A stretch of DNA of 64,000 nt, taken from the NCBI GenBank assembly GCA_001592805.2, contig CP051142.1:868001-932000 (forward strand), written 5' to 3'. The DNA comes from Peltaster fructicola. Taxonomy: Eukaryota; Ascomycota; Dothideomycetes. The position numbers and the translations under genes were made by a program. Shown one piece after another: positions 1 through 64,000 of the stretch; the stretch's first letter is position 1; each line of letters opens with the position of its first letter. The notes beneath the pieces were generated by a model. It searched no databases. It was not told where the DNA came from and saw only the letters and a list, made by a program, of their open reading frames with translations.

Positions 1-1
1 T

Positions 2-843
2 ACCGACTGGGCGGCCACAGGACTGTTCTCACCCTCGAAGGCCAGGCTCGTTCAAGCCCAAGCGAAGGACTGGAGCTTTGTCGATGCCTGGCTTACTAAA
101 AGTATCTCTCGAGCAGTGTACCAACATTTGAACGTAACGAGGACACGCTGAATGCTCTATTGGCACTGATCAGCCTCAACGAAGCAGCTGACGAGCGACG
201 CCAGGTTGTCGAACGCGTGGAGAGGTCAGCGCTACAGTACTTGATCAAGCAGAAGTCCGAGCCTAGTGAAGCCCTCTACAGCAGCATCACAGATCACTTA
301 TATCAGAATGGCCACGATAGCATTGAGATGATAGCCAAAACCTCACTGTTGCTCAACACACCAGTCAGGAACGGCGTTGAGGAGCTGGCTTCCGCCGTGG
401 TCACTTTGCAGTTGCAGCTGTTTGAGACGCAGCAAGCGCAGAGGTCTGCTAGAGAGCAGGTTATAGCATTGGACAGAGAACATGATCGCCTACTAGATCT
501 TCTAGCCCATCTCAAAAGTGACGAGTACAAGACGCCGGACAGCATCATCGAGGATACAGCGCAGTGGCTCAAAGGTGCAAAGCATTTACGTGCTAAGATT
601 GGCGAGTACGACGAGCGTCTGATCGCCACGCGTCCCGTACAGCCATTACTGTCGTTGATCAAGGAAGTCGGTGATGCCGTGTCAGACGGCGCAACTGTGA
701 GAGCACAGCTGGTCGCAATCGCCGACGAGCTCGACGCGCTGAAGACCTTTCCAGCACACCCTGCAGCAGCGAAGAAGTTGCTGGCTCAGGCGAAGGAAGA
801 GTTAAGTTTGCTGATAGCAGATCGGGAGTCGATCCACAAGTGA
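2..843 (+). CDS. HAUS1-like augmin complex subunit (5' truncated, one-base frame disruption)
   Basis: This is probably subunit 1 of the augmin (HAUS) complex, which recruits gamma-tubulin to existing microtubules. The left part, from base 2, reads DWAATGLFSPSKARL and AKDWSFVDAWL, the conserved N-terminal pattern of fungal HAUS1 proteins. From about base 100 a different frame continues with PTFERNEDTLNALLAL and NEAADERR, then a long helical, coiled-coil region to the stop at 841-843. The two halves belong to one conserved protein but lie in different frames, meeting at an A-run near 98-101; one more A would make them continuous. No plausible intron spans the junction, because conserved residues touch it on both sides. 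The start codon lies left of the window. The family call rests on remembered motif patterns, so it is moderately sure. The frame break could be a sequencing error or a real mutation. Confidence 0.6.
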
Positions 844-996
844 TCCGTGGACCTGCTTGACTCCGATGGTAGTGAAGGACTTCAGTCTCGATGTTGTTGA
901 TGGCTCTTCGCAGCGATTAGCCTCTTTTTCTACCACGCGAAGGCGTAATGCTTCGATCTAGATGTTGTAGACGCGCCCATACCGAATGTATAAGTG

Positions 997-1352
997 TCAA
1001 CCTCTCACGACCCTTCGCTTTTCGTCTTCACTGAAGCATGAAGTGCCTTGTCGCAGTGCCGCGACCAGCACCTGGACGCTGCGGTCGCCTTTGAAGTCGT
1101 TGGCCGTACGCAGCCTGTCGAGGTCGTCTGCAAACTCTTTACTAGCTTGCTGCAGATATGTGGCATCGAACAATTGCTCAACCTCCTGTCGTGACTTGAG
1201 CCGCGTTTCAGCGACTTCTGGCTGCTGCTGCACACTGTTCATATCCACATCACCAGGCTCTGCATGCTGCTTCGAATTCTGTTTCGCCTTCTTCGCTGGT
1301 GAAGTCAATCAGTGGACGGTCGCCAAAGCACGCTTATGCATTGCCTACCCAT
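997..1352 (-). CDS. RSA3: Ribosome assembly protein 3 (Rsa3) family
   Basis: This is a small nucleolar-type protein of the Rsa3 family, which acts with DEAD-box helicases in early 60S ribosomal subunit maturation. The body carries the family signature: an acidic lead, then YLQQASKEFADDLDRLR, a DF pair, VLVAALRQGT and FSEDEKRRV to the C-terminus. The frame opened at 1308 has no ATG before residue 23 and follows a stop, so an intron is needed. A good model has a 4-nt first exon (ATGG, 1352-1349), an intron 1348-1296 (53 bp, GTAGGC to ACCAG, with CTGAT/TTGAC branch candidates), and exon 2 1295-997. Lengths sum to 303 nt, giving 100 residues beginning MAKKAKQNSK, a basic N-terminus fitting a nucleolar protein. 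It converges with the HAUS1 gene. The family call is good; the tiny first exon is inference. Confidence 0.72.
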
Positions 1353-1535
1353 GTCTGAGGAGTCGAGGCTGAAGGGAAAAGGTGGTGGTTGCAGAAGTGA
1401 AAGATCTGAGTTGGAGATCTGAGCACAACAATTCTACACCTGACGCAGACGTCACCAGCACAGCAACAAACACAACCACTTTGGTCTCAATGTATTGTAC
1501 ATTTCCATTACTATCATGCAGTAGCTATTTTACGC

Positions 1536-4500
1536 TCACACCTCGGGCTTCACAGTCCTAGTGTCGCCAGCATTATCGACAGCTTGTCTGAGTGCTGCAA
1601 GCACCTTTCGTCGTCTGCCAGCCTTGTTCTTCCACTCCTCGACCTCATCGGCAGTCACATCAACCATTTTCTTGCGGGCACTACCCACACTGGCCATGCT
1701 GCGGCCGAAGGAGCTCGTGCCAGGTTCGAAGACTATACTGCTCCTGAACGATGCGGACGGTGGTGTTCGGAGCCGTGATCCAAGCATTCCACTCATGCCA
1801 AGTGCGCTACTCACCGCGCCGCGACCCTTTCTAGGCGGCGTGCTGTAGGTGGAATGGCCATTAGACAATCTGCTGCCGGCCAGCGAATCCACCAGATCGT
1901 CCTCATAGCCAGCCGACAAGCCGAGGGACGACTTTCCTCCTGGAAGACGACGTATCTGTGCTTCGAGCATATCGACATCGCCGCTCTTCTGCTCGATCAT
2001 GGCTGTCATCTTGAGGATTGTCTTCGTCACAGCTTCCACAGTAGGTACTCCAGTACCACTCACTTCGCCAGTGCTTGCAGAAGCAGACGCCAGATCCGCT
2101 CTAAGAAGACTGATGTTGTCCTCGACTTGCGTCAGCAGCTTTTGCACATTCCGAAGATTTGATCGCAGCTCTATCTGCTGTGCAGCCCATGCTTGTGGGA
2201 GCGGAGCATTCTGTTGTTGAGCTTTCTTGTCCGGATCAGTCCGTGAGGAGATCTGCTTGCGAAGCTCTGTGGCTTTTGACTTCATGCGTCCCATCTGTTC
2301 ATCTTGTTCTTGGATGTCTGCAATCTTCTCGCTGACTTCGGTGACCCTACCATTCTCGAGCCTATCTTCGACTTTGATTTGTAGCTTCTCGAGCGCACTG
2401 ATCTCACCTATCGTCCATGAATCTGCATCCTCCAGATCGTCTTCGTTGACTGCCTCTGACCTAGTTGCTTCGTGACCTGCTACAAAAGCTTGTAGAGCAC
2501 GCGCGTTCAGACCAAGAGTGTCAATCATGCTGTTGACATCACGATAGACTCGCTCCAGTTGCCCAGCGATGCCCTCCTTGCGAGATGCACCAGCATAGTC
2601 TTGATGTGCAATGAAGTCAGGAAGAGTCTTGTTGGGATCGATGGGCGCGGCCAAGATCCGCTTGATCTGTCGATCGTCATCGTCTTCCAGATCTTCTTCT
2701 GGTGCTGGCCTTCGTGGATCCTTGAAAAGACTCGACTTCATAGCTGTATGCTGAAGTGTTGGTACGTTCGCTTGCTTGACGCTCGGTGCTGCTGACCTAG
2801 ATTGGTCGAATCGTACAGGACTCGTGACTGCTCGTACAGGACTCGGCGAGCGTGGGCTGTCTTCGAGCTTACGAGTTGGTATGTAGTTGAGCTTCGGGAA
2901 TCCAGCAGGCGTAAAGGTGGGCTTTTGGACGGTCTCAGGTGTTGTAGACTGATGCTGATTACCAGTCTTCTTCGGCGATGCAGGCGTCACTCGTGCTTCG
3001 AATGCTGATAGCTTCTTCTGATTCTCAATGACTGGACTCTGGTCGTCATCCTCGTCTTCGTAATCTTCCTCGTCTTCGTTAGCGTCCTCATCTTCCCACT
3101 CAGGTTCATCATCGTCTTCTTGGCCGTCTTCACCGAGCTCTTCTCCCTCCTCCTCGCCATCATCATCGTAATCATCCTCTACACCAGACAAATCTTCGAA
3201 CTCGTCGTCTGGAAGTGATGCATCGGCTGCGGCGATCTCCTTTGACGGCAGAGGAATGTCAGACTCGTCTGCGATCTGCTCTGACTTAGACTGCAAGGTG
3301 TCCGGAGGCAGTGGCGCGTCGACATCCGTCTTTGGTTTTGCTGACAGGAAGTCGGGTGGAAGCGGTGCTTCATCAGCTGTCTTGGACTTCGAAGATAAGA
3401 AGTCTGGTGGGAGTGGTGCATCTTGTGCTCCCTTTTCCTCTTTCGTATCGACACCTTTCTTGGAAAGAAAGTCGGGAGGTAGCGGTGCCGCCTCCGGCTG
3501 CTTGAGGGGCACGTTCTGCTTGGTTGCTGGTGCTTCAGGGATGTCCTTGAGGGACAATCCCTCCGTCTCGTTCGGTTCCTCCTTGATGACTGGTATGTCG
3601 GTAGGCTTTTCCTTGGCAACATCTCCCAATGCTTTGCCAAAGCCAAATCCGAACAAGCTGGAGCTGACGTCCTTTGACTCGGTCTCGTTGTTCTTAGCAC
3701 TGTCATCAGGTCTGAATGTCGTGCCCAATTTGAAGCCACTGGCGCCTGCAAGGGTAGTCGACTCTTTCTTTTCCTCTCGTGGTGTTTCTGAGTCATCCAT
3801 CGCTTCTTCCTTCGTTTCAGAGGTCTTGCCGAAAGGTGCTGCCGTACCGAATGTCGCTCCTGAGCCGAAGCTGCTTGTGTTGTTCGAACTCAGAGTCACT
3901 GTTGACCCGAACGAGCTTTCGTTGGGCATGCTAGGTTTACCTGCCGCAGCGAACGGCGATAGTTTGTCTTTGTTCTGTGTGTTGAAGGCGGCGAATGGAG
4001 AAGTTGCCACTTTGTTCTGTGCGAAGCCAGCGAACGGCGAGGCTGTCTTGTTGCCATTCTCCTTGACATTGGCGAAGGGCGACTGTGCGCCTGCATTACC
4101 GCCGAATGCCGATGGCTGGCCAAATGTGCTACCGCCTGTCTTTGAAGCACCTGATCCCCAGGGCGACGCTTTGTTGCCAAGACCTCCAGCTTGGCCGAAT
4201 GCTGAAGAGCTCGGCAATCCCACTTGCGAGGTTGCTCCAAACGACGGTTTACCAAACGAGCCGCCAGCGCTCTGTCCCCAAGGAGAAGCTGTCTGTCCAA
4301 AGGCAGGTTTGCCAAATCCTGGGGCGCTTGGGTGGCCAAACGATGGTGTACTTGCCTGACCGAATGATGGTGTACTTGTCTGACCGAATGATGGTGTACT
4401 TGTCTGGCCAAACGATGGCGTGCTGGTCTGACCGAACGCAGGCGTGCTTGCCTGCCCAAATGCTGGCTTTGGTGGTGTTGCTTGTGACGCTGGTTGTGTG

Positions 4501-6027
4501 GCAGCACCGAATCCACTCGCACCACTGCCGAATGCACTGCTTGCAGGCTGTGTCGCTTGTGGTGTCGAGCTTTGAGCAGCACCTATAGCAGCCAGACCGG
4601 GAGCAGGCTGATTTCCTCGTACGGCCTCATTGTAAACATACCACCAGGCGCACAGATTACCCTCTTGATTGAGGATACATAGTTGAGGAAGAGGTGTGCT
4701 GGATTCGTCGATCGTCTCATCTGTAGGAATCGGCTTTGTAACCTTCTGCTTGGAGCTGAGGTCGAGCGCAACACCAATAGGGAAAGTATCACTTATTGCA
4801 TCTGCACCCATTGGCAATGCTGCCCGTCTTGTGTCCATCAGAGACGTTGTCGTGTAGGTGTGTGTAATTTTCTCGGCAGGCAGATCTTGCGACAATGGCA
4901 CTTTCGACCGTGTCAATGTGCCGACATCTGTAGAAGCTGTGCATGCAACGATGAGGGTGTCGTCCAAGTTCGGTTGCCAGTCCCTAATACGCTGCATGTA
5001 GTGATGTGCCGGTAGACGCTCATCCAAGAATGGTGGACATGGATCTACCGCAAACTTATGAAAGCTGCACACTTTCGAGTCCTTGTCGCGGTGCACCAAG
5101 TGGTAGAGAGCATCCAACGGCATCATGCTATCCGCGTCAGCTTGTGCTGACACTGGTGCATGAATCAGCAAGAAATCCATGTTTTCAAGCCAGAAGATTG
5201 CAGTCACAGGCGAGCCAGCATCAGTGTTCGGTGGTCTTGGTATCTGCTCTTTCTGGTTTCCCTGCACATCGAGCTGTACAGCAGTACCATCTGCCAGGCC
5301 AGCCACAATTTGCTTGCCCATCTTGGACCAACTAGCACAGCTGACGTTCTCTCTCAACACAGAGCTCCCGCTCGACCCTGTTGCTAGCTTCTGCTCTTTG
5401 AGGTTGGCGATCACCAGTTTCCCATCGGTAAGCACCAGAGCAAGCAGATGAGCAGCATCTTTATTTGGGTTGGGCAGCAGGTGTCGAACAGACACGCCAC
5501 TAGTCGGTATCTGCATGCCTGGTGTCCATTGTGAACCGCTTAGCCCAGCGCCGACATCGTATACTGCTAGACCTCCTCCTTCTTCTGCTGTGATCACTAG
5601 CGCTTGCTCATCGCTTGTGAATGCTAGGTGTGATATTCGCGGGATCGAGGAGCGCTGTTTCGCTGAGAGGTCCTCCACATTGTCGGAGCCATCGCGAGAG
5701 AATGCGGATCGTATCGAATCTGTCTCGTAGAGAAACAAGCTGTCCGGCCCGGCTGCGGCGAGCAAACCACGACCTGATGCGACACTGAGGAGCGAGGCAG
5801 TCTTCGAAGGAAGGGCCTCCACAGGCCACGGCTGCGAAAGAAGCTTTACCTTGCGATCACCTGCCAGAGCCTGGAAGCCTAGTTGCTGCAGCAGAATTAG
5901 CTTTCATGTTCCATGGTGTGATGCCGTACTTTACCTCTGTTTCTATGGCCTCAAGATCAGGCGCAGCATTTGCCTGAGCTGCTCCACCTGGAGTGGCGGA
6001 GGGCAAGCCGCCAAAACCCCAACTCAT
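1536..6027 (-). CDS. NUP159: Nuclear pore complex protein Nup159 (Nup214-type FG nucleoporin)
   Basis: This is the cytoplasmic-side nucleoporin that docks the helicase Dbp5 and supports mRNA export. Exon 1 (6027-5935) encodes 31 residues starting MSWGFGG. A 49-bp intron (5934-5886, GTAAAG, CTAAT branch, CTGCAG) joins it to exon 2 (5885-1536), giving 1480 residues. The N-terminal ~450 residues look like a seven-bladed propeller (motifs LGFQAL, WPVEALPSK). An FG-repeat region follows, rich in FGQ, SFG and PFA units, including five 24-bp tandem copies. After that come PLPPDFLS repeats, a strongly acidic D/E block (about 3040-3180), and a C-terminal coiled-coil region that should bind the Nup82 complex. 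The gene is divergent from the proteasome beta-2 gene. The reading frame visible from 5822 lacks an ATG, which is why the upstream exon is needed. Confidence 0.9.
4342..4461. repeat. 24-bp tandem repeat coding FG motifs
   Basis: Five adjacent 24-bp units lie inside the Nup159 gene, each coding FGQ followed by a STP-type linker on the minus strand. The first three are almost identical and the last two are diverged at a few bases, which suggests recent internal duplication. Confidence 0.85.
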
Positions 6028-6447
6028 TGAAGTGATCCTTTCATGCGCTCTGATATGTTGTTTGTGAAGAGGTGATCTTTGATGCGGGTAGCAGATGTCT
6101 GAGCCGCCGAACGATGATAATTTTGTCGACTATATATGAGTCGGCCAATACGGAAGGCTGGACTGTCGTTTCGCGCGTCCTGTAGGTCGAGGGGTGCAGC
6201 TGTATGAATACGAATGTTGAAGTGTATGCCTCGAACGTCAATATACAATTTATGAAGACGCGCCTGGAGTCCGTGCACGAAAGCTACATGTAGAGGTTGC
6301 TTCAAGCTCAGGCTACAGGCCGCGCATCATCACATACACCATCCACACGATACACTCGCCTCGCTTGAATCACATCTTGTGACGACTAGTCAACTTAACC
6401 AGAACACCTAGCATATGAGAGAGCGCTGCTAGAACGTTGCTATCACA
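6028..6447. promoter_or_regulatory. Shared upstream region of NUP159 and proteasome beta-2
   Basis: This 420-bp non-coding stretch separates two divergent start codons and must hold both promoters. I see no clear TATA box and no match to the GGTGGCAAA proteasome element. Confidence 0.5.
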
Positions 6448-7319
6448 ATGCCAGGCTTCGACTTCAGCAATCACAACCGAAACCTTGCGCTTCATGCCAG
6501 AGGTGTACCACTTCCGAAGGCGACGTCGACTGGTACGACTATCGTAGGCTGCATATATGATGGCGGCGTCGTGATTGCAGCGGATACAAGAGCAACCAGT
6601 GGTCCGATTGTGGCCGACAAGGTATACAGACGCAACCGCTGTCTAGATGTTGTACTGACGGGCGACAGAACTGTGAGAAGCTTCACTACATCGCACCACA
6701 GATATGGTGTGCTGGAGCAGGTACAGCAGCAGACACCGAGTTCACCACTGCACTTATCTCATCGAACCTTGAGCTCCACGCACTTTCCACTGGACGCAAA
6801 CCTCGCGTTGTCACAGTCATGACCATGCTCAAGCAACACCTATTCAGATATCAGGGACACATCGGCGCATACCTCGTCGTTGCAGGTTGCGATCCGACAG
6901 GAAGCCATCTCTTCACAGTTCACGCACACGGAAGTACAGACAAGCTGCCGTATGTCACCATGGGTTCTGGTTCACTTGCGGCTATGTCGGTGTTCGAGAC
7001 ACAGTGGAAGGCTAGCCTCACAAGAGAGGACGCTGTCAAGCTTTGCAGTGATGCCATTATGGCTGGTATATTCAACGATCTGGGTTCAGGAAGCAATGTC
7101 GATGTCTGTGTGATCGAGAAGGATAGGACAAAGCTGCTCAGGAACTATATCAAACCCAACGAGAGGGAGAACAAGCTACGAAACTACAAGTTTCCAAAGG
7201 GCACGACTGCTGTGCTTGCGGAGAAGATCATCACAAAGGAGGACATCAGCAAGTATGTCGTCGTACAAGAGGTACCTGCATCGGAACCTGGCCTTGCTGC
7301 CAAGATGGACATTGATTGA
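6448..7319 (+). CDS. PUP1: 20S proteasome subunit beta type 2 (trypsin-like active site)
   Basis: This is the beta-2 subunit of the 20S core, which supplies the trypsin-like protease activity. Exon 1 is 6448-6621; the intron is 6622-6668 (47 bp, GTATAC, CTGAC branch, GACAG); exon 2 is 6669-7319, giving 274 residues. A 29-residue propeptide ends in Gly, and the mature N-terminus is Thr30 in TTIVG, the nucleophile released by self-cleavage. Asp17 (AADTRAT) and Lys33 (NCEKL) of the mature chain, both needed for catalysis, are present; Lys33 appears only after the intron is removed. The C-terminal extension ([11 protein letters not shown]) is typical of beta-2, which wraps around beta-3. Length and motifs are normal. 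Confidence 0.96.
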
Positions 7320-7786
7320 TGATGAGAGGTTGGCACTGTATCTATAGAGCCTGTAGACTATGCAAACAATCACGACGACCATCTTGTGTGTGTACTGTGT
7401 GCATTACTGAGGCTTCATCGCCTAGAGGAGCTATACATGGCGACTCACTCAGAAGACCTCATTGCGATGTCTGATGTGCAAATGAGGATGACTTCAAGTG
7501 CTGCTTCGGCCAGGAGGAGCTCTTACTGACGCCATACCTCACCCCGATGAGACAAAGACCTCTGAATGGCACCAGGAGGCTGAATACAAGATATTCGCGC
7601 AAGCTCATAGTCCCAGGGCGTGTCGGCATAATGAGATCGTACCTGGGAAACAATCTGTGTTCATCATAAAGTCTCTATTCTCATCAATCGCTATGATAAT
7701 GCTAATGAAAGTCCTCAAGAAAGGACGCCATGCCGTAGACGACATGATGCAGCGATATTCGTGCATACTCTCCTCTCTTCTCCATC
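7320..7786. other. Convergent intergenic region
   Basis: This 467-bp stretch lies between two converging stop codons. It should contain both 3' UTRs. I see no gene or notable repeat in it. Confidence 0.5.
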
Positions 7787-10681
7787 TTACTCTTGTTTGG
7801 AGCCTTTGAAGATACGGCCCCACCAGCCTGACGATTCACCATGTGGGCGCATGTAGGATGGTGGTCCATAGGTACTGCCAGGGTATCGAGCTGCTGACGA
7901 TGGGCTGATAGGTGTGTTGGTAGCAGAAGACGATGGCTCCACGGTCACGACTGGTGTCTGCGTGACCGTCACTGTAGCGAATGACGAGCCTGTTGGCGTC
8001 GAAGAGTCGGTCACGGTGACGACGGAAGATGGTGACTCTGTCACTGTAGTAACGACCACTGGAGGTACATAGACAGGGAAGGTGGTTGGAAGACTTGGGA
8101 TCGTCTCTATGCTTGACGTAGAAACTGGTGGCGGAGCACTACTCTCAGAACTCGAAACTGGAGAGCTGCTTGGGAGCGAGCCAGTAGAGGAGGCTGTTGG
8201 TACGCTGTTGGTGACTGGGCTGACTACGATAGTACCAGAGCTCGCCGAGGACTCAGGAGTCGAGGATGGGGACGCGACAGATGAAGTCGTTTCAGCTGGC
8301 ACGGTGCCGCCGGTAGAGAAATAGGAGGATCCTGCAGTGCCGCTTGTGACTACGATGATAGAGCTGCTGGTGAATGAGCCAGGGACTCTAGGGTTTCCAG
8401 TGTTGGAGAAGCTGTCTGTGTCCGATGATGAGCTCGATCCAGTACCACTCGAGACAGGACTGCTTGTCATGACGATACCTGTGGAAGCGCCGCTGCTTAC
8501 TAGTGATGAGACTGGGACTGTGGACGATGCTGACTCCGGTGCGACAGGTGTGCTGCTCGACTCGACAACGGGCGTAGAGCTTGATGGTGGAAGTGGTGTG
8601 TAGATCGGGTATGGCTGGACTGTTGGGTACGGAGGGACGAAGGAAGAGGTTGAGGCCGAGACTGGCACAGTTCCACCTGTCGAGAAGTACGACGAGCCCT
8701 CGGAGTTGCCAGATGTCGAACTGGTAGTTGCTGATCCTCTCCTGTCACCCTGAGAACCACTGTTGCTGGTATCACTCGTATCAGGGGTGCTACTTGATGC
8801 TGCTGTTACGCTGCTTGTGATTCCGGATGAGGCTGTGATGCTACCACTTGGTGTACCTGAGGGAGTAGGTAGAGAGCTTGAGACCCCCGACGATGCCGAC
8901 TCGCTTGGTGTGTTTGATGACATTGGCATAGAACTCGAGGCGCCGGATGATACCGACTCACTTGGCGTACCTGACTGGGTCGGCACAGAGCTCGAGACAC
9001 CCGATGATGCTGATTCGCTTGGTGCACTTGAGATAGGTGAGCTGCTTGGCACTCCTGACGAAGCTGGCAGGCTGCCCGTTCCTGATGCTGATGCAATACT
9101 GCTTGCAACACTAGAGCTTGCCTCTGTCACTGGACCAAGAGTGATAGTCGATGAGCTGCCGGATGAGACTGGAAGGCTGATGACCACACTTCCGCTACTG
9201 CTCACAATTGGGGTGTAAGGAACGTATGGCTGTGTGCTAGGGAATGGTGGTGGTGGTAAAGCGCCACTGCTTGAGGAGAGAGGTGTCGACGAGCTGCCAC
9301 TTGTGCCAGTTGGGATCGGACCGCCGGTGGAGAAGTAGCTCGATCCACCAGTTGCAAATGATGTTGCCGAGATTTGAGTCGTCTGTGATCCTGATCTGTT
9401 TTCATCACCACCGCCGCCACCACTTGAGGATGCTGGAGACTCTGATGGCATGCCTGAAGAAGCAGTATTGACCGAGCTCGATACGCCGCTAGAAGCTACA
9501 CTCATCGATGCAACGCCAGTGCTGGGGACAGACGTAGGGTAAGGTGCTGATGATGAGCCGGCGGAAGTGCCAGATGGAACAGGCACAGTTGATGATGCAC
9601 CGGTAGGTACTGGCACTGTCGAGGACACACCGGAAGACATTGGCACCATCGAGGATACACCGGAAGACGTTGGCACCATCGATGACACGCCCGATGAGGA
9701 GACATCGACTGGGCCAGTAGGGATGGCGCCAGAAGAAGATGCAGTGCCTGGTATTGAGCTTGAGTTGGTGTATGGATAGCTTGCTGGCATGGAGCCTGAT
9801 CCTGTTCCGGGGAAAGAGCTGCTTTCGAGAGTGACTGTTAGGGTTGACGAAAGCGTCTGTGTCTTTGTGACGTGCGTGAGGCTGACTCCAGTACTGAGTC
9901 CCATAGAGCTCGTGGGAGTCTCAGTCTCTGTGCAGGTATCGACGGACGTGGACGAATTGGTGTAAGAGACAGGAACAGATACTGGACCAGTGCTGAGAGG
10001 CACCGAAGCAGTGATTGGTGCGGATGAGGTACTGTTCAGCAGCATGCTTGGGCTTGCAATTGGCGACGAGAGCAGTCCGCTAGATGCTGATGTATCGATG
10101 GACGACGTTGCTGAAGGCGGTGAAGGCGTAACAGTCACTGTTACAGTGACAGGTGGCGGTGGAGGCGGAGTTACTGTTACTGTTACTGGTGGTAGCGTGA
10201 CTGTGACTGTAACAGGTCCTGTGGCTGTTGATGAGCCTGGAGGCGACTGGGAGCCACTTCGGCCTTCATTGCCGCCGCTGGATTGTGTGCTAGATGAGGA
10301 TGGTGGAGTAGTGTTGGAGGACACATCACCAGTTGACGCTGCCAGTGAGCTCGATGGCGAGGAGGCAGGGCTTGCTGAGTCTGTCGAGACAGTGCTGGAG
10401 GACTCGACGGGAGGAGCATAGCCGCTTGTGCTGAGGATTGGTACAGAGGAGACAGAAACGTAGGTGACCGTGCCGGACTGAGTGACCGGAGAGACAATGA
10501 TACCACCAGTTGTAGTGATACACTCATCATCCAGTGTCTGTCGCTTGACTGCCTGTCCACGTCGAACTACAAAATGTTAGTATGGTATGTGGTCGGCATC
10601 TCCTCACTCACCACGAGGGACTGGCTCGGCAAGCACTGTGGCCGCGAGAGCAGACAGCGAGATGCAGGTAGAAAGCTTCAT
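7787..10681 (-). CDS. Secreted Ser/Thr-rich mucin-like cell-surface protein
   Basis: No named family is recognised. The protein has 949 residues, coded by exon 1 (10681-10612) and exon 2 (10566-7787) around a 45-bp intron (10611-10567, GTGAGT to TTGTAG). It starts MKLSTCISLSALAATVLA, a clear signal peptide, followed by basic pairs (RVRRGQ, AVKRQT) that suit Kex2 processing. The rest is almost wholly Ser, Thr, Pro and Val. It includes VTVTV runs alternating with polyproline, and a module containing SSYFSTGG that recurs at least three times, often about 40 residues before a PYxPYTP-type motif. Such composition implies heavy O-glycosylation. The C-terminus ends with a WWGRIFKGSKQE tail and shows no GPI-anchor signal, so the protein is more likely secreted or wall-trapped than membrane anchored. 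A role in adhesion or surface protection is inference only. Confidence 0.75.
10126..10222. repeat. Valine-threonine coding microsatellite
   Basis: This is a GTNACN-type repeat within the mucin-like gene, coding VTVTV stretches broken by polyproline. Such repeats commonly vary in copy number between strains. Confidence 0.7.
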
Positions 10682-11889
10682 GATCGTGAATGATGAAGCA
10701 AGATGCTTTTGAACGAATGATGCTCAACGAGGAGAGCTTGAGTGAAGAAGAAAGATATTGCACGAGGTCGACTTGCTTCTTATGTCTCTGGAAGTCTCAT
10801 GGTTGAGGGCCGCCTTGCTGCAGAATCAGCATACATCTGTGGCAGGGCCACTCGGGCACCCTCGAATGTTGGTATACCGACAACGGTGTCGTGCAGAAGT
10901 GGCTTGGGACGGGTGAGAGCTCAGACATCACTTCGTTGTGCACCGTGGGCGTTGCAATACGCTGCTGAGCGTCGGGATCGTTCGCTTCTTCTGGACAGTG
11001 GCATCTGCACAGTCTCATCCCTAGAGCGCTGAAGCAAGCTACATCCTGGTGTTCGAGGCAAAGAATTCGATGCTGGCCATCCACAGAGACACTGAGCCGA
11101 TCTCTCGGCCATTGTACAACGTGCAGGGGTTGGTCGCGCAATCCTCCACTCTTGGCTGACTTGTTCTTCAGCAGCGACGTCTGAAGCATTGAGGATTGTG
11201 GTCGTGGTTGGAATCCTGTGACGGTCGATTGAGTGTCTGGCACTGGCGGGGAGCATGCATAACCGCTGCTGTGTAACAAGCCCAAGATGGCCAACCTGCC
11301 ATCGGATCGTCCAATTAGAACACACATGTGCCTGGCAACCTGTCGCAAAACGCGGCTATGGAATCAAGAGATCGTCTCATAGTGACTCAAGATGCCGTGT
11401 CCCTGCGATACGGTGCACATGTGTGCTTGGTGGTTATCGTTGATATTGCTGGGAGAAGAATTATGTCTCATTTGCACATGAACTGGCTGCCACACTCTCA
11501 GCTGGCCCACAGAGACTCTGAGATTCCAGATGGCGAACGCCTCTGCAAGGCTCTTCATGCGATTGCCAGTAGTCAGTCGAGGGAAAACCTGTGCCACCTG
11601 GCTTGACAGCTTTTGTGTCACAAGCCCTTTCGCAGGTACGTTCACAAATAGCAAAGTATCGTCTGTGTCAGTGAGGTACAAGTATCCGGTGTCCTGCTTT
11701 TACTGACAGGTGCGTCCTCGCACACAATAGCCAACGCAAGGCTTGTAACCTCGGTGCCGGTCGGCGCGGTGGTAGCAAGCAAGGTGTCAGTGCTCGCCTT
11801 CGGTCGATCTCCCAATCGTCAGCAAGGAAAACCGTACGATCGTCCCGTTGAGTGGAATGTGGGAACAGATGTTCTGAATATGGTCTGCG
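10682..11889. other. 1.2-kb region without a recognised gene
   Basis: This region lies upstream of the mucin-like gene and downstream of LDB17. Open frames of up to 183 codons exist on the minus strand but overlap frames on the other strand and show no recognisable domain. A long promoter for the secreted-protein gene is plausible. Confidence 0.4.
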
Positions 11890-13577
11890 TCAGCCACTCA
11901 GAACTTCCTCATCGTCATCTGCAAAGGGACTGCGTTCCTTCTGTTGCATGGCATTTGAGACATTGACTGCGGTTCTTGGAACGTCTAGCCGAGTATTGGC
12001 AACGCCGTGACCTGGTGGTTTCCTGTTCTTCCTGCGAGGTGCAGGTACACTGGGTTTCTGCTTGGCGATTTTGGCGGAAACCTCGAGCACTGACAGTGAG
12101 CTCTCAGCAGCGGCATCGAGCGACATTCCAAGCAGCTTCTTGGCCACTGCCTGTTCACCTGGTGCGACCTCAGCTAGCCTCTGTTCAATGATCTCGTCCT
12201 CTGGGTCGTTGTGCTCTCTCAACCAGGGGATTTGCTTACAACGTAGGACTAGTCTCAACACCGTCTCATCCACAGGGGCAAAATGCGCCGATGAGCGGTT
12301 GACAAGCAGGTTCAGCAGTTTCCGGAGTTCCTCGCGCTTGTAGTGACTCCCTTCCCGTGCTAGTTGCGTGTTCTTGAGCAATGGGCATAGCACGCGAAGA
12401 TACGTGTGACGAAGGGCCCGTTGCCCCTCCTGTGTGATGTCCTCAGAAGAGCTCTCCATGTCATAGTTGCCAAGGTCTAGATCGAGTAGATTACGGACGA
12501 TGACGTCCACCAAGACATGCAGGTCGTTTGTATAGAAATACTCGTACGTGGAAGGTGTGGTGAAGAGAAGGTATAAGAGCTTGAGGATCAGCAACTGCGG
12601 GCCTAGTGCTGTCTCTCTGTTGAGTAACAGTATCAAGTTCTCTCCAAATGTGCGGTACTCTGGTCCATGAGCCGATAACAGCTTGAGAATCCGATTTGTA
12701 AGTCCTGGAGTATGAGGTGTGCTTGCGAAGCACATATACTGTTCGTTGAAACTTAGCTGTAAACATTAGCAATGATCGAGGCTGTCGCGAGGCACAAACC
12801 AAGACTCGAATGACTGGGTAATGATATGGATCATCTGCGTCATCAGAAAGCGCTTCTATCAGCTGAAACAGATAGAGTATGAAGTTGTCGCTGACGGTAG
12901 CTATGCCCTGTCAGTACGAGAGCAGTTGATGTCGCCAAAGACAAACCAAGGTCGTTCCGATCGAGCTTACGGATTCGTGACATCTCGAACAGCAGCTCGA
13001 GCAACAATCGATGGAGAGCATTGTCGTCGTTAGGCTTCATCGACACCAGTTCAACAAGACGACTGAAAGCGCCCTCTTCTTGCATTGTCTCGAACACACC
13101 CTCATCACCTCTGCCATCATAAAGGCATATGGCGGCTGCAAGGTGAAGAGTGCTTGCATCGTCGTCCTGCAAGTCTCAGCTCGGTCGTTGCGATATATTG
13201 CAAGACATACTTGCAGTAGGCAGTATAAGAACTGTCGCCTTACATATGCGCGATTGGCAACGAAGACATCGGCTTCTAAGAGCCTGTAGCAGCAGTGAGC
13301 AGTGTCTTGTTCGCTCTGCAGGTACGCTTCTGTAGCATTCTTAGCAGAGCTTGATGTCGCGTGGTCGGACAAAACCGACGTCTATAGGTGGTCGCCAGCA
13401 GCAGATACTGCCGGAGTACATCGTCGATGTCTTCTTCGGTTCGACAGCTTGTTGCTATCACGCTTTCGAGGCCTGATTCCAGTGTCAGGAAGGTCGCGAC
13501 GATCAGGGACGATGTTTCATCTCACGTTGCCAGAAGTCAGACTCCTCGTGTATTTCATTAAGGACGTCATCTTCCAT
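11890..13577 (-). CDS. LDB17: Ldb17 / Dip1 / SPIN90 family actin-regulatory protein
   Basis: This family (fission yeast Dip1, human SPIN90/NCKIPSD) activates Arp2/3 without a pre-existing filament and works in endocytic actin patches. My model has six exons: 13577-13526, 13472-13380, 13329-13211, 13166-12947, 12900-12800 and 12756-11890. The five introns are 43-53 bp and the total is 1452 nt, or 483 residues. The armadillo-like leucine-rich core reads across exons as CLYDGR, LHRLLLELLFEMSRI, DDPYHYPVIRV, LSFNEQYM and FGENLILLLNRE, all conserved in fungal Ldb17. The C-terminus is basic and proline-rich (PSVPAPRRKNRK), a possible SH3-binding tail, followed by an acidic end. The second intron (GTCGGT donor) is the least certain boundary. 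Confidence 0.85.
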
Positions 13578-14017
13578 GCTTTGACCGCCTATTAGAGGTT
13601 CTGCTGCGATGTCGTTGCTATTGAAGGAGCATCATGGTCGCGGCGCGAGTGACGACAGAAGGATTGTGCGTTGTGGGTTGCGTGCAGGTGGAGATTTAGC
13701 GACGTTCGAGGCAAGATGAACAGCAGGCGCTTCGAGTCACTCTCGCATAATCCATTGGAAGAGCATAATCGACTCTTAGGTCTCGAAGTGGACATGTTGG
13801 TAGTAGAATGAAAAGACTACTGTATTATTAGCGATACGAGATATGTTCATGATGACTCGATTGATGCGCTATGCTCCTCGAGCTCCTCAGAGAAGCATCA
13901 CCGACTACTTTGAACAAGTCATATACTTCATGAAGTCGTTACACGAACGCTATGCTCAAGATATTGCTGCTAGCCGACCGACAGCCAAGGAGGAGAAGCC
14001 AAGATGGCACACAGAAC
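13578..14017. other. Intergenic region upstream of LDB17
   Basis: This 440-bp stretch separates the LDB17 start from the MFS transporter stop. A 67-codon minus-strand frame (13592-13795) lies here but has no recognisable content. It probably holds the LDB17 promoter and the 3' UTR of the transporter gene. Confidence 0.4.
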
Positions 14018-15676
14018 TCAGACTGAGCCCGAAGACCATGAAGCCCATCTTCTGAGCTTCTCGTGCATTGGATAATGCAGACAACTTGCCCACGCCATTG
14101 CACAAGCACTGGCCAGAAGAGCAAATCCGCACCAAAGCTGCAGAGGAAGATAGCCAAGGCCGTTTAGACCGATCATCAGACCACCGATGACAGGACCAGC
14201 TAGAGAGAAGGGTGCTGCACAGCCATACATCAAGCCTGTCCACTGGCCAAGCTTTGCTTTTTCTTCTGGATCCTCGCCGAGAATGTCAGCCATTGAGCTC
14301 GGTGGTAGAGCGATGTCTGCACCGGAAATGATGCCGTATATCACCACAAACGAAAGCCCACCGGGCATGTTGTTGACCGTCGACCACATTGCGAGTAGGA
14401 GCAGCGCTGCTGTGGAAGTGACCGCTGCGTGTGTGCGAAGAGCACCGACGAAATTACCAATGTAGAGAATGCCTATGCGTCCAAAGGTTGAGCTTGCATT
14501 CATGATACTCAGCAGCCAAAACGTGCGAATGGCATCGTTGTCAACCTCATGCTTGAGCGTGATGTCCTCTGTGTTCGGGGTCTCGTCCATCCTTCCGAGA
14601 CCAGTATCCGCCGCCCAGTCCTCGAGATTGAAGAAGACGGCATAAAAGCCTGTGAACAAAAGTCCAATGGCGACCACCAGTCCTAGCGACGATCCTCTTC
14701 GGAAGCACTCTCCATCGATGTACGTCCTTGTGCTTGTCCAAGACTTCGGGATTCTGATCACTCGGTCGGGGTTTGGTATGGCTAGAGCAGCTGCTGACAA
14801 GCTAGTGAGTGCTGTTAGAATGCTGACATATCGCTGGGCCGTATGGAAGCCGACAATTGCAATGAGGTGTTTCAGCATCATGGGATAGACGAGCCCTGCA
14901 ATGCTCGCACCACAGGCAACTACTCCCATGAAGAGGACCTTGTACTTGACGAACCATCCGGCGACAACTGTATATTGTCAGTGAGTGTCATAGACATGGA
15001 GAGGTGACGTACTTTGCGAGCTGGGCACAAACATGCAGGCCATGCCGAGTGGCATAAGGATACCCTGAACTGCTAGGAGTGATCCATAACTTGCTGTGAT
15101 CGATCTAATGCTGATCAGGAACGATGCGATTGTGACAAGTAGTCCTCCGATGATGGTAAGCCGGTAGAAGTGTCCAGCATCCAGTACGCGGCCAACGATC
15201 ATGGACAAGCCAAGGACAATGAAACATTGCATGGCACCTATCAGGTTAAGAGTTGCGTTACTTTGCCCTGCTAGGAGATGTTGCTTGTAGTATGACTGGT
15301 AAGTACCATAGGCGTTGACAAGGCCCCACGAGTTGAACATGCTGTGATGATTAGCACGATAACAATGATAGACACCGTTGACATACAGCATGAAGCAGCC
15401 AACTACTGTGAGCGATTGTTGCCACCGAGCAAGACCCAAGTATGCAGCGATCGTGAAACGTGGGCCAGCGATACGTGTAGTGATTCGACTAATGACTGGT
15501 GGATCGGGCGTGTCGCTCTCTCGTCTATACTCTGGTCCAGAGGGCTTCTCGAGTAATTGACTGCACTTCCGACTCGGCGTTGCATGTCTGGACGCATTGG
15601 CTGAATCGAATCGAATGGTCTGGCTGTGTGATCTTGCTGGATCGAGGTTGAGATCTTTCTCTTCGAACGACGACAT
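14018..15676 (-). CDS. Major facilitator superfamily transporter, monocarboxylate-porter-like
   Basis: This is a plasma-membrane-type MFS transporter resembling the fungal monocarboxylate/riboflavin (MCH) group. There are three exons: 15676-15387, 15341-15013 and 14967-14018, 1569 nt or 522 residues. The introns are 15386-15342 (GTATGT, TGCTAAT, CACAG) and 15012-14968 (GTACGT, CTGAC, TACAG), 45 bp each. The first intron happens to be a multiple of three without stops, so the unspliced frame reads through it; splicing restores the family motif FNSWGLVNAYGTYQSYY. About 110 hydrophilic residues precede the first membrane helix, then two hydrophobic halves flank a polar loop around the segment with ETPNTEDITLKHE. 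The GADIALPPSSMADILG and GLMYGCAAPFSLAGPVIGG motifs suit the second half. The substrate cannot be told from sequence. Confidence 0.85.
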
Positions 15677-17272
15677 GCTATGTGGTTCAGGTCTATAAAC
15701 GATCTAAGGACAAGCTGTGTGGGTAAAGAAAGGTCCAGACTGAAGAAAGAACTAGGGAACGGACAAGTAGGAACCACCTGTATATGGGCCATAACATGAG
15801 GTGGCACGGCCTGTGGTGGAAGGGAGCTCGGACTGCGAGTCAAGATCTGCGGCATGATACAGGTGTCTTGGCTCAAATGTCTGTAACATATCTGCGTACA
15901 CGAGAATGTTGCTCAGACTTCCTGGACCCACTCGAAGACATCCGGTGGCTAGGATGCTGTGGATTTGCATCTGTACTGAACGCGAGATGGCTATGTGTCA
16001 GATTGTAGCATTCGTGAGCGTGCTTACGATCTCGTGGATAGCAACGATGAGACGCAGCCACCATTGACACTTCGTCTTGCCTTCGGACAATCGAACGCGC
16101 TCAACCGCTGCTCAACGCTGCGGCCTCAATGGTAGCAGCTTGGCATCCCGATGTGCAGGGACATCTTGTCGCACAGGCTTGTGTACGAAGGCTATGCAGA
16201 TTACGCGTTCGAACGAATGTCTTGGATTGAACTCAAAGCATTCGAGATGATGGAGAAAGTGAAAGGAGATCTGGCGCGCCAACTTTACTGATATGAACGA
16301 TGCAGTTGAATCCTCGCTCGTCATTGGTTGAATGCAGAAGATCTGCAGTGGCCCGCGACTGGCGCTCCCGACGGCTCCTTCGCTCTGCTGTATAGACCAA
16401 GGAGACAATCGAAACATCACAAGCTAATCAACGGTCAAGAAACGCCCAGCGCGCCAGTGGCTATGATCGACATCCAGCCAAGAACCTTTGATGAGACGCT
16501 GTGCTTCGCCTCCAGGTCAGGGAGCGCACCAGATAGCGAATGACATACAACTGCTCTTGGCGGTGTACTTGGCAGACAGCATTCGTGTCATCTTGTTCGT
16601 GCTTGGCTGCTTGGAAGTGCATACCTTCTGAGTCCTGGGCTTGACGAGTTCCTGAAGTCTATCTCGATGACAAGCTCGAGAGATAAGGTGAGGATGTTAT
16701 GGAACCTTGGCAAGATGCGGTGCTGTCTCTTTGTAGCACCCGAGAGCAGCACGTCAGCACACCAACAGATGGCTTGGCCTTTATGCCATGCTGCAACGCT
16801 GCTTGCATGTGCGAGATCTAGAATGTAACACGCCTGCTTATCCTTGTGGTGCTTCATGCAGACCACTCGCGCTCATATCGACGTCATTCATCTGACCGCC
16901 CTCGGGATGGGGAGTGTACAGAATATCTCTTTCTTTGTGGTAGCATGGTTGACCACGACTGCGATGGATGCTACGAGCTGAAACACTGCTGATTGCTAAT
17001 GGCCAGCTACCGAGGACCAAATACCTGCGATTGATGCCTCGCCCTTTGGCCGCGTCTAGAGCCACGCAGACGCCCGCATGGTGCACGTACGATACGGCCT
17101 ACCCTGCGATGCAACACATGGATGAAAGTATCGGGTTGTTCAATTGACAGAAAGTTGTGTACATGAGCTCCATGCTACCCTCAAGGTAAACGCCGCGCTA
17201 AAGCAAGATCCAGACCATCCAGACCGCTATATCATGCATAGTGCTCATGCATAGTGCTCATGCATAATGCCT
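15677..17272. other. 1.6-kb region without a recognised gene
   Basis: Only short frames of up to 157 codons occur here, overlapping on both strands and without recognisable domains. The MFS promoter should lie at the left end. Nothing else stands out except the small repeat at 17232-17270. Confidence 0.4.
17232..17270. repeat. Three copies of a 13-bp tandem repeat
   Basis: The unit TCATGCATAGTGC occurs three times head to tail, the third with one changed base. It ends two bases before the stop codon of the AN1 zinc-finger gene, so it lies in that gene's 3' UTR. Confidence 0.85.
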
Positions 17273-17839
17273 TCAGATGCCCTTGATGGCTACAGTTCGT
17301 TCGCTCTCAAGCTTCTCTTTGTTGCGCTCCTTATCTTGCGCCTTGCAGTCCTCCAGGCCTGTGCAGTTGTGGGACTCCAGCATTCGATGCTTGCCACAGA
17401 AGTGTCCGGTACAGAAACCACAGTCGCCAACGATGCGTTGTGCCGCATCCTTGCAGTCCTTGTGTGTGCAGCGAACCTTTTTCGGTGCACCTCCTCTTAG
17501 GGGCAGAGCTAGGTTGACTGTGCTGTCCTCGGTGATGCTATAGGCAGAGAGTGACTCAGTGAGGAAGGAGAGGTGCTTGCCAGCATGCATAAGCCGGAGC
17601 TCTGTTTCAGACAAGCCTGTTCGAAGGGCGAGGAGTGATCGTAGATTGCCAACTGAGGTCGAACGTGGGATCTTGAGAGAGAATGCTATGGATCGGATCA
17701 GCGCATGCTAAGCCATTCACGATAGGTTGTACTCACTGTTGCCGGACAGATCTTTGACGAAGATGTGCATGGTCTCTTCCGGCTCTGTCGACGTAGCTCG
17801 AGAGCTGCTGGAATTGCTGCCAAAACTGTTGGATCGCAT
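17273..17839 (-). CDS. Ubiquitin-like / AN1-type zinc-finger protein
   Basis: This small protein of 171 residues has a ubiquitin-like N-terminal half and a C-terminal AN1 zinc finger. Exon 1 is 17839-17737, the intron 17736-17686 (51 bp, GTGAGT to CATAG), and exon 2 is 17685-17273; the total is 516 nt. The N-terminal half shows MHIFVKDLSGNT, then SLKIPRSTSVGNL, GLSETELRLMHAGKHL and STVNLALPLRGG, following the ubiquitin fold including a final GG. The AN1 finger has CTHKDC, CGFCTGHFCGKHR and ESHNC, giving the expected Cys/His set. The tail is charged (KERNKEKLESER). AN1 proteins commonly work with Cdc48 and the proteasome in protein quality control, which is the likely area of function. The Ubl-AN1 order recalls ZFAND4-like proteins. 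Confidence 0.85.
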
Positions 17840-18453
17840 GCTGGCTGTGGAAGATATGCGTATGTTATTGACCTGTGAAGAAGACAAGCTTATACAACAG
17901 TGGCCACGGGGGTGTCGACACGTATGATGCTGATGACGAGCGAGGCGGCTTGTATGGCTTGGGTGTCAATGACAACGACAGGGTCTCTCCCGATTGCAGC
18001 CGAGCGAGATATAACAGGAGGGTGATAAGGAGCGCTGGCGAGGAGATGAGGTGGGAAGTGTATGTAGGAAGACAGAAGCAACTGCTGACAAGCAGAAGGT
18101 ATATGTGTGGCCAGAAGCAAATGCTCGCGTGCTTGCGCTTGGTCTGAGTAATGGATGAGGCGGCTACGTGGCGTACCAGCAGATACGGGTCCGGGCCTCT
18201 ATATGTCTCACGTCACTCGCTCAGCTTCAAAGTTGTTCTTTGGTACAGATTCTAAGTCAAGGGTTCGGCCAACTCAGTGGTCGGCACGCTTCGATTCTGT
18301 TCGATGCGATGTTGGTTGCTCGGTATCTCCATCGGCGCTTGCATACAGTAGCCGCTTAGACAATCTCGCAGGCGATCAACACGACACCAGACGCATGCGG
18401 TTCTGTCGATCAGTATTCTTGTACAGATAGAAGCTTATTGGCTGAAAAGGACT
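17840..18453. other. Intergenic region with no gene seen
   Basis: This 614-bp stretch lies between the AN1 gene start and the WD40-cyclophilin stop. Short frames of up to 91 codons have no recognisable content. It should include the AN1 promoter and the cyclophilin 3' UTR. Confidence 0.4.
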
Positions 18454-20364
18454 TCATGACACACTGATGTCGACAATCTTGATATCCTCCACGGGCTTCT
18501 CTTTCCATACTTTAGCATTCTCGATGGTGTGGACGACCTCAGCGCCACGGACACACCGGCCGAAAATCGTGTGCTTGCCGTCAAGCCAGGGCGTCTTCTC
18601 AGTGGTAATGAAGAATTGACTCGCATTGGTGTTGGGACCTGCATTCGCCATAGACACTGTGTATGGCTTGTCGTGCTTAAGCTCTGGCACAAACTCATCC
18701 GCGAACTCTTTACCCCAAATCGACTCGCCGCCAGTGCCGTCGCCTAAAGGATCGCCAGTCTGCACCATAAATTTGCGTATGACTCGATGGAAGATGATGT
18801 TGTTGTAGTAGCCGGATTTCGCGTGAGCGGTGAAGTTCTCAACTGCTTTTGGTGCATATTGAGGAAAGAGTTTGATGTGTATGTCGCCCAGGTTGGTGTG
18901 TATGGTGGCTGAAGTGCCTAGCCGTTCGTTGTTTGCTTGCTCTGCAGCTTGCCTATTCGCAAGGAGATTGCGTGGCTTTTCGTTGTGGATATCGCGATCC
19001 GACTTGGAGATGTCGTCGTCATTCGTGAACATATAGAAGCGAACCTTGCCTGCACCAGTGCATGCGAGCATCGAGTCTCGAGACTCTGCTGCTTGCAGAA
19101 GAGGATTGTCCGAGGCAACCATCTCCACGGTCGTTACGCCTTTCTTGTCTGGTTGTCCTTGATAGATCGCTATGTTCAGAGGTCTGAAAGACTCCTCTCT
19201 TCCAAAGAGCTTGACAAGCCTGTTGGTGACTGTGTTGACGACCTTGACACCAAGTATACTGCCGTAGAGGATGAAATGCCCACTTTCGTCGAAGACTACA
19301 TTCGCCCTATTGCGCGCTGCTGTGTTCTCCAATTCTCGCTCCGAAGCTATGCGTCGTCCGAACTCGGCTGCGTCCAGTGGTTCCTTGGCAAGAGTCCCGG
19401 CCTGTTGCATTTCAGTGACTGTGGCTATGCTTTCATCGTATGTTCGTAAGAGCTTGCCACTCTGGAAGTCGAACAGTCGTATCTTATGATCTGGGAACGA
19501 CAGTGTTGCGAATTGAGCGCCATTGGGTGATAAAGTGATGGAAGAAGGAACAGACTTGGATTTCTTGAAGTCAAAAAGAGACGTTGAGCTCTTTACTTCG
19601 AAGACATTGTCAGGCTTCTCATAAGTGCCCGAGGGCCGCCAATACTCTACCATTCCATTATCGTCTGCCGACACGACGCAGTCGTACACATTGTTGTACA
19701 CCATCGCGGTTACAGGTTTCCTATGCACGCCCTGAAGCACATGCAATGGGCTGGACTCTTCACCACGAGCATCAAAGAGCGCAACGGCGCCATCTCTGTC
19801 ATTAGAGACGGCAACGACAGGAAAGGATGAGCCACTCTTATGCACGAAGCAGACACATCTCGGAGACATCTCTGGCTTCAGCATAGCAAGCAAATCGAAT
19901 GTCACCACATCAAAGATTTTGACTGTGCCATCCACGCCTGCTGAAGCAAAGCTTCTCCCATCTGCACTCACCGAAACGCTGTTGATTTCTCCCTCGTGTG
20001 CCTTGTACTCTTTGACAAACTCTACACCACCGGTAGTCTTTTTCCAGAACTTGATATAGCCGTCTATCGAGCTGGTGATCAGGAAATCGGTATGCGGCGT
20101 AATCGTGCAAAATGCAAGCTGATCCTTGTGCATGAGGGACTTGGAGTAGCGTGAGGCTGAGGGTAGAGCACCAACATACTCTTTTTCGTATGGCAGTCGT
20201 TTTCGTTTCTTTTTAGGCGCATCTGCAGAGGGTAGTGCTGGACCCAGATCATCGTCACTGTCTGAGTCAGGCTCGTTGGCATTGGCGGAGTCGATGCTTC
20301 CTTCCACCTCGCCATGCTTGCGCTTCGTACCACCAACAAGCGAGGGAGCAGCGTCCGTTGCCAT
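18454..20364 (-). CDS. WD40-repeat peptidyl-prolyl cis-trans isomerase (PPWD1-type cyclophilin)
   Basis: This is a single-exon gene of 636 residues starting MATDAAPS. Residues ~80-450 form WD40 repeats ([40 protein letters not shown]). Residues 486-636 are a complete cyclophilin domain. The active-site motif [15 protein letters not shown], the SMANAG segment and the [10 protein letters not shown] segment are all intact, so isomerase activity is expected. Between an acidic N-terminus and the WD repeats is a basic stretch ([14 protein letters not shown]) that looks like a nuclear localisation signal. The human counterpart PPWD1 is a spliceosome-associated cyclophilin, so a nuclear role near pre-mRNA splicing is likely. 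The gene is divergent from the NFX1-type gene. Confidence 0.93.
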
Positions 20365-20886
20365 CTTGTGCTGCGGTTGCGAGAGGTGTGCTGGGAGGAA
20401 GGTATTGATTCGTCACGAGAATTGTTATGGAGCTCCACGCATATAGCTGGACGGAACTACCCGCATAAGTTTCATTGGTGCGTCACAAAATATTCTAGAA
20501 GATCGCGGTTTGGTCATTGTGAGTAAGAGATGCTTCGCCACTGTGTTTCGTGAGTCTCACATAATCGACCCATAGTTCTGTTTGCGACACCTTTGCGTTG
20601 CATTTGTTCGTTCAATCACCTTCGTATCAAAGCTCCTGACATCAACAACTGTCAGGATCACTCGTTCGCCCTTTGCATACACATACCTTGACCTCTAATA
20701 TCATCGATCGTCAGTTTTGACCACCAAGAACGACGACGAGTTGTGTGCTTCGCAACTTGGGCGAGACTATACACGGCTGAACACAGGCCAGTCCTTAGAC
20801 CTAGCACATCGTTGTAGGCAAATCGGTGCAGCCTCTCAACGACTCCATCAGACTTGGTCGTCAGACCACCATCGAGCCCCGTTGAT
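20365..20886. promoter_or_regulatory. Shared upstream region of the WD40-cyclophilin and NFX1-type genes
   Basis: This 522-bp stretch lies between divergent start codons. An in-frame stop at 20815 and the absence of an earlier ATG place the NFX1-type start at 20887. No specific element is recognised. Confidence 0.5.
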
Positions 20887-23800
20887 ATGGAAGGAGTGGT
20901 CGCTACACAGCAAGCACCAACGGCATCAACAGCATCAACACCAACAGATAACCATGGCGCTCGTCGAGGGAACCGGAGACATCGTGGCGGGCACGGTCGA
21001 GGTGGTGCTTTGTCTATGAGACCAGCATCGGTGGCGCCATCATTGTCAGAAAATCCCAGCAGTGCCTCAGAAACGAATCGACCGCCGACAGCTCGAAACG
21101 GAGGGTCGTCACGAGGACGAGGGTCTCGACCAGCAAAGCCTCGGATGGTCAACGGTCGTCAATTCGGTGGCCAACTCACATCCGAGACTGATGCTTCAAG
21201 CCTACAAGCTGATGCAGCAGTTTTCGTCCCTGGACAGTCAGAAACGAGCTCGAAGTCTAACAGACGTCAGCCTCAGCCACGAAAACGCAGAGCATCAAAA
21301 TCGCAAGCGCCTGACATTGCCACACGGACGCACGAGGACATCGACAACAGCCAGTATGAATGCCCGATTTGCACGAGCGAAGTCCAGCGTAACTCCAGAG
21401 TCTGGTCTTGTCATACTTGCTGGACAGTCTTCCACCTAACATGCATCAAGAAGTGGTCGTCAAATCAAGGATCTGCAGCTGCTGAGTCTAACGGCGAGCA
21501 GAGGCAATGGAGGTGTCCTGGTTGCAACCTACCTAAAGACACCCTGCCGACAACGTACACATGCTGGTGTGAGAAGGAAGTTGATCCGAGAGCACCAGCC
21601 GGCTTACCGCCTCACTCCTGCGGACAATCTTGTGGTCGTGAAAGAGTACGAAAGTGTCCACATCCATGTCAGCTCACCTGTCATGCCGGACCCTGCCCAC
21701 CATGCACACACATGGGTCCAACTCAGATGTGCTTCTGTGGCAAGCACGAGACCACGAAGAGATGTTCAGAGACGGACTATCAATCAGGTTGGAGTTGTGG
21801 CGAGCTCTGTGGTGAGCTGATGCCTTGCGGAGAGCACACTTGCCCTAAACCTTGTCATGAAGGACTTTGTGGAGCTTGCGAGGTCCGCATACCAGCGAAG
21901 TGCTATTGTGGGCAGGTTGAGAAAGATGTCATCTGTGCTGAACGTGGCGACGATACAGTGAGTCACCGGATATACACTTCGACTTCTGGTGAGACAGTTG
22001 CCGAGTCCTGGACCGGCATATTCGAATGTGGCAACATTTGCAAGCGCGACTTCGACTGCGGCATGCATCAATGCCAGCAGCCGTGTCACGCACAATCAGA
22101 GCAAGTAGCGCACTGTCCGCGCTCTCCAGATGTGGTCACCTACTGTCCTTGCGGCAAGACATCACTCAGTGAGCTTTCTGCGGCACCAAGGACCTCCTGC
22201 ACTGATAGCATTCCCAGCTGTCAAGAGCCATGCGGTAAGATGCTGGCTTGCGGTCATCTTTGTACCGAAATTTGCCACACCGGTCCTTGTTCTGCATGTC
22301 TGAGAGTCGTCGACATTATCTGTCGTTGCGGGAGAACGACATCGAAGACAATCTGCCATCAAGGCTCGGAGGAGCGTCCTCAGTGCATGCGATTGTGCCG
22401 CGTTAACCTCAACTGTGGCCGTCATGCCTGTGACGAGCGATGTTGCACTGGCGAACGCAAGGCTATCGAGCGTCAGAGCCAGAAGCGCAAACAGCGGCCG
22501 TTGGGCTCTGCAGCTCCTCGACCTATCGATGACGGGTTTGAAGCTGAGCATATCTGTACAAGACAATGCAGTCGACTGCTCAAGTGCGGCAATCACATCT
22601 GCGAAGAGCTCTGCCACAAAGGTCCTTGTGGTTCTTGCAGGGAAGCTATCTTCGATGAGATCGCCTGTCACTGCGGACGAACAGTCCTGCAGCCACCACT
22701 ACCTTGTGGTACCGAGCCACCTCCCTGCAGATATCAATGCGAGCGACTCAAAACTTGTGGCCACCCCCAAGTCCCGCACAACTGCCATGGTAATGATGCA
22801 GCATGTCCCAAATGTCCCTATCTTATGGAGAAGAGATGTATGTGTGGCAAGAAGAGTCTGAAGAACCAACAATGTTGGCTCCAAGACATTCGATGTGGTG
22901 AGATTTGTGGCAAAAAGCTTCGTTGTGGTTCTCACTTCTGTCGAAAACCGTGCCACCGGCCAGGCGATTGTGAAGACAGCAATGGCCAGCAGTGTCGACA
23001 GCCATGTGGCAAAGAGAAGAAGGTTTGCGGCCATCCCGATGATCGACCTTGTCATGCTCCTTTCGCCTGCGAGGAGGACAAACCATGTCAGAGCAAGATC
23101 TTCATCACCTGTGATTGTCAAGCTCAGAAGCAGGAAGCCAAGTGTGGTGCTTCGAAGACCAGCGATGGCAACAATGGCAAGAAGCTGTCATGTAACGAGG
23201 AGTGTGCTCGTCTCGAACGAAACAGAAAGCTCGCTCTCGCACTCAATATTGATCGTACAGCTCACGTTGATGGCGGCGACCATATCCCATACTCTGCGGA
23301 GACCTTGGCCTTCTTTGCCAAGCACGTCAAATGGGCTCAGACTCAGGAGCGCGAATTTCGAGTATTCGCGACTTCAGACGAAGAGAAGAGGATGCGCTTC
23401 AAGCCGATGAAGCAGAGCGAGCGAGCCTTTCTGCATCACCTTGCCGACGACTTTGGTTTCGACAGCGAGAGCATGGATCCTGAGCCTCATCGACATGTCA
23501 TGGTCTGGAAGACTCCTCGGTTCGTGTCTGCGCCGAACAAGACATTGGCCGAAGCACTGCGTATAAGGATGTCGCAGCGTGCAATCGTGTCAAGTGCTCC
23601 CGCTTCTGACAGCGAGAGTGCCAAGCGTGCTGTTCAACGGTCCTCATCTGAGCCGTACAATGGTTACCTGATCACTCGGCCGCGCTTTGGACTCATGATC
23701 GATGAACTTCGATCTGAATTACATAGCGCGCTCCCAGCATCCTTGGGCTTGTCGTTCGATATCGAGTTCCTCCCAAGCGAGGAAGTGGTCATGAAAGCGA

Positions 23801-24327
23801 CTGGTCTGCCAGCGCAGGAGCTTCAGCAAGACTTGATCGATCTCAAGCCGGCTGTTGCCACTGCCATTACAGCCAAGCAGCTCGGTCTTGTCCAGCTCTG
23901 CTCTGCTGATGCTTCTCTTAACATCTTGCGACGAGAGTCGGACAGTCTCGCAGCACAAGATGGCTGGTCTCGAGTTGCTGCGAAGAAGAGCGCTCCCAAA
24001 ACTGTTCTTCAAGGGGCATCTAGTACTGGTATGAACAACCAGTTTGCTGTCCTGACGGGCAACAAGGTCACTTTTTCAGCCAAGAAACCAGCCGTCGTGA
24101 AACGTAGACCCGTGCAAGAGGAAGTTGTCGACGACTGGGAGTCTGCTGTGCGAGAAGAAGAAGAAAAGGCACAAACTGACAAAGAAAACGGTGAGGAGCA
24201 GCACCATGATGGTCGTTCGACAGTATCAGAAGCTTCGGCGGGTGATGTGGCCGTTCCGCCGCTGGCACAGACAACATCTACAAGCGAAGAGAACGTCACT
24301 GACGCACTTCATGAGACCAGCGTATAG
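20887..24327 (+). CDS. FAP1: NFX1/FAP1-type zinc-finger protein with RING and R3H domains
   Basis: This is a 1146-residue single-exon protein. ATG 20887 is the first Met in the frame; earlier codons lead back to a stop. The N-terminus is Arg/Gly-rich (RRGNRRHRGGHGRGG, GGSSRGRGSRPAK), suggesting RNA contact. A PHD/RING-type finger follows (YECPICTSEV, CHTCWTVFHLTCI, WRCPGCN). A long series of NF-X1 repeats then runs through the middle (CGQSC, CPHPCQLTCHAGPCPPC, CGEHTCPKPCHEGLC, CGNHICEELCHKGPCGSC and others), at least eight by eye. The C-terminal third has an R3H region (ERAFLHHLADDFGFDSES) and a second folded segment. Yeast Fap1 binds FKBP12 and confers rapamycin tolerance; animal NFX1 is a transcriptional and RNA regulator. 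Ubiquitin-ligase activity through the RING-like finger is possible but inferred. Confidence 0.9.
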   Translation: MEGVVATQQAPTASTASTPTDNHGARRGNRRHRGGHGRGGALSMRPASVAPSLSENPSSASETNRPPTARNGGSSRGRGSRPAKPRMVNGRQFGGQLTSETDASSLQADAAVFVPGQSETSSKSNRRQPQPRKRRASKSQAPDIATRTHEDIDNSQYECPICTSEVQRNSRVWSCHTCWTVFHLTCIKKWSSNQGSAAAESNGEQRQWRCPGCNLPKDTLPTTYTCWCEKEVDPRAPAGLPPHSCGQSCGRERVRKCPHPCQLTCHAGPCPPCTHMGPTQMCFCGKHETTKRCSETDYQSGWSCGELCGELMPCGEHTCPKPCHEGLCGACEVRIPAKCYCGQVEKDVICAERGDDTVSHRIYTSTSGETVAESWTGIFECGNICKRDFDCGMHQCQQPCHAQSEQVAHCPRSPDVVTYCPCGKTSLSELSAAPRTSCTDSIPSCQEPCGKMLACGHLCTEICHTGPCSACLRVVDIICRCGRTTSKTICHQGSEERPQCMRLCRVNLNCGRHACDERCCTGERKAIERQSQKRKQRPLGSAAPRPIDDGFEAEHICTRQCSRLLKCGNHICEELCHKGPCGSCREAIFDEIACHCGRTVLQPPLPCGTEPPPCRYQCERLKTCGHPQVPHNCHGNDAACPKCPYLMEKRCMCGKKSLKNQQCWLQDIRCGEICGKKLRCGSHFCRKPCHRPGDCEDSNGQQCRQPCGKEKKVCGHPDDRPCHAPFACEEDKPCQSKIFITCDCQAQKQEAKCGASKTSDGNNGKKLSCNEECARLERNRKLALALNIDRTAHVDGGDHIPYSAETLAFFAKHVKWAQTQEREFRVFATSDEEKRMRFKPMKQSERAFLHHLADDFGFDSESMDPEPHRHVMVWKTPRFVSAPNKTLAEALRIRMSQRAIVSSAPASDSESAKRAVQRSSSEPYNGYLITRPRFGLMIDELRSELHSALPASLGLSFDIEFLPSEEVVMKATGLPAQELQQDLIDLKPAVATAITAKQLGLVQLCSADASLNILRRESDSLAAQDGWSRVAAKKSAPKTVLQGASSTGMNNQFAVLTGNKVTFSAKKPAVVKRRPVQEEVVDDWESAVREEEEKAQTDKENGEEQHHDGRSTVSEASAGDVAVPPLAQTTSTSEENVTDALHETSV

Positions 24328-24394
24328 ATTCTAGGTCGTATCTAGGCATAGCTAAACTGTATGTACAGAACAACGAAACAGCACTTTAGCTGTA

Positions 24395-25066
24395 TCATGA
24401 GCTTGGCTCGAGGCCCCTGTCAGAGAAGCCCTTCTGCACATCCTTGTAGACCTGCTCAGGACTATTCTCGGCGCTGACCTTCAACACTCGGTCTTCCTTC
24501 TCAAACATGTCCACGACCGGCATGCTGGTGTCAATGAATGTCCTGAAGCGCTTCTTGATGCTCTCTTCGTTGTCGTCAGCACGACCACTGGTCTCACCAC
24601 GCTTTAGTAGTCTCTTGCGCATAACCTCCTCGGAGCAGTCGAAGAACAGTGTGAACTTGCTTGGCACCACAACCTCCTCGAACTTGAGTGCCTGGTCCAT
24701 CTTACGTGGAAATCCGTCGATCAGGAATTTCCTTGTACCAGACTCCTTGATCGTGGCGTTCATAGCGTTCTCCAAAAGTTGGATTGTAACCTCCATTGGC
24801 ACGATCTTGCCCTCCTTAATGTAGTCCTTGATCATGTCGCCGAACTCGCTGCCCTTACGGTCCTGCTCTTCCCGTAACAGGTCACCGGCAGAGAGGTGCT
24901 TGAACCCATAGTCTCGCACGAGGTTGGCACACTGAGTTCCTTTGCCAGCACCCGGACCGCCAAGAACGAAAAGGACTAATGCCTGTCCATCAGATGTGCC
25001 AGAGGAGAACAATGGCTTGGTACGCTTTGGGGCTTGCAGGGCTGGGTTGTCTTGTAGTGCAGGCAT
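24395..25066 (-). CDS. URA6: Uridylate kinase (UMP/CMP kinase)
   Basis: This adenylate-kinase-fold enzyme phosphorylates UMP (and likely CMP/dCMP) with ATP in pyrimidine nucleotide synthesis. The protein has 223 residues from ATG 25066. The P-loop GGPGAGKG lies at residues 36-43. The NMP-binding region (LSAGDLLREE), the FLIDGFPRK motif and the short LID (KRGETSGRADDNEESIKKRF) follow in order and are all intact. It resembles yeast Ura6 over its full length, with about 25 extra N-terminal residues. A separate 109-codon frame coding a small membrane protein ends 5 bp upstream of this ATG. Some filamentous fungi seem to have a longer Ura6 with a membrane-spanning leader, but I found no good splice donor joining the two frames here. 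Confidence 0.94.
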   Translation of the reverse strand: MPALQDNPALQAPKRTKPLFSSGTSDGQALVLFVLGGPGAGKGTQCANLVRDYGFKHLSAGDLLREEQDRKGSEFGDMIKDYIKEGKIVPMEVTIQLLENAMNATIKESGTRKFLIDGFPRKMDQALKFEEVVVPSKFTLFFDCSEEVMRKRLLKRGETSGRADDNEESIKKRFRTFIDTSMPVVDMFEKEDRVLKVSAENSPEQVYKDVQKGFSDRGLEPSS

Positions 25067-25071
25067 CTTAT

Positions 25072-25401
25072 CTATCTTCGCGAAAGTGTCTGATCGCTAG
25101 CAGTGCTTCGTGGCCACTGATCTCTTGAGGCTGGCGCTTTCTCAGGGATAGATGAACCTCTGCCTTGCCCCTCTCTGCTCTTGACCAGGAAGAAGAATGC
25201 TAGACTGCCGATGCAAAAGATGCCGACAATCGGGATGACGGGAAGTTGATCGTTTTTGGGCTTTCGAGGCGGTGGTCGAGGAGCTTGTTTGATCGCTTGC
25301 TCGGCAGCTCGTGTTGAATGCGTCAGTGCACGATATCTCAAGGCAGAGAGAATGCGGACGTGTCTAGCATTGACTGAAGGTTGATGAAGTATGGACGGCA
25401 T
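25072..25401 (-). CDS. Small single-pass membrane protein, possibly a mitochondrial leader-type N-terminus
   Basis: This is a 109-residue frame from ATG 25401. Residues 1-45 are basic, rich in Arg, Ser and Ala and nearly free of acidic residues, like a mitochondrial presequence. A Pro/Lys-rich linker (PRPPPRKPKNDQ) is followed by one hydrophobic span (VIPIVGIFCIGSLAFFFLV) and a charged tail. It ends 5 bp before the URA6 start, in another frame. It may be an independent small mitochondrial protein, a long upstream frame on the URA6 transcript, or the N-terminal part of a longer Ura6 isoform. No good GTRNGT donor is visible to support splicing. I do not recognise a defined family. Confidence 0.45.
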   Translation of the reverse strand: MPSILHQPSVNARHVRILSALRYRALTHSTRAAEQAIKQAPRPPPRKPKNDQLPVIPIVGIFCIGSLAFFFLVKSREGQGRGSSIPEKAPASRDQWPRSTASDQTLSRR

Positions 25402-25814
25402 GGCTGGGAGCTTGTTGATGAGAGCTTTGGCAGCTGGCGAGGTCTCGAAGCCCTGATTTGTGGGCGCCCATCAACGTCATGTATTCTCAATGGTGTCCAG
25501 CGCCTTTGCTCAGCATTGTCCTTTTCAAAGGCAAGAGAAGAGCAGGTATGATGCTTCAGTCACATATGCCTGGGAGACGTTAGTATCAGCTTCAGCGTAG
25601 TCATGCGAGTTGCGCGAAAGAAGAGCAGAATGACTCCAAGTATAAAAGTGAGTATGCTTCGAACGTCCTTTCATTCACCTTAGCAAGACATCTTCATTTC
25701 ACACCTTCATTTGGTGGACTCCTTCGCTTGTATGTCTCGCCAATTTGATTCGAGTAGTGTTCCCAGCGCTGTTACCCTCTTGAAGAGCATCCCTCCTAGC
25801 AAGTATGGCTAGTC
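25402..25814. other. Intergenic region with no gene seen
   Basis: This 413-bp stretch lies upstream of the small membrane-protein frame. A short ATG-led frame of 26 codons (from 25732) ends just before the decayed Thr-rich gene and could be a remnant of its first exon. No other signal is evident. Confidence 0.35.
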
Positions 25815-26826
25815 GTGTGCTTCGTCCGTGCCGACCTCATCCACGACCTCAAGTGGAGGCCACACAACGACACCCAGGACTGCTGTCACAAAGAGAAGCA
25901 CTGCAAGTCCGTTGGCAGTGATGACAATGCCAAGATATTCACGACGTCGACCTCTACCAAGACGCTACAGAGAACAGACACGTTCATCACAGCATCAACG
26001 GAGTACAACACCAAGACTATCTACACTGCGATCACTACCATCCACTACTCTACAGAGATATACACCGCAACAACCTATATCAGCACAACAATAGTGGTAA
26101 GTTGGCCTGCCCTCATTACGCTGCAATCGTATATCTCTTCGCTAGGATTCAGCCAGCGAAAGGTCATGCAGTTGCCTATGACGAGGCTCTGTTAGCTTGA
26201 GCAGCAGCTTAAAAGACATGTCTACATCCGTCACGGCCTGAACGACTTCTGGGACCTACGAAAAGCCCACCGTCTCCCCACCCATCTATCCGACACAAAC
26301 CCAATGCACTGCGTAAGATCGAGTCATTGCCGTGCCTGCTTGGACATTCACAGCGCCCACTTCTACTACTCTCACTACATCACCTCCATACACTACGACG
26401 ACAACTACTTCCGCGATCGTGATCACAAAGACGGTCAATGCAACCGCAGGACGTCTCATCGCTATAGCGACCACGACATCGGCTGTTGAGCCAACAGGTA
26501 CTGAGTACGCAGCATGTAGCCACCCAGCAAACGAACTGCAGCGCGCCAGTAACGCTCCTCGGATGGGTCTCGAGAACAGCTATGGCAATCAGTACACTAC
26601 TGATCCTTACCAGGGCTGTTCAGTGCTGCAACCTATGTGTTTCAGCTGGTATCGACTAAGGAGCGTTGGTTGAGGCTGCTATATCGTGAAGACGGTCAGC
26701 AGCACTCATGATGCGATGTGGGTTAGCTCAGACATCACAGTCGACCATCGGTCACCATTCTACGAGGGCGGTGCTGCCTACAGTGACTGTCATCGCTCCA
26801 CGTTCAGTGCGTACGGCTATTACTGA
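25815..26826 (+). pseudogene. Decayed or poorly resolved Thr-rich secreted-protein gene
   Basis: Several linked open segments look like parts of one fungal extracellular glycoprotein. The first (about 25815-26096) has Cys pairs (DCCHKEKHC) and a Thr-rich stretch (TIYTAITTIHYSTEIYTATTY), and ends at a plausible donor, GTAAGT at 26097. The second (about 26328-26670) has PTSTTLTTSPPYTTTTTTS, then GTEYAAC, YQGCSVL and MCFSWYR. It hits an in-frame TGA at 26671-26673, after which the same frame continues sensibly as GCYIVKTVSS to an HRSTFSAYGYY end at 26824-26826. The layout (Thr stalk plus a small Cys domain) is common in secreted fungal proteins. No signal peptide or convincing start was found, so a pseudogene is the best reading; an intact gene with missed introns remains possible. 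Confidence 0.35.
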
Positions 26827-27197
26827 TGCCACACGTCGCGGCTTCATGACCCGCAGCTCAAAGACATTCAGGCGGTTGAACATGACTGTCGGGCTCGATG
26901 TCGTCGACAGGCGAGAGCGTTGTCGAACAGGTTGTAAGTAGAGTACGATGCTTTCTGAATTGGCTCATTGTGTCATCGAACAATGCTGCAGGACAGTGGA
27001 TGTTGATTCATCAGTAATTAGTGAACGTCAAAGACTCTCATCACGCAGTATCGGAAGCCTACAAGCTCGTCTCAGCTCTGCCGAGCTGATGAAGGAGTGG
27101 AGCTACCATGTCGCGAATGATGCCACCGTCAAGGCTTCCTGCGGAGACAACAGCCGGCACTGGACAGAGCTACAGCGAGCTCTGAGGTCATTCACTC
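26827..27197. other. Left flank of the retrotransposon, no gene seen
   Basis: This 371-bp stretch lies between the decayed Thr-rich gene and the target-site duplication. The frame running through it has no recognisable domain. Confidence 0.4.
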
Positions 27198-27201
27198 TTA
27201 C
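27198..27201. repeat. Target-site duplication, left copy (TTAC)
   Basis: The 4-bp TTAC precedes the left LTR and is repeated at 34746-34749 after the right LTR. A 5-bp reading is possible if the LTR ends one base earlier, but the outer base then differs. Confidence 0.75.
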
Positions 27202-27299
27202 TGTTGAGGAAAGCACCTCGGTTGCCAAGCAACCAGTGCTACTACAAGTAGTTACCAGATAGACTCTCAAATTACATCATCTTTTCCACACCACAACAA
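27202..27299 (+). repeat. Left long terminal repeat, 98 bp
   Basis: It begins TGTTGAGG and ends CACAACAA, and is identical to the copy at 34648-34745. It contains a small perfect inverted repeat (GGTTGC, CAA, GCAACC at 27220-27234). At 98 bp it is very short for a coding-competent Ty3/gypsy element. Confidence 0.93.
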
Positions 27300-27444
27300 T
27301 TTGGTAGCTGAGAATCAACTCTCACCAGCGATTGCACCATCGCACCAGGACGTACGTCCACCAGCACTACTTCGTTGTACTGCACCAGACCACTGCGAAC
27401 ACGCCAATTCGCACCAGAACGATCCACCACGTCTACGACGCCCT

Positions 27445-29298
27445 ATGTCGCTGACGTCTGAACAAACCCTCCACCTCAGACAATTAGCAGCACTACTCCG
27501 AGTAGAAACTGCTACGGTACCGCCAACGATACGAGCACCTCTCACAGCTTTCGCCTCCTTGCACGAACGACTTGACGAGTTTCCCGACGATTGGGCAAAC
27601 GACGAACAAGCAAGAGCAAGAGCTATCGAACTGGGTACTCGTTACCTCAACCAGATCAACTCGCAACATCGGGAACTACGATCACCTTCTCGACAGCAGA
27701 ACCAGAACGACGACGAGCCCTCACCACCACGTCACCAGAGACGACGACGTACCACGCGTGACAACCTCGAAGCACTCAACAACCGTCGAGTGCGACAACC
27801 GAACTTGTCACCAGTCCGCACCATTGAGAGCGATCAAGGACAAGCAGGAACATCGTCTGGTGGTGGTTCTGGACACACTGAGAGCATACCTCGAGACACT
27901 CCTGCTAATCCGAACATGTCGGAACCACCAAATCCATTCAGTCGTGAGCAGATAGACGCATTGTCCGCACTTATTGCACAATCAGTCGCTGCCGCATTAC
28001 GCAGCAACGCAGCACGACCAAATCCTGCACCGAATGATCCACTCGACGTGGAACGAGACCAGTCAATGCGAGAACCCCTGGTTCCTTCCATCGACCGTCG
28101 TGCACCTTCATGGCGCGACGACGAAGTCGGATACTTCTGGCCTGACCATCCAGACTCAGAGGACACATTCACGAACAACAATGGACAGGTCATCATGCGA
28201 GACGTTCACCTCTTCATCGACCGTGTCAAAGACGCCACTGCTTGTCGAGGAGAACCATTCATGCGCGAAAGAATCCCTGCACTTCTTCGTGGTACCGCTG
28301 CACAATGGTACACCACAGCACTACCGTCGTTGGTCAAGGAAGGTTTGCGACATGCCTCTATTGACCAATGGTACACTACACTGCTCGAGCAATTCAAACG
28401 ACCACTCCTCGAGTCACTAGGTTCGCTACAACGTATGAGATACACGTTGACAGATGCTCGCGATCGAAAACCTATTGCAACCTATGTCTACACGATCGTG
28501 CGACACGCTCGCGACGCTGGCATGGACACTCCAGTACAACAACTGACTTACGCTTATCAAGGCATCGATGTTATGCTCCGAGACAGCGTCAGTCCGCCAC
28601 GAACTGGCACCTCCATAGCAGACTTCGTGAGAGAACTTGAGGAACGCCGTGAAAACTGGTCACAACTCGCCGATAGACAGCTCAGAACTAACGCCTACTA
28701 CTCGACAAAACGAGGTAATTATGCTCTTCCTTTCAGGCCTACTGGAGACCGTGCTGTGCCACCGTACAGGACCTACCCAGTGACCAGACCTCCAATGAAC
28801 TCCTCTGACAAGCCACAGTTTGCCGCAAGAACGTACCCTGCACTACAGAATCGACCAGCTCTGCCCGCGTCGCAAAATCGACTCGCTATTACACCAGCAG
28901 GAGAACCTGCTGCACGCCCTTACGTGAACGAGCGATACGACAGGCCTGGCTACAGACCAACCCTACGTCCATTCACGGCCAAAGTAAACTTCGTCGATGC
29001 ACAGCCAGCGGATGAGGACGAGGTGATGCAAGAGTACGATGAACAGGACTATGCTGAACAGGGCGAGGAGTACGAGGAACTTGGTTGCGAGAGTTTGGAA
29101 GGCGTCGAGACCAACGATGCAGTTCACGTCGATGCCCACTTCCTGAATACTGAGTCTACTGCTGTTACACCCAAGGATATGCATGAACCTGTGCGGAAGT
29201 ATGAGTGTCGTCACTGTCGAGCGAAGTTTGACACGAACAACCTCTTACACCGCCACCTACGCATCGAGCACAACGGTGGATCTTCAGCCCCAAAATAA
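27445..29298 (+). CDS. gag: Retrotransposon Gag with a C2H2 zinc finger
   Basis: The Gag-like protein has about 617 residues from the first ATG (27445); the frame is also open upstream. The N-terminal third is Arg/Gln/Pro-rich. The central part (YFWPDHPDSEDTF, RVKDATACRGEPFMRERIPALLRGTAAQWY, LEQFKRPLLESL) resembles the retrotransposon capsid fold. The C-terminus is acidic, then carries one finger of pattern C-x2-C-x12-H-x4-H (YECRHCRAKF to HLRIEH), a classic C2H2 finger rather than the usual CCHC knuckle. Its stop codon shares a base with the Pol start. The frame looks whole. Confidence 0.88.
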   Translation: MSLTSEQTLHLRQLAALLRVETATVPPTIRAPLTAFASLHERLDEFPDDWANDEQARARAIELGTRYLNQINSQHRELRSPSRQQNQNDDEPSPPRHQRRRRTTRDNLEALNNRRVRQPNLSPVRTIESDQGQAGTSSGGGSGHTESIPRDTPANPNMSEPPNPFSREQIDALSALIAQSVAAALRSNAARPNPAPNDPLDVERDQSMREPLVPSIDRRAPSWRDDEVGYFWPDHPDSEDTFTNNNGQVIMRDVHLFIDRVKDATACRGEPFMRERIPALLRGTAAQWYTTALPSLVKEGLRHASIDQWYTTLLEQFKRPLLESLGSLQRMRYTLTDARDRKPIATYVYTIVRHARDAGMDTPVQQLTYAYQGIDVMLRDSVSPPRTGTSIADFVRELEERRENWSQLADRQLRTNAYYSTKRGNYALPFRPTGDRAVPPYRTYPVTRPPMNSSDKPQFAARTYPALQNRPALPASQNRLAITPAGEPAARPYVNERYDRPGYRPTLRPFTAKVNFVDAQPADEDEVMQEYDEQDYAEQGEEYEELGCESLEGVETNDAVHVDAHFLNTESTAVTPKDMHEPVRKYECRHCRAKFDTNNLLHRHLRIEHNGGSSAPK

Positions 29299-32200
29299 TG
29301 GCTGCCAGATCCACAAAGCAAATGGATCCTCCGATAAACCATCCACGGTATCATTACGCAACGGTACATCTTTCGCTCAAGCATGACGCTCCACTACAAC
29401 CAGTATGCATCGATAGCGGAACCTCTACAACCTTGGTGGGCACGAACTTCTTAGAGCAGCAGGGAACATCCTTGGTGCACCTGGTACCAGCCTACCTCAA
29501 ATGGGTTCGAGGAGTCGGCGGTGCTACGTCCAGAGTCCTCGGAGCAATGACACTAAGCTTATACTTCCAGAATAATCTGACATCACACTGCTTTGCGCAC
29601 GTCGTCGAAAACCTCCGACCAAATCTACTCTTGGGAACGGACTGGCTGGTCACGACAAGCGCAACGCTCGACTTCCGAAGTTGTCAACTGGCCCTACCGC
29701 AGGGTGATGTGAGCATGTTCGTCGACAAACCGTTCGGTTCCAGAGCTCAGTCCGACATTCCGGTGCGAGCTAGAACTAGAACTGTACTTCAGCCAAACAA
29801 GATTACGGCGATTCCGATAGTCACTGGTCCAGATGTCCAGGGACTGCACCTATTTACGCCTACTCATCAACATTTACTGCATCAGATTCTAAACACAGAG
29901 AACAACACCATATACGCAGTGAATGAAAGCAATCTAACAACAGAAATACCTCAAGGTTTCCCCTTGGGACATCTCTCCACATCCTTTGACGGCTTGACAG
30001 CCACAGAAGCATATTCATGGCAAGACGCAAAGGCTGACAACATCTCGCCATCATGGAGCTACAACACCGAGCCAGTGGTGTATCAGGACACAAGCAATAA
30101 CCCCGAAGGACTACCTACACGTACAGGTCCCTTCGGCGCCACAATCTATGGTGATGATGACACTGCATTGCGAATCAGTGAACTTGTCGCATTGTTCCAA
30201 GACCTCTTTACAGACGACGGCAAGATTGCTACGATTCCAGAACAAGAATGGATGACAGTACCACTCGCCGGAGAGTGGAACACCGCAGACGCAAAGCTCG
30301 CTCACAAGGTGTATCCCATGGGTCCGAAGGACCGTGAACTTCTCGATGCTACTCACGACAAGCTACATCGTCAAGGCAGAATGGAGTGGACCAAGACACC
30401 TACACCCTTTGGCTTTCCCGTGTTCGTTGTTTGGCGGCTTGTTGATGGAGTACGCAAGGGCAGGGTAGTCGTAGACGTGAGAGGACTGAACAAGATCACA
30501 ATACCAGACTCCTATCCACTTCCACTACAGACAGACATCACCTCGGCCGTCGCCGGATGCTCCTACTTATCAACCGTCGACTGCACCAAGTTTTTCCACC
30601 AGCTGCCGGTCGCGAAGGAAGACCGACACAAGTTCACAGTGGTCACACATCGAGGACAGGAACAATACAATGTGGCACTTATGGGCTACAAAAATGCACC
30701 ACCTTACGCTCAACGCCAGATCGATAGACTGCTTCGAGAGTCTGGCATAGCTTTCGCGAAAGCTTTCATAGACGACATCATTGTGTTCAGCAAATCGTTG
30801 CAGGAACATCTTGGCCATCTACATTATCTCTTCTCTGTGCTACAGGACTACAAGATCACCTTGTCTGGCGACAAGTCCAATCTGGGATTCCCATCCTTGA
30901 ATTTGCTGGGACAAAGAGTGGACGCCTACGGTCTTCGTACCACCAGCGACAAGCTCGCAGCGATAAAGAACCTGTCATTTCCGTCAACTCTGAAGGATTT
31001 GGAGACTTACATCGGCATGACTGGTTGGCTACGGCATTATGTCCTACACTACGCTACTATTGTCGAACCACTACAGACCTACAAGACCAAGCGGTTGAAG
31101 TCTGCACCGCAAAGCAAGCAAGCCAGAACCCACTTCACGAATGCAGCCCGCATTGAAGCAACTCCCGAACTACTCGATGCTTTCAACGCGTTACAAGATG
31201 CATTTTCTGATCCAAAGACATTGGTACACTACGCTCGAGCTCGACCACTACACATCTTTACAGACAGTGCTAAACAAAGAGGATTTGGCGTTATAGTCGC
31301 ACATCTGTTAGGCGACCCTCAACCTCCTAAAGGTCTTACTGCGGACAACAAGTTACCGGCATCAACGAAGATACAACCCATCCTCTACCTCTCCAAGACA
31401 TTGTCTGGTGCAGAACGTCGGTACTGGCCGACTGAACTTGAGGTTGCGGCACTGGTATGGGCAATAAAGCGCGTCCGTTGGATGATCGAAGGATCCGAAC
31501 ACGTTACGACAATCTACACCGACCATGAAGCCATTGTCGGTCTGTCAAAGCAGACCTCTCTGAACTCTAGCGCAACAGACAAGCTCAATAACCGACTCAC
31601 TAGAGCTTCGCAATACATGTCGCAGTTCAATCTCAATGTCATCGTGGTACAAGGAAGGCTACATCTGTTCGCCGATGCTTTGTCGAGACTGCCAGCGAGG
31701 CAGACTACACCCGTTGACGATCATGACGACGTACTCGATGACCTAGTCTTCGCGCACTTGCTGACGACAGAGAACGGAACTTCTACTACGATCCTGGAGA
31801 TACAGCCCGATTTCAAGAAAGAATTACAGAAAGCATACGACAGCGATAAACACTTCAGCAGAATCAAGGCACGAGCGGAATCAATGGATGACAGCGAATC
31901 ACTAGGCTTTGCATGGCGCGACGGCTTGCTATGGAAAGACGGTCGTCTTTGCATTCCCAAAGCACTTGATGGGGACATCTTCGAGATTGCGCACGATCAA
32001 CAGTTTCATCCAGGCTTTCATCGCCTGTACGCCAGGATACGAGATCAGTACTATATTCGCAAGCTTGAAAAACGACTTAGACTCTATATCATGCATTGCG
32101 ATGAGTGCAAACAATTGCAAACTCGACGGCACAAACCCTTTGGCGATCTGCACCCAATACTCAGCCCAGCGATTCCATTTCACACGATCGCGATGGACTT

Positions 32201-33251
32201 TATTGTCGGACTGCCAGAATACGACGAGTACAACTGCTTGCTTACAGTTACATGCAAGTTCTCGAAGAGAACCATCCTCATACCTGGTCATGATCAACTT
32301 GATGCAACAGCCTGGGCACATAAGCTACTGGATGAACTGTTTAGCTGCGACTGGGGACTACCTAGTGCAATCATTTCCGACAGAGATCCAAAGTTCACAT
32401 CCAAGCTGTGGTCGACAATGTTCGATCGACTTGGCATCAAGCTTCTTCGCTCCACCGCATACCATCCTCAAACCGATGGACAGTCCGAACGAACGAACCA
32501 GACCGTCGAGATCGCGCTACGCTACTACCTTGCAAAGAACCCCGATCATGCACTGGGTTGGGCATATGTCTTGCCGCAGCTACGGTTCATGTTGAACAAC
32601 TCGGTCAGTCGAGGTACGGGAGTCTCGCCGAACGAGTTGTGTTACGGCTTCAGACCGCGTGAAGCGACTGATGTAAGCGTCGCCTTACCGGACGAGCACA
32701 AGGTACGACATCAAGAAGCAGAGGATAGCATAGCGTACGCACAAGCTGCTATGAAGATCCGCTATGACACACAGCACACACCATGGTCGCCACAAGTGGG
32801 TGATCGTGTGTACTTAAAGCTCGATAACTATCGTATACCGGGATTCAAGAATGACAAGTTGTCGCAGAAATACGCTGGTCCTTTCGCCATCGCGAATGCT
32901 GTGGGACGTCATGCATACAAGCTCTTACTGCCATCTACTTGGAAGATGCATCCGGTTGTATCAGTTACCGAACTCGAGCCAGCTGCAACCGGAGATGACC
33001 CATACGAACGACGAAGACATGATGATCGTCGTCAACTCAAGAAAAGCCTGAAGCTGCGAGAACTTGAGGACAACCAGCTGCTGCCTGAGCGTCTGTTGGA
33101 TCGACGTACACGAACGCTTCGAGGCAAACAAGTTGAGGAATTTCGCGTGAGACACGCCACGACTACAGCAGAGCACGACAAATGGGTCAATCGTCAGAAT
33201 CTGCCGGTGCAACTGCTACGAGAATATCTGAGAAACCATCCGGTAGGGTAG
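29298..33251 (+). CDS. pol: Retrotransposon Pol (protease, reverse transcriptase, RNase H, integrase, chromodomain-like tail)
   Basis: The protein has 1317 residues from ATG 29298, which overlaps the Gag stop as TAATG; termination-reinitiation is a plausible way to make it, by analogy with other elements that overlap a stop and start. An aspartic protease has DSG at residue 39. Reverse transcriptase runs from about residue 330, with VVDVRGLNK, and FIDDIIVFS as the catalytic YxDD-type motif. RNase H follows (IFTDSAKQRGFG; YWPTELEVAALVWAI). Integrase has an HHCC finger (from about 32005) and a DDE core with AMDFIVG, IISDRDPKF and HPQTDGQSERTNQ. A GPY/F-like module and a diverged chromodomain-like segment (PERLLDRRTR, HDKWVNRQNL, LLREYL) end the protein. 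The frame looks whole. Confidence 0.95.
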   Translation: MAARSTKQMDPPINHPRYHYATVHLSLKHDAPLQPVCIDSGTSTTLVGTNFLEQQGTSLVHLVPAYLKWVRGVGGATSRVLGAMTLSLYFQNNLTSHCFAHVVENLRPNLLLGTDWLVTTSATLDFRSCQLALPQGDVSMFVDKPFGSRAQSDIPVRARTRTVLQPNKITAIPIVTGPDVQGLHLFTPTHQHLLHQILNTENNTIYAVNESNLTTEIPQGFPLGHLSTSFDGLTATEAYSWQDAKADNISPSWSYNTEPVVYQDTSNNPEGLPTRTGPFGATIYGDDDTALRISELVALFQDLFTDDGKIATIPEQEWMTVPLAGEWNTADAKLAHKVYPMGPKDRELLDATHDKLHRQGRMEWTKTPTPFGFPVFVVWRLVDGVRKGRVVVDVRGLNKITIPDSYPLPLQTDITSAVAGCSYLSTVDCTKFFHQLPVAKEDRHKFTVVTHRGQEQYNVALMGYKNAPPYAQRQIDRLLRESGIAFAKAFIDDIIVFSKSLQEHLGHLHYLFSVLQDYKITLSGDKSNLGFPSLNLLGQRVDAYGLRTTSDKLAAIKNLSFPSTLKDLETYIGMTGWLRHYVLHYATIVEPLQTYKTKRLKSAPQSKQARTHFTNAARIEATPELLDAFNALQDAFSDPKTLVHYARARPLHIFTDSAKQRGFGVIVAHLLGDPQPPKGLTADNKLPASTKIQPILYLSKTLSGAERRYWPTELEVAALVWAIKRVRWMIEGSEHVTTIYTDHEAIVGLSKQTSLNSSATDKLNNRLTRASQYMSQFNLNVIVVQGRLHLFADALSRLPARQTTPVDDHDDVLDDLVFAHLLTTENGTSTTILEIQPDFKKELQKAYDSDKHFSRIKARAESMDDSESLGFAWRDGLLWKDGRLCIPKALDGDIFEIAHDQQFHPGFHRLYARIRDQYYIRKLEKRLRLYIMHCDECKQLQTRRHKPFGDLHPILSPAIPFHTIAMDFIVGLPEYDEYNCLLTVTCKFSKRTILIPGHDQLDATAWAHKLLDELFSCDWGLPSAIISDRDPKFTSKLWSTMFDRLGIKLLRSTAYHPQTDGQSERTNQTVEIALRYYLAKNPDHALGWAYVLPQLRFMLNNSVSRGTGVSPNELCYGFRPREATDVSVALPDEHKVRHQEAEDSIAYAQAAMKIRYDTQHTPWSPQVGDRVYLKLDNYRIPGFKNDKLSQKYAGPFAIANAVGRHAYKLLLPSTWKMHPVVSVTELEPAATGDDPYERRRHDDRRQLKKSLKLRELEDNQLLPERLLDRRTRTLRGKQVEEFRVRHATTTAEHDKWVNRQNLPVQLLREYLRNHPVG

Positions 33252-33398
33252 ATTCACTTCTACTCACGTCATGTGTTTGCACATGCTGAGAAATGAGAGC
33301 GCGACACCTTACTTTTCGCATTCTGTCGCAACTTGCAGCATTACAACTACTTCTTCATTACATCTGCGCTACAACAAGCAAGCTCTACAACGACTACA

Positions 33399-34466
33399 AT
33401 GGATACAGAGCAGAACAACGACGCTGCATCAATGCAACCAGCAAATACAGAGCAGCACAATGAGGCACCGAGCATGCCAAAAGAAGTACCTCGTGTGACG
33501 TTCTTTCCAGAGGAATTCTTGGACACTCTCTATGGCAAGAAAATCTACGGTCCGCGTACTAAAGCACAACAGGACACCATGGACTTCCTCGCTGATCCGG
33601 AAACTGCCAAGATACCACTCAACTTGGGTAACAAGGACATGAAGAACAAGAAGGACAAGAAGGACAACAACGATGACGGGGTTGACAAGGCTGTTACCAA
33701 GAACACCTTGGATACTCCAAAGGACGACGAGGATGACTATGATGGCTTTGTGTTCAACCTTGACACCGACACACTGAACAAATTGACGAGCAACGCAGAG
33801 GACAAGGCGAACAAGTCGAAGAACAAGCACAACGACTTGGACGATATACCAGCATCAACCAGAGCGCTCAAAAACAAGAGGGCTGCCGCTCGGCAGCGAC
33901 GAACTTTGACGTCCAGACTCATCGAAAGACACCAGTTGATCTTGAACAACATGGCTGTCCTACCACGCGATGCGACTCAAGACTACCGCCCTGAGAACGT
34001 GGACTACCAACGGGCATTCAAGTTACAGGACCAGGTCTTGAGTGCAGTACAGGGCAACCAGAGACTCGTCAAGAGCCTCCAGAAGAACGCTCCGAAGTGG
34101 AACGAAGACAACGTCGGCGAGTACACTGTCAGCATTGCTACTTTTGCTGGCTCTATCGGCCTGCGCACCACACAGAGCTCGTCTGCTGCTGCAGACGACG
34201 TCGGACCAGTGTTGGCACCAGCTACAATCGTGCCCTCGGCTGCCACTCAAGCACTTGACGCACTACTGACTGGTTATACACCATCTTCTGCAACGTTCGC
34301 CGCACCGGTTCTTCGACGACCACCACCACCGGTCATGGTTGACAAGATGTCTTCACCAATTCCAGAGCCGGTGAAAAGAGAACACCGTCCGTGGACAAGA
34401 ACTTGCCACCACTGCCAGAGGAAGCCACCTCTGCACCACCTCCGGACTACGCTGTTCTTGCTGTGA
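33399..34466 (+). CDS. Extra open frame of the retrotransposon (ORF3), unknown function
   Basis: This frame lies between Pol and the right LTR and encodes about 355 residues from its first ATG. It is very hydrophilic: an N-terminal Asn/Gln/Glu stretch, PRVTFFPEEFLDTLYG, then Lys/Asp-rich segments (KNKKDKKDNNDD), a basic block (KNKRAAARQRRTLTSRL) and a Pro/Ala-rich end. No known domain is recognised and there is no signal peptide. Ty3/gypsy elements sometimes carry an extra ORF in this position, including envelope-like ones. The composition here does not establish an envelope function. Confidence 0.6.
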   Translation: MDTEQNNDAASMQPANTEQHNEAPSMPKEVPRVTFFPEEFLDTLYGKKIYGPRTKAQQDTMDFLADPETAKIPLNLGNKDMKNKKDKKDNNDDGVDKAVTKNTLDTPKDDEDDYDGFVFNLDTDTLNKLTSNAEDKANKSKNKHNDLDDIPASTRALKNKRAAARQRRTLTSRLIERHQLILNNMAVLPRDATQDYRPENVDYQRAFKLQDQVLSAVQGNQRLVKSLQKNAPKWNEDNVGEYTVSIATFAGSIGLRTTQSSSAAADDVGPVLAPATIVPSAATQALDALLTGYTPSSATFAAPVLRRPPPPVMVDKMSSPIPEPVKREHRPWTRTCHHCQRKPPLHHLRTTLFLL

Positions 34467-34576
34467 CACTCGCGGGTGTCATCATCGGCGTCCTGCTCTC
34501 ACTCTTGTTCCTCTTCATCATCTGGATGATTCCAACCAAGCACGAGGTTGCTCTGATTGACGGCACTGACGACTGA
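34391..34576 (+). other. Short open frame with one strong transmembrane segment, within the retrotransposon
   Basis: A 62-codon open stretch lies at the 3' end of the internal region. It has a Pro-rich lead (PPLPEEATSAPPPDY), one long hydrophobic span (AVLAVTLAGVIIGVLLSLLF and onward) and a short charged tail. It partly overlaps ORF3 in another frame. A membrane segment at this place recalls envelope-like ORFs of some Ty3 relatives, but that is inference. Confidence 0.45.
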
Positions 34577-34622
34577 TGGGTACCAGCAACAACTACGACA
34601 TCTCTATGCACTCGAGGACGAG

Positions 34623-34642
34623 CGCCCTTTTTCGAAAGGGCG
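34623..34642 (+). other. Perfect 8-bp hairpin with TTCG loop beside the right LTR
   Basis: CGCCCTTT and AAAGGGCG pair perfectly around a TTCG tetraloop, ending 5 bp before the right LTR. The 3' arm overlaps the purine-rich tract expected to prime plus-strand synthesis. Confidence 0.75.
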
Positions 34643-34647
34643 GCAGA

Positions 34648-34745
34648 TGTTGAGGAAAGCACCTCGGTTGCCAAGCAACCAGTGCTACTACAAGTAGTTA
34701 CCAGATAGACTCTCAAATTACATCATCTTTTCCACACCACAACAA
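34648..34745 (+). repeat. Right long terminal repeat, 98 bp
   Basis: It is identical at every base to the left LTR at 27202-27299, and is followed by the TTAC target-site copy. Confidence 0.93.
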
Positions 34746-34749
34746 TTAC
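34746..34749. repeat. Target-site duplication, right copy (TTAC)
   Basis: This matches the 4 bp at 27198-27201. Confidence 0.75.
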
Positions 34750-34868
34750 TCGTACACTGTTCCCTCACATTTCCGTCACTTCCATGAAATCTCCTTCACC
34801 TTTGATCACTGCTCGAACATCAATAGCAACACTTAGAGCCAGAGCACTCTCGCCCAGCATCAAGCACA

Positions 34869-36103
34869 ATGTCGTCATCAGTAGCAGGCATACACGACCA
34901 AATGGTATCTGTCGGTCAGTCTTCGTACCCTGGCACTCACTAAAGCCTTGCCAACATGCATCGTCTGTAGCTTCATCTCAAGAACCACTCCGAGGATTGT
35001 GGAAACCGACGCATCTTACGCGTCTCCACTACGGCTCTGGTAGTGTTCGTGAGCATCTGCTCGATTGTCTACCAAGCGAGAAGTCGAAGGCCTTCATCAT
35101 AACAGGCTCCTCACTTGCGAACAAGACGTCTCTGGTCAAGCAAGTCGAGGAGTTACTCGGATCCAGGCATGCTGGCACCTTCAGCAAGATCAGACAGCAT
35201 GCTCCTGTCAAGGATCTGGACGAGGCAGCTGAGCTGGTGCTGAAGGAAGACAACATCGACACGGTCATCTCGATCGGTGGTGGTAGTCCCATTGATTCTG
35301 CCAAGGTCATTTCATATCGACTAAACGAGAAGAAGAAGGGCAGCTGGCTCTATCACATTAGCATACCCACCACCTTGAGCGCTGCGGAATGCACGATGGG
35401 CGCTGGCTACACGAACGACTCGGGACTCAAGACCGGAGTGTCAGACGCAAAGCTAGCGCCACATGTTGTGATCTATGACAGCAGCTTCCTACTCGACACA
35501 CCTCCATGGCTCCTGATGAGTACGGCTATGCGTGCCATGGACCATGCGGTCGAGCAGATGTACCATCCCACATCGACTGAGATGCCTTCTCGACAGTTGT
35601 GTCTGAGCGCTGTCAGCGATCTGTTTGTGTACCTACCAAAGTACAAGCGTAACCCCAAGGATGAGCAGACAATCACTCGTCTGCAGCTGGCCTCATTCGC
35701 ATCATTGGGCTATCTTGGTCTCAATGTCAAGGGCGGTCTCGGTCTATCGCACGCCCTGGGCTATGCACTTGGATCACCTTACGGCATACCACATGGCATC
35801 ACCTCGTGCTTGACGCTAGGTCACGTCGTCAAGCTCAAAGCTCAGGGCTCAGCTGAAGATGCTGCCCAGCTTGCGAGACTGAGTCCTTATGTTGGTCTGA
35901 CAAGATCCGGGGATGACAAGAAGGATGCTATTGCCATTGGCGATGCGATACTGCATCTTGTTGAGACCTTGGACCTGAAGACGACTCTGACAGAGAAGGG
36001 TGTTGGCAAGGATCAGATTGACACCATTGTCAAAACAGCTACACGACAGGAGAACGGGCCAGTGTTCGATGCTGTCAAGAAGCTAGTTGTGTCGTTGTAT
36101 TGA
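34869..36103 (+). CDS. Iron-containing alcohol dehydrogenase / maleylacetate reductase family
   Basis: This is an NAD(P)H-dependent oxidoreductase of the group III (iron-type) dehydrogenases, closest in style to fungal maleylacetate reductases of aromatic catabolism. The core begins LRGLWKPTHLTRLHYGSGS and shows SIGGGSPIDSAKV (nucleotide binding), AMRAMDHAVEQMYHP, GLSHALGYALG and YGIPHGITS, where the metal-binding His residues lie. Two start models exist. An unspliced frame from ATG 34784 gives 439 residues with an Arg/Ser-rich leader. A spliced model uses ATG 34869, exon 1 to 34914, intron 34915-34970 (56 bp, GTCAGT to TGTAG) and exon 2 to 36103, giving 392 residues, the usual family length; I prefer this. 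The retrotransposon ends 34 bp before the first ATG and 123 bp before the second, so it probably sits in the promoter or 5' UTR. Confidence 0.85.
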
Positions 36104-36488
36104 TGAGTGGCTGTAGCTATGTGCTGATCAATTGCTCCAGAACGGATTGTTAGGCTGATGCCCTTCTGTAACTGCTTACAATATGAGTATGTTCATGACA
36201 CTGAATGGTCAAGATGACACCGTCGTCCTGCTGCAGCCTCAATTGTACAAGCTGTGTTTCTGTCAGGCTCAGTGATGGTTGACAGGAAAAGGATCATACT
36301 TGGGTGGATCTCTAGATCGCGGTTGTCGCGCGGCGCTAAGCTGAATGCAGTAGTCATAGTCGCCAGCCAACTGGGTGCTAGGTGGCAGTCTATTCACATG
36401 CACAGAGCCATAGAAAGCCGTGGAATATGGCTAGTTGGCACTGTACCACGTTCTACAGACCGAGCCAACGGTGATACTAGACCTATCC
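36104..36488. other. Intergenic region with no gene seen
   Basis: This 385-bp stretch lies between two genes on the plus strand. It should hold the dehydrogenase 3' UTR and the U-box gene promoter. Nothing else is recognised. Confidence 0.4.
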
Positions 36489-37409
36489 ATGGCTGATGTC
36501 GCCGACACACTCAAGGAAAGAGGCAATTCAGCATTCAAGGAAGGTCGGTATGCCCAGGCTGAGCTGAGATATTCAGAAGCAATTGGCCACCACGCCAGTA
36601 ACTATCTGATTTACAACAATCGGGCACTCGTACGCTTGAAACTACAGAACTACGATGGCGTTGTCGATGATTGCCTGAAGAGCATCGGGCTTGCACGCCG
36701 AAATCACAAGGCATACTACTTCCTTGGTAAGACCACAGGTGCAACTCTTGGGCAAGGCTGACCCATTCCAGCACAGGCGCAGCTTGCACTGCATCGGCCA
36801 AATGAGGCTTTGAGCTCTGCTCTCACGGCGTACGAGCAGGTTCGTAATCCAGCTGCAGGTGTGAAGAGTTCGACGGCCGATCTCGAGTCATTCAGCTCTC
36901 TCGTCCTCAAATGTAAGAAGGCCAAGTTCGCCAAACGCGAGCAAGAGCGTTTGAGGTTACGCGGTGACCTTCGAGCTGAGATCGAAGAGCTCCTGGAACA
37001 AGGAAGACAGGACGATCTTGCCAAGATCACCAGACGGGTTGATGCTCTTGAACTTCAGCCTGTTCGAGCCACGCAGCTCAGTCAGGATGTTCAATCAGAT
37101 CATGAGCGCAAGCTTGCCGAGCTTCGTACAGTGTTCCTCTTGGCTGACCCGACAAACCCGCCGCAACGAGAGATTCCTGATCACTTGGTCGACATGATCA
37201 CTTTCGAGCCGATGCACGATCCCGTCATGACGAAGAATGGTCATTCATACGAGAGAGCGACCATCCATGAGCATCTGAAGCGATCGCCGACAGATCCTCT
37301 GACTCGAGAACCTCTGACCATACAGGAGCTTCGACCGAACTTTGGGTTGAAAGCTGCTTGTGATGCCTTCTGGGAGAGTGGTGCAAGTGAGTGGATCACT
37401 GACTGGTGA
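36489..37409 (+). CDS. CHIP/STUB1-like U-box E3 ubiquitin ligase
   Basis: This co-chaperone ligase (291 residues) links Hsp70/Hsp90 clients to ubiquitination. Exon 1 is 36489-36726, the intron 36727-36771 (45 bp, GTAAGA, CTGAC branch, TTCCAG), and exon 2 is 36772-37409; the total is 876 nt. Across the junction the sequence reads YYFLAQAQLALHRPNEAL, matching the third TPR repeat of CHIP. Residues ~5-115 form three TPRs (LKERGNSAFKEGRYAQAE, YNNRALVRLKLQNYDGVVDD). A charged coiled-coil middle follows, then a C-terminal U-box (DHLVDMITFEPMHDPVM, GHSYERATI, DPLTREPL). Domain order and length equal those of animal CHIP. A protein quality-control role in cytosol and nucleus follows from family knowledge. 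Confidence 0.92.
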
Positions 37410-37746
37410 ACCCATCCAGGACTGCTTTGGTATAGCAAAAGAATATTGCATGTCATGAATGCTTCCGATGCATGAGCATCATCTCACTATCGCCGTACTC
37501 ACGAGCTGCCCGTTAGTTCGCAGGCAGAGGTGATTGCAACCAAGAGCTGTCTTAAAAATGTCCATATCGGCAGCCAATGCCATCAACGTCATCTCACACA
37601 TTGGCGAGAAAGCTTGCGCTTGTAAAGCTCTACAACCACATCTTCAACCACTATCTCCTCCCGCCGTATACCGGATTACGTTCATTTCTACAGTTTAGCT
37701 CTTTCTTTTTAGGACTTGATGACCATCATACTGGCATAGATGTATC
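37410..37746. other. Intergenic region with no gene seen
   Basis: This 337-bp stretch precedes the SRF1 gene. The part before the start is pyrimidine-rich, as in many fungal promoters. No gene is seen. Confidence 0.4.
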
Positions 37747-38910
37747 ATGCCTGAGATGGCACAACGCGCGTCTCTCGCGTCGACAGCCAGTCCACTAGTA
37801 TCGCCTACCGATCGCAGAACATCCTCATTGCCGAGCGAAGACAGCGATCCTCATGTGCCCGACTCAATACCACCATGGGTTCATCTGACGCCAGACGCTG
37901 CGCCTCCCGTGCCAGAGCCGGTAATACCCAACACGCGACATTGGAGGCCTCCTCCAGCACATAACCACAAACCCGGCAGGAAATGGGACCATTTACGAAG
38001 CGCAGAGGCAGTGCTGATCACTTCGCCAATCGCAGAGCTACAGCAGGAATGGAAGCCATTCATGGAGAGTGGTCCTACCACCAAGTTTGAGACGGACCAT
38101 GAAGGTGCAAGATTGATGGATGCTACGTGGTACGAGCAGAACATGCCTATCTCGAGGCGAGGGTGGGAGGAGAGCGATGAAGCCAATGTTGATAAGAGTG
38201 AGGACGAGGGTGGCTTCTGGCTGTTGTGGTTCTTGAGTCCTAAGAGACGAGATCGAGCTATGCATGTTTTCTGGGTAAGTTGTGCTATCGGATGTTGCGG
38301 ATCGAGCCTGACAACAGACACAGCGGCTGATACTCAAAAACGCCTTCGTTCCTTTGATCTTCCGCATCGTGGTGCTATCATTTACTGCGGCTGCGTTGGG
38401 TATTGCAGCGACCATATACCGAGCAATCAACTCAGTCAACTCGGACGCCGATCCGAACAACAACTGTTCCACAAGGGCATCTACCGACATGGCTCTGATT
38501 GTCGGCTCGATAGCGGTGCCGTACATCGGCTATGTGACCTGGGACGAGTATACAGCGAAGCCGTACGTTCATCTGTCCTTTGATGGATCACGCTGACACT
38601 TAGTAGACTGGGACTTCGATCTGCATTCGCGAAAACATCTCTCCTTCTTGTCGATCTCTACTTCATCATCTTTGCTGCATCGAACCTTAGTCTCGCTTTC
38701 GATGCTTTATTCGATCGCCGCTGGGCTTGCTACGACGAGCCGTATGGAGCACAGGATCTGGACGTATCGGTATCGGGGATCTGCCCTCAAAACGGCGGCA
38801 TATGCTACAAGCAGAAGACTCTGGCGGCAGTCTTATTCCTTGCTCTCATAGCGTGGCTCATCACATTCAGCATCAGTGTCATGAGGGTTGTTGAAAAACT
38901 CAGAGTCTGA
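37747..38910 (+). CDS. SRF1: Srf1-type regulator of phospholipase D
   Basis: This is a multi-pass membrane protein of 356 residues, similar to yeast Srf1, which regulates phospholipase D (Spo14). There are three exons: 37747-38274, 38324-38562 and 38607-38910; the introns are 49 bp (GTAAGT to CACAG) and 44 bp (GTACGT to TAG). The N-terminal ~170 residues are Pro/Ser-rich and cytosolic. Membrane spans follow (LIFRIVVLSFTAAALGIAAT, MALIVGSIAVPYIGYV), then a YDEYTxKP-like motif (WDEYTAKP), LRSAFAKTSLLLVDLYFII, and finally LAAVLFLALIAWLITFSISV. A Cys-containing loop (WACYDE, SGICPQNGGICYKQ) precedes the last span. The last acceptor is a TAGTAG tandem: the alternative site at 38604 adds one residue in frame. 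Confidence 0.82.
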
Positions 38911-39138
38911 GCAGCATCGACGGCATTAAGAGCACCAACAGCACCAATCGCAGCAACCGCACTAACAGCATATACGACGATATACGACTCACGACTGCAT
39001 GTAAGGTTCTGTTTGCATAGCGGGTGTCCTGAAAATGGCAGGCGTTTGTCAACTTGTACATGGGTGGGAGCATTTGTCACACCTTACACATCTAGCAAGA
39101 TCGTTTGATCATACCCATTAATACAGTAATACTAGTGT

Positions 39139-40230
39139 TCACGCAGCACAAACATCACCATCAGGATGCTCATGGTATCTCACACACATCCCTCGTCCAG
39201 TCCAGGGTTTACAGCCTCCAGTATCCTCGCCAAGCACGATTCCACGCTCTCCGGTTCCTCTCCGCACGCAGTTGCCACAGAATGCCTTCTCACAGACACA
39301 ACACCGGTCTGAACTGATGTCCGGCTTCAGCAACTCACGACAACCCTCGCAGCCCTTCACATTGCTCCAACTTCTTGGTCTCCATGCCACCAATGTGTGT
39401 CGTTCAATCGCCTCCGGTCCTGGTCGCTTCAGCTTGACGCATAGGTCTCGCAAGAAACGCGCGTGCCACTCGTCCTTGTGGGTGGCTAGCAGTTTATCGG
39501 TCTTCTTGTATGCAAAAAGGTCTAGTATGAGAGTTCTCAGCGGTGAGTTCTCCCGAATTTGATCGTACAGAATCCTGGTGTCGCTTGGCGTTGGCACGGA
39601 GTTTGTGGTCTCCGAGAGCCTAGCGACAGTGTTGAGGACATGGTTGCTCAGCTCGGGTGTGAGTAATCGGTCTGATAGCCCGTACAGGTCAATCAATAGG
39701 AAGTACTTTGGGCTGCCTTGAGTGTTGCGCAGGTCGCCATCGGCTCGTGCATCGGCCATGATGAATTGACTTGTCGGTAGGACGGTCGGATGCGGAGGTA
39801 TGGCTGGCAGATGGGAGTAGTGTACGCCAGACACATGCGTCGTCAAGCTACCTGTGTATAGCCACTGCAGAAACCACTCAAATATCTCAGGCTTCTCTTC
39901 TGGCAAGCGCACCGTCTGGTCGAGTCCCTCTGCAAATGTACTGTTCAGAGCTGCAGCGAAGAATGGCGAGGCAGATGTGAGCAGCTCTTTGTGGATGAGG
40001 TAGCTCACCGGTGGCTTCGCCGCCTTCGAGTCTCCTACGACTACAGTGGCCATTGCAGAGAAGCCACGAAAGCCAGTTCGCAAGGACACACGGGTCGGCG
40101 ATCTACCCGCTCGTCCAGACGTATAGCGAGGCGGCGGATCATGCTCGCTCGGGTGCGAACTCGTCGAGCTATCCGAAGGTGCAGGTGATGGGATCTCATT
40201 TGCAGACGGCGCTGATAGCCTTGTCGCCAT
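39139..40230 (-). CDS. BTB/POZ domain protein with Cys-rich C-terminus
   Basis: This protein has about 363 residues from ATG 40230; the frame is open further upstream only with non-ATG starts. A Ser/Pro-rich N-terminus is followed by a BTB/POZ fold: ATVVVGDSKAAKPPVSYLIHKELL, ASPFFAAALNSTF, VRLPEEKPEIFEWFLQWLYTG. A helical region follows (YFLLIDLYGLSDRLLTPELSNHV), as in fungal BTB proteins. The C-terminus has a dense set of Cys residues (GCEGCRELL, DRCCVCEKAFCGNCVRRG), suggesting a zinc-binding module. BTB proteins often serve as dimerisation units or cullin-3 adaptors; which applies here cannot be told. It converges with SRF1. Confidence 0.8.
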   Translation of the reverse strand: MATRLSAPSANEIPSPAPSDSSTSSHPSEHDPPPRYTSGRAGRSPTRVSLRTGFRGFSAMATVVVGDSKAAKPPVSYLIHKELLTSASPFFAAALNSTFAEGLDQTVRLPEEKPEIFEWFLQWLYTGSLTTHVSGVHYSHLPAIPPHPTVLPTSQFIMADARADGDLRNTQGSPKYFLLIDLYGLSDRLLTPELSNHVLNTVARLSETTNSVPTPSDTRILYDQIRENSPLRTLILDLFAYKKTDKLLATHKDEWHARFLRDLCVKLKRPGPEAIERHTLVAWRPRSWSNVKGCEGCRELLKPDISSDRCCVCEKAFCGNCVRRGTGERGIVLGEDTGGCKPWTGRGMCVRYHEHPDGDVCAA

Positions 40231-40893
40231 CCTGGGGTCAAGAGGCCACACGGATCGTGTACGTCCAGTGTCGGGCGGCGTTACTGGCAGCCGTGGTAAT
40301 CGGCGATACCAGACCGGAGTCTCTGGAGTATCCAGAGTGACTTTGTCGTCGGACGCCAGGTTGACAGCGGTGCGATGGACATGCGCTCAGCGCTGCTTTA
40401 GTGAAGTCCTTGGGACAATGGATGCGACTGATAGGAACGGGAGAGATTCGAATGGGACGACACAAAGAAGAAGAGTAGCAGTTTGAATCAAAGCAAGCAA
40501 CCTACGACTGATTGACTTTGCCATGTCCGTACACCACACCACCGAGTGAGCAGAAGTGTGGTCGTCGCTTGCGGCCTGGCCGGAAACGGAAGGCACTTGT
40601 CGCCGCCCATGAACACTTCCCAAGCACGCAGGGGTCTAGTAGCATGCCGAAGTCGTGTGATTCAGCATTATAATGACAGACAGAAGTAATGATGGCATGC
40701 TATTAAATGCTCTGGACTGCTCTGAGATGCCGGATTGACGTTGGTTTGCTTCTGAGAAGCAGGGCTTTTGCGGTCGAATGTCGCACATTCCAGTGCACAA
40801 TTCTGGCAAACACCACCAACCCCAGGTGTGACGAACACGCTGATAGCGTCGCACTTCCCACGCAGTTGTCTGTCAGCGACAATCTTGTTGAAT
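40231..40893. other. Intergenic region with no gene seen
   Basis: This 663-bp stretch lies between the BTB gene start and the stop of the small secreted protein. Short overlapping frames show no recognisable content. Confidence 0.4.
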
Positions 40894-41388
40894 CTAGGTC
40901 CTGCAGTAGACGCTGGCCGCAGTCTCGTTGGTGTAGTGTCCAGCAGGCGCCGGCACGAAATCCAATGGCGTCGCATAGTCCTTGAACAGAAGACAGCCGA
41001 TCTCATTGGGGACATCTCGAGTAGTGTTGCCGAAGTAGCCTTTCGGTATCGGTACATTATAGGCCAGTAGCGCGCTCTTGCAAGTGCCTGAAGTGCCATA
41101 GCCGTAGCACTGTTCGATGCACTGGTTCCAGTTGGCCTCGACTGTGTCTGATGATGTGTAGTATGCTTGGTAGAGGAGGCTTGCTGCAAGGAAGTCTGCA
41201 GATGGCTGCCATTCGCAAGCCTGGCCAGGTTTGGTGCGTGAGAATAGTGGTCCGACGTTTGGGAGAGCGTCTACAATGGTGCAATTGTCTGGCTTCGGCA
41301 CACTGGCAGGCCCACCAGCTCGTTGAACAAGTCCAGCTCTGGCGAGGACTGTTGCAACGTAGCAGGAGATTAGCAGAGTGGTCTTCAT
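40894..41388 (-). CDS. Small secreted cysteine-containing protein (effector-like)
   Basis: This protein has 164 residues from the ATG at 41388; the frame is open 48 codons further upstream, but only this Met gives a proper signal peptide (MKTTLLISCYVATVLARA). The mature part has at least seven Cys residues (DNCTIV, QACEWQ, NQCIEQCYGYG, GTCKSALL, IGCLLF, VYCRT), NxT sites (GNTTRD, HYTNET), and aromatic residues around a QCYGYG core. The CxxxCYGYG-type core with a later GCLLF and YTNxTA end is seen in secreted proteins of plant-associated ascomycetes. No enzyme motif is seen. Size, secretion and Cys content fit an effector candidate, which is inference. Confidence 0.75.
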   Translation of the reverse strand: MKTTLLISCYVATVLARAGLVQRAGGPASVPKPDNCTIVDALPNVGPLFSRTKPGQACEWQPSADFLAASLLYQAYYTSSDTVEANWNQCIEQCYGYGTSGTCKSALLAYNVPIPKGYFGNTTRDVPNEIGCLLFKDYATPLDFVPAPAGHYTNETAASVYCRT

Positions 41389-41882
41389 CGTGTTCAGGTG
41401 GTGAAGTGGTGTTTGGTATGTCGAAATGCTAGACAGGAGAAGGGTGTGTATCAGGAGGTGAATAAAGTGAGCTTCCAATGTTAAGTACTTGCAGGTCAAG
41501 AACAATGTGCGACCTCGTGACAGAAATAGCATTGCATCCTACGTCGTGATGATCTTCTTCGATGCTGTGTCTGACGTGGTGCAACATTGGCCCTTCCAAG
41601 ATGTCGATCCCTGCCCGGTAGATGCTACCTCAACACGAGAGCGATGGTGTCACATTGCCAACCAGGATCCTGCAACACCGCGGGCGATACGAGTATCGAC
41701 ATGACGATGGGATGTGTGATATCATTGAGGTATCTCGATGCTGTGAGAGAAGGAGCTCTATTGTCAACTTTGCTGCCGATCAGCGAGTGGAGCCTCAGGT
41801 TAAGCTTCTCTGGAAATTGGGCAGTGTTCAGGCTACCTCATCTATTGGTGGTTTGAGCATGTTGGCATCTACGTCATGTCCA
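41389..41882. other. Intergenic region with no gene seen
   Basis: This 494-bp stretch should hold the promoter of the small secreted protein and the 3' UTR of the aldo/keto reductase. No gene is seen. Confidence 0.4.
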
Positions 41883-43008
41883 TCATGCATTGAGCAATTG
41901 CTCATGCTGACCACCATATCTTAAGCCAGCTATGGGCATGCTATCGACGAGCCCATTCAACTCGAGCAGCTCAGCCTCACTCAGAGCAATCACTGCGCAG
42001 TTCTCTTCGATACGCTTAGGAGTTTTCGACCCTGGGATGGGAATGGCACCTTGTGCAACAACCCAGCTCAAAGCGACCTGTGCTGTCGACACACCCTTGC
42101 GGATCGCCATCTGTTCCACAGCTGCTACCAATTTCGAGTTCTGCCCAAACACCTCGGGCTGGAAACGAGGCAGCCGTCGTCGGAAGTCGTCTTCAGGCAG
42201 TGCGCCGAGTTTGTGGAAGTCGTTCGTAAGCCAGCCACGTCCAATGGGGCTATATGCGATCACCTGAACGGCATCTGTGCCGTGGTCAGCACGAATTTGG
42301 AGATGGTAGAAGACGTACTTTCTCGACAAGCCTTGAGAATGCCATTTCCGATCGGATCAGGTGTGAAGAGGGAAAGCTCTATCTCGGCTGTGGCAATTGG
42401 ATGAACGGCACAAGCTCTGCGGATCGTGTCTGCGCTGACTTCACTTAGACCTATGCTGGCGATCTTGCCCTCTGCAACCAGCTCAGCGAGTGCTGCAATG
42501 GACGTCTCAATCGGCACATTCGGGTCAACTCGACCCATGGCGAAGGCGTCGATGATCTTCACATCCTTCAAAATACTGTAGGCTGCTTCGACAGATGCTC
42601 GTATGCCCTCCGGAGTGCCGTCTGGTCCTGTCCTTGGATCGTAGGCTCCCTTCATGGTGAGAAAGACCTTGTCAACGTCCTCCGGATACTGCTCGAAATA
42701 GTACTTGACCAAATGCACAGAGTTAGCATCTGGCGTGCCGTAGTGTGTGCTCTTTGAGGTCAATAAGTTAAGGAAAGCATTGATGAGCATGGAGTGCTTA
42801 CACCATTCCATACATTGGCGCCATGGTCGAGAGCAAGCTTCAATAGCTTCACGGCAATGGGATACTCCACGGGTGACCACGGTATCGACAAGCCTGCAGC
42901 AAGGTCAGTCGAGAACGAGCTTGTAGGTCCGTCATGGTCACCTAGCATGCCATAGCCAACATTGCCCACTGGCTTGCCATTGATGCTTCGACAAGGTATT
43001 TGATCCAT
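41883..43008 (-). CDS. Aldo/keto reductase, pyridoxal reductase (AKR8) type
   Basis: This NADPH-dependent reductase has 343 residues. Exons are 43008-42802, 42751-42319 and 42274-41883; the introns are 50 bp (GTAAGC to CAAAG) and 44 bp (GTACGT to GGCACAG), and the total is 1032 nt. The start MDQIPCRSINGKPVGNVGYG suits the family. The catalytic Tyr sits in STHYGTPDANS, and the Lys in VFLTMKGAYD. The position usually held by His reads AFAMGRVDPNVPIE, as in fission-yeast pyridoxal reductase Plr1, so the loss of His is a subfamily trait. Cofactor-binding segments AYSPIGRGW and IPIPGSKTPKRIEEN are present near the C-terminus. The likely role is pyridoxal/pyridoxine interconversion in vitamin B6 salvage. 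Confidence 0.88.
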
Positions 43009-43685
43009 GATTTGCGGATGAGATGTCCAGCCGTCGACAATCATAAGAGCTGTCCGTAGCTCGTGATCTTGATGATCTTCCTATATAGCTGTCATTTCGA
43101 ACGGAGACGGCGTTGAGTGTTCCATGTTTGTGCTGTGTCAACATACTTGCCGTGGAGATATGCTAAGTCCGGCGATTGGCTCGCTGAGATCGTGCATGGT
43201 CATCTCTCAAGATGCACACAAGCATTCACTATGTCAGATTAGCACCGGCATGTGTCGAGAATACAGACGGAGACGGCTAAATTGTAGTTGTCACTCCGGT
43301 TGACCACGCTACTACTCTCCTGCGGTCGAGACAGTGGCCTGCTATGTTAATTATTGTGGTGACACTGCTCAATGATCAGGACCACCACCTCATCAACTCG
43401 GAAGACTCATCACATGCAGAACTTGGGACAATCGGCAGTACACCTCTGCAACTCGTATACTGTCGGAGAGCGGTACAACGTGGAGGCTCGGCCGATGTGA
43501 TTGTGTGCTCGATTGGTTTTTGATATAGTTATGTCAAGTCGTTTGAGAATGCAGACTGTGCATCCTCTCCCATTCGTCGAACGCCGTTGCTGAATGCCAT
43601 CCATTCGTGACCCAAACTCGGTGGTGGTCGACAATCGTGCAAATGAAAAGCCACGAGCATATCTCGCTTCCGTTGTCCAAGCAGC
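43009..43685. other. Intergenic region with no gene seen
   Basis: This 677-bp stretch lies between the reductase start and the RPS28 stop. It should hold the reductase promoter and the RPS28 3' UTR. The small frames in it show no recognisable domain. Confidence 0.4.
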
Positions 43686-44056
43686 TTATCGCAGTCGTCG
43701 TGCCTCACGCTCAGACTCGAGCAGGCAGAGGATGTCGTCCTCGCGCACTGTACCACACATGTCAGACTCTGTGCTGCCTTCAATCTACTCTTGACATTTT
43801 CGACATACCTGGTCCCTTGACGTTTCGGATGATGGATCGAGTTGTGTCGTCCATGAACTCAACGCGAACCTGAGTGACACCACCACGGGAGCCTGCCGTT
43901 GTATGAGTATATGCTTATTGCCTGCCTCTTTCTAATGATATCGTACCAGTTCGTCCGAGAACGCGAGTGACCTTGACGAGCTTGACTGGGACCCTGCGAG
44001 AGCGTCAATATGCGATGCGCAAAGCGCACAGGGTGATCCTACTTTGCTGAATCCAT
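43686..44056 (-). CDS. RPS28: 40S ribosomal protein S28
   Basis: This is a small-subunit ribosomal protein of 68 residues, spread over four exons: 44056-44043, 43992 region starting 43993 to 43947, 43892-43809 and 43747-43686. Lengths are 14, 47, 84 and 62 nt, total 207. The introns are 49, 54, 61 and typical in signals (GTAGGA to CGCAG; GTACGA to GGCAG; GTATGT to TACAG). The sequence reads [20 protein letters not shown], then [40 protein letters not shown] and EREARRLR, matching eukaryotic eS28 end to end. Because every exon is short, the gene is easy to miss in frame-based searches. It is divergent from HIS1. Confidence 0.96.
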
Positions 44057-44560
44057 GTTTGCGAGTGTTGTGGTGTGTTTAGGTAGTGTAGTACGGTGCA
44101 AGTGATGTCGTCGTGAATTTTGATGCAAATCGCGAGACCTCCAGTGCTGCAGTGGTCAGTGTGTGGGTCTTCCAGCGCACATTTTCCGCAGTGTGCTGTG
44201 GCTTGGCATTGGGATGCCGCGCTAGATCAGATAATGGTGGGCGCGCAGAGCCTCACGAAAAAGTGAGCGTGGGGCTGCGGGTCCTATTGATAGGTCCATC
44301 GTCACAACGACAGCAGTGAGCTGCGTGTCGCTGAGCAGAGCAAGGCATTGGGAAGCAGACGTATAGCTGTGAAGCTCCTCGTCCTAGCTCTCACACACCC
44401 AGAGGAATATTCCGTGACAACCAGGACGACCTCACCGTAAACGAGCTTGACATCAATACTGGCCGTCCCGATAGTCGTAAGAGGACACTTGCGGGATCGA
44501 CATCATTCTCGCAAAGATAGCTCTTCGAATACATCAACCAGCTAACCTCCTCGAGTCGTC
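44057..44560. promoter_or_regulatory. Shared upstream region of RPS28 and HIS1
   Basis: This 504-bp stretch lies between divergent start codons of a ribosomal protein gene and an amino-acid biosynthesis gene. I looked for a TGASTCA Gcn4/CPC1 site and saw no exact match. No TATA box stands out. Confidence 0.5.
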
Positions 44561-45604
44561 ATGGATCTGATCAACCAGTGAGTTGACCATGCTACAACAG
44601 CTGCAGTGTCAGAGACTGATGTCCTCATAGCCTGCCAGAGCGACTCTTGTTCGCAGTGCCAAAGAAGGGCCGTCTGCAACAAGCATGTCTTGATCTCCTT
44701 GCAGGATCAGACATTCAATTCCACCGTCACAACAGGCTTGACATAGCCCTGGTCAAGAACCTTCCAATTGCGCTCGTCTTCCTCAACGCTGCAGATATCC
44801 CTCTCTTCGTTGGCGAAGGACGATGTGATCTTGGTATTACTGGCCGAGACCAAGTTGCTGAGTATGAAGCTGTCACGTCACCGACTGCTACAGATGGTGT
44901 GAATGAGATCCTCGATCTAGGCTTTGGAAAGTGCAAATTGCAGGTTCAAGTGCCTGAGAATGGCCCTTACAAGAAGCCAGAGGATCTGATCGGCAAGAAC
45001 ATCGTCACTAGCTTTACTGGACTGTCAGAGAAGTACTTCCAGAAGCTCGAAGTGCCCGCCCAGACGAATGGAGAGGCCCCGTCGACTGCAACAGCCCTCA
45101 AGACGAAGCACAAGTACGTCGGAGGCAGTGTTGAAGCTGCTTGTGTCCTTGGCGTTGCAGATGGCATTGTCGATCTCGTTGGTGAGTATTCTGCGCGATA
45201 TCTCTAACCTATCTGACGTTTGGCTAGAATCTGGCGAGACCATGCGTGCGGCAGGACTGGTTGCGATTGCAACCATCATGGAGACTACTGCTATCATGAT
45301 ACAGTCGAGACACGCAACGAACACAAAGCTTATCGAAATTATAAGCGCGCGGATTCGAGGTGTGATCACAGCTAAGAAATACCAGCTTTGCACATACAAC
45401 GTCGAGCGAAGTAAGCTGAACGAGGCCAAGAAGATTACTCCTGGACGAAGGGCTCCCACAGTGATGCCTCTGGACGAAGATGGTTGGGTCGCCGTGCAAG
45501 CAATGGTCGAAAAGGCTCGCATTGCGAGCGCCATGGACGAGCTGACAGAGCTGGGTGCCACAGATATTTTGACAACCGACTTGGCGAACTCCCGAACGAT
45601 ATAG
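44561..45604 (+). CDS. HIS1: ATP phosphoribosyltransferase
   Basis: This enzyme catalyses the first step of histidine synthesis, joining ATP and PRPP. There are three exons: 44561-44577 (17 nt), 44631-45181 and 45228-45604; the introns are 53 bp (GTGAGT to CATAG) and 46 bp (GTGAGT to GCTAG). The total is 945 nt, or 314 residues. It opens MDLINHLPERLLFAVPKKGR, then shows RHNRLDIALVKNLPIAL, FVGEGRCDLGITGRDQV, and KYVGGSVEAACVLGVADGIVDLVESGETM across the second junction. The C-terminal regulatory domain (QLCTYNVERSKLNEAKKITPGRRAPTV) is present, so this is the long, histidine-inhibited form that works as a hexamer without HisZ. All conserved regions look intact. Confidence 0.96.
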
Positions 45605-45666
45605 ATTGATGTGTTACGACACAGACATTGATACAAGTGATCTGTATCCATCTATTTCTATCCTGT

Positions 45667-47989
45667 CTAAAGATGATGTCGGCGATCACAATATCCCGGT
45701 TCTTTTGTCGCGTCACCAGCGATCCAACTGTTGATAGTCAAGACTGTGGTGTATACCATGCTCACCACACCAAGAATCACAAGAAGGACGTCTGTTATCT
45801 TGTGCCAATTCTTCGTGGCTGCTGCTCGATAGTGCATCATTGGCTAAGGAGTTTGTCAGTCTGCTGCAATGATGACAAGAGGGTATACTCACTGGGTAGA
45901 TATACACAAGTGGAATGCATGCAAAGCTGCCCACCAGTGCCACGAACTTGTCTAGGTCATTAGCTCCAAGCCATGCTATGGCTGCACAGAGCATGACCAT
46001 GAAGAATCGGAAGATGTTCTTCTGCCACTTGATCCAGGGATTATATTTTCCTGTCCTACTGAAAAGTTGCTGAGATGTGATCTCGATCGCCGGATAGATC
46101 TGGAGGGGTGTCGACAACAAGATTGCTAACGAATAGATGAACTGAACTCCGTTGACGAATCGGTTGTCCTGTGGCATGTTGAGAATGATGACTGTCTTTG
46201 TGTGGCTGCCGAATGCTGCGTAAGACAGTGCACCCATCGACACGAAGACGACAGTGATCAGTACCATGACAAAGCCAAGCACTGGCGGGAACTTCTTCGG
46301 GTCCTTCATACCTGACTGAATCGGTATGATCAGACCAATGCCTTCGAATGTGAAGATTGCAGTGCCAATGAACAGCGTCCAGTCTTTGGGGTTGAACGGC
46401 TTGATATCGCTGACGCCGCCTTGCTTGACCAACGTGAAGATGTCGTAGTAGTACAGATACACCAAGCCGAGGAGGATGAACAAGTCTGCGATCAAAGCCA
46501 GTTTCTGGATGTGGTTGATGTTGCGGTACAGACTCAAAGGAAGGAAGATGATCATCTGCATAAGGATGACCCATTTGATGTCGATGAACGTCCTGCAGTC
46601 TGACACTGCCGCTATGAATGCTTGCAAATTTTCGCTGACAAAAACGATGTATGCGCTGGAAAAGCCGATCTGGCTGACGACAAGGGAAAAGTTAATGGCA
46701 TTGCGGAAGTGTTTGCCGAAGATCTGGTCGCCCATGTCTCCGAAAGATGCGCGAACTTTCAGGCGGACGGCTACCAGCAGCAGGAAGCAGTAGTAAGAGA
46801 CCAGCGCAATGCCGAGAAGGACGAGGTTTGAGAAGACCATGCCACCGTTGAGGAAGGCTCGTGGGAGGAAGAGCACGCCTGTACCAACGAAGGACTTGAG
46901 GAGTAGCATGGCGGCGCCGACTGGTGAGCCAGTGCCCGGCTTCTGTGCCTTCCTCCTTCGTTTCCGTTTGCCGGGAGTGAGAAGTGCAGAGTCCTCGCCC
47001 CAGCCGTCCTCCTCGCCGTGTTCGTCAGCATCTGTAGCTGTCTCGTAAGCGTCGGAGGAAAAGTACTCGTCCGGTGCAAGGACTTCGTCGTCCTCTTCCA
47101 ATGACTCTCCGGCAAAGTGACCATAGAGGGTCAAGAACTCGATGAAGTTGCTGGTGACGAATTGTGGTGCTGCACGAGGAGGCTCGCCAACGGCGGCAGC
47201 TATGGAGCCATAATCTGGGCGTCTTGGGTTGATGCTTGAAGGTGCTGGCGATGCTGCGGTCCTGCGAATATGCTCCCTTCGGAAGCCACCAGGCTTGTTG
47301 AGATTCGAGATCTCTGCGTCTTCGTGGACCTCACTCGGGAAGTGCATGCTGCTGCTTCTCTGTAGCCTTTGTGTCTCTTCACGCTCTTTCTTCTCTGCAT
47401 AACGGTAGATGTGTCTTGTTGTGTCTCCTCCTTGCAGCTGCAAACTTGAAAACTCTTCATCGTCTCCTCCAAGATGCTGTTGGATTGTGCTTAGCCTCCG
47501 AGGAGAGCCTACTTCTGACTGTGCTTGGCCAGGATTGACCAGATGGCGCTTGAGGACCTCCAAGTCTTCCGTCGCCTTGGGACTTCTCCCGTACTGGGCA
47601 GCAGAACCAGGCGTGAGTGTGCCATATGCCTCTCTTCTGTCGGGACTCTCGTAATGACCTATGCTGTCTCTATGTCGTCCCGACCGGAGTGTTGATCGTG
47701 ATATCGAACCGCGCAGGGCTTGTGAAAGAGATGAAGGACCTGGACCAGGCACTGGAGAGCCTGAAGCGCCAGCTAACGGTGTTTGACTCTGATTGATGTC
47801 GTTTTGAGAAGGATGACGGCTTTCTGCGTCGTAGCCATTACCAGGCGAGCCAGCGATTGGATTTGCCAGCCGAGCCGTGACTGCAGCTCTTGACGGTGAG
47901 CCAAGGACGGACTCTGCGCGCAGTGAAGCGGACGCTGTGTCGTTCGGTATAGGTCGTGACCTCGAGGGTCTAGCGCTCGGCGTAGACAT
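45667..47989 (-). CDS. Vacuolar amino-acid transporter, AVT3/AVT4 type
   Basis: This is a member of the AAAP family of proton-coupled amino-acid transporters, 757 residues. Exon 1 is 47989-45893, the intron 45892-45844 (49 bp, GTGAGT to CTTAG), and exon 2 is 45843-45667. The first ~350 residues are cytosolic, Ser/Pro/Arg-rich and acidic in places, a long N-terminus typical of Avt3/Avt4. The transporter domain begins GAAMLLLKSFVGTGVLFLPR and continues with about ten more spans (FSLVVSQIGFSSAYIVFVSE, IFTFEGIGLIIPIQSGMKDP). Splicing restores the end IYPPMMHYRAAATKNWHKIT and a last helix (VLLVILGVVSMVYTTVLTIN). Avt3/4 relatives export amino acids from the vacuole, the likely role here. Confidence 0.9.
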
Positions 47990-49440
47990 TGTTTTATATC
48001 GTTGTAAGCAGGAAAAGCTTCGTCTATCTGTACAGTGTTGTCTGGCTCAAGTCTTTCACGGGTGCGTCACATGGCTTAAGGTCATCTGAGCGTCCGTGCC
48101 ACGGCTGTGCTGGAGGATCCAAGAAGAGGCTTATGCCTATGCTAATGCTGGAATGACAATCGTCTCGTCCTCCGAGGTGTTACGAAAAAGCAGTGACATG
48201 CATCTGGAGCTCAAGGTTGTGGGACTATAGGTGAAAGTTCGGCTTGGGCTTGCTGATCTTGATAAACATTGTATGCGGCTGAATTCGGAATAGTTGTAAG
48301 CTTGGGGTTTTGTCTCAGACAGCAGTCCAAGCACCAAGCCAATGAACGACAGCGTCAGGTCTTGCTGTGGTTACATCGCTCAGCTTCTATTCAACATCGC
48401 ATGATGAGGTCAGCTCGCTCGTCGACACGATCTGAGTCTTGATCTTATCAGACTATGCCAATCACCTCCCTAACACAGCTCGGGTATCAGCATCGTACCA
48501 GTGTTGGACGTCCATTCGAATAACTACTAACAACGAGACGTGTACAACACTCAACAGTGCAAGCTGAGGCATAGATTGTACGTGGTACCTATAGCCTGGT
48601 CGAAGCACGTTACGCTCGGCTCGAAAACTGGCGCACAGAGCAAATGGCTATGATCATATCCTCTTGGCAGCAAGTTGCTGGCTGGATCACAGCTCTCGGG
48701 CTGTTCTGTTTCATCGCTCGCACTCGTGATGGGAGCGAGATATCTTGGTTATCGACTGCGCGACTTGTCCTCTGCTATCTGATATTCATGACGTGGCAGT
48801 GCGAATGGGTGTACAAGGCCTACTTGCTGCACGTCAGGCCGGCCGAATCGACGCTCTCAGCCACAAGCATCAAAGCTGTGAACCCTCCGGACCTAGCACA
48901 TTGATAATGCGCCGTTCTGCGAATCGTTCCTTGGTCGGAGGTTGTGGTTGCACCGTCGTACGAGGATGATGAGACTGCATCGACACTGGCCTAAGCAGCT
49001 TGGAATGGGCGACTTCTTGCAGCGCACTCCAGACTCCTTAATCCGGAGGTTACGTCGAGGTGGAGAAGCTGCTTGTGGAGCACTCCAACGTCTCGTCCTC
49101 ATTGATATCTAAGGATGTTGTGGCTGGTCTCAAAGTGTCTGCCCAAGTCACTGCTTTATATAGTGACTGAGCAGTCCCGCAAACGGCATTGATTTAGAGA
49201 CACGCCTAGGCGTGCCCGACATGCGATGGCATGGAATTGAGACTTTCACGAAAACGGGCAACGACCCTTGCACCAGCTGCCTCTTCTGGCAAGATGGGCA
49301 GCGTCAGGCAGATTCATGCTGTGCATTGTAAGAATAGGATAGCGGTTTGTGAATCAGAGGCAGGGAGTCGTTCCTTGAGGCTATAATCTCGTCTTTCGGG
49401 CATCTACAATTGCCATTGCCATTGCCATTGCCGGACCGCC
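47990..49440. other. 1.45-kb region without a recognised gene
   Basis: An 86-codon plus-strand frame at 48644-48904 is the longest here and has no recognisable domain. The AVT promoter should lie at the left end. A hexanucleotide repeat occurs at 49411-49434. Confidence 0.4.
49411..49434. repeat. TGCCAT hexanucleotide microsatellite, about four copies
   Basis: TGCCAT-type units repeat about four times just downstream of the M20 peptidase stop codon, in its presumed 3' UTR. Confidence 0.8.
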
Positions 49441-50598
49441 TCACCTCTTCAGAGCATGCATGATGATACGCTGATAATCTTCAACTGCCTGTAGCAGTTC
49501 ACTCTCAGTCAGCGCTTCATGGTCAGAATGAGCAACTTGGATAGAACCAGGACCGTATAGATATCGCTTTTGCCCTTTAACCGTTTCGTTGAAGTTGGGC
49601 ACATCAGTGCCATAATTCACCGTAATGACATCGAAACCAGGCACATCCGCATCGATATCAACAGGTCCATAACCGCCAAGGAAAGTAATGTTGATGAGAT
49701 CCTCAGCTTTGAGGTCACCAACAAGGTAGTCCTCCAGAGCAGAGTGGACCGCTTTGGTAACCTCTTTCTCGATGAATGCTGGCGATCCTTCGGCAATTCG
49801 CATGGCGACCAGAGCACTTGCGCCTTCGGCAACGACATTAGCAGCGAGACCGCCCTGAATCTTGCCAATGTTGATGGTCGTGTTGCCATATTTGTCGCTG
49901 CTGGGAAGTGTTCTGCCGAGCGCAAGGACAGCAGACGAGGCTCTGATGATCTCATCGATCGCACTCCTGCCTAGCCAAGGGTAGCCAGAGTGTGCGGCTT
50001 TGCCAATGGTGGTGATATTGAAGCTTATTATGCCTTTGTGGCCAGCGACCAGTTTGCCCTCGGTCGGCTCTCCAAAGATGACCGTCTTCGGTTTGAGACC
50101 AAGACTGTTCGCTGTGCGCATGCCATCTCCGTGAATCTCTTCTCCCACAACGTACAGCAGAGCGATGTCGTCGGTGGTGATGGAACCATTGGATAGCAAT
50201 TGGTTGACAGCTAGCACTTGCGAGGCTACGCTGCCCTTGGCATCGACTGTGCCACGGCCTGAGATTGTGCCGTTCTTTAGACGCCGGTATGGCCAGTAAG
50301 GAGGCACCTGTGATTGTCAGCTTATGATATGAAGACACAGCGCTTACCTTACCACGTCGATATGGCTCGTCAACAGGACTGGTGCATCTCGTGTCTTACC
50401 AGGCCAAGCCAATACATTGAACCTCAAAGGATCCTGCGAGACCTCTTGCTTCTCGACATTGTAGCCTTGTGACTTGAGGCTGTGTGCTAGCCATTCGCCG
50501 ACGGCTCTCTCGTTGAGACTGATTGACTCAATTTCGACGAGGTTCTTGTGGAACTCGAAAAGATCATCTGTCAGGTTGAGGCCATGAGAGCTGATCAC
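49441..50598 (-). CDS. M20-family metallopeptidase (ArgE/DapE/carboxypeptidase S type)
   Basis: This is a zinc-dependent amidohydrolase related to acetylornithine deacetylase and fungal carboxypeptidase S-like proteins. The visible exons are 50598-50353 and 50307-49441, joined over a 45-bp intron (50352-50308, GTAAGG to CACAG). Metal-site motifs are present in order: LLTSHIDVVPPYWPY (His, split by the intron), GRGTVDAKG (Asp), VVGEEIHGDG (Glu pair) and QVAHSDHEAL near the C-terminus. The dimerisation lid lies around GHKGIISFNITTIGKAAHSG. The N-terminus is not resolved: no ATG starts this frame, which stays open to about 50720. A further upstream exon, perhaps with a signal peptide, is likely. 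Substrate is unknown. Confidence 0.83.
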
Positions 50599-51283
50599 GC
50601 TAGAGTGGCCGTGAAGTTCAGACAGTACCGTCTGACCATACCGTTGCCAAGAGCTAAGGCTCAGCAGGCTTGCAGCAGTGGCGATGAAGTTGTCTAGAGC
50701 GAAGTCATTGAGATGGGCAAGCTATGGTGATTTGCTGCTCACCCACTATCATCTTCGCGGTATCTCTGATACGACGTTGCCAAATGCGAGGTTCGACCAG
50801 CACGCCACACGGCTACACAGTCTCCTCGAATGACCACTAGGGTGAACACCGGTCTGTGAACGTCGTCTGCTAGAGATTGTGCTTGACAATGGCTACTTCC
50901 GTGGACTTGGTTGCCATGAGGAATCGTTACCAAGATGATACGCCAATGACGCAGGGTCTTTAGCGCGTAAGATGAAACACGGGCAACCGCTGGCTCTCAA
51001 TTGTTGATTCCGTACACATCTCTGTCTCAGCGACACTTCCCTTGCGCCCACCCAGCATTTCAATTGGGTCGAGGGACGTAGTATGATCGAGTCACTCAAA
51101 CAGACAACCATCTCCCGACAGCAACAACATCGTGCCTAACTAGCACTGGTGCATTCCTCACTACACTAGAAGTCCCTCCACCCAGGACAACTCAATGCAC
51201 CTTTCGCCCAGCTGCACGTCATTCCTTCGATCTGCATAGTGCTTCTCGACCAATCTTCCTATCTTTCACGCACACCACATATC
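50599..51283. other. Region between divergent M20 peptidase and kinase genes
   Basis: The left part (to about 50720) is probably more of the M20 peptidase N-terminus. The rest should hold both promoters. No other gene is recognised. Confidence 0.4.
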
Positions 51284-53272
51284 ATGGAGAACTCACAGGT
51301 CGATCCGGAAACGTTGTACACGAAGCAAGCCTGCATTGGCGGAGGAAGTTTCGGCAAAGTGTACAAGGGCGTCGACAAGAGGACTGGACAGTCTGTGGCT
51401 ATCAAGGTTATTGACGTTGAGAATGCAGACGACGAGGTGGACGACATCATACAAGAGATATCGATACTGTCAGGTCTGAGCTCGCCATATGTCACTCGCT
51501 ATCATGGCTCCTACCTCAAGGGCTCCGATCTATGGATTATCATGGAATACTGCTCTGGTGGATCATGTGGCGATATGCTCAAGCCAGGATTGATACCCGA
51601 AGAGTACATCTGCATCATTGTGCGAGAGCTGCTGCTTGGACTGGAGTATCTGCATAGCGATGGCAAGCTGCACAGAGATATCAAAGCTGCAAACATCCTG
51701 CTTGGCGCCAATGGTCAGGTCAAGCTGGCAGACTTTGGCGTGTCGGGTCAATTGACGGCCACAATGACCAAGAAGAACACATTCGTTGGTACACCGTTCT
51801 GGATGGCTCCTGAAGTGATCAAGCAGTCTGGCTACGACCACAAGGCTGACATATGGTCGCTCGGCATCACAGCGCTCGAACTTGCTCTTGGCGAGCCTCC
51901 ATACTCCGATATCCACCCAATGAAGGTGCTGTTCCTCATACCGAAGAACCCTGCACCTGTGCTTGAGGGCAACTACAGCAAAGACTTCAAGGACTTCGTC
52001 TTTCGATGTCTGCAGAAAGAGCCGCAGAAGAGGCCATCGGCTAAGGAGCTTCTGCGCCATGCCTGGGTGAAGAAGGCAAAGAAGACGGCATACCTCACAG
52101 AGCTGATCGAGCGACACGAGCGATGGCAGATTGTGCACCGCGAGGATCAAGACCAGGACCACGACTCTTCTTTCATAGACTCGCCGAGCCGTGATAGCGG
52201 AGAGGAGGATCTCTGGGACTTTGGAACAGTCAGGCCAGCAGGACGACGAGCACAGCCTGGCGGACTCAAAACGCTGAACGAGGCTGGCATGAACGCGAGG
52301 AGTTCACAAGCACCACTATCGTTATCGAAGCGATCTGTCTCTAACAAGGAGAACGCGCCCGACGACGCAGGCATCGAGACCGTCCGTGGAAACATGCTAC
52401 CACCTCTGGAGCCGCCTAAGACACCACTAGCTGACCGACGAGCTCAACCAGTGTTATCGCCTTCTGCTGCAGCACGAGTGCCTCTACCAACATCGCCAGT
52501 GCGGAAGCCTCTGCCACAACAACATACACCTACACAGACACCGCAGAGACATGGCATCTCAGCGTCGCCAAAACCACCAGCCACACCACTCTCACCTCGG
52601 CAGCTTAATGACGATTTCCTGCAGCAGAGTATCATGAGCGATATGTCAAAGTATATGAAGAGTCTAGACATCAAAGACGATGCTTTCAGCGCAAGGATGA
52701 GTCTTTCAACACATGAGATGTTGACACAGAAGAGCGAAGCTGTGGCTTCGCCAGCCAAGCCTATCGATACACGAATGCTGCATCAAACCACAACACAAGC
52801 TGCAGCGTCTCAGCCGGCACATCAGTCCACCCAACCCATGGCGCAGCCTGTAACAGAAGCTGCGTCGATCCAGCCAGCACATCTGCTTCAGCAGTCGATC
52901 ATACCGGCAGCATCTGCGGCGCAACCGAACTCAAATCAGCCTCAAGAATCTGTGACCGCTCTGGGCTCTGTCATTATACCTGCGCTCGAAGCAGCACTTC
53001 ACCGTCGAAGTTATCAGCTGTCCGTCCAGCAGAAGGTAGTCATCGCTGGCCAGCACTCTCCAGAGGAGCAGCTGCGCCTGGAGGCCGAATTTAAGAGCAA
53101 GAAGCAACAGCACGACCTGATCCGCAAGTATATGGCGAAGGTTTGCAAGCTCTTCAGAGACATCGATCATCTTGACACAGCGTCGCCTGTGGGCGTAGGA
53201 GACGGAGTAGACTCGGTCCTGGAAGGCTTTCTCGAAGAGATTCTCTGTCGCGTAGAGGCTGAAGATGCTTGA
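51284..53272 (+). CDS. GCK-III Ste20-like protein kinase (Nak1/POD-6 type)
   Basis: This is a Ser/Thr kinase of 662 residues, single exon, from ATG 51284. The kinase domain covers residues ~12-260: glycine loop GGGSFGKV (19-26), Lys41 (VAIKV), Glu58, HRDIKAAN with Asp132, DFG at 150-152, the GTPFWMAPE activation signature (Ste20 family), and DIWSLGITALELALGEPPY. After the kinase comes a long Pro/Ser/Gln-rich tail with SP sites, then a C-terminal conserved block (VIIPALEAALHRRSYQLS, LVxDIDHLD-like end). Sequence and layout match S. pombe Nak1 and Neurospora POD-6, which act above the NDR kinase Orb6/COT-1 in polar tip growth. The activation loop and all catalytic residues are intact. Confidence 0.92.
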   Translation: MENSQVDPETLYTKQACIGGGSFGKVYKGVDKRTGQSVAIKVIDVENADDEVDDIIQEISILSGLSSPYVTRYHGSYLKGSDLWIIMEYCSGGSCGDMLKPGLIPEEYICIIVRELLLGLEYLHSDGKLHRDIKAANILLGANGQVKLADFGVSGQLTATMTKKNTFVGTPFWMAPEVIKQSGYDHKADIWSLGITALELALGEPPYSDIHPMKVLFLIPKNPAPVLEGNYSKDFKDFVFRCLQKEPQKRPSAKELLRHAWVKKAKKTAYLTELIERHERWQIVHREDQDQDHDSSFIDSPSRDSGEEDLWDFGTVRPAGRRAQPGGLKTLNEAGMNARSSQAPLSLSKRSVSNKENAPDDAGIETVRGNMLPPLEPPKTPLADRRAQPVLSPSAAARVPLPTSPVRKPLPQQHTPTQTPQRHGISASPKPPATPLSPRQLNDDFLQQSIMSDMSKYMKSLDIKDDAFSARMSLSTHEMLTQKSEAVASPAKPIDTRMLHQTTTQAAASQPAHQSTQPMAQPVTEAASIQPAHLLQQSIIPAASAAQPNSNQPQESVTALGSVIIPALEAALHRRSYQLSVQQKVVIAGQHSPEEQLRLEAEFKSKKQQHDLIRKYMAKVCKLFRDIDHLDTASPVGVGDGVDSVLEGFLEEILCRVEAEDA

Positions 53273-53410
53273 TATACGCTTACGACGATAATGCTATCCA
53301 TGAACTAAGCTAACGGCTACTCGACTACGCACCGATCCGCTCCTCTATGTGTCGTGTCATTGTGTAATGCTTCCTAGATTGTGAATAAGCAGACCATCAT
53401 TCGTCTCATA

Positions 53411-55850
53411 CTACAGCCCGCAATTGATGATGCGTAGGCCTCTGTCGATCGATACCCTCATCCAGTCAACCTCTTCGGCATGCCGACCGGCACCAATCGA
53501 GTGAGACTGCTCTTCGCAAACCGCTCTTAGCAGCTTGCGCGTCGTTGCTGTGTTCTTTTCAATGCCAGATCCCTCGAATGCATTGAGGAGGTCCATCGCG
53601 AGTACCTTCAGGTCGGACTGCTTCGTCACGTATCCTGCCATGAAAATCGGGAAGACGATGAAGCGTTGATCGAAGGTATGCTCTATGACCATTTGATTGG
53701 CGACGCTCAGAATGATATCAACCCGCCATTCAGTGTCCGCTGTGAGGGCAATTTGGTTGCGAGCTTGGTAGACTCGTTGTCCAGGATACATGCTCGTTCG
53801 TGTATAGATGATGACAGAGTGGTAGAGTACGAGAGCCTGTCTCAGGTCAGTATCGTGGTGTTCGACGCGATTTGTTACATACATGCTCGAAGACTGCTCT
53901 CACGCGCGGCGGCAAGGACGTACAGGTTGCTGCCGAGACTGGCTCTAATGAGTTAGGACAGAACACTGTCCAGAACTCGATCAACTTGGTCTCAAGAGCC
54001 GTTACTTGAGCCTGTAAGTGGTCCAAGAGAGCAGCATTATTGCTCCCATGAGCGGCGTACTCGAGACGGAAGCCATGTGCCGCATGTGCGATCTTGGCCG
54101 TCTGTATGACGATAGCCTGATTGAGCTCAAGGACGTCTGAGAGTATATCACCTGCTGTGGCTTGAGTGGTTGGGTCGTCGTAAGAGCGTGGAAAATGGTG
54201 AGCAGTGTTGGGTAGTTTCTGCAATCGAATGACTTCGCGGAAGAATGAACATTCTCCATTGCCAAGCAATGAAGCATTCATGTCCAATATGCAGATAAGC
54301 CAGACAATGTAAGGATACTTTTCTGTTGTGTTGAGCCGCGCACGTTCAGTGATGATGCTCTGTAATGCTCCAAGATTCATAGCCCACATATTCGCCTCTT
54401 CACTTTCGCCGATCCATGTAATCGAAATGTCGTACAAGAACAAGAGGAAGTGTCGCAGGAGTGATCCTTCCGAGCTGATGTCTTCGTCATTAGCTTGGAA
54501 TAATGCTTCATGGTAATGGTGAGCGGCGTCTTCGAGACGTGCTTGGCCGAGATGGTAGAGATTGAGTGCGCTCAATGCGCGAATGGCGTGTTGCAGCTGT
54601 CCCGATGGTCAGTATGACACTGGGGTTTTGTCTTGGGTACTTACTGGATGGAATTGCACTGCTTCTGTCTCAAACATGTCTCTTAACGATCTTGGAGTCT
54701 CCCCGTGCGTACCAGGACTATCGAATGCTTGCGGTATGATTCTGTATGCAGTATGCCTCTTGAACGAAGCGAGTAACTGAATATTGCCATGGTCGCTGTT
54801 AGACGTAGGTGGGTATGTGACACTCCGTATCACCAGAGGCAGAGATTGCTGATTGTTGCAGTCCGGCAGGCTGGCTCGCCGAGGAGGTGAGGTATACAAG
54901 GATGGTGATTCGTAGTTCTCTTCGAAGCGATCCAAGATGACAATATTTGGATCGACTCTGGATGCCCGACGGCTCGTACTCGGGCTGTCTCCAAATGCTC
55001 CACGTAGTGATCGCGTGCTTGATCGTCGACGTTCCGTTGGACTCGGTTCCTGAACGTACTCAGGCAGGTTTGCGAAGCTGTCAGGTGTCACGATTACGCT
55101 GAATGTACCTGGCGTCGTCGACCTTGCCAGTCGTTCTCGATCTTGATCGTTGGTAAGAACATTGAATGGTGGTAAATCGTCGGACGGTAAAGGACTTTCG
55201 CTGCCCACACCGTGTGGTCTGACGGATGCTAATCGCTCCTATCAGTGCCAGCTCCACCTTGTCATCGACTATACTCACGATCCCATACCGCATTACCATG
55301 TGTCAAGATGTGCACATGTCTTGTCTGGGTGCTAGCTGTGACGTCGGTGAACTGTGAGATAATCAGGACGTGTCTTACAAGCTTATACCGACGGACGTAC
55401 ATTCCACCGATGGTCCCAGTCGCAGGCTCTGTTCAACCTCGTGCATGGCTCCGATAGGTATCAGTACAGCTTCGTGCTAGGGTATAGGATACACTCACTC
55501 CACAGCGAGGGTGTAGTTCATCGCATTTGCTTTGAGAGGTCAGGCGACATTCTTTGATGATAAGCGGTGACTTACACTTTTCGTCCTCGGCAGGTCCCTG
55601 ATCGATTAATCAGCTACAGCATGAGGCCGGTATTGTCTTGTGACTTACAGCATCCTGCTCTAGAGCGGTGTGACAGTCGAGCTCGAGGAGGAGCTTGTTG
55701 TGTTGACTGCTCGCGTGCGGAAGAAGATGATGAAGAAGCAGAAGAAGAAGCAATGGGAAGCGAAGAGGAGAGTGTGTTTCTAGGCGCCAGTATTGGTAGA
55801 GCTTGTGAGCCGCTCAGTGGTGATGGAGGACCTTCACTGCTCCGTGGCAT
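53411..55850 (-). CDS. Zn2Cys6 transcription factor with fungal-specific C-terminal domain
   Basis: This is a fungal binuclear-cluster regulator of 699 residues in eight exons: 55850-55649, 55597-55576, 55529-55499, 55448-55401, 55351-55279, 55228-54645, 54596-53883 and 53836-53411, total 2100 nt; the seven introns are 46-51 bp. The zinc cluster has Cys at 67, 70, 77, 84, 87 and 94 (AGCWTCRGRKVKCDELHPRC then GPCTRLNRACDW), correct C-x2-C-x6-C-x6-C-x2-C-x6-C spacing. Three introns cut through this motif. A Ser-rich leader precedes it. The C-terminal ~400 residues (LQHAIRALSALNLYHLGQAR, DWMRVSIDRGLRI) match the helical fungal-specific domain of the DUF3468 type. The target genes cannot be told. 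Confidence 0.9.
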
Positions 55851-57590
55851 GCTTAAACTGAGGTAGGAGGGGCCGTGCTGGGTGAAAGAGTGTTGTGCGT
55901 GGTCAAAATCAGCGAGGACCAATGCTGCGGAGAGCTAGATGACTGGCTGGAAATCCTGTATGGCGATCGTCGACAATATGAGATTGATATTCTCCTTCTG
56001 GTGGCGCACAAGACCAGTATTTAACACGGAGATCCAGGCCGTTCCAGAAGAGAAGAAGAGAGAAGAAAGAGAAGTTCGACGGAAGCACGTTGCGCAGGAA
56101 GGTGGTACACACACAAGATCTCAACCCGATGTTAAGACGTGCAGAGACATGTAGTGGATGAGGATGTTACCAGTGAACGAGCGGTGACCTGTGTGTTCGA
56201 AGTGGTAGAAGTGCATATGTGAACGATGCGTTTTCTCCACCGTACCATGTTGGTTTCTGCGCAATGATGCTCAGATGAAACAGCAGCAGCAGCAGATGGT
56301 GCTTTCAGCATGCATGTGCCGCCACCCAGGCCAAAAAGAAGGGTTCGCGGTCATCAGGCTGCTGCTATCCCACAATATGTCTTAATGCGAGCGAGGCTAG
56401 GGCGCATGAGTGAATGGTGGCCGAGCGAAGACATGTTGGTGTCGTGCTCTGCAGCGTATGCCTAGGGGAGAACGAAGCTGTGGATGGCCTCGGCGGCTTG
56501 CGTTGTCCAATCTCCACGGCAGCACCAGGTCTGCATGCGCCAGAAGGTGGGTATAGGTGCACGATCGTTGGCGCAAAACTTCAACCCAGCGGCTCGGAGA
56601 GGTGTAAGCTTGACGTACGTAGTTGCACAAGGTCGAGTGAAAAGAGAGGGTTAAGGTTTTGGAGCTGCAGGAATGTGTCGCTGCTGCGTGCCGGCGCTCT
56701 ACTGGTGCGGTGCTACAGGGCTTCCACGTGTGCTGCGCGCACAGCTTGCTGTCTGGCCAGGATGGTGCTGCCAATAGCTGAGTGAAGGAAAATTCGAGGT
56801 GACGACCGTGGCTTGCGAACTTTGTCTACTTCCAGCCCGTGTGACAAACGATGCTCGTATGACCATCCCGCCCATGGAGAATCATCTCTCGACGGTGGAT
56901 GGATCCGCATGACGCATTCGTGCATTTTCACGAAAGTCAATGCCACGAGGCTCGTCGTGCGGCGGGAGGTAGATCATCGAAGAATCGAGGAACAGCATGT
57001 GCATCGTGCTGCTACTAGTCGTGTCCGGTTCCCCGGCTGCATATGCTCACTTCCATGCTGCGAAGGATACTGTGAGACACACTCTGCTCTCAATTCTCGC
57101 CGATGTGGTCGTCAGTGGCCACTCCACTACAATAAGGCAGTCCTCCGCAAGCTCGAAGACGGTCTGGACCCCCGGTGAGAACCCTTTGGTCAGACGACAC
57201 ATATTCCAAATGGTAAAATGTACACGGTTGACAGTCCTCTTGCAATTGTAGACCGGCCATAGAACGCTCCAGCATAATGTGTCGGCGTTCTCCTGCACGG
57301 CGGATCTTCTTGAGACATGGCAAACCTCGTCGTCATAAGCTTTTTCTCCGTTAGCTCTGAGCCGAAGTACCATCGGCGCTGCACGTCGCGCATGGCTTCA
57401 AGACGGGACTCTGCTGATCACACAGCATGATGACGATGGATGGTTGTCTTCATGGTCGTGCATGCAGTGACAAAGCCTTTCGGCAGCCACGCGTGGAACC
57501 GAGTGAGTGAGGCAAGAAACAGAGAGGGACTATACAAGGTTTACATGAGCGGATACGCGCGACCACACCCACGTGGTTTTAGCGTGTGTG
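55851..57590. other. 1.74-kb region without a recognised gene
   Basis: Many overlapping frames of 60-125 codons occur on both strands, none with recognisable content. A short CAG run occurs near 56281. The left part should hold the Zn2Cys6 gene promoter, the right end the ECM29 3' UTR. Confidence 0.4.
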
Positions 57591-60500
57591 TCACGACTTT
57601 AGCGCCGCCAATCCTGCGACGAGGCAGTCTCGAACCACGGTCGATTTCTCTCCTCGTACTTCCTCCGCAACTTCAGCTTTCAGACTCTCGCCGAGCGCAG
57701 GGACAGATTGACAGATTTGGAGCACAGCTTCGGCTCTCTGCAGGCGCAGGGCTTCGCTCCCTGCATCATGGCCGAACAGAAGCTGCATGAGCATCGTGCC
57801 TGACCCTGCTGCATCGACCATTGGCGCGCCGCCATCTTTCCTGATCCGCTCGAAGAGCTTCCCAATCGATTGATATATGCTCTTCCGAACAGCTGCTGAC
57901 GGTTGCTTGACTTTCACCGCTTCTACTAGGGCTGCGTGCATGGCTTGACCCATCTTTGGTTGCTTCGGGGCGACCGACATGAACAGACACTCAACGGCTG
58001 CGGCTACCGTGAGTTCTCGGCTATACCTTGTCGTTAGTCGCGTGGCTCTCGCATCATGCACCGGTACAACTTACACTTCACTAGGTTTGCTTCGACTGCT
58101 GTCGTCTGCATCCGTGTCCATGTCCATTGGATCACCACCCTGCAGCTCCTCGATCAGGGGACTGATGATCTCTCGTACTGTGGTACTCATATCGATGTCG
58201 TCACGAGCAGCAGCCGTTTTCGCAAGCGCTCGGATGGCATGTTGCCGGTATGCTGGGTTGTTACGCTTTGCCTCACGGACAGCGATCTGCATAGACGATT
58301 AGTCGGAACGAGCGATCAATAGGTCATCCACATACCTTGGCGATGGCAGACGCCACATCCGACTTGTTCTCATAGAAGGATCTTGCGTGCTCAACGAACT
58401 GCACGAATGCTTCGAGCACCACTTCTTTACCATCCCACGTCTTCCCTGCAAGTGCTTTTTCGATCACAGGCCACAGTGCAACTGCTGTATCTGGAAAGAG
58501 AGTTCTGTCACTCGTGGATATCGCGATCGTGGCGTCTGCAACACTTCGAGCTGCAGTATGCTTAAGTGTCCACTGCGGTGAGTCAAGATGGGCTTGGATA
58601 AGCATCAGAATGTCGCGAAGATACAGCTGCACAGCTCTGGCACCACCCACAGCCTCATTCCACGTATTCTGGAATTGCTCCTTGACTGCAGGATGAGAGT
58701 CGTGCTTCGCAAAGTAGACGAGCGGCAGGAAGGACGTAGCAACAGCGTTGAACCTATCACTGGCATGCTTGGCGATAGCATGAACAACCTCTCCAGAGCT
58801 TATGCTAAAGGTGATGTCAGTCATAGCATTCTGCTCTGTCATGGCGGCTTACCTTCGGCGTGGCGTCGCTCCTTCACGATCACCTTCCGCTTTGAAGTAC
58901 AGGTCACTCGCAAAGGTTGCCAAGCGGAGAAACTGCTTGTCCGATGCGTGACGAGCCATATACCCTGCTGCAGCTGCATAAGAGCTTGCCACTGTCTCAT
59001 TGCGGTCCAAGACAAGCTTCTCCGTCACTCTCAGGAAGTGATCTGCACTAGGTCTGAATATCTGTGCCCTTCTCGTACTCAGCGACACAAGCACACGACT
59101 GGCACCAACTTTGGACGGCAGTCCGACAGCACTCCTCATCGCGTGCTCCAATTTGGGCTGCAACTTCTGCATTGTGTCGTCATCCAAGAGGTCCAAGCAG
59201 CGTTCGATCGCTTCCATTATCGGACTGCTGCGAACGCTCGATAGACGCATGTCGTCGATCTTCTGCTCGGTTAGATTATACTTTGATGCATTCAGATGGA
59301 TATAGTTGACTGCTTCTGGCTCCATGGTGCTCAAAAGTCCAAGTAAGCGTTCGATCAGCTCTGGGATGAATGGTCGCAGAGTCTGGCCGTTGCTCTTCTT
59401 GATAATTTCGAGCAGAGTGTGCACTGCGAAGAGCTGTACTTCCTGAGCGCTCGACTCCATACCCGACGGTGATAGGAGGAACGGTAAGACATGCTTGAGC
59501 ATCGCTGTAGCCGTCTTATTGGCGGAGTGATCTGACTCAAGAGATCGAGTTAAAATCCCTGTTAGTGACCTGGCAAGTGTTGCAGCTGCGGCTCTGACAG
59601 ATTCCTTGATGTCGTCAAGAACCTTGAAGCACTTATCCCATACGTCTTCGAGATAAGACTCGTACTTCTCCAGTGATCGGCCTTGCAGCAGATCAGCGAC
59701 AGCTGCGCAGCTCGCCTGTCTCACTCGCCACTCTTTACCGAGTATGCTGACAAGCAGGTCCTGTATGATGGCGTCAAAGTGCTTATCGATCGTGGCACCG
59801 GAGTCCTTGACCAGGGCATTCCAGATATCGTTCATCGATCGACGAACGCCGGAATTCGGGTCAAATCTGTATCTGTAAAGCTTGGGATAGAGCTTCGGAT
59901 TTTCGGCAAGGTAGCCATCTACACTCGAATCTGATAGCACGTTGCTCAATCCGAAGCGGCCAAAGGCTGCTCGACTCGACCAGATTGCGTTCGATGAGGC
60001 CATAGACATGAATCGGTACACCAGACTCGAGTCTCCCACTTCTGATGCCAAGCTCATGATGTCCTTGTACGTCGAAACCGAGCCATCACCTGTTGGCAAG
60101 GCACCAGGTTCGAATAGCTGGGTGTCTTCAGAGACGGTCCCGGCCAGTTGACCCTGCTTGTCTGACGAGAATGACGATACCAGATCACGCACAAGATCGT
60201 CCTTCAAGCTGCGATCTCCTTTCTCGTACACAAGACTGAGACCTCGCGAGGCACTCTCTTGCACGAGATCATCTCTATCGACGAGACAACGCTTGAAGGC
60301 GGCTTGGCACAATCCGAGCTTCGTTTGCATCTCTGGTAGATGCCCGCAGTATTGGACGAGACATAACAGCCACATGACCGCAGCTTTCTTTAATGAAGGT
60401 TTCGTGTTGACGCAGTCTTTGGCGAATCGTTCCGTGAGTCGTTCCAGAATACCGCTCCTGTCGACCTGCTCGAAACCTGGACCATTGACGTCAAGCTTTG

Positions 60501-63311
60501 TAGCGAGAGCCGATGACTTCCATCCACAGGCAAGATAGCTGAATGCTTCGCCTACTGAGAAGTGGACTTCTGCTTGACGCACTTCGTGCAGTTCATGCAG
60601 TTTGTTTTCGATATGTTTGAGGCCTTCGTCTGTAGAGTCTTTACAGGTCATCGACAGCTGTCCTAGACAGGTGATCGCCTTCTCATCACCAGTCTTGGCA
60701 AGTTTGTAGATCTCGTTTGTGGTTGCCTTTAATGTATCGAGCTTTTCGAATGACAATGCGCCGAAGATTGACAGCTGACCCAGTGCGATGTACAGGGCAT
60801 CTCGGATAGTGCTATCTGTCGCTTGCTCCGGCATCTCTACCGAAAGCTCCTTGATGAAATCGGTCGCCGAATCGCTGAGTTTGTGACCATGTGTTCTATA
60901 ATGCTTCCTGCTAAAAGTGTATGCCAAAGCAAGAATGCTGCCATGCACTTGATTGATTTGTGCTCCAGCTGCTGTCTTCCAAGCGAGAGCCTTCGCTAGC
61001 AGTTCGTCGGTCAATTTCGTCATATCACCAGCGTCTGGGTGTGAAGCCAGGATGCCGAAGCAATGTGCGGCTGCGACTCTTGAGGTATAGTCGTTCGACA
61101 TGATGACTGGCAGGAGTTCTGAAACTGCTGGAACGAGCGCTTTACAAAGGCTGTCTGGTGCCAGTGAAAGATGCTGCACGATGTAGGACTGTTCCTGCGG
61201 CGTCTGACTGATGAGTTGTTCAAATAGTGCTGCTTGGAACACCTTCAAAGATCTGCTGTAACCCTCGGGAAACTGAGCCAGATAACACTTGACTGTGTCG
61301 CGAGCCTTCTGATCATTCTCCACGAGAGTGTCCAGGTTACGTTCCCAATCTGCTGATAATGCTGGGACCTGTTTGGAATCCCGGAGAGCTTCGTGCAACA
61401 GTATCCGCCTTGAAAAAGCCAGACTCTTGGCAAGATGTCTCCCGTTACGATCGTGCCGTTTTGTATTATCACTACTGCCGGGGAAGAGATGGGTGACGAG
61501 ATCCGTGAACGGAGGGAAAGACACGACTTCGTCTCCAGAGACACCATTGGCGCCCTTGAGCATGAGATACCAATACGGGCTGAGACCACGCTCGCTCTCC
61601 TCTTTGACCTCCATTCGTTCGTCTGAAGCGTCAGTGGCAAGTAAGTCGACCCAGCGGGCCTTTACAGACTCGAACGGAAGACATCTGTTTGCAAAGCGCA
61701 CAGCAGCAAAGCGTGTACTCCGCAGCCTTTGATTAGCTTTCAGGTCGTCCGATAGTGTCATCTGCTCTATCAGAAGATCTTCGAGTACCTGTTGCTCTTC
61801 CTTAGTGATGGTATGCCGAGCAAGTGTGCCAAGCACTGTTGAAACAGCCTCTTCAATGCTGACGATCGTGGTTCCACCGGAAGCGTCTGATGCCAAAGAG
61901 GTGAAAAGCCATCGTAGCAGATCAGCTCTCGGATGATCTGTTTCGAAGATCAGTGTCGGAGCACCAGCCTTGATCAGCAAACCAATGACTTCGTATGCAT
62001 ATGCTCTCGTACTAAGATCCTCGTTCAGGCCTGGTTTGGGCCAGCCTTGGTTTTCAACGAAGTCTCTCAGTCTATTGATGAGTTGTGGAGCTATGGCATG
62101 GAGTACGTCCTGTGGACCATATCGAGCGACGAAGTTGATGTATTCGAAGACGGCAGTGCGTAGTTTGAGGGCCTGTCGTCCTGGACCAGCTCTACTATGG
62201 ATATGTTAGCAATCATTCTCCAGAGACAAGAGGCTGCACACGCTCAGCTAGGCCACTAGAAGGGCTGCCAGGACGACTTACCTCGTCATACCGTTCGTCA
62301 TTGCGACGTCTTCACCATCTGCGTCCGGTAAGGCGATACCGTCCTCTATGATCCTAACCACATAGTTGCCATAAGTTGTGCTTTTGTCGATCGTACTAAG
62401 AGGTTCAGTGTCCTGGTTCTGAGTGGTGGCGAGGCTCGCGGTATGCTGCCTTGTCCGAAATACGAAGCGAACAGGGTGTCCAATACAGCTGTGTCTTCGA
62501 GATCGATTGTGGGCAGCGTGCGCTTCATCAAATCATCACCGAGATCGCTGACAGTCGAAGCAGAATCCGCAGATGCATATAGAGCTGGAAGGAAGCGTTC
62601 AGAATCCTTGAACAGGCCGCTTGCAAGCAGACGGACAGCAAGAATCTTTGTACGCAAGATATTCAAGCCGCCGTTTGAGGGTGACCAGACATCAGGTTTA
62701 TCCTGGACACTGAAGAAGGCGCAGTCATCCCTACTGAGGCCCGGGCATGTGGTTCGCTGTGGTGTGTATAGCACGAGCTTGCCAAGCCATCGAGCTATAG
62801 ATGATGCATCTTCCTCTGAGACTTCATACTTTGTCCTCAACTCGAGGTCCTCTTTACTTGCTCGAAGTGGCAATATGAAGTGTTCGAGAAGTCTGAGAAA
62901 GAGATTGAAGACCTGTGCAGCGTGCGTGCCGGCGGTCGCGAAGCCTCCGATGATCAGCGGTAGCAGCTCAGCCTTCTCGCTGCTCGATAGTCGATCTATG
63001 CCTTGTTGTATGTACAAGATGTCGAAGTGTCGTACCAAAGGTGTCTGCTGTTCCTTGAACTGCTTGACCAACGCAGCAACCGGTAGTTGAATCGAGTCTG
63101 GCTTGACTCTTGTGTTGACATGCTGGCATACCGAGATGACCTTGTTGCGAACACTCACGTGGTCTGATGCTAGTTTGAGAAGAAGAGGTGCGAGATATGT
63201 CTTGAGAGTAGCCTCGAGCTTGGCATCCGTGTCGGTCAAGGCAATGCGCATCTCTACCTTACCGACTAGAGCCAGCTCGCGCTGTTCAGCGCTTTGGCTA
63301 TTGGTAGCCAT
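57591..63311 (-). CDS. ECM29: Proteasome adaptor/scaffold Ecm29 (one-base frame disruption)
   Basis: Ecm29 is a giant HEAT-repeat protein that holds the 20S core to the 19S cap and monitors proteasome assembly. Start ATG is 63311 (MATNSQSAEQREL). Five exons: 63311-62282, 62191-58853, 58804-58336, 58286-58075 and 58020-57591; the introns are 90, 48, 49 and 54 bp. Conserved parts include VSVRNKVISVCQHVNTRVK, VRHFDILYIQQGIDRL, LAYTFSRKHYR-type and EMPEQATDSTIRDALYIALG segments, and IWNALVKDSGATIDKHFD. Exon lengths sum to 5480 nt, one base short of a whole number of codons. The break lies in exon 1 near 62376-62382, where LRTRTLNLLVRSTKA is followed, one frame over, by TTYGNYVVRIIEDGI. One base is missing either in reality or through a sequencing error. 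With it the protein would be about 1826 residues. Confidence 0.9.
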
Positions 63312-63782
63312 GTCGTTGTGCTCGATGTAGTGGTGACCAGGGTTATGTCAAACGCATGCCGAGTAAGGCGAAGTGTATGTGCGAACTCAACACATTTTAT
63401 CGATACCAAAGTCGCTGAGAGTAGCAGCGGTCAGGCAAGCAGAGTTACGTGACCGTACTTATGCCTAGTCGTTTCTGCGCCACAGGCAGATATGTGTACG
63501 TGATCAAGGCGATCTTTGGGGAGATCTCACTGTGGAGACACTCCAGATCGTCATCATCCTCTGCATTCTATATATACACAGTCTGTCATTTCATATTAAT
63601 GCTAATCTGAGCTACAAGTATTGGATGCGCTATCAAGAGTATGCGCAAGAGGCGTCATCAAACATTGTGTTTATTGAGCCTGCTGACGAGAGCTGTCGCT
63701 ACAACATCCTCACCATTTCCATAATCTCAACAGCACTTACCTCCAAGATCACCACCGTTCTCTATATCCACGAAGAAGCACA
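63312..63782. promoter_or_regulatory. Shared upstream region of ECM29 and the Erv2-type gene
   Basis: This 471-bp stretch lies between divergent start codons. No proteasome-type element (GGTGGCAAA) was noticed. A frame at 63532-63822 overlaps the Erv2-type start and is not credible as a gene. Confidence 0.45.
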
Positions 63783-64000
63783 ATGCCGGTCAAGGCTACA
63801 CCTCGATTCATCTTCCTGTTGATCACCTGCTCAGTATTGCTCGGAATCATCTTTGTCACATCTTTCCGCTACCAACCGCAAGGCACTCGCGATCCAGCCC
63901 GGGGCACTATCGAAGAAGGTCGCAATGGTCACCGACCACTCATGGAGATAGAAGAGGAGGTTGACATGACGATGGTGAAGAGCGGCAGTATCATGCCGAA
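63783..64000 (+). CDS. Erv2-type FAD-linked sulfhydryl oxidase, N-terminal part (cut by window edge)
   Basis: This is the beginning of a gene from ATG 63783, running off the right edge after about 72 codons. It starts MPVKATPRFIFLLITCSVLL and continues hydrophobic (GIIFVTSF), a type II membrane anchor. A charged linker with many Glu residues leads to MTMVKSGSIMP, which resembles the VxxGxIMPK entry to the Erv1/ALR fold just before the helical FAD domain. Erv2-type enzymes make disulfides in the ER lumen and pass them to protein disulfide isomerase. The active-site CxxC lies beyond the window, so the call rests on this short entry motif and the membrane anchor. Confidence 0.6.
   Translation, partial: MPVKATPRFIFLLITCSVLLGIIFVTSFRYQPQGTRDPARGTIEEGRNGHRPLMEIEEEVDMTMVKSGSIMP

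What the first reader, a model, noticed from the sequence alone, without database searches (positions are those of the whole stretch)
33399..34576. Third coding region after Pol, next to a strong transmembrane segment
Fungal chromoviruses normally end after integrase. Here about 1.2 kb more holds a 355-codon hydrophilic frame of no known family and a short frame with one long hydrophobic span. Position and membrane segment recall envelope-like ORFs of some Ty3 relatives, but there is no signal peptide, so it may be a new accessory protein.
Basis: partly seen in the sequence, partly recalled or inferred. Interest (0 to 1): 0.75.

Follow-up and report, generated by a model that had tools for sequence, protein, structure and literature searches.

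The report
Fungal retrotransposon with third membrane gene
A single, recently inserted jumping gene in a fungus carries, after its two usual genes, a third one for a protein of unknown family that seems to end in a membrane anchor, hinting that some fungal jumping genes may use cell membranes.

Summary
The host is almost certainly Peltaster fructicola (18,987,130 bases in 5 contigs; Pol returned as AMS68_005755). The element (27202-34744) has two identical 97-nt LTRs, intact gag and Ty3-type pol frames, then a long frame (33399-34466) and a hydrophobic frame ending at 34576. The searches found one copy in the genome.

The two reported frames look like one gene: the element's codon signature follows ORF3 to about 34340, then the hydrophobic frame to its stop. 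No slippery heptamer or credible intron was seen, so the gene is probably broken in this copy. Its product would be charged, with no cysteine, one sequon, no signal peptide and one hydrophobic span near the C-terminus: more like a tail-anchored cytosolic accessory protein than an envelope glycoprotein.

No relative of ORF3 was found and the DNA of Pol relatives was out of reach, so selection could not be tested. A spliced mRNA for ORF3 is possible but unproven. The element contradicts the published statement that this genome holds no full-length transposable element (PMC7181583).

The parts
27202..34744 (+). Whole LTR retrotransposon (Ty3/gypsy, chromovirus-like)
   Evidence: Identical LTRs, gag and pol frames, Pol families; one copy found in the genome
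27202..27298 (+). 5' LTR, 97 nt, TGTTG...CAACA
   Evidence: 100% identical to the 3' LTR; the genome search gave exactly these 2 LTR matches
27198..27201 (+). Left TTAC of a possible target-site duplication (right TTAC at 34746-34749; as a 5-nt repeat CTTAC/ATTAC it matches in 4 of 5)
   Evidence: Flanks printed
27302..27309 (+). Possible primer-binding site TGGTAGCT just after the 5' LTR
   Evidence: Reading; no tRNA tested
27352..27357 (+). Candidate splice donor GTACGT in the leader (prediction)
   Evidence: Only one of GTAAGT/GTATGT/GTGAGT/GTACGT on the + strand of the element; 6.5% of 3000 simulations have one in the leader
27445..29298 (+). gag, 617 codons, with a C2H2-type zinc finger near its end
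   Evidence: First ATG after the LTR; similar to the Gag part of relatives
29298..33251 (+). pol, 1317 codons: RT, RNase H, integrase, SH3 and a diverged chromodomain-like end; its ATG overlaps the gag stop
33336..33338 (+). Candidate splice acceptor CAG (prediction)
   Evidence: Only YAG between pol and ORF3; 5.3% of simulations have at most one
33399..34466 (+). ORF3, 355 codons; coding signal in this frame to about 34340
34343..34576 (+). Hydrophobic frame, read as the displaced C-terminal part of ORF3: membrane span and short tail
34634..34647 (+). Purine-rich stretch before the 3' LTR (possible polypurine tract)
   Evidence: by reading
34648..34744 (+). 3' LTR, 97 nt

Best explanation
The region is the third gene of a single-copy, recently inserted chromovirus-like (Ty3/gypsy) element in Peltaster fructicola. 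ORF3 and the hydrophobic frame are two parts of one gene whose frame is interrupted between about 34343 and 34391 in this copy or this assembly. The gene's product is a membrane-anchored accessory protein rather than an envelope: a cytosolic, charged, probably helical body, a proline-rich linker, one C-terminal membrane span and a short tail (tail-anchored topology). Most likely job (inferred): to hold Gag particles or the element's RNA at an internal or nuclear membrane during assembly or nuclear entry. It may be made from a spliced mRNA (27352 to 33338), as retroviral env is. Shown here: the element's anatomy, one copy found, the codon signal in both frames, the hydrophobic span, the absence of signal peptide and cysteines. 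Inferred: topology, splicing, binding to particles, the place of action.
For: 389-codon open run, 0 of 2000 simulations reached 377. Codon score trained on gag and pol follows ORF3, then the hydrophobic frame; a two-frame path with a switch near 34346 scores 38.96 bits to 34573 against 13.1 for ORF3's frame alone to its own stop, the paths differing in length. Hydrophobic maximum 2.89, ORF3 maximum 1.2. 0 Cys, 1 sequon, 41 K+R and 45 D+E in 314 codons. Helices in a weak model. Identical LTRs and one copy found. Donor in the leader, single acceptor, no ATG between acceptor and ORF3's ATG.
Against: No relative of ORF3 found, so conservation is untested. The frame is broken, so this copy may make no anchored protein. 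In windows from about 33770 to 33970 the contrast fades: the hydrophobic frame's register scores about as high as ORF3's, once slightly higher (0.17 against 0.14). The splice odds are weak (6.5%, 13.4%, 5.3%) and the idea is post hoc. The Gag link is inconclusive. The model has mean pLDDT 43.8. No experiment shows topology.
Confidence: 0.5

Rival explanations
1. An envelope-like fusion protein that gives the element an extracellular phase.
For: Position after pol, a C-terminal membrane span, helices, a possible spliced mRNA, one pristine copy without relics found, as recent arrival would give.
Against: No signal peptide, no cysteine, one sequon, no Pfam or PDB match to a viral glycoprotein. 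PMC5408684 section 3.2 warns that membrane spans or coiled coils alone do not make an env.
Confidence: 0.1
2. A captured gene or passenger with no role in the element's cycle.
For: No family, no relative found; extra ORFs of unlike origin are known in other LTR elements (PMC5408684, abstract).
Against: No source gene in this genome (1 match, itself) or in the protein search; codon usage like gag and pol.
Confidence: 0.15
3. A decaying remnant: once a gene, now without function, in the space between pol and the LTR.
For: Frame interrupted in the only copy found.
Against: 314 codons before the break and about 77 after the stop at 34340 are open with element-like codon usage. The LTRs are identical, so the insertion is young.
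Confidence: 0.12
4. Two forms by design: a soluble ORF3 and an anchored form made by frameshifting or an optional intron.
For: The two frames overlap; the public annotation (P0001) draws an intron that joins them, from a BRAKER pipeline that used RNA-seq (PMC7181583).
Against: No X XXY YYZ heptamer, not even half of one, in the overlap; 16 candidate GT-AG pairs, none with a strong donor. The same annotation also cuts pieces out of the intact gag frame. Reverse transcription would tend to lose an intron (general knowledge).
Confidence: 0.1

Closest known systems
Fungal chromoviruses (Ty3/gypsy, Metaviridae; survey PMC2864245, passages seen)
   Same: LTRs, Gag, protease-RT-RNase H-integrase order, Tf2-type SH3 and a chromodomain-like C-terminus. 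The survey says most full-length elements have one or two ORFs; its Fig. 3 legend lists an additional ORF of unknown function in at least one element drawn (fungal elements, or the spikemoss one).
   Different: A third gene with a membrane span; very short LTRs; the chromodomain gives no Pfam match.
LTR elements of bdelloid rotifers with diverse ORF3s (PMC5408684, abstract and section 3.2 read)
   Same: A third ORF after pol, often without relatives and with membrane spans.
   Different: Animal hosts; those described there have two spans with cysteines, a paramyxovirus-like fusion protein, or enzymes. This one has one C-terminal span and no cysteine.
Foamy virus Env leader peptide that binds Gag (PMC7828637, passages seen)
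   Same: Works-like model: a membrane protein meets the capsid on its cytosolic side. The review suggests that ancient Ty3/gypsy Gag may have contacted Env-like membrane proteins.
   Different: There the contact is the short N-terminal leader of a glycoprotein; here a long body with the anchor at the C-terminus. No sequence relation was tested or found, and Gag binding is not shown.
Env-like genes of plant Athila-type elements (mentioned in PMC2864245, passage seen) and insect gypsy Env (recalled)
   Same: Third ORF after pol with a membrane span.
   Different: No signal peptide, no cysteine; no Pfam match. No direct alignment to those proteins was made.

Membership tests
Ty3/gypsy LTR retrotransposon (Metaviridae) | LTR pair around gag and pol, with RT and RNase H before integrase | tested here: met
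   Ty3 Gag-Pol chain 7q5b at E 5.2e-81
Chromovirus | Chromodomain at the C-terminus of integrase | tested here: inconclusive
   C-terminus aligns with that of relatives that carry PF00385, but no Pfam Chromo match at E<=1
Retroviral-type Env glycoprotein | Signal peptide at the N-terminus | tested here: not met
   No 19-residue window above 1.2 in ORF3's frame
Retroviral-type Env glycoprotein | Cysteine-rich, glycosylated ectodomain | tested here: not met
   0 Cys and 1 sequon in 314 codons; 0 Cys and no sequon in the hydrophobic frame
Retroviral-type Env glycoprotein | C-terminal membrane anchor | tested here: met
   Hydrophobic maximum 2.89, but in another frame than ORF3
Retroviral-type Env glycoprotein | Spliced subgenomic mRNA | tested here: inconclusive
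   Candidate sites only; no RNA data at hand
Tail-anchored membrane protein | One span close to the C-terminus, no signal peptide | tested here: inconclusive
   Met if the two frames give one protein; that is inferred
Tail-anchored membrane protein | Post-translational insertion with the N-terminus in the cytosol | not testable with these tools
   Needs an experiment
Gag-related protein | Similarity to the Gag of the same element or family | tested here: inconclusive
   ORF3 223-242 against Gag 212-231: 9 of 20 identical, E 0.002 for one pair, 0 of 1000 shuffles as high. Full family motif not significant (943 of 10000 shuffles), chosen core 47 of 10000. Gag profile score negative
Captured host gene | A related gene elsewhere in the host | tested here: not met
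   1 match in the genome, the element itself

The most novel reading that the evidence does not exclude
A fungal retrotransposon lineage that has acquired a spliced third gene for a membrane-anchored protein that docks its own capsids, and that moves between fungi: a retrovirus-like life style arising in fungi without capture of a viral envelope.
Probability: 0.1. Interest if true: 0.85.

Novelty: new variant of a known kind. Interest (0 to 1): 0.5.

Why it matters
My searches (titles and abstract starts, few papers opened) showed no fungal LTR element described with a membrane-anchored third gene. If ORF3 is conserved in relatives, it would mean that some fungal chromoviruses use membranes in their cycle, and it would give a testable case of how a retrotransposon gains a membrane protein before an envelope. 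Separately, the element bears on a published claim: PMC7181583 reports no full-length transposable element in P. fructicola and suggests it may be the first fungus without complete ones, yet this genome holds one with identical LTRs and open gag and pol. One copy without solo LTRs or relics found also suggests recent arrival.

Tried and rejected
Homologues: ORF3 against the protein collection found nothing at E<=1 (7869 candidates, perhaps crowded by low-complexity words). Residues 148-262 alone gave 178 candidates and nothing at E<=10. In viral contigs ORF3 (13 stretches matched a pattern, none a relative), Pol (no stretch matched) and the Pol alignment (17 stretches, none a relative) gave nothing. 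Genome contigs with the Pol alignment gave 12 loci from 32 matched stretches, 25-33% identical in the best segment, in bacterial or archaeal assemblies; they look like contamination and their flanks were not examined. Of the 120 listed proteins only P0001, this element itself, has a membrane span in its last 300 residues; a separate ORF3 would not show there.

bZIP idea: residues 158-168 recall a bZIP basic region (recalled motif), but the leucines are out of register by reading, and Pfam gave no match. Zinc-finger idea: the last part of ORF3's own frame gave weak hits to Gag zinc fingers of relatives (E 1.2 and 1.9); rejected because the coding signal there lies in the other frame. Gag mimicry: inconclusive. 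In the motif scan four other open frames of the window besides gag, out of 160, outscore ORF3, and so do at least the six best-scoring of 111 Pol parts of relatives. Slippery site and short intron: none convincing. Fold search: not run, since the model's mean pLDDT is 43.8. No tRNA gene in the window (bacterial settings).

Full report
What is there. The window lies in a genome of 18,987,130 bases in 5 contigs. This fits the five-chromosome 18.99 Mb assembly of Peltaster fructicola LNHT1506 in PMC7181583 (passages seen), and the Pol search returned AMS68_005755 of that species at 100% identity. Two identical 97-nt LTRs lie at 27202-27298 and 34648-34744. Between them are a 617-codon gag from 27445, a 1317-codon pol from 29298 whose ATG overlaps the gag stop, and the region in question. 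Pol matches RT, RNase H, integrase and SH3_Tf2-1 families and the Ty3 Gag-Pol chain in the PDB at E 5.2e-81. Its C-terminus aligns with the chromodomain region of relatives but gives no Pfam Chromo match. Identity to twelve Pol relatives (P0002-P0013) is 44-61%.

One copy found. Searches of the genome gave 1 match for ORF3, 1 for Pol protein, 1 for pol DNA, 1 for the ORF3-region DNA, 1 for Gag, exactly 2 for the LTR, 1 for the integrase core family and 2 adjoining pieces at one place for RT_RNaseH_2. RVT_1 gave 4 matches at 3 places: this element, a LINE-like remnant with stops on C2, and a 926-residue open frame on C4 that I take for telomerase (both named by eye). The tool calls its repeat counts lower bounds. 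So no solo LTR and no relic of this family was seen. With 0 differences in 97 nt the insertion is young, though 97 nt cannot date it closely. One pristine copy is what recent arrival by crossing or horizontal transfer would leave; this is inference. [quoted passage not shown] The window contradicts that.

ORF3 and the hydrophobic frame are one gene. The open run around ORF3 is 389 codons; simulated sequences of the same length and dinucleotide make-up reached at most 310 (0 of 2000 reached 377). A codon log-odds score trained on gag and pol is positive in ORF3's frame in windows from about 33330 to 34410 and negative after that; the hydrophobic frame is positive from the window at 34330 to its stop. 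From about 33770 to 33970 the two registers score about alike, so the contrast is not equal throughout. The best change point is 34346, with scores within about 2 bits to 34394. The hydrophobic frame is closed upstream by a stop at 34340, so the change lies inside the overlap. I looked for reasons. There is no X XXY YYZ heptamer in ORF3's frame there, not even a half one. Sixteen GT-AG pairs would join the frames, none with a strong donor, and there is one branch-like CTGAC at 34266. The public annotation draws an intron there, but it also cuts pieces out of the intact gag frame, so I give it little weight, although the pipeline used RNA-seq. A small insertion or deletion in this copy is the simplest reading; an assembly slip is less likely because the assembly was polished with about 256x Illumina reads.

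What the protein would be. The 314 codons to 34340 encode 41 K+R and 45 D+E, no cysteine and one sequon. No segment is hydrophobic enough for a signal peptide. The hydrophobic frame gives a span with a maximum of 2.89 and, by reading, a tail of about 13 residues. An AlphaFold model from the single sequence is poor (mean pLDDT 43.8) but shows helices at 152-185, 201-230 and 236-258. This is the layout of a tail-anchored protein with a cytosolic body rather than of an envelope glycoprotein.

Expression. Pol ends at 33251 and ORF3 begins at 33399, with three ATGs in between (33271, 33283, 33293). Retroviruses solve this with a spliced env mRNA (general knowledge). In this element the only donor among GTAAGT, GTATGT, GTGAGT and GTACGT is GTACGT at 27352, in the leader before gag; weaker donors (GTACGA, GTATGA, GTAAGC, GTACGC) occur inside gag and pol. 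The only YAG between pol and ORF3 is at 33336-33338, behind a pyrimidine-rich run (by reading) and after the last of the three ATGs. GTACGT is among the donors enriched in intron-like patterns of the flanking host DNA (5 seen, 1.3 expected; GTATGT 8 against 1.45). The odds are not strong: 6.5% of 3000 simulations put such a donor in the leader, 13.4% have at most one in the element, and 5.3% have at most one YAG in that stretch. The idea came after seeing the sites, so I hold it as a prediction for RNA-seq.

A possible link to Gag. ORF3 residues 223-242 resemble Gag residues 212-231, just before the capsid region (placement recalled): 9 of 20 identical, E 0.002 for the single comparison, and no shuffle of 1000 as good. 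The family's conserved core in that stretch is (V/I)G(F/Y)FDP. ORF3 lacks its second half: the full motif is reached by 943 of 10000 shuffles, the chosen core by 47 of 10000, and four other open frames of the window besides gag outscore ORF3. A profile of the family's Gag gives ORF3 a negative score. I count this as unproven.

No relatives of ORF3 were found.

Literature. PMC2864245 (passages) says most full-length fungal Gypsy elements have one or two ORFs; its Fig. 3 legend lists an additional ORF of unknown function among the elements drawn, without saying in the legend which. PMC3248453 (passages) says LTR elements usually have two ORFs. PMC5408684 (abstract and section 3.2) describes rotifer elements with diverse ORF3s and warns against calling any ORF3 with a membrane span an env. 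PMC7828637 (passages) discusses Gag-Env contacts in foamy viruses. PMC2774666 (passages) says that an LTR element recruiting a third-ORF env could become a retrovirus. Searches for a fungal element with a membrane-bearing third ORF listed none that I recognised from titles and abstract starts; most listed papers were not opened.

Verdict. The two frames are best read as one broken gene. The product is more likely a tail-anchored accessory protein than an envelope. The function is inferred.

Noticed in passing
27202-34744: The published genome paper (PMC7181583) reports no full-length transposable element in P. fructicola; this element has identical LTRs and open gag and pol.
   Followed up: yes
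27445-34576: The public gene model AMS68_005755 (P0001, 2248 aa) fuses gag, pol, ORF3 and the hydrophobic frame through drawn introns that also cut into the intact gag frame.
   Followed up: partly
34593-34654: The end of the internal region and the start of the 3' LTR fold into a long stem with an 8-bp hairpin (z -3.21, 1 of 200 shuffles as stable), over the purine-rich stretch.
   Followed up: partly
27250-27257 and 27302-27309: An 8-nt stretch of the LTR can pair with the putative primer-binding site (one G-U pair), which recalls self-priming as in Tf1 (recalled); by reading only.
   Followed up: no
29200-29271: Gag ends in a C2H2-type zinc finger (Pfam E 0.005-0.03, below cut-off) instead of the usual CCHC knuckle; some relatives seem to have the same.
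   Followed up: no
34745-34784: The element ends only about 40 bases before the first ATG of a 439-codon host open frame, so it may sit in a promoter region.
   Followed up: no
L020 (G000 C2:431605-432365): A LINE-like remnant with a stop in each RT piece; part of the fetched locus reads N.
   Followed up: partly
L007-L018: Twelve Ty3-like Pol loci in bacterial or archaeal assemblies, probably eukaryotic contamination.
   Followed up: no
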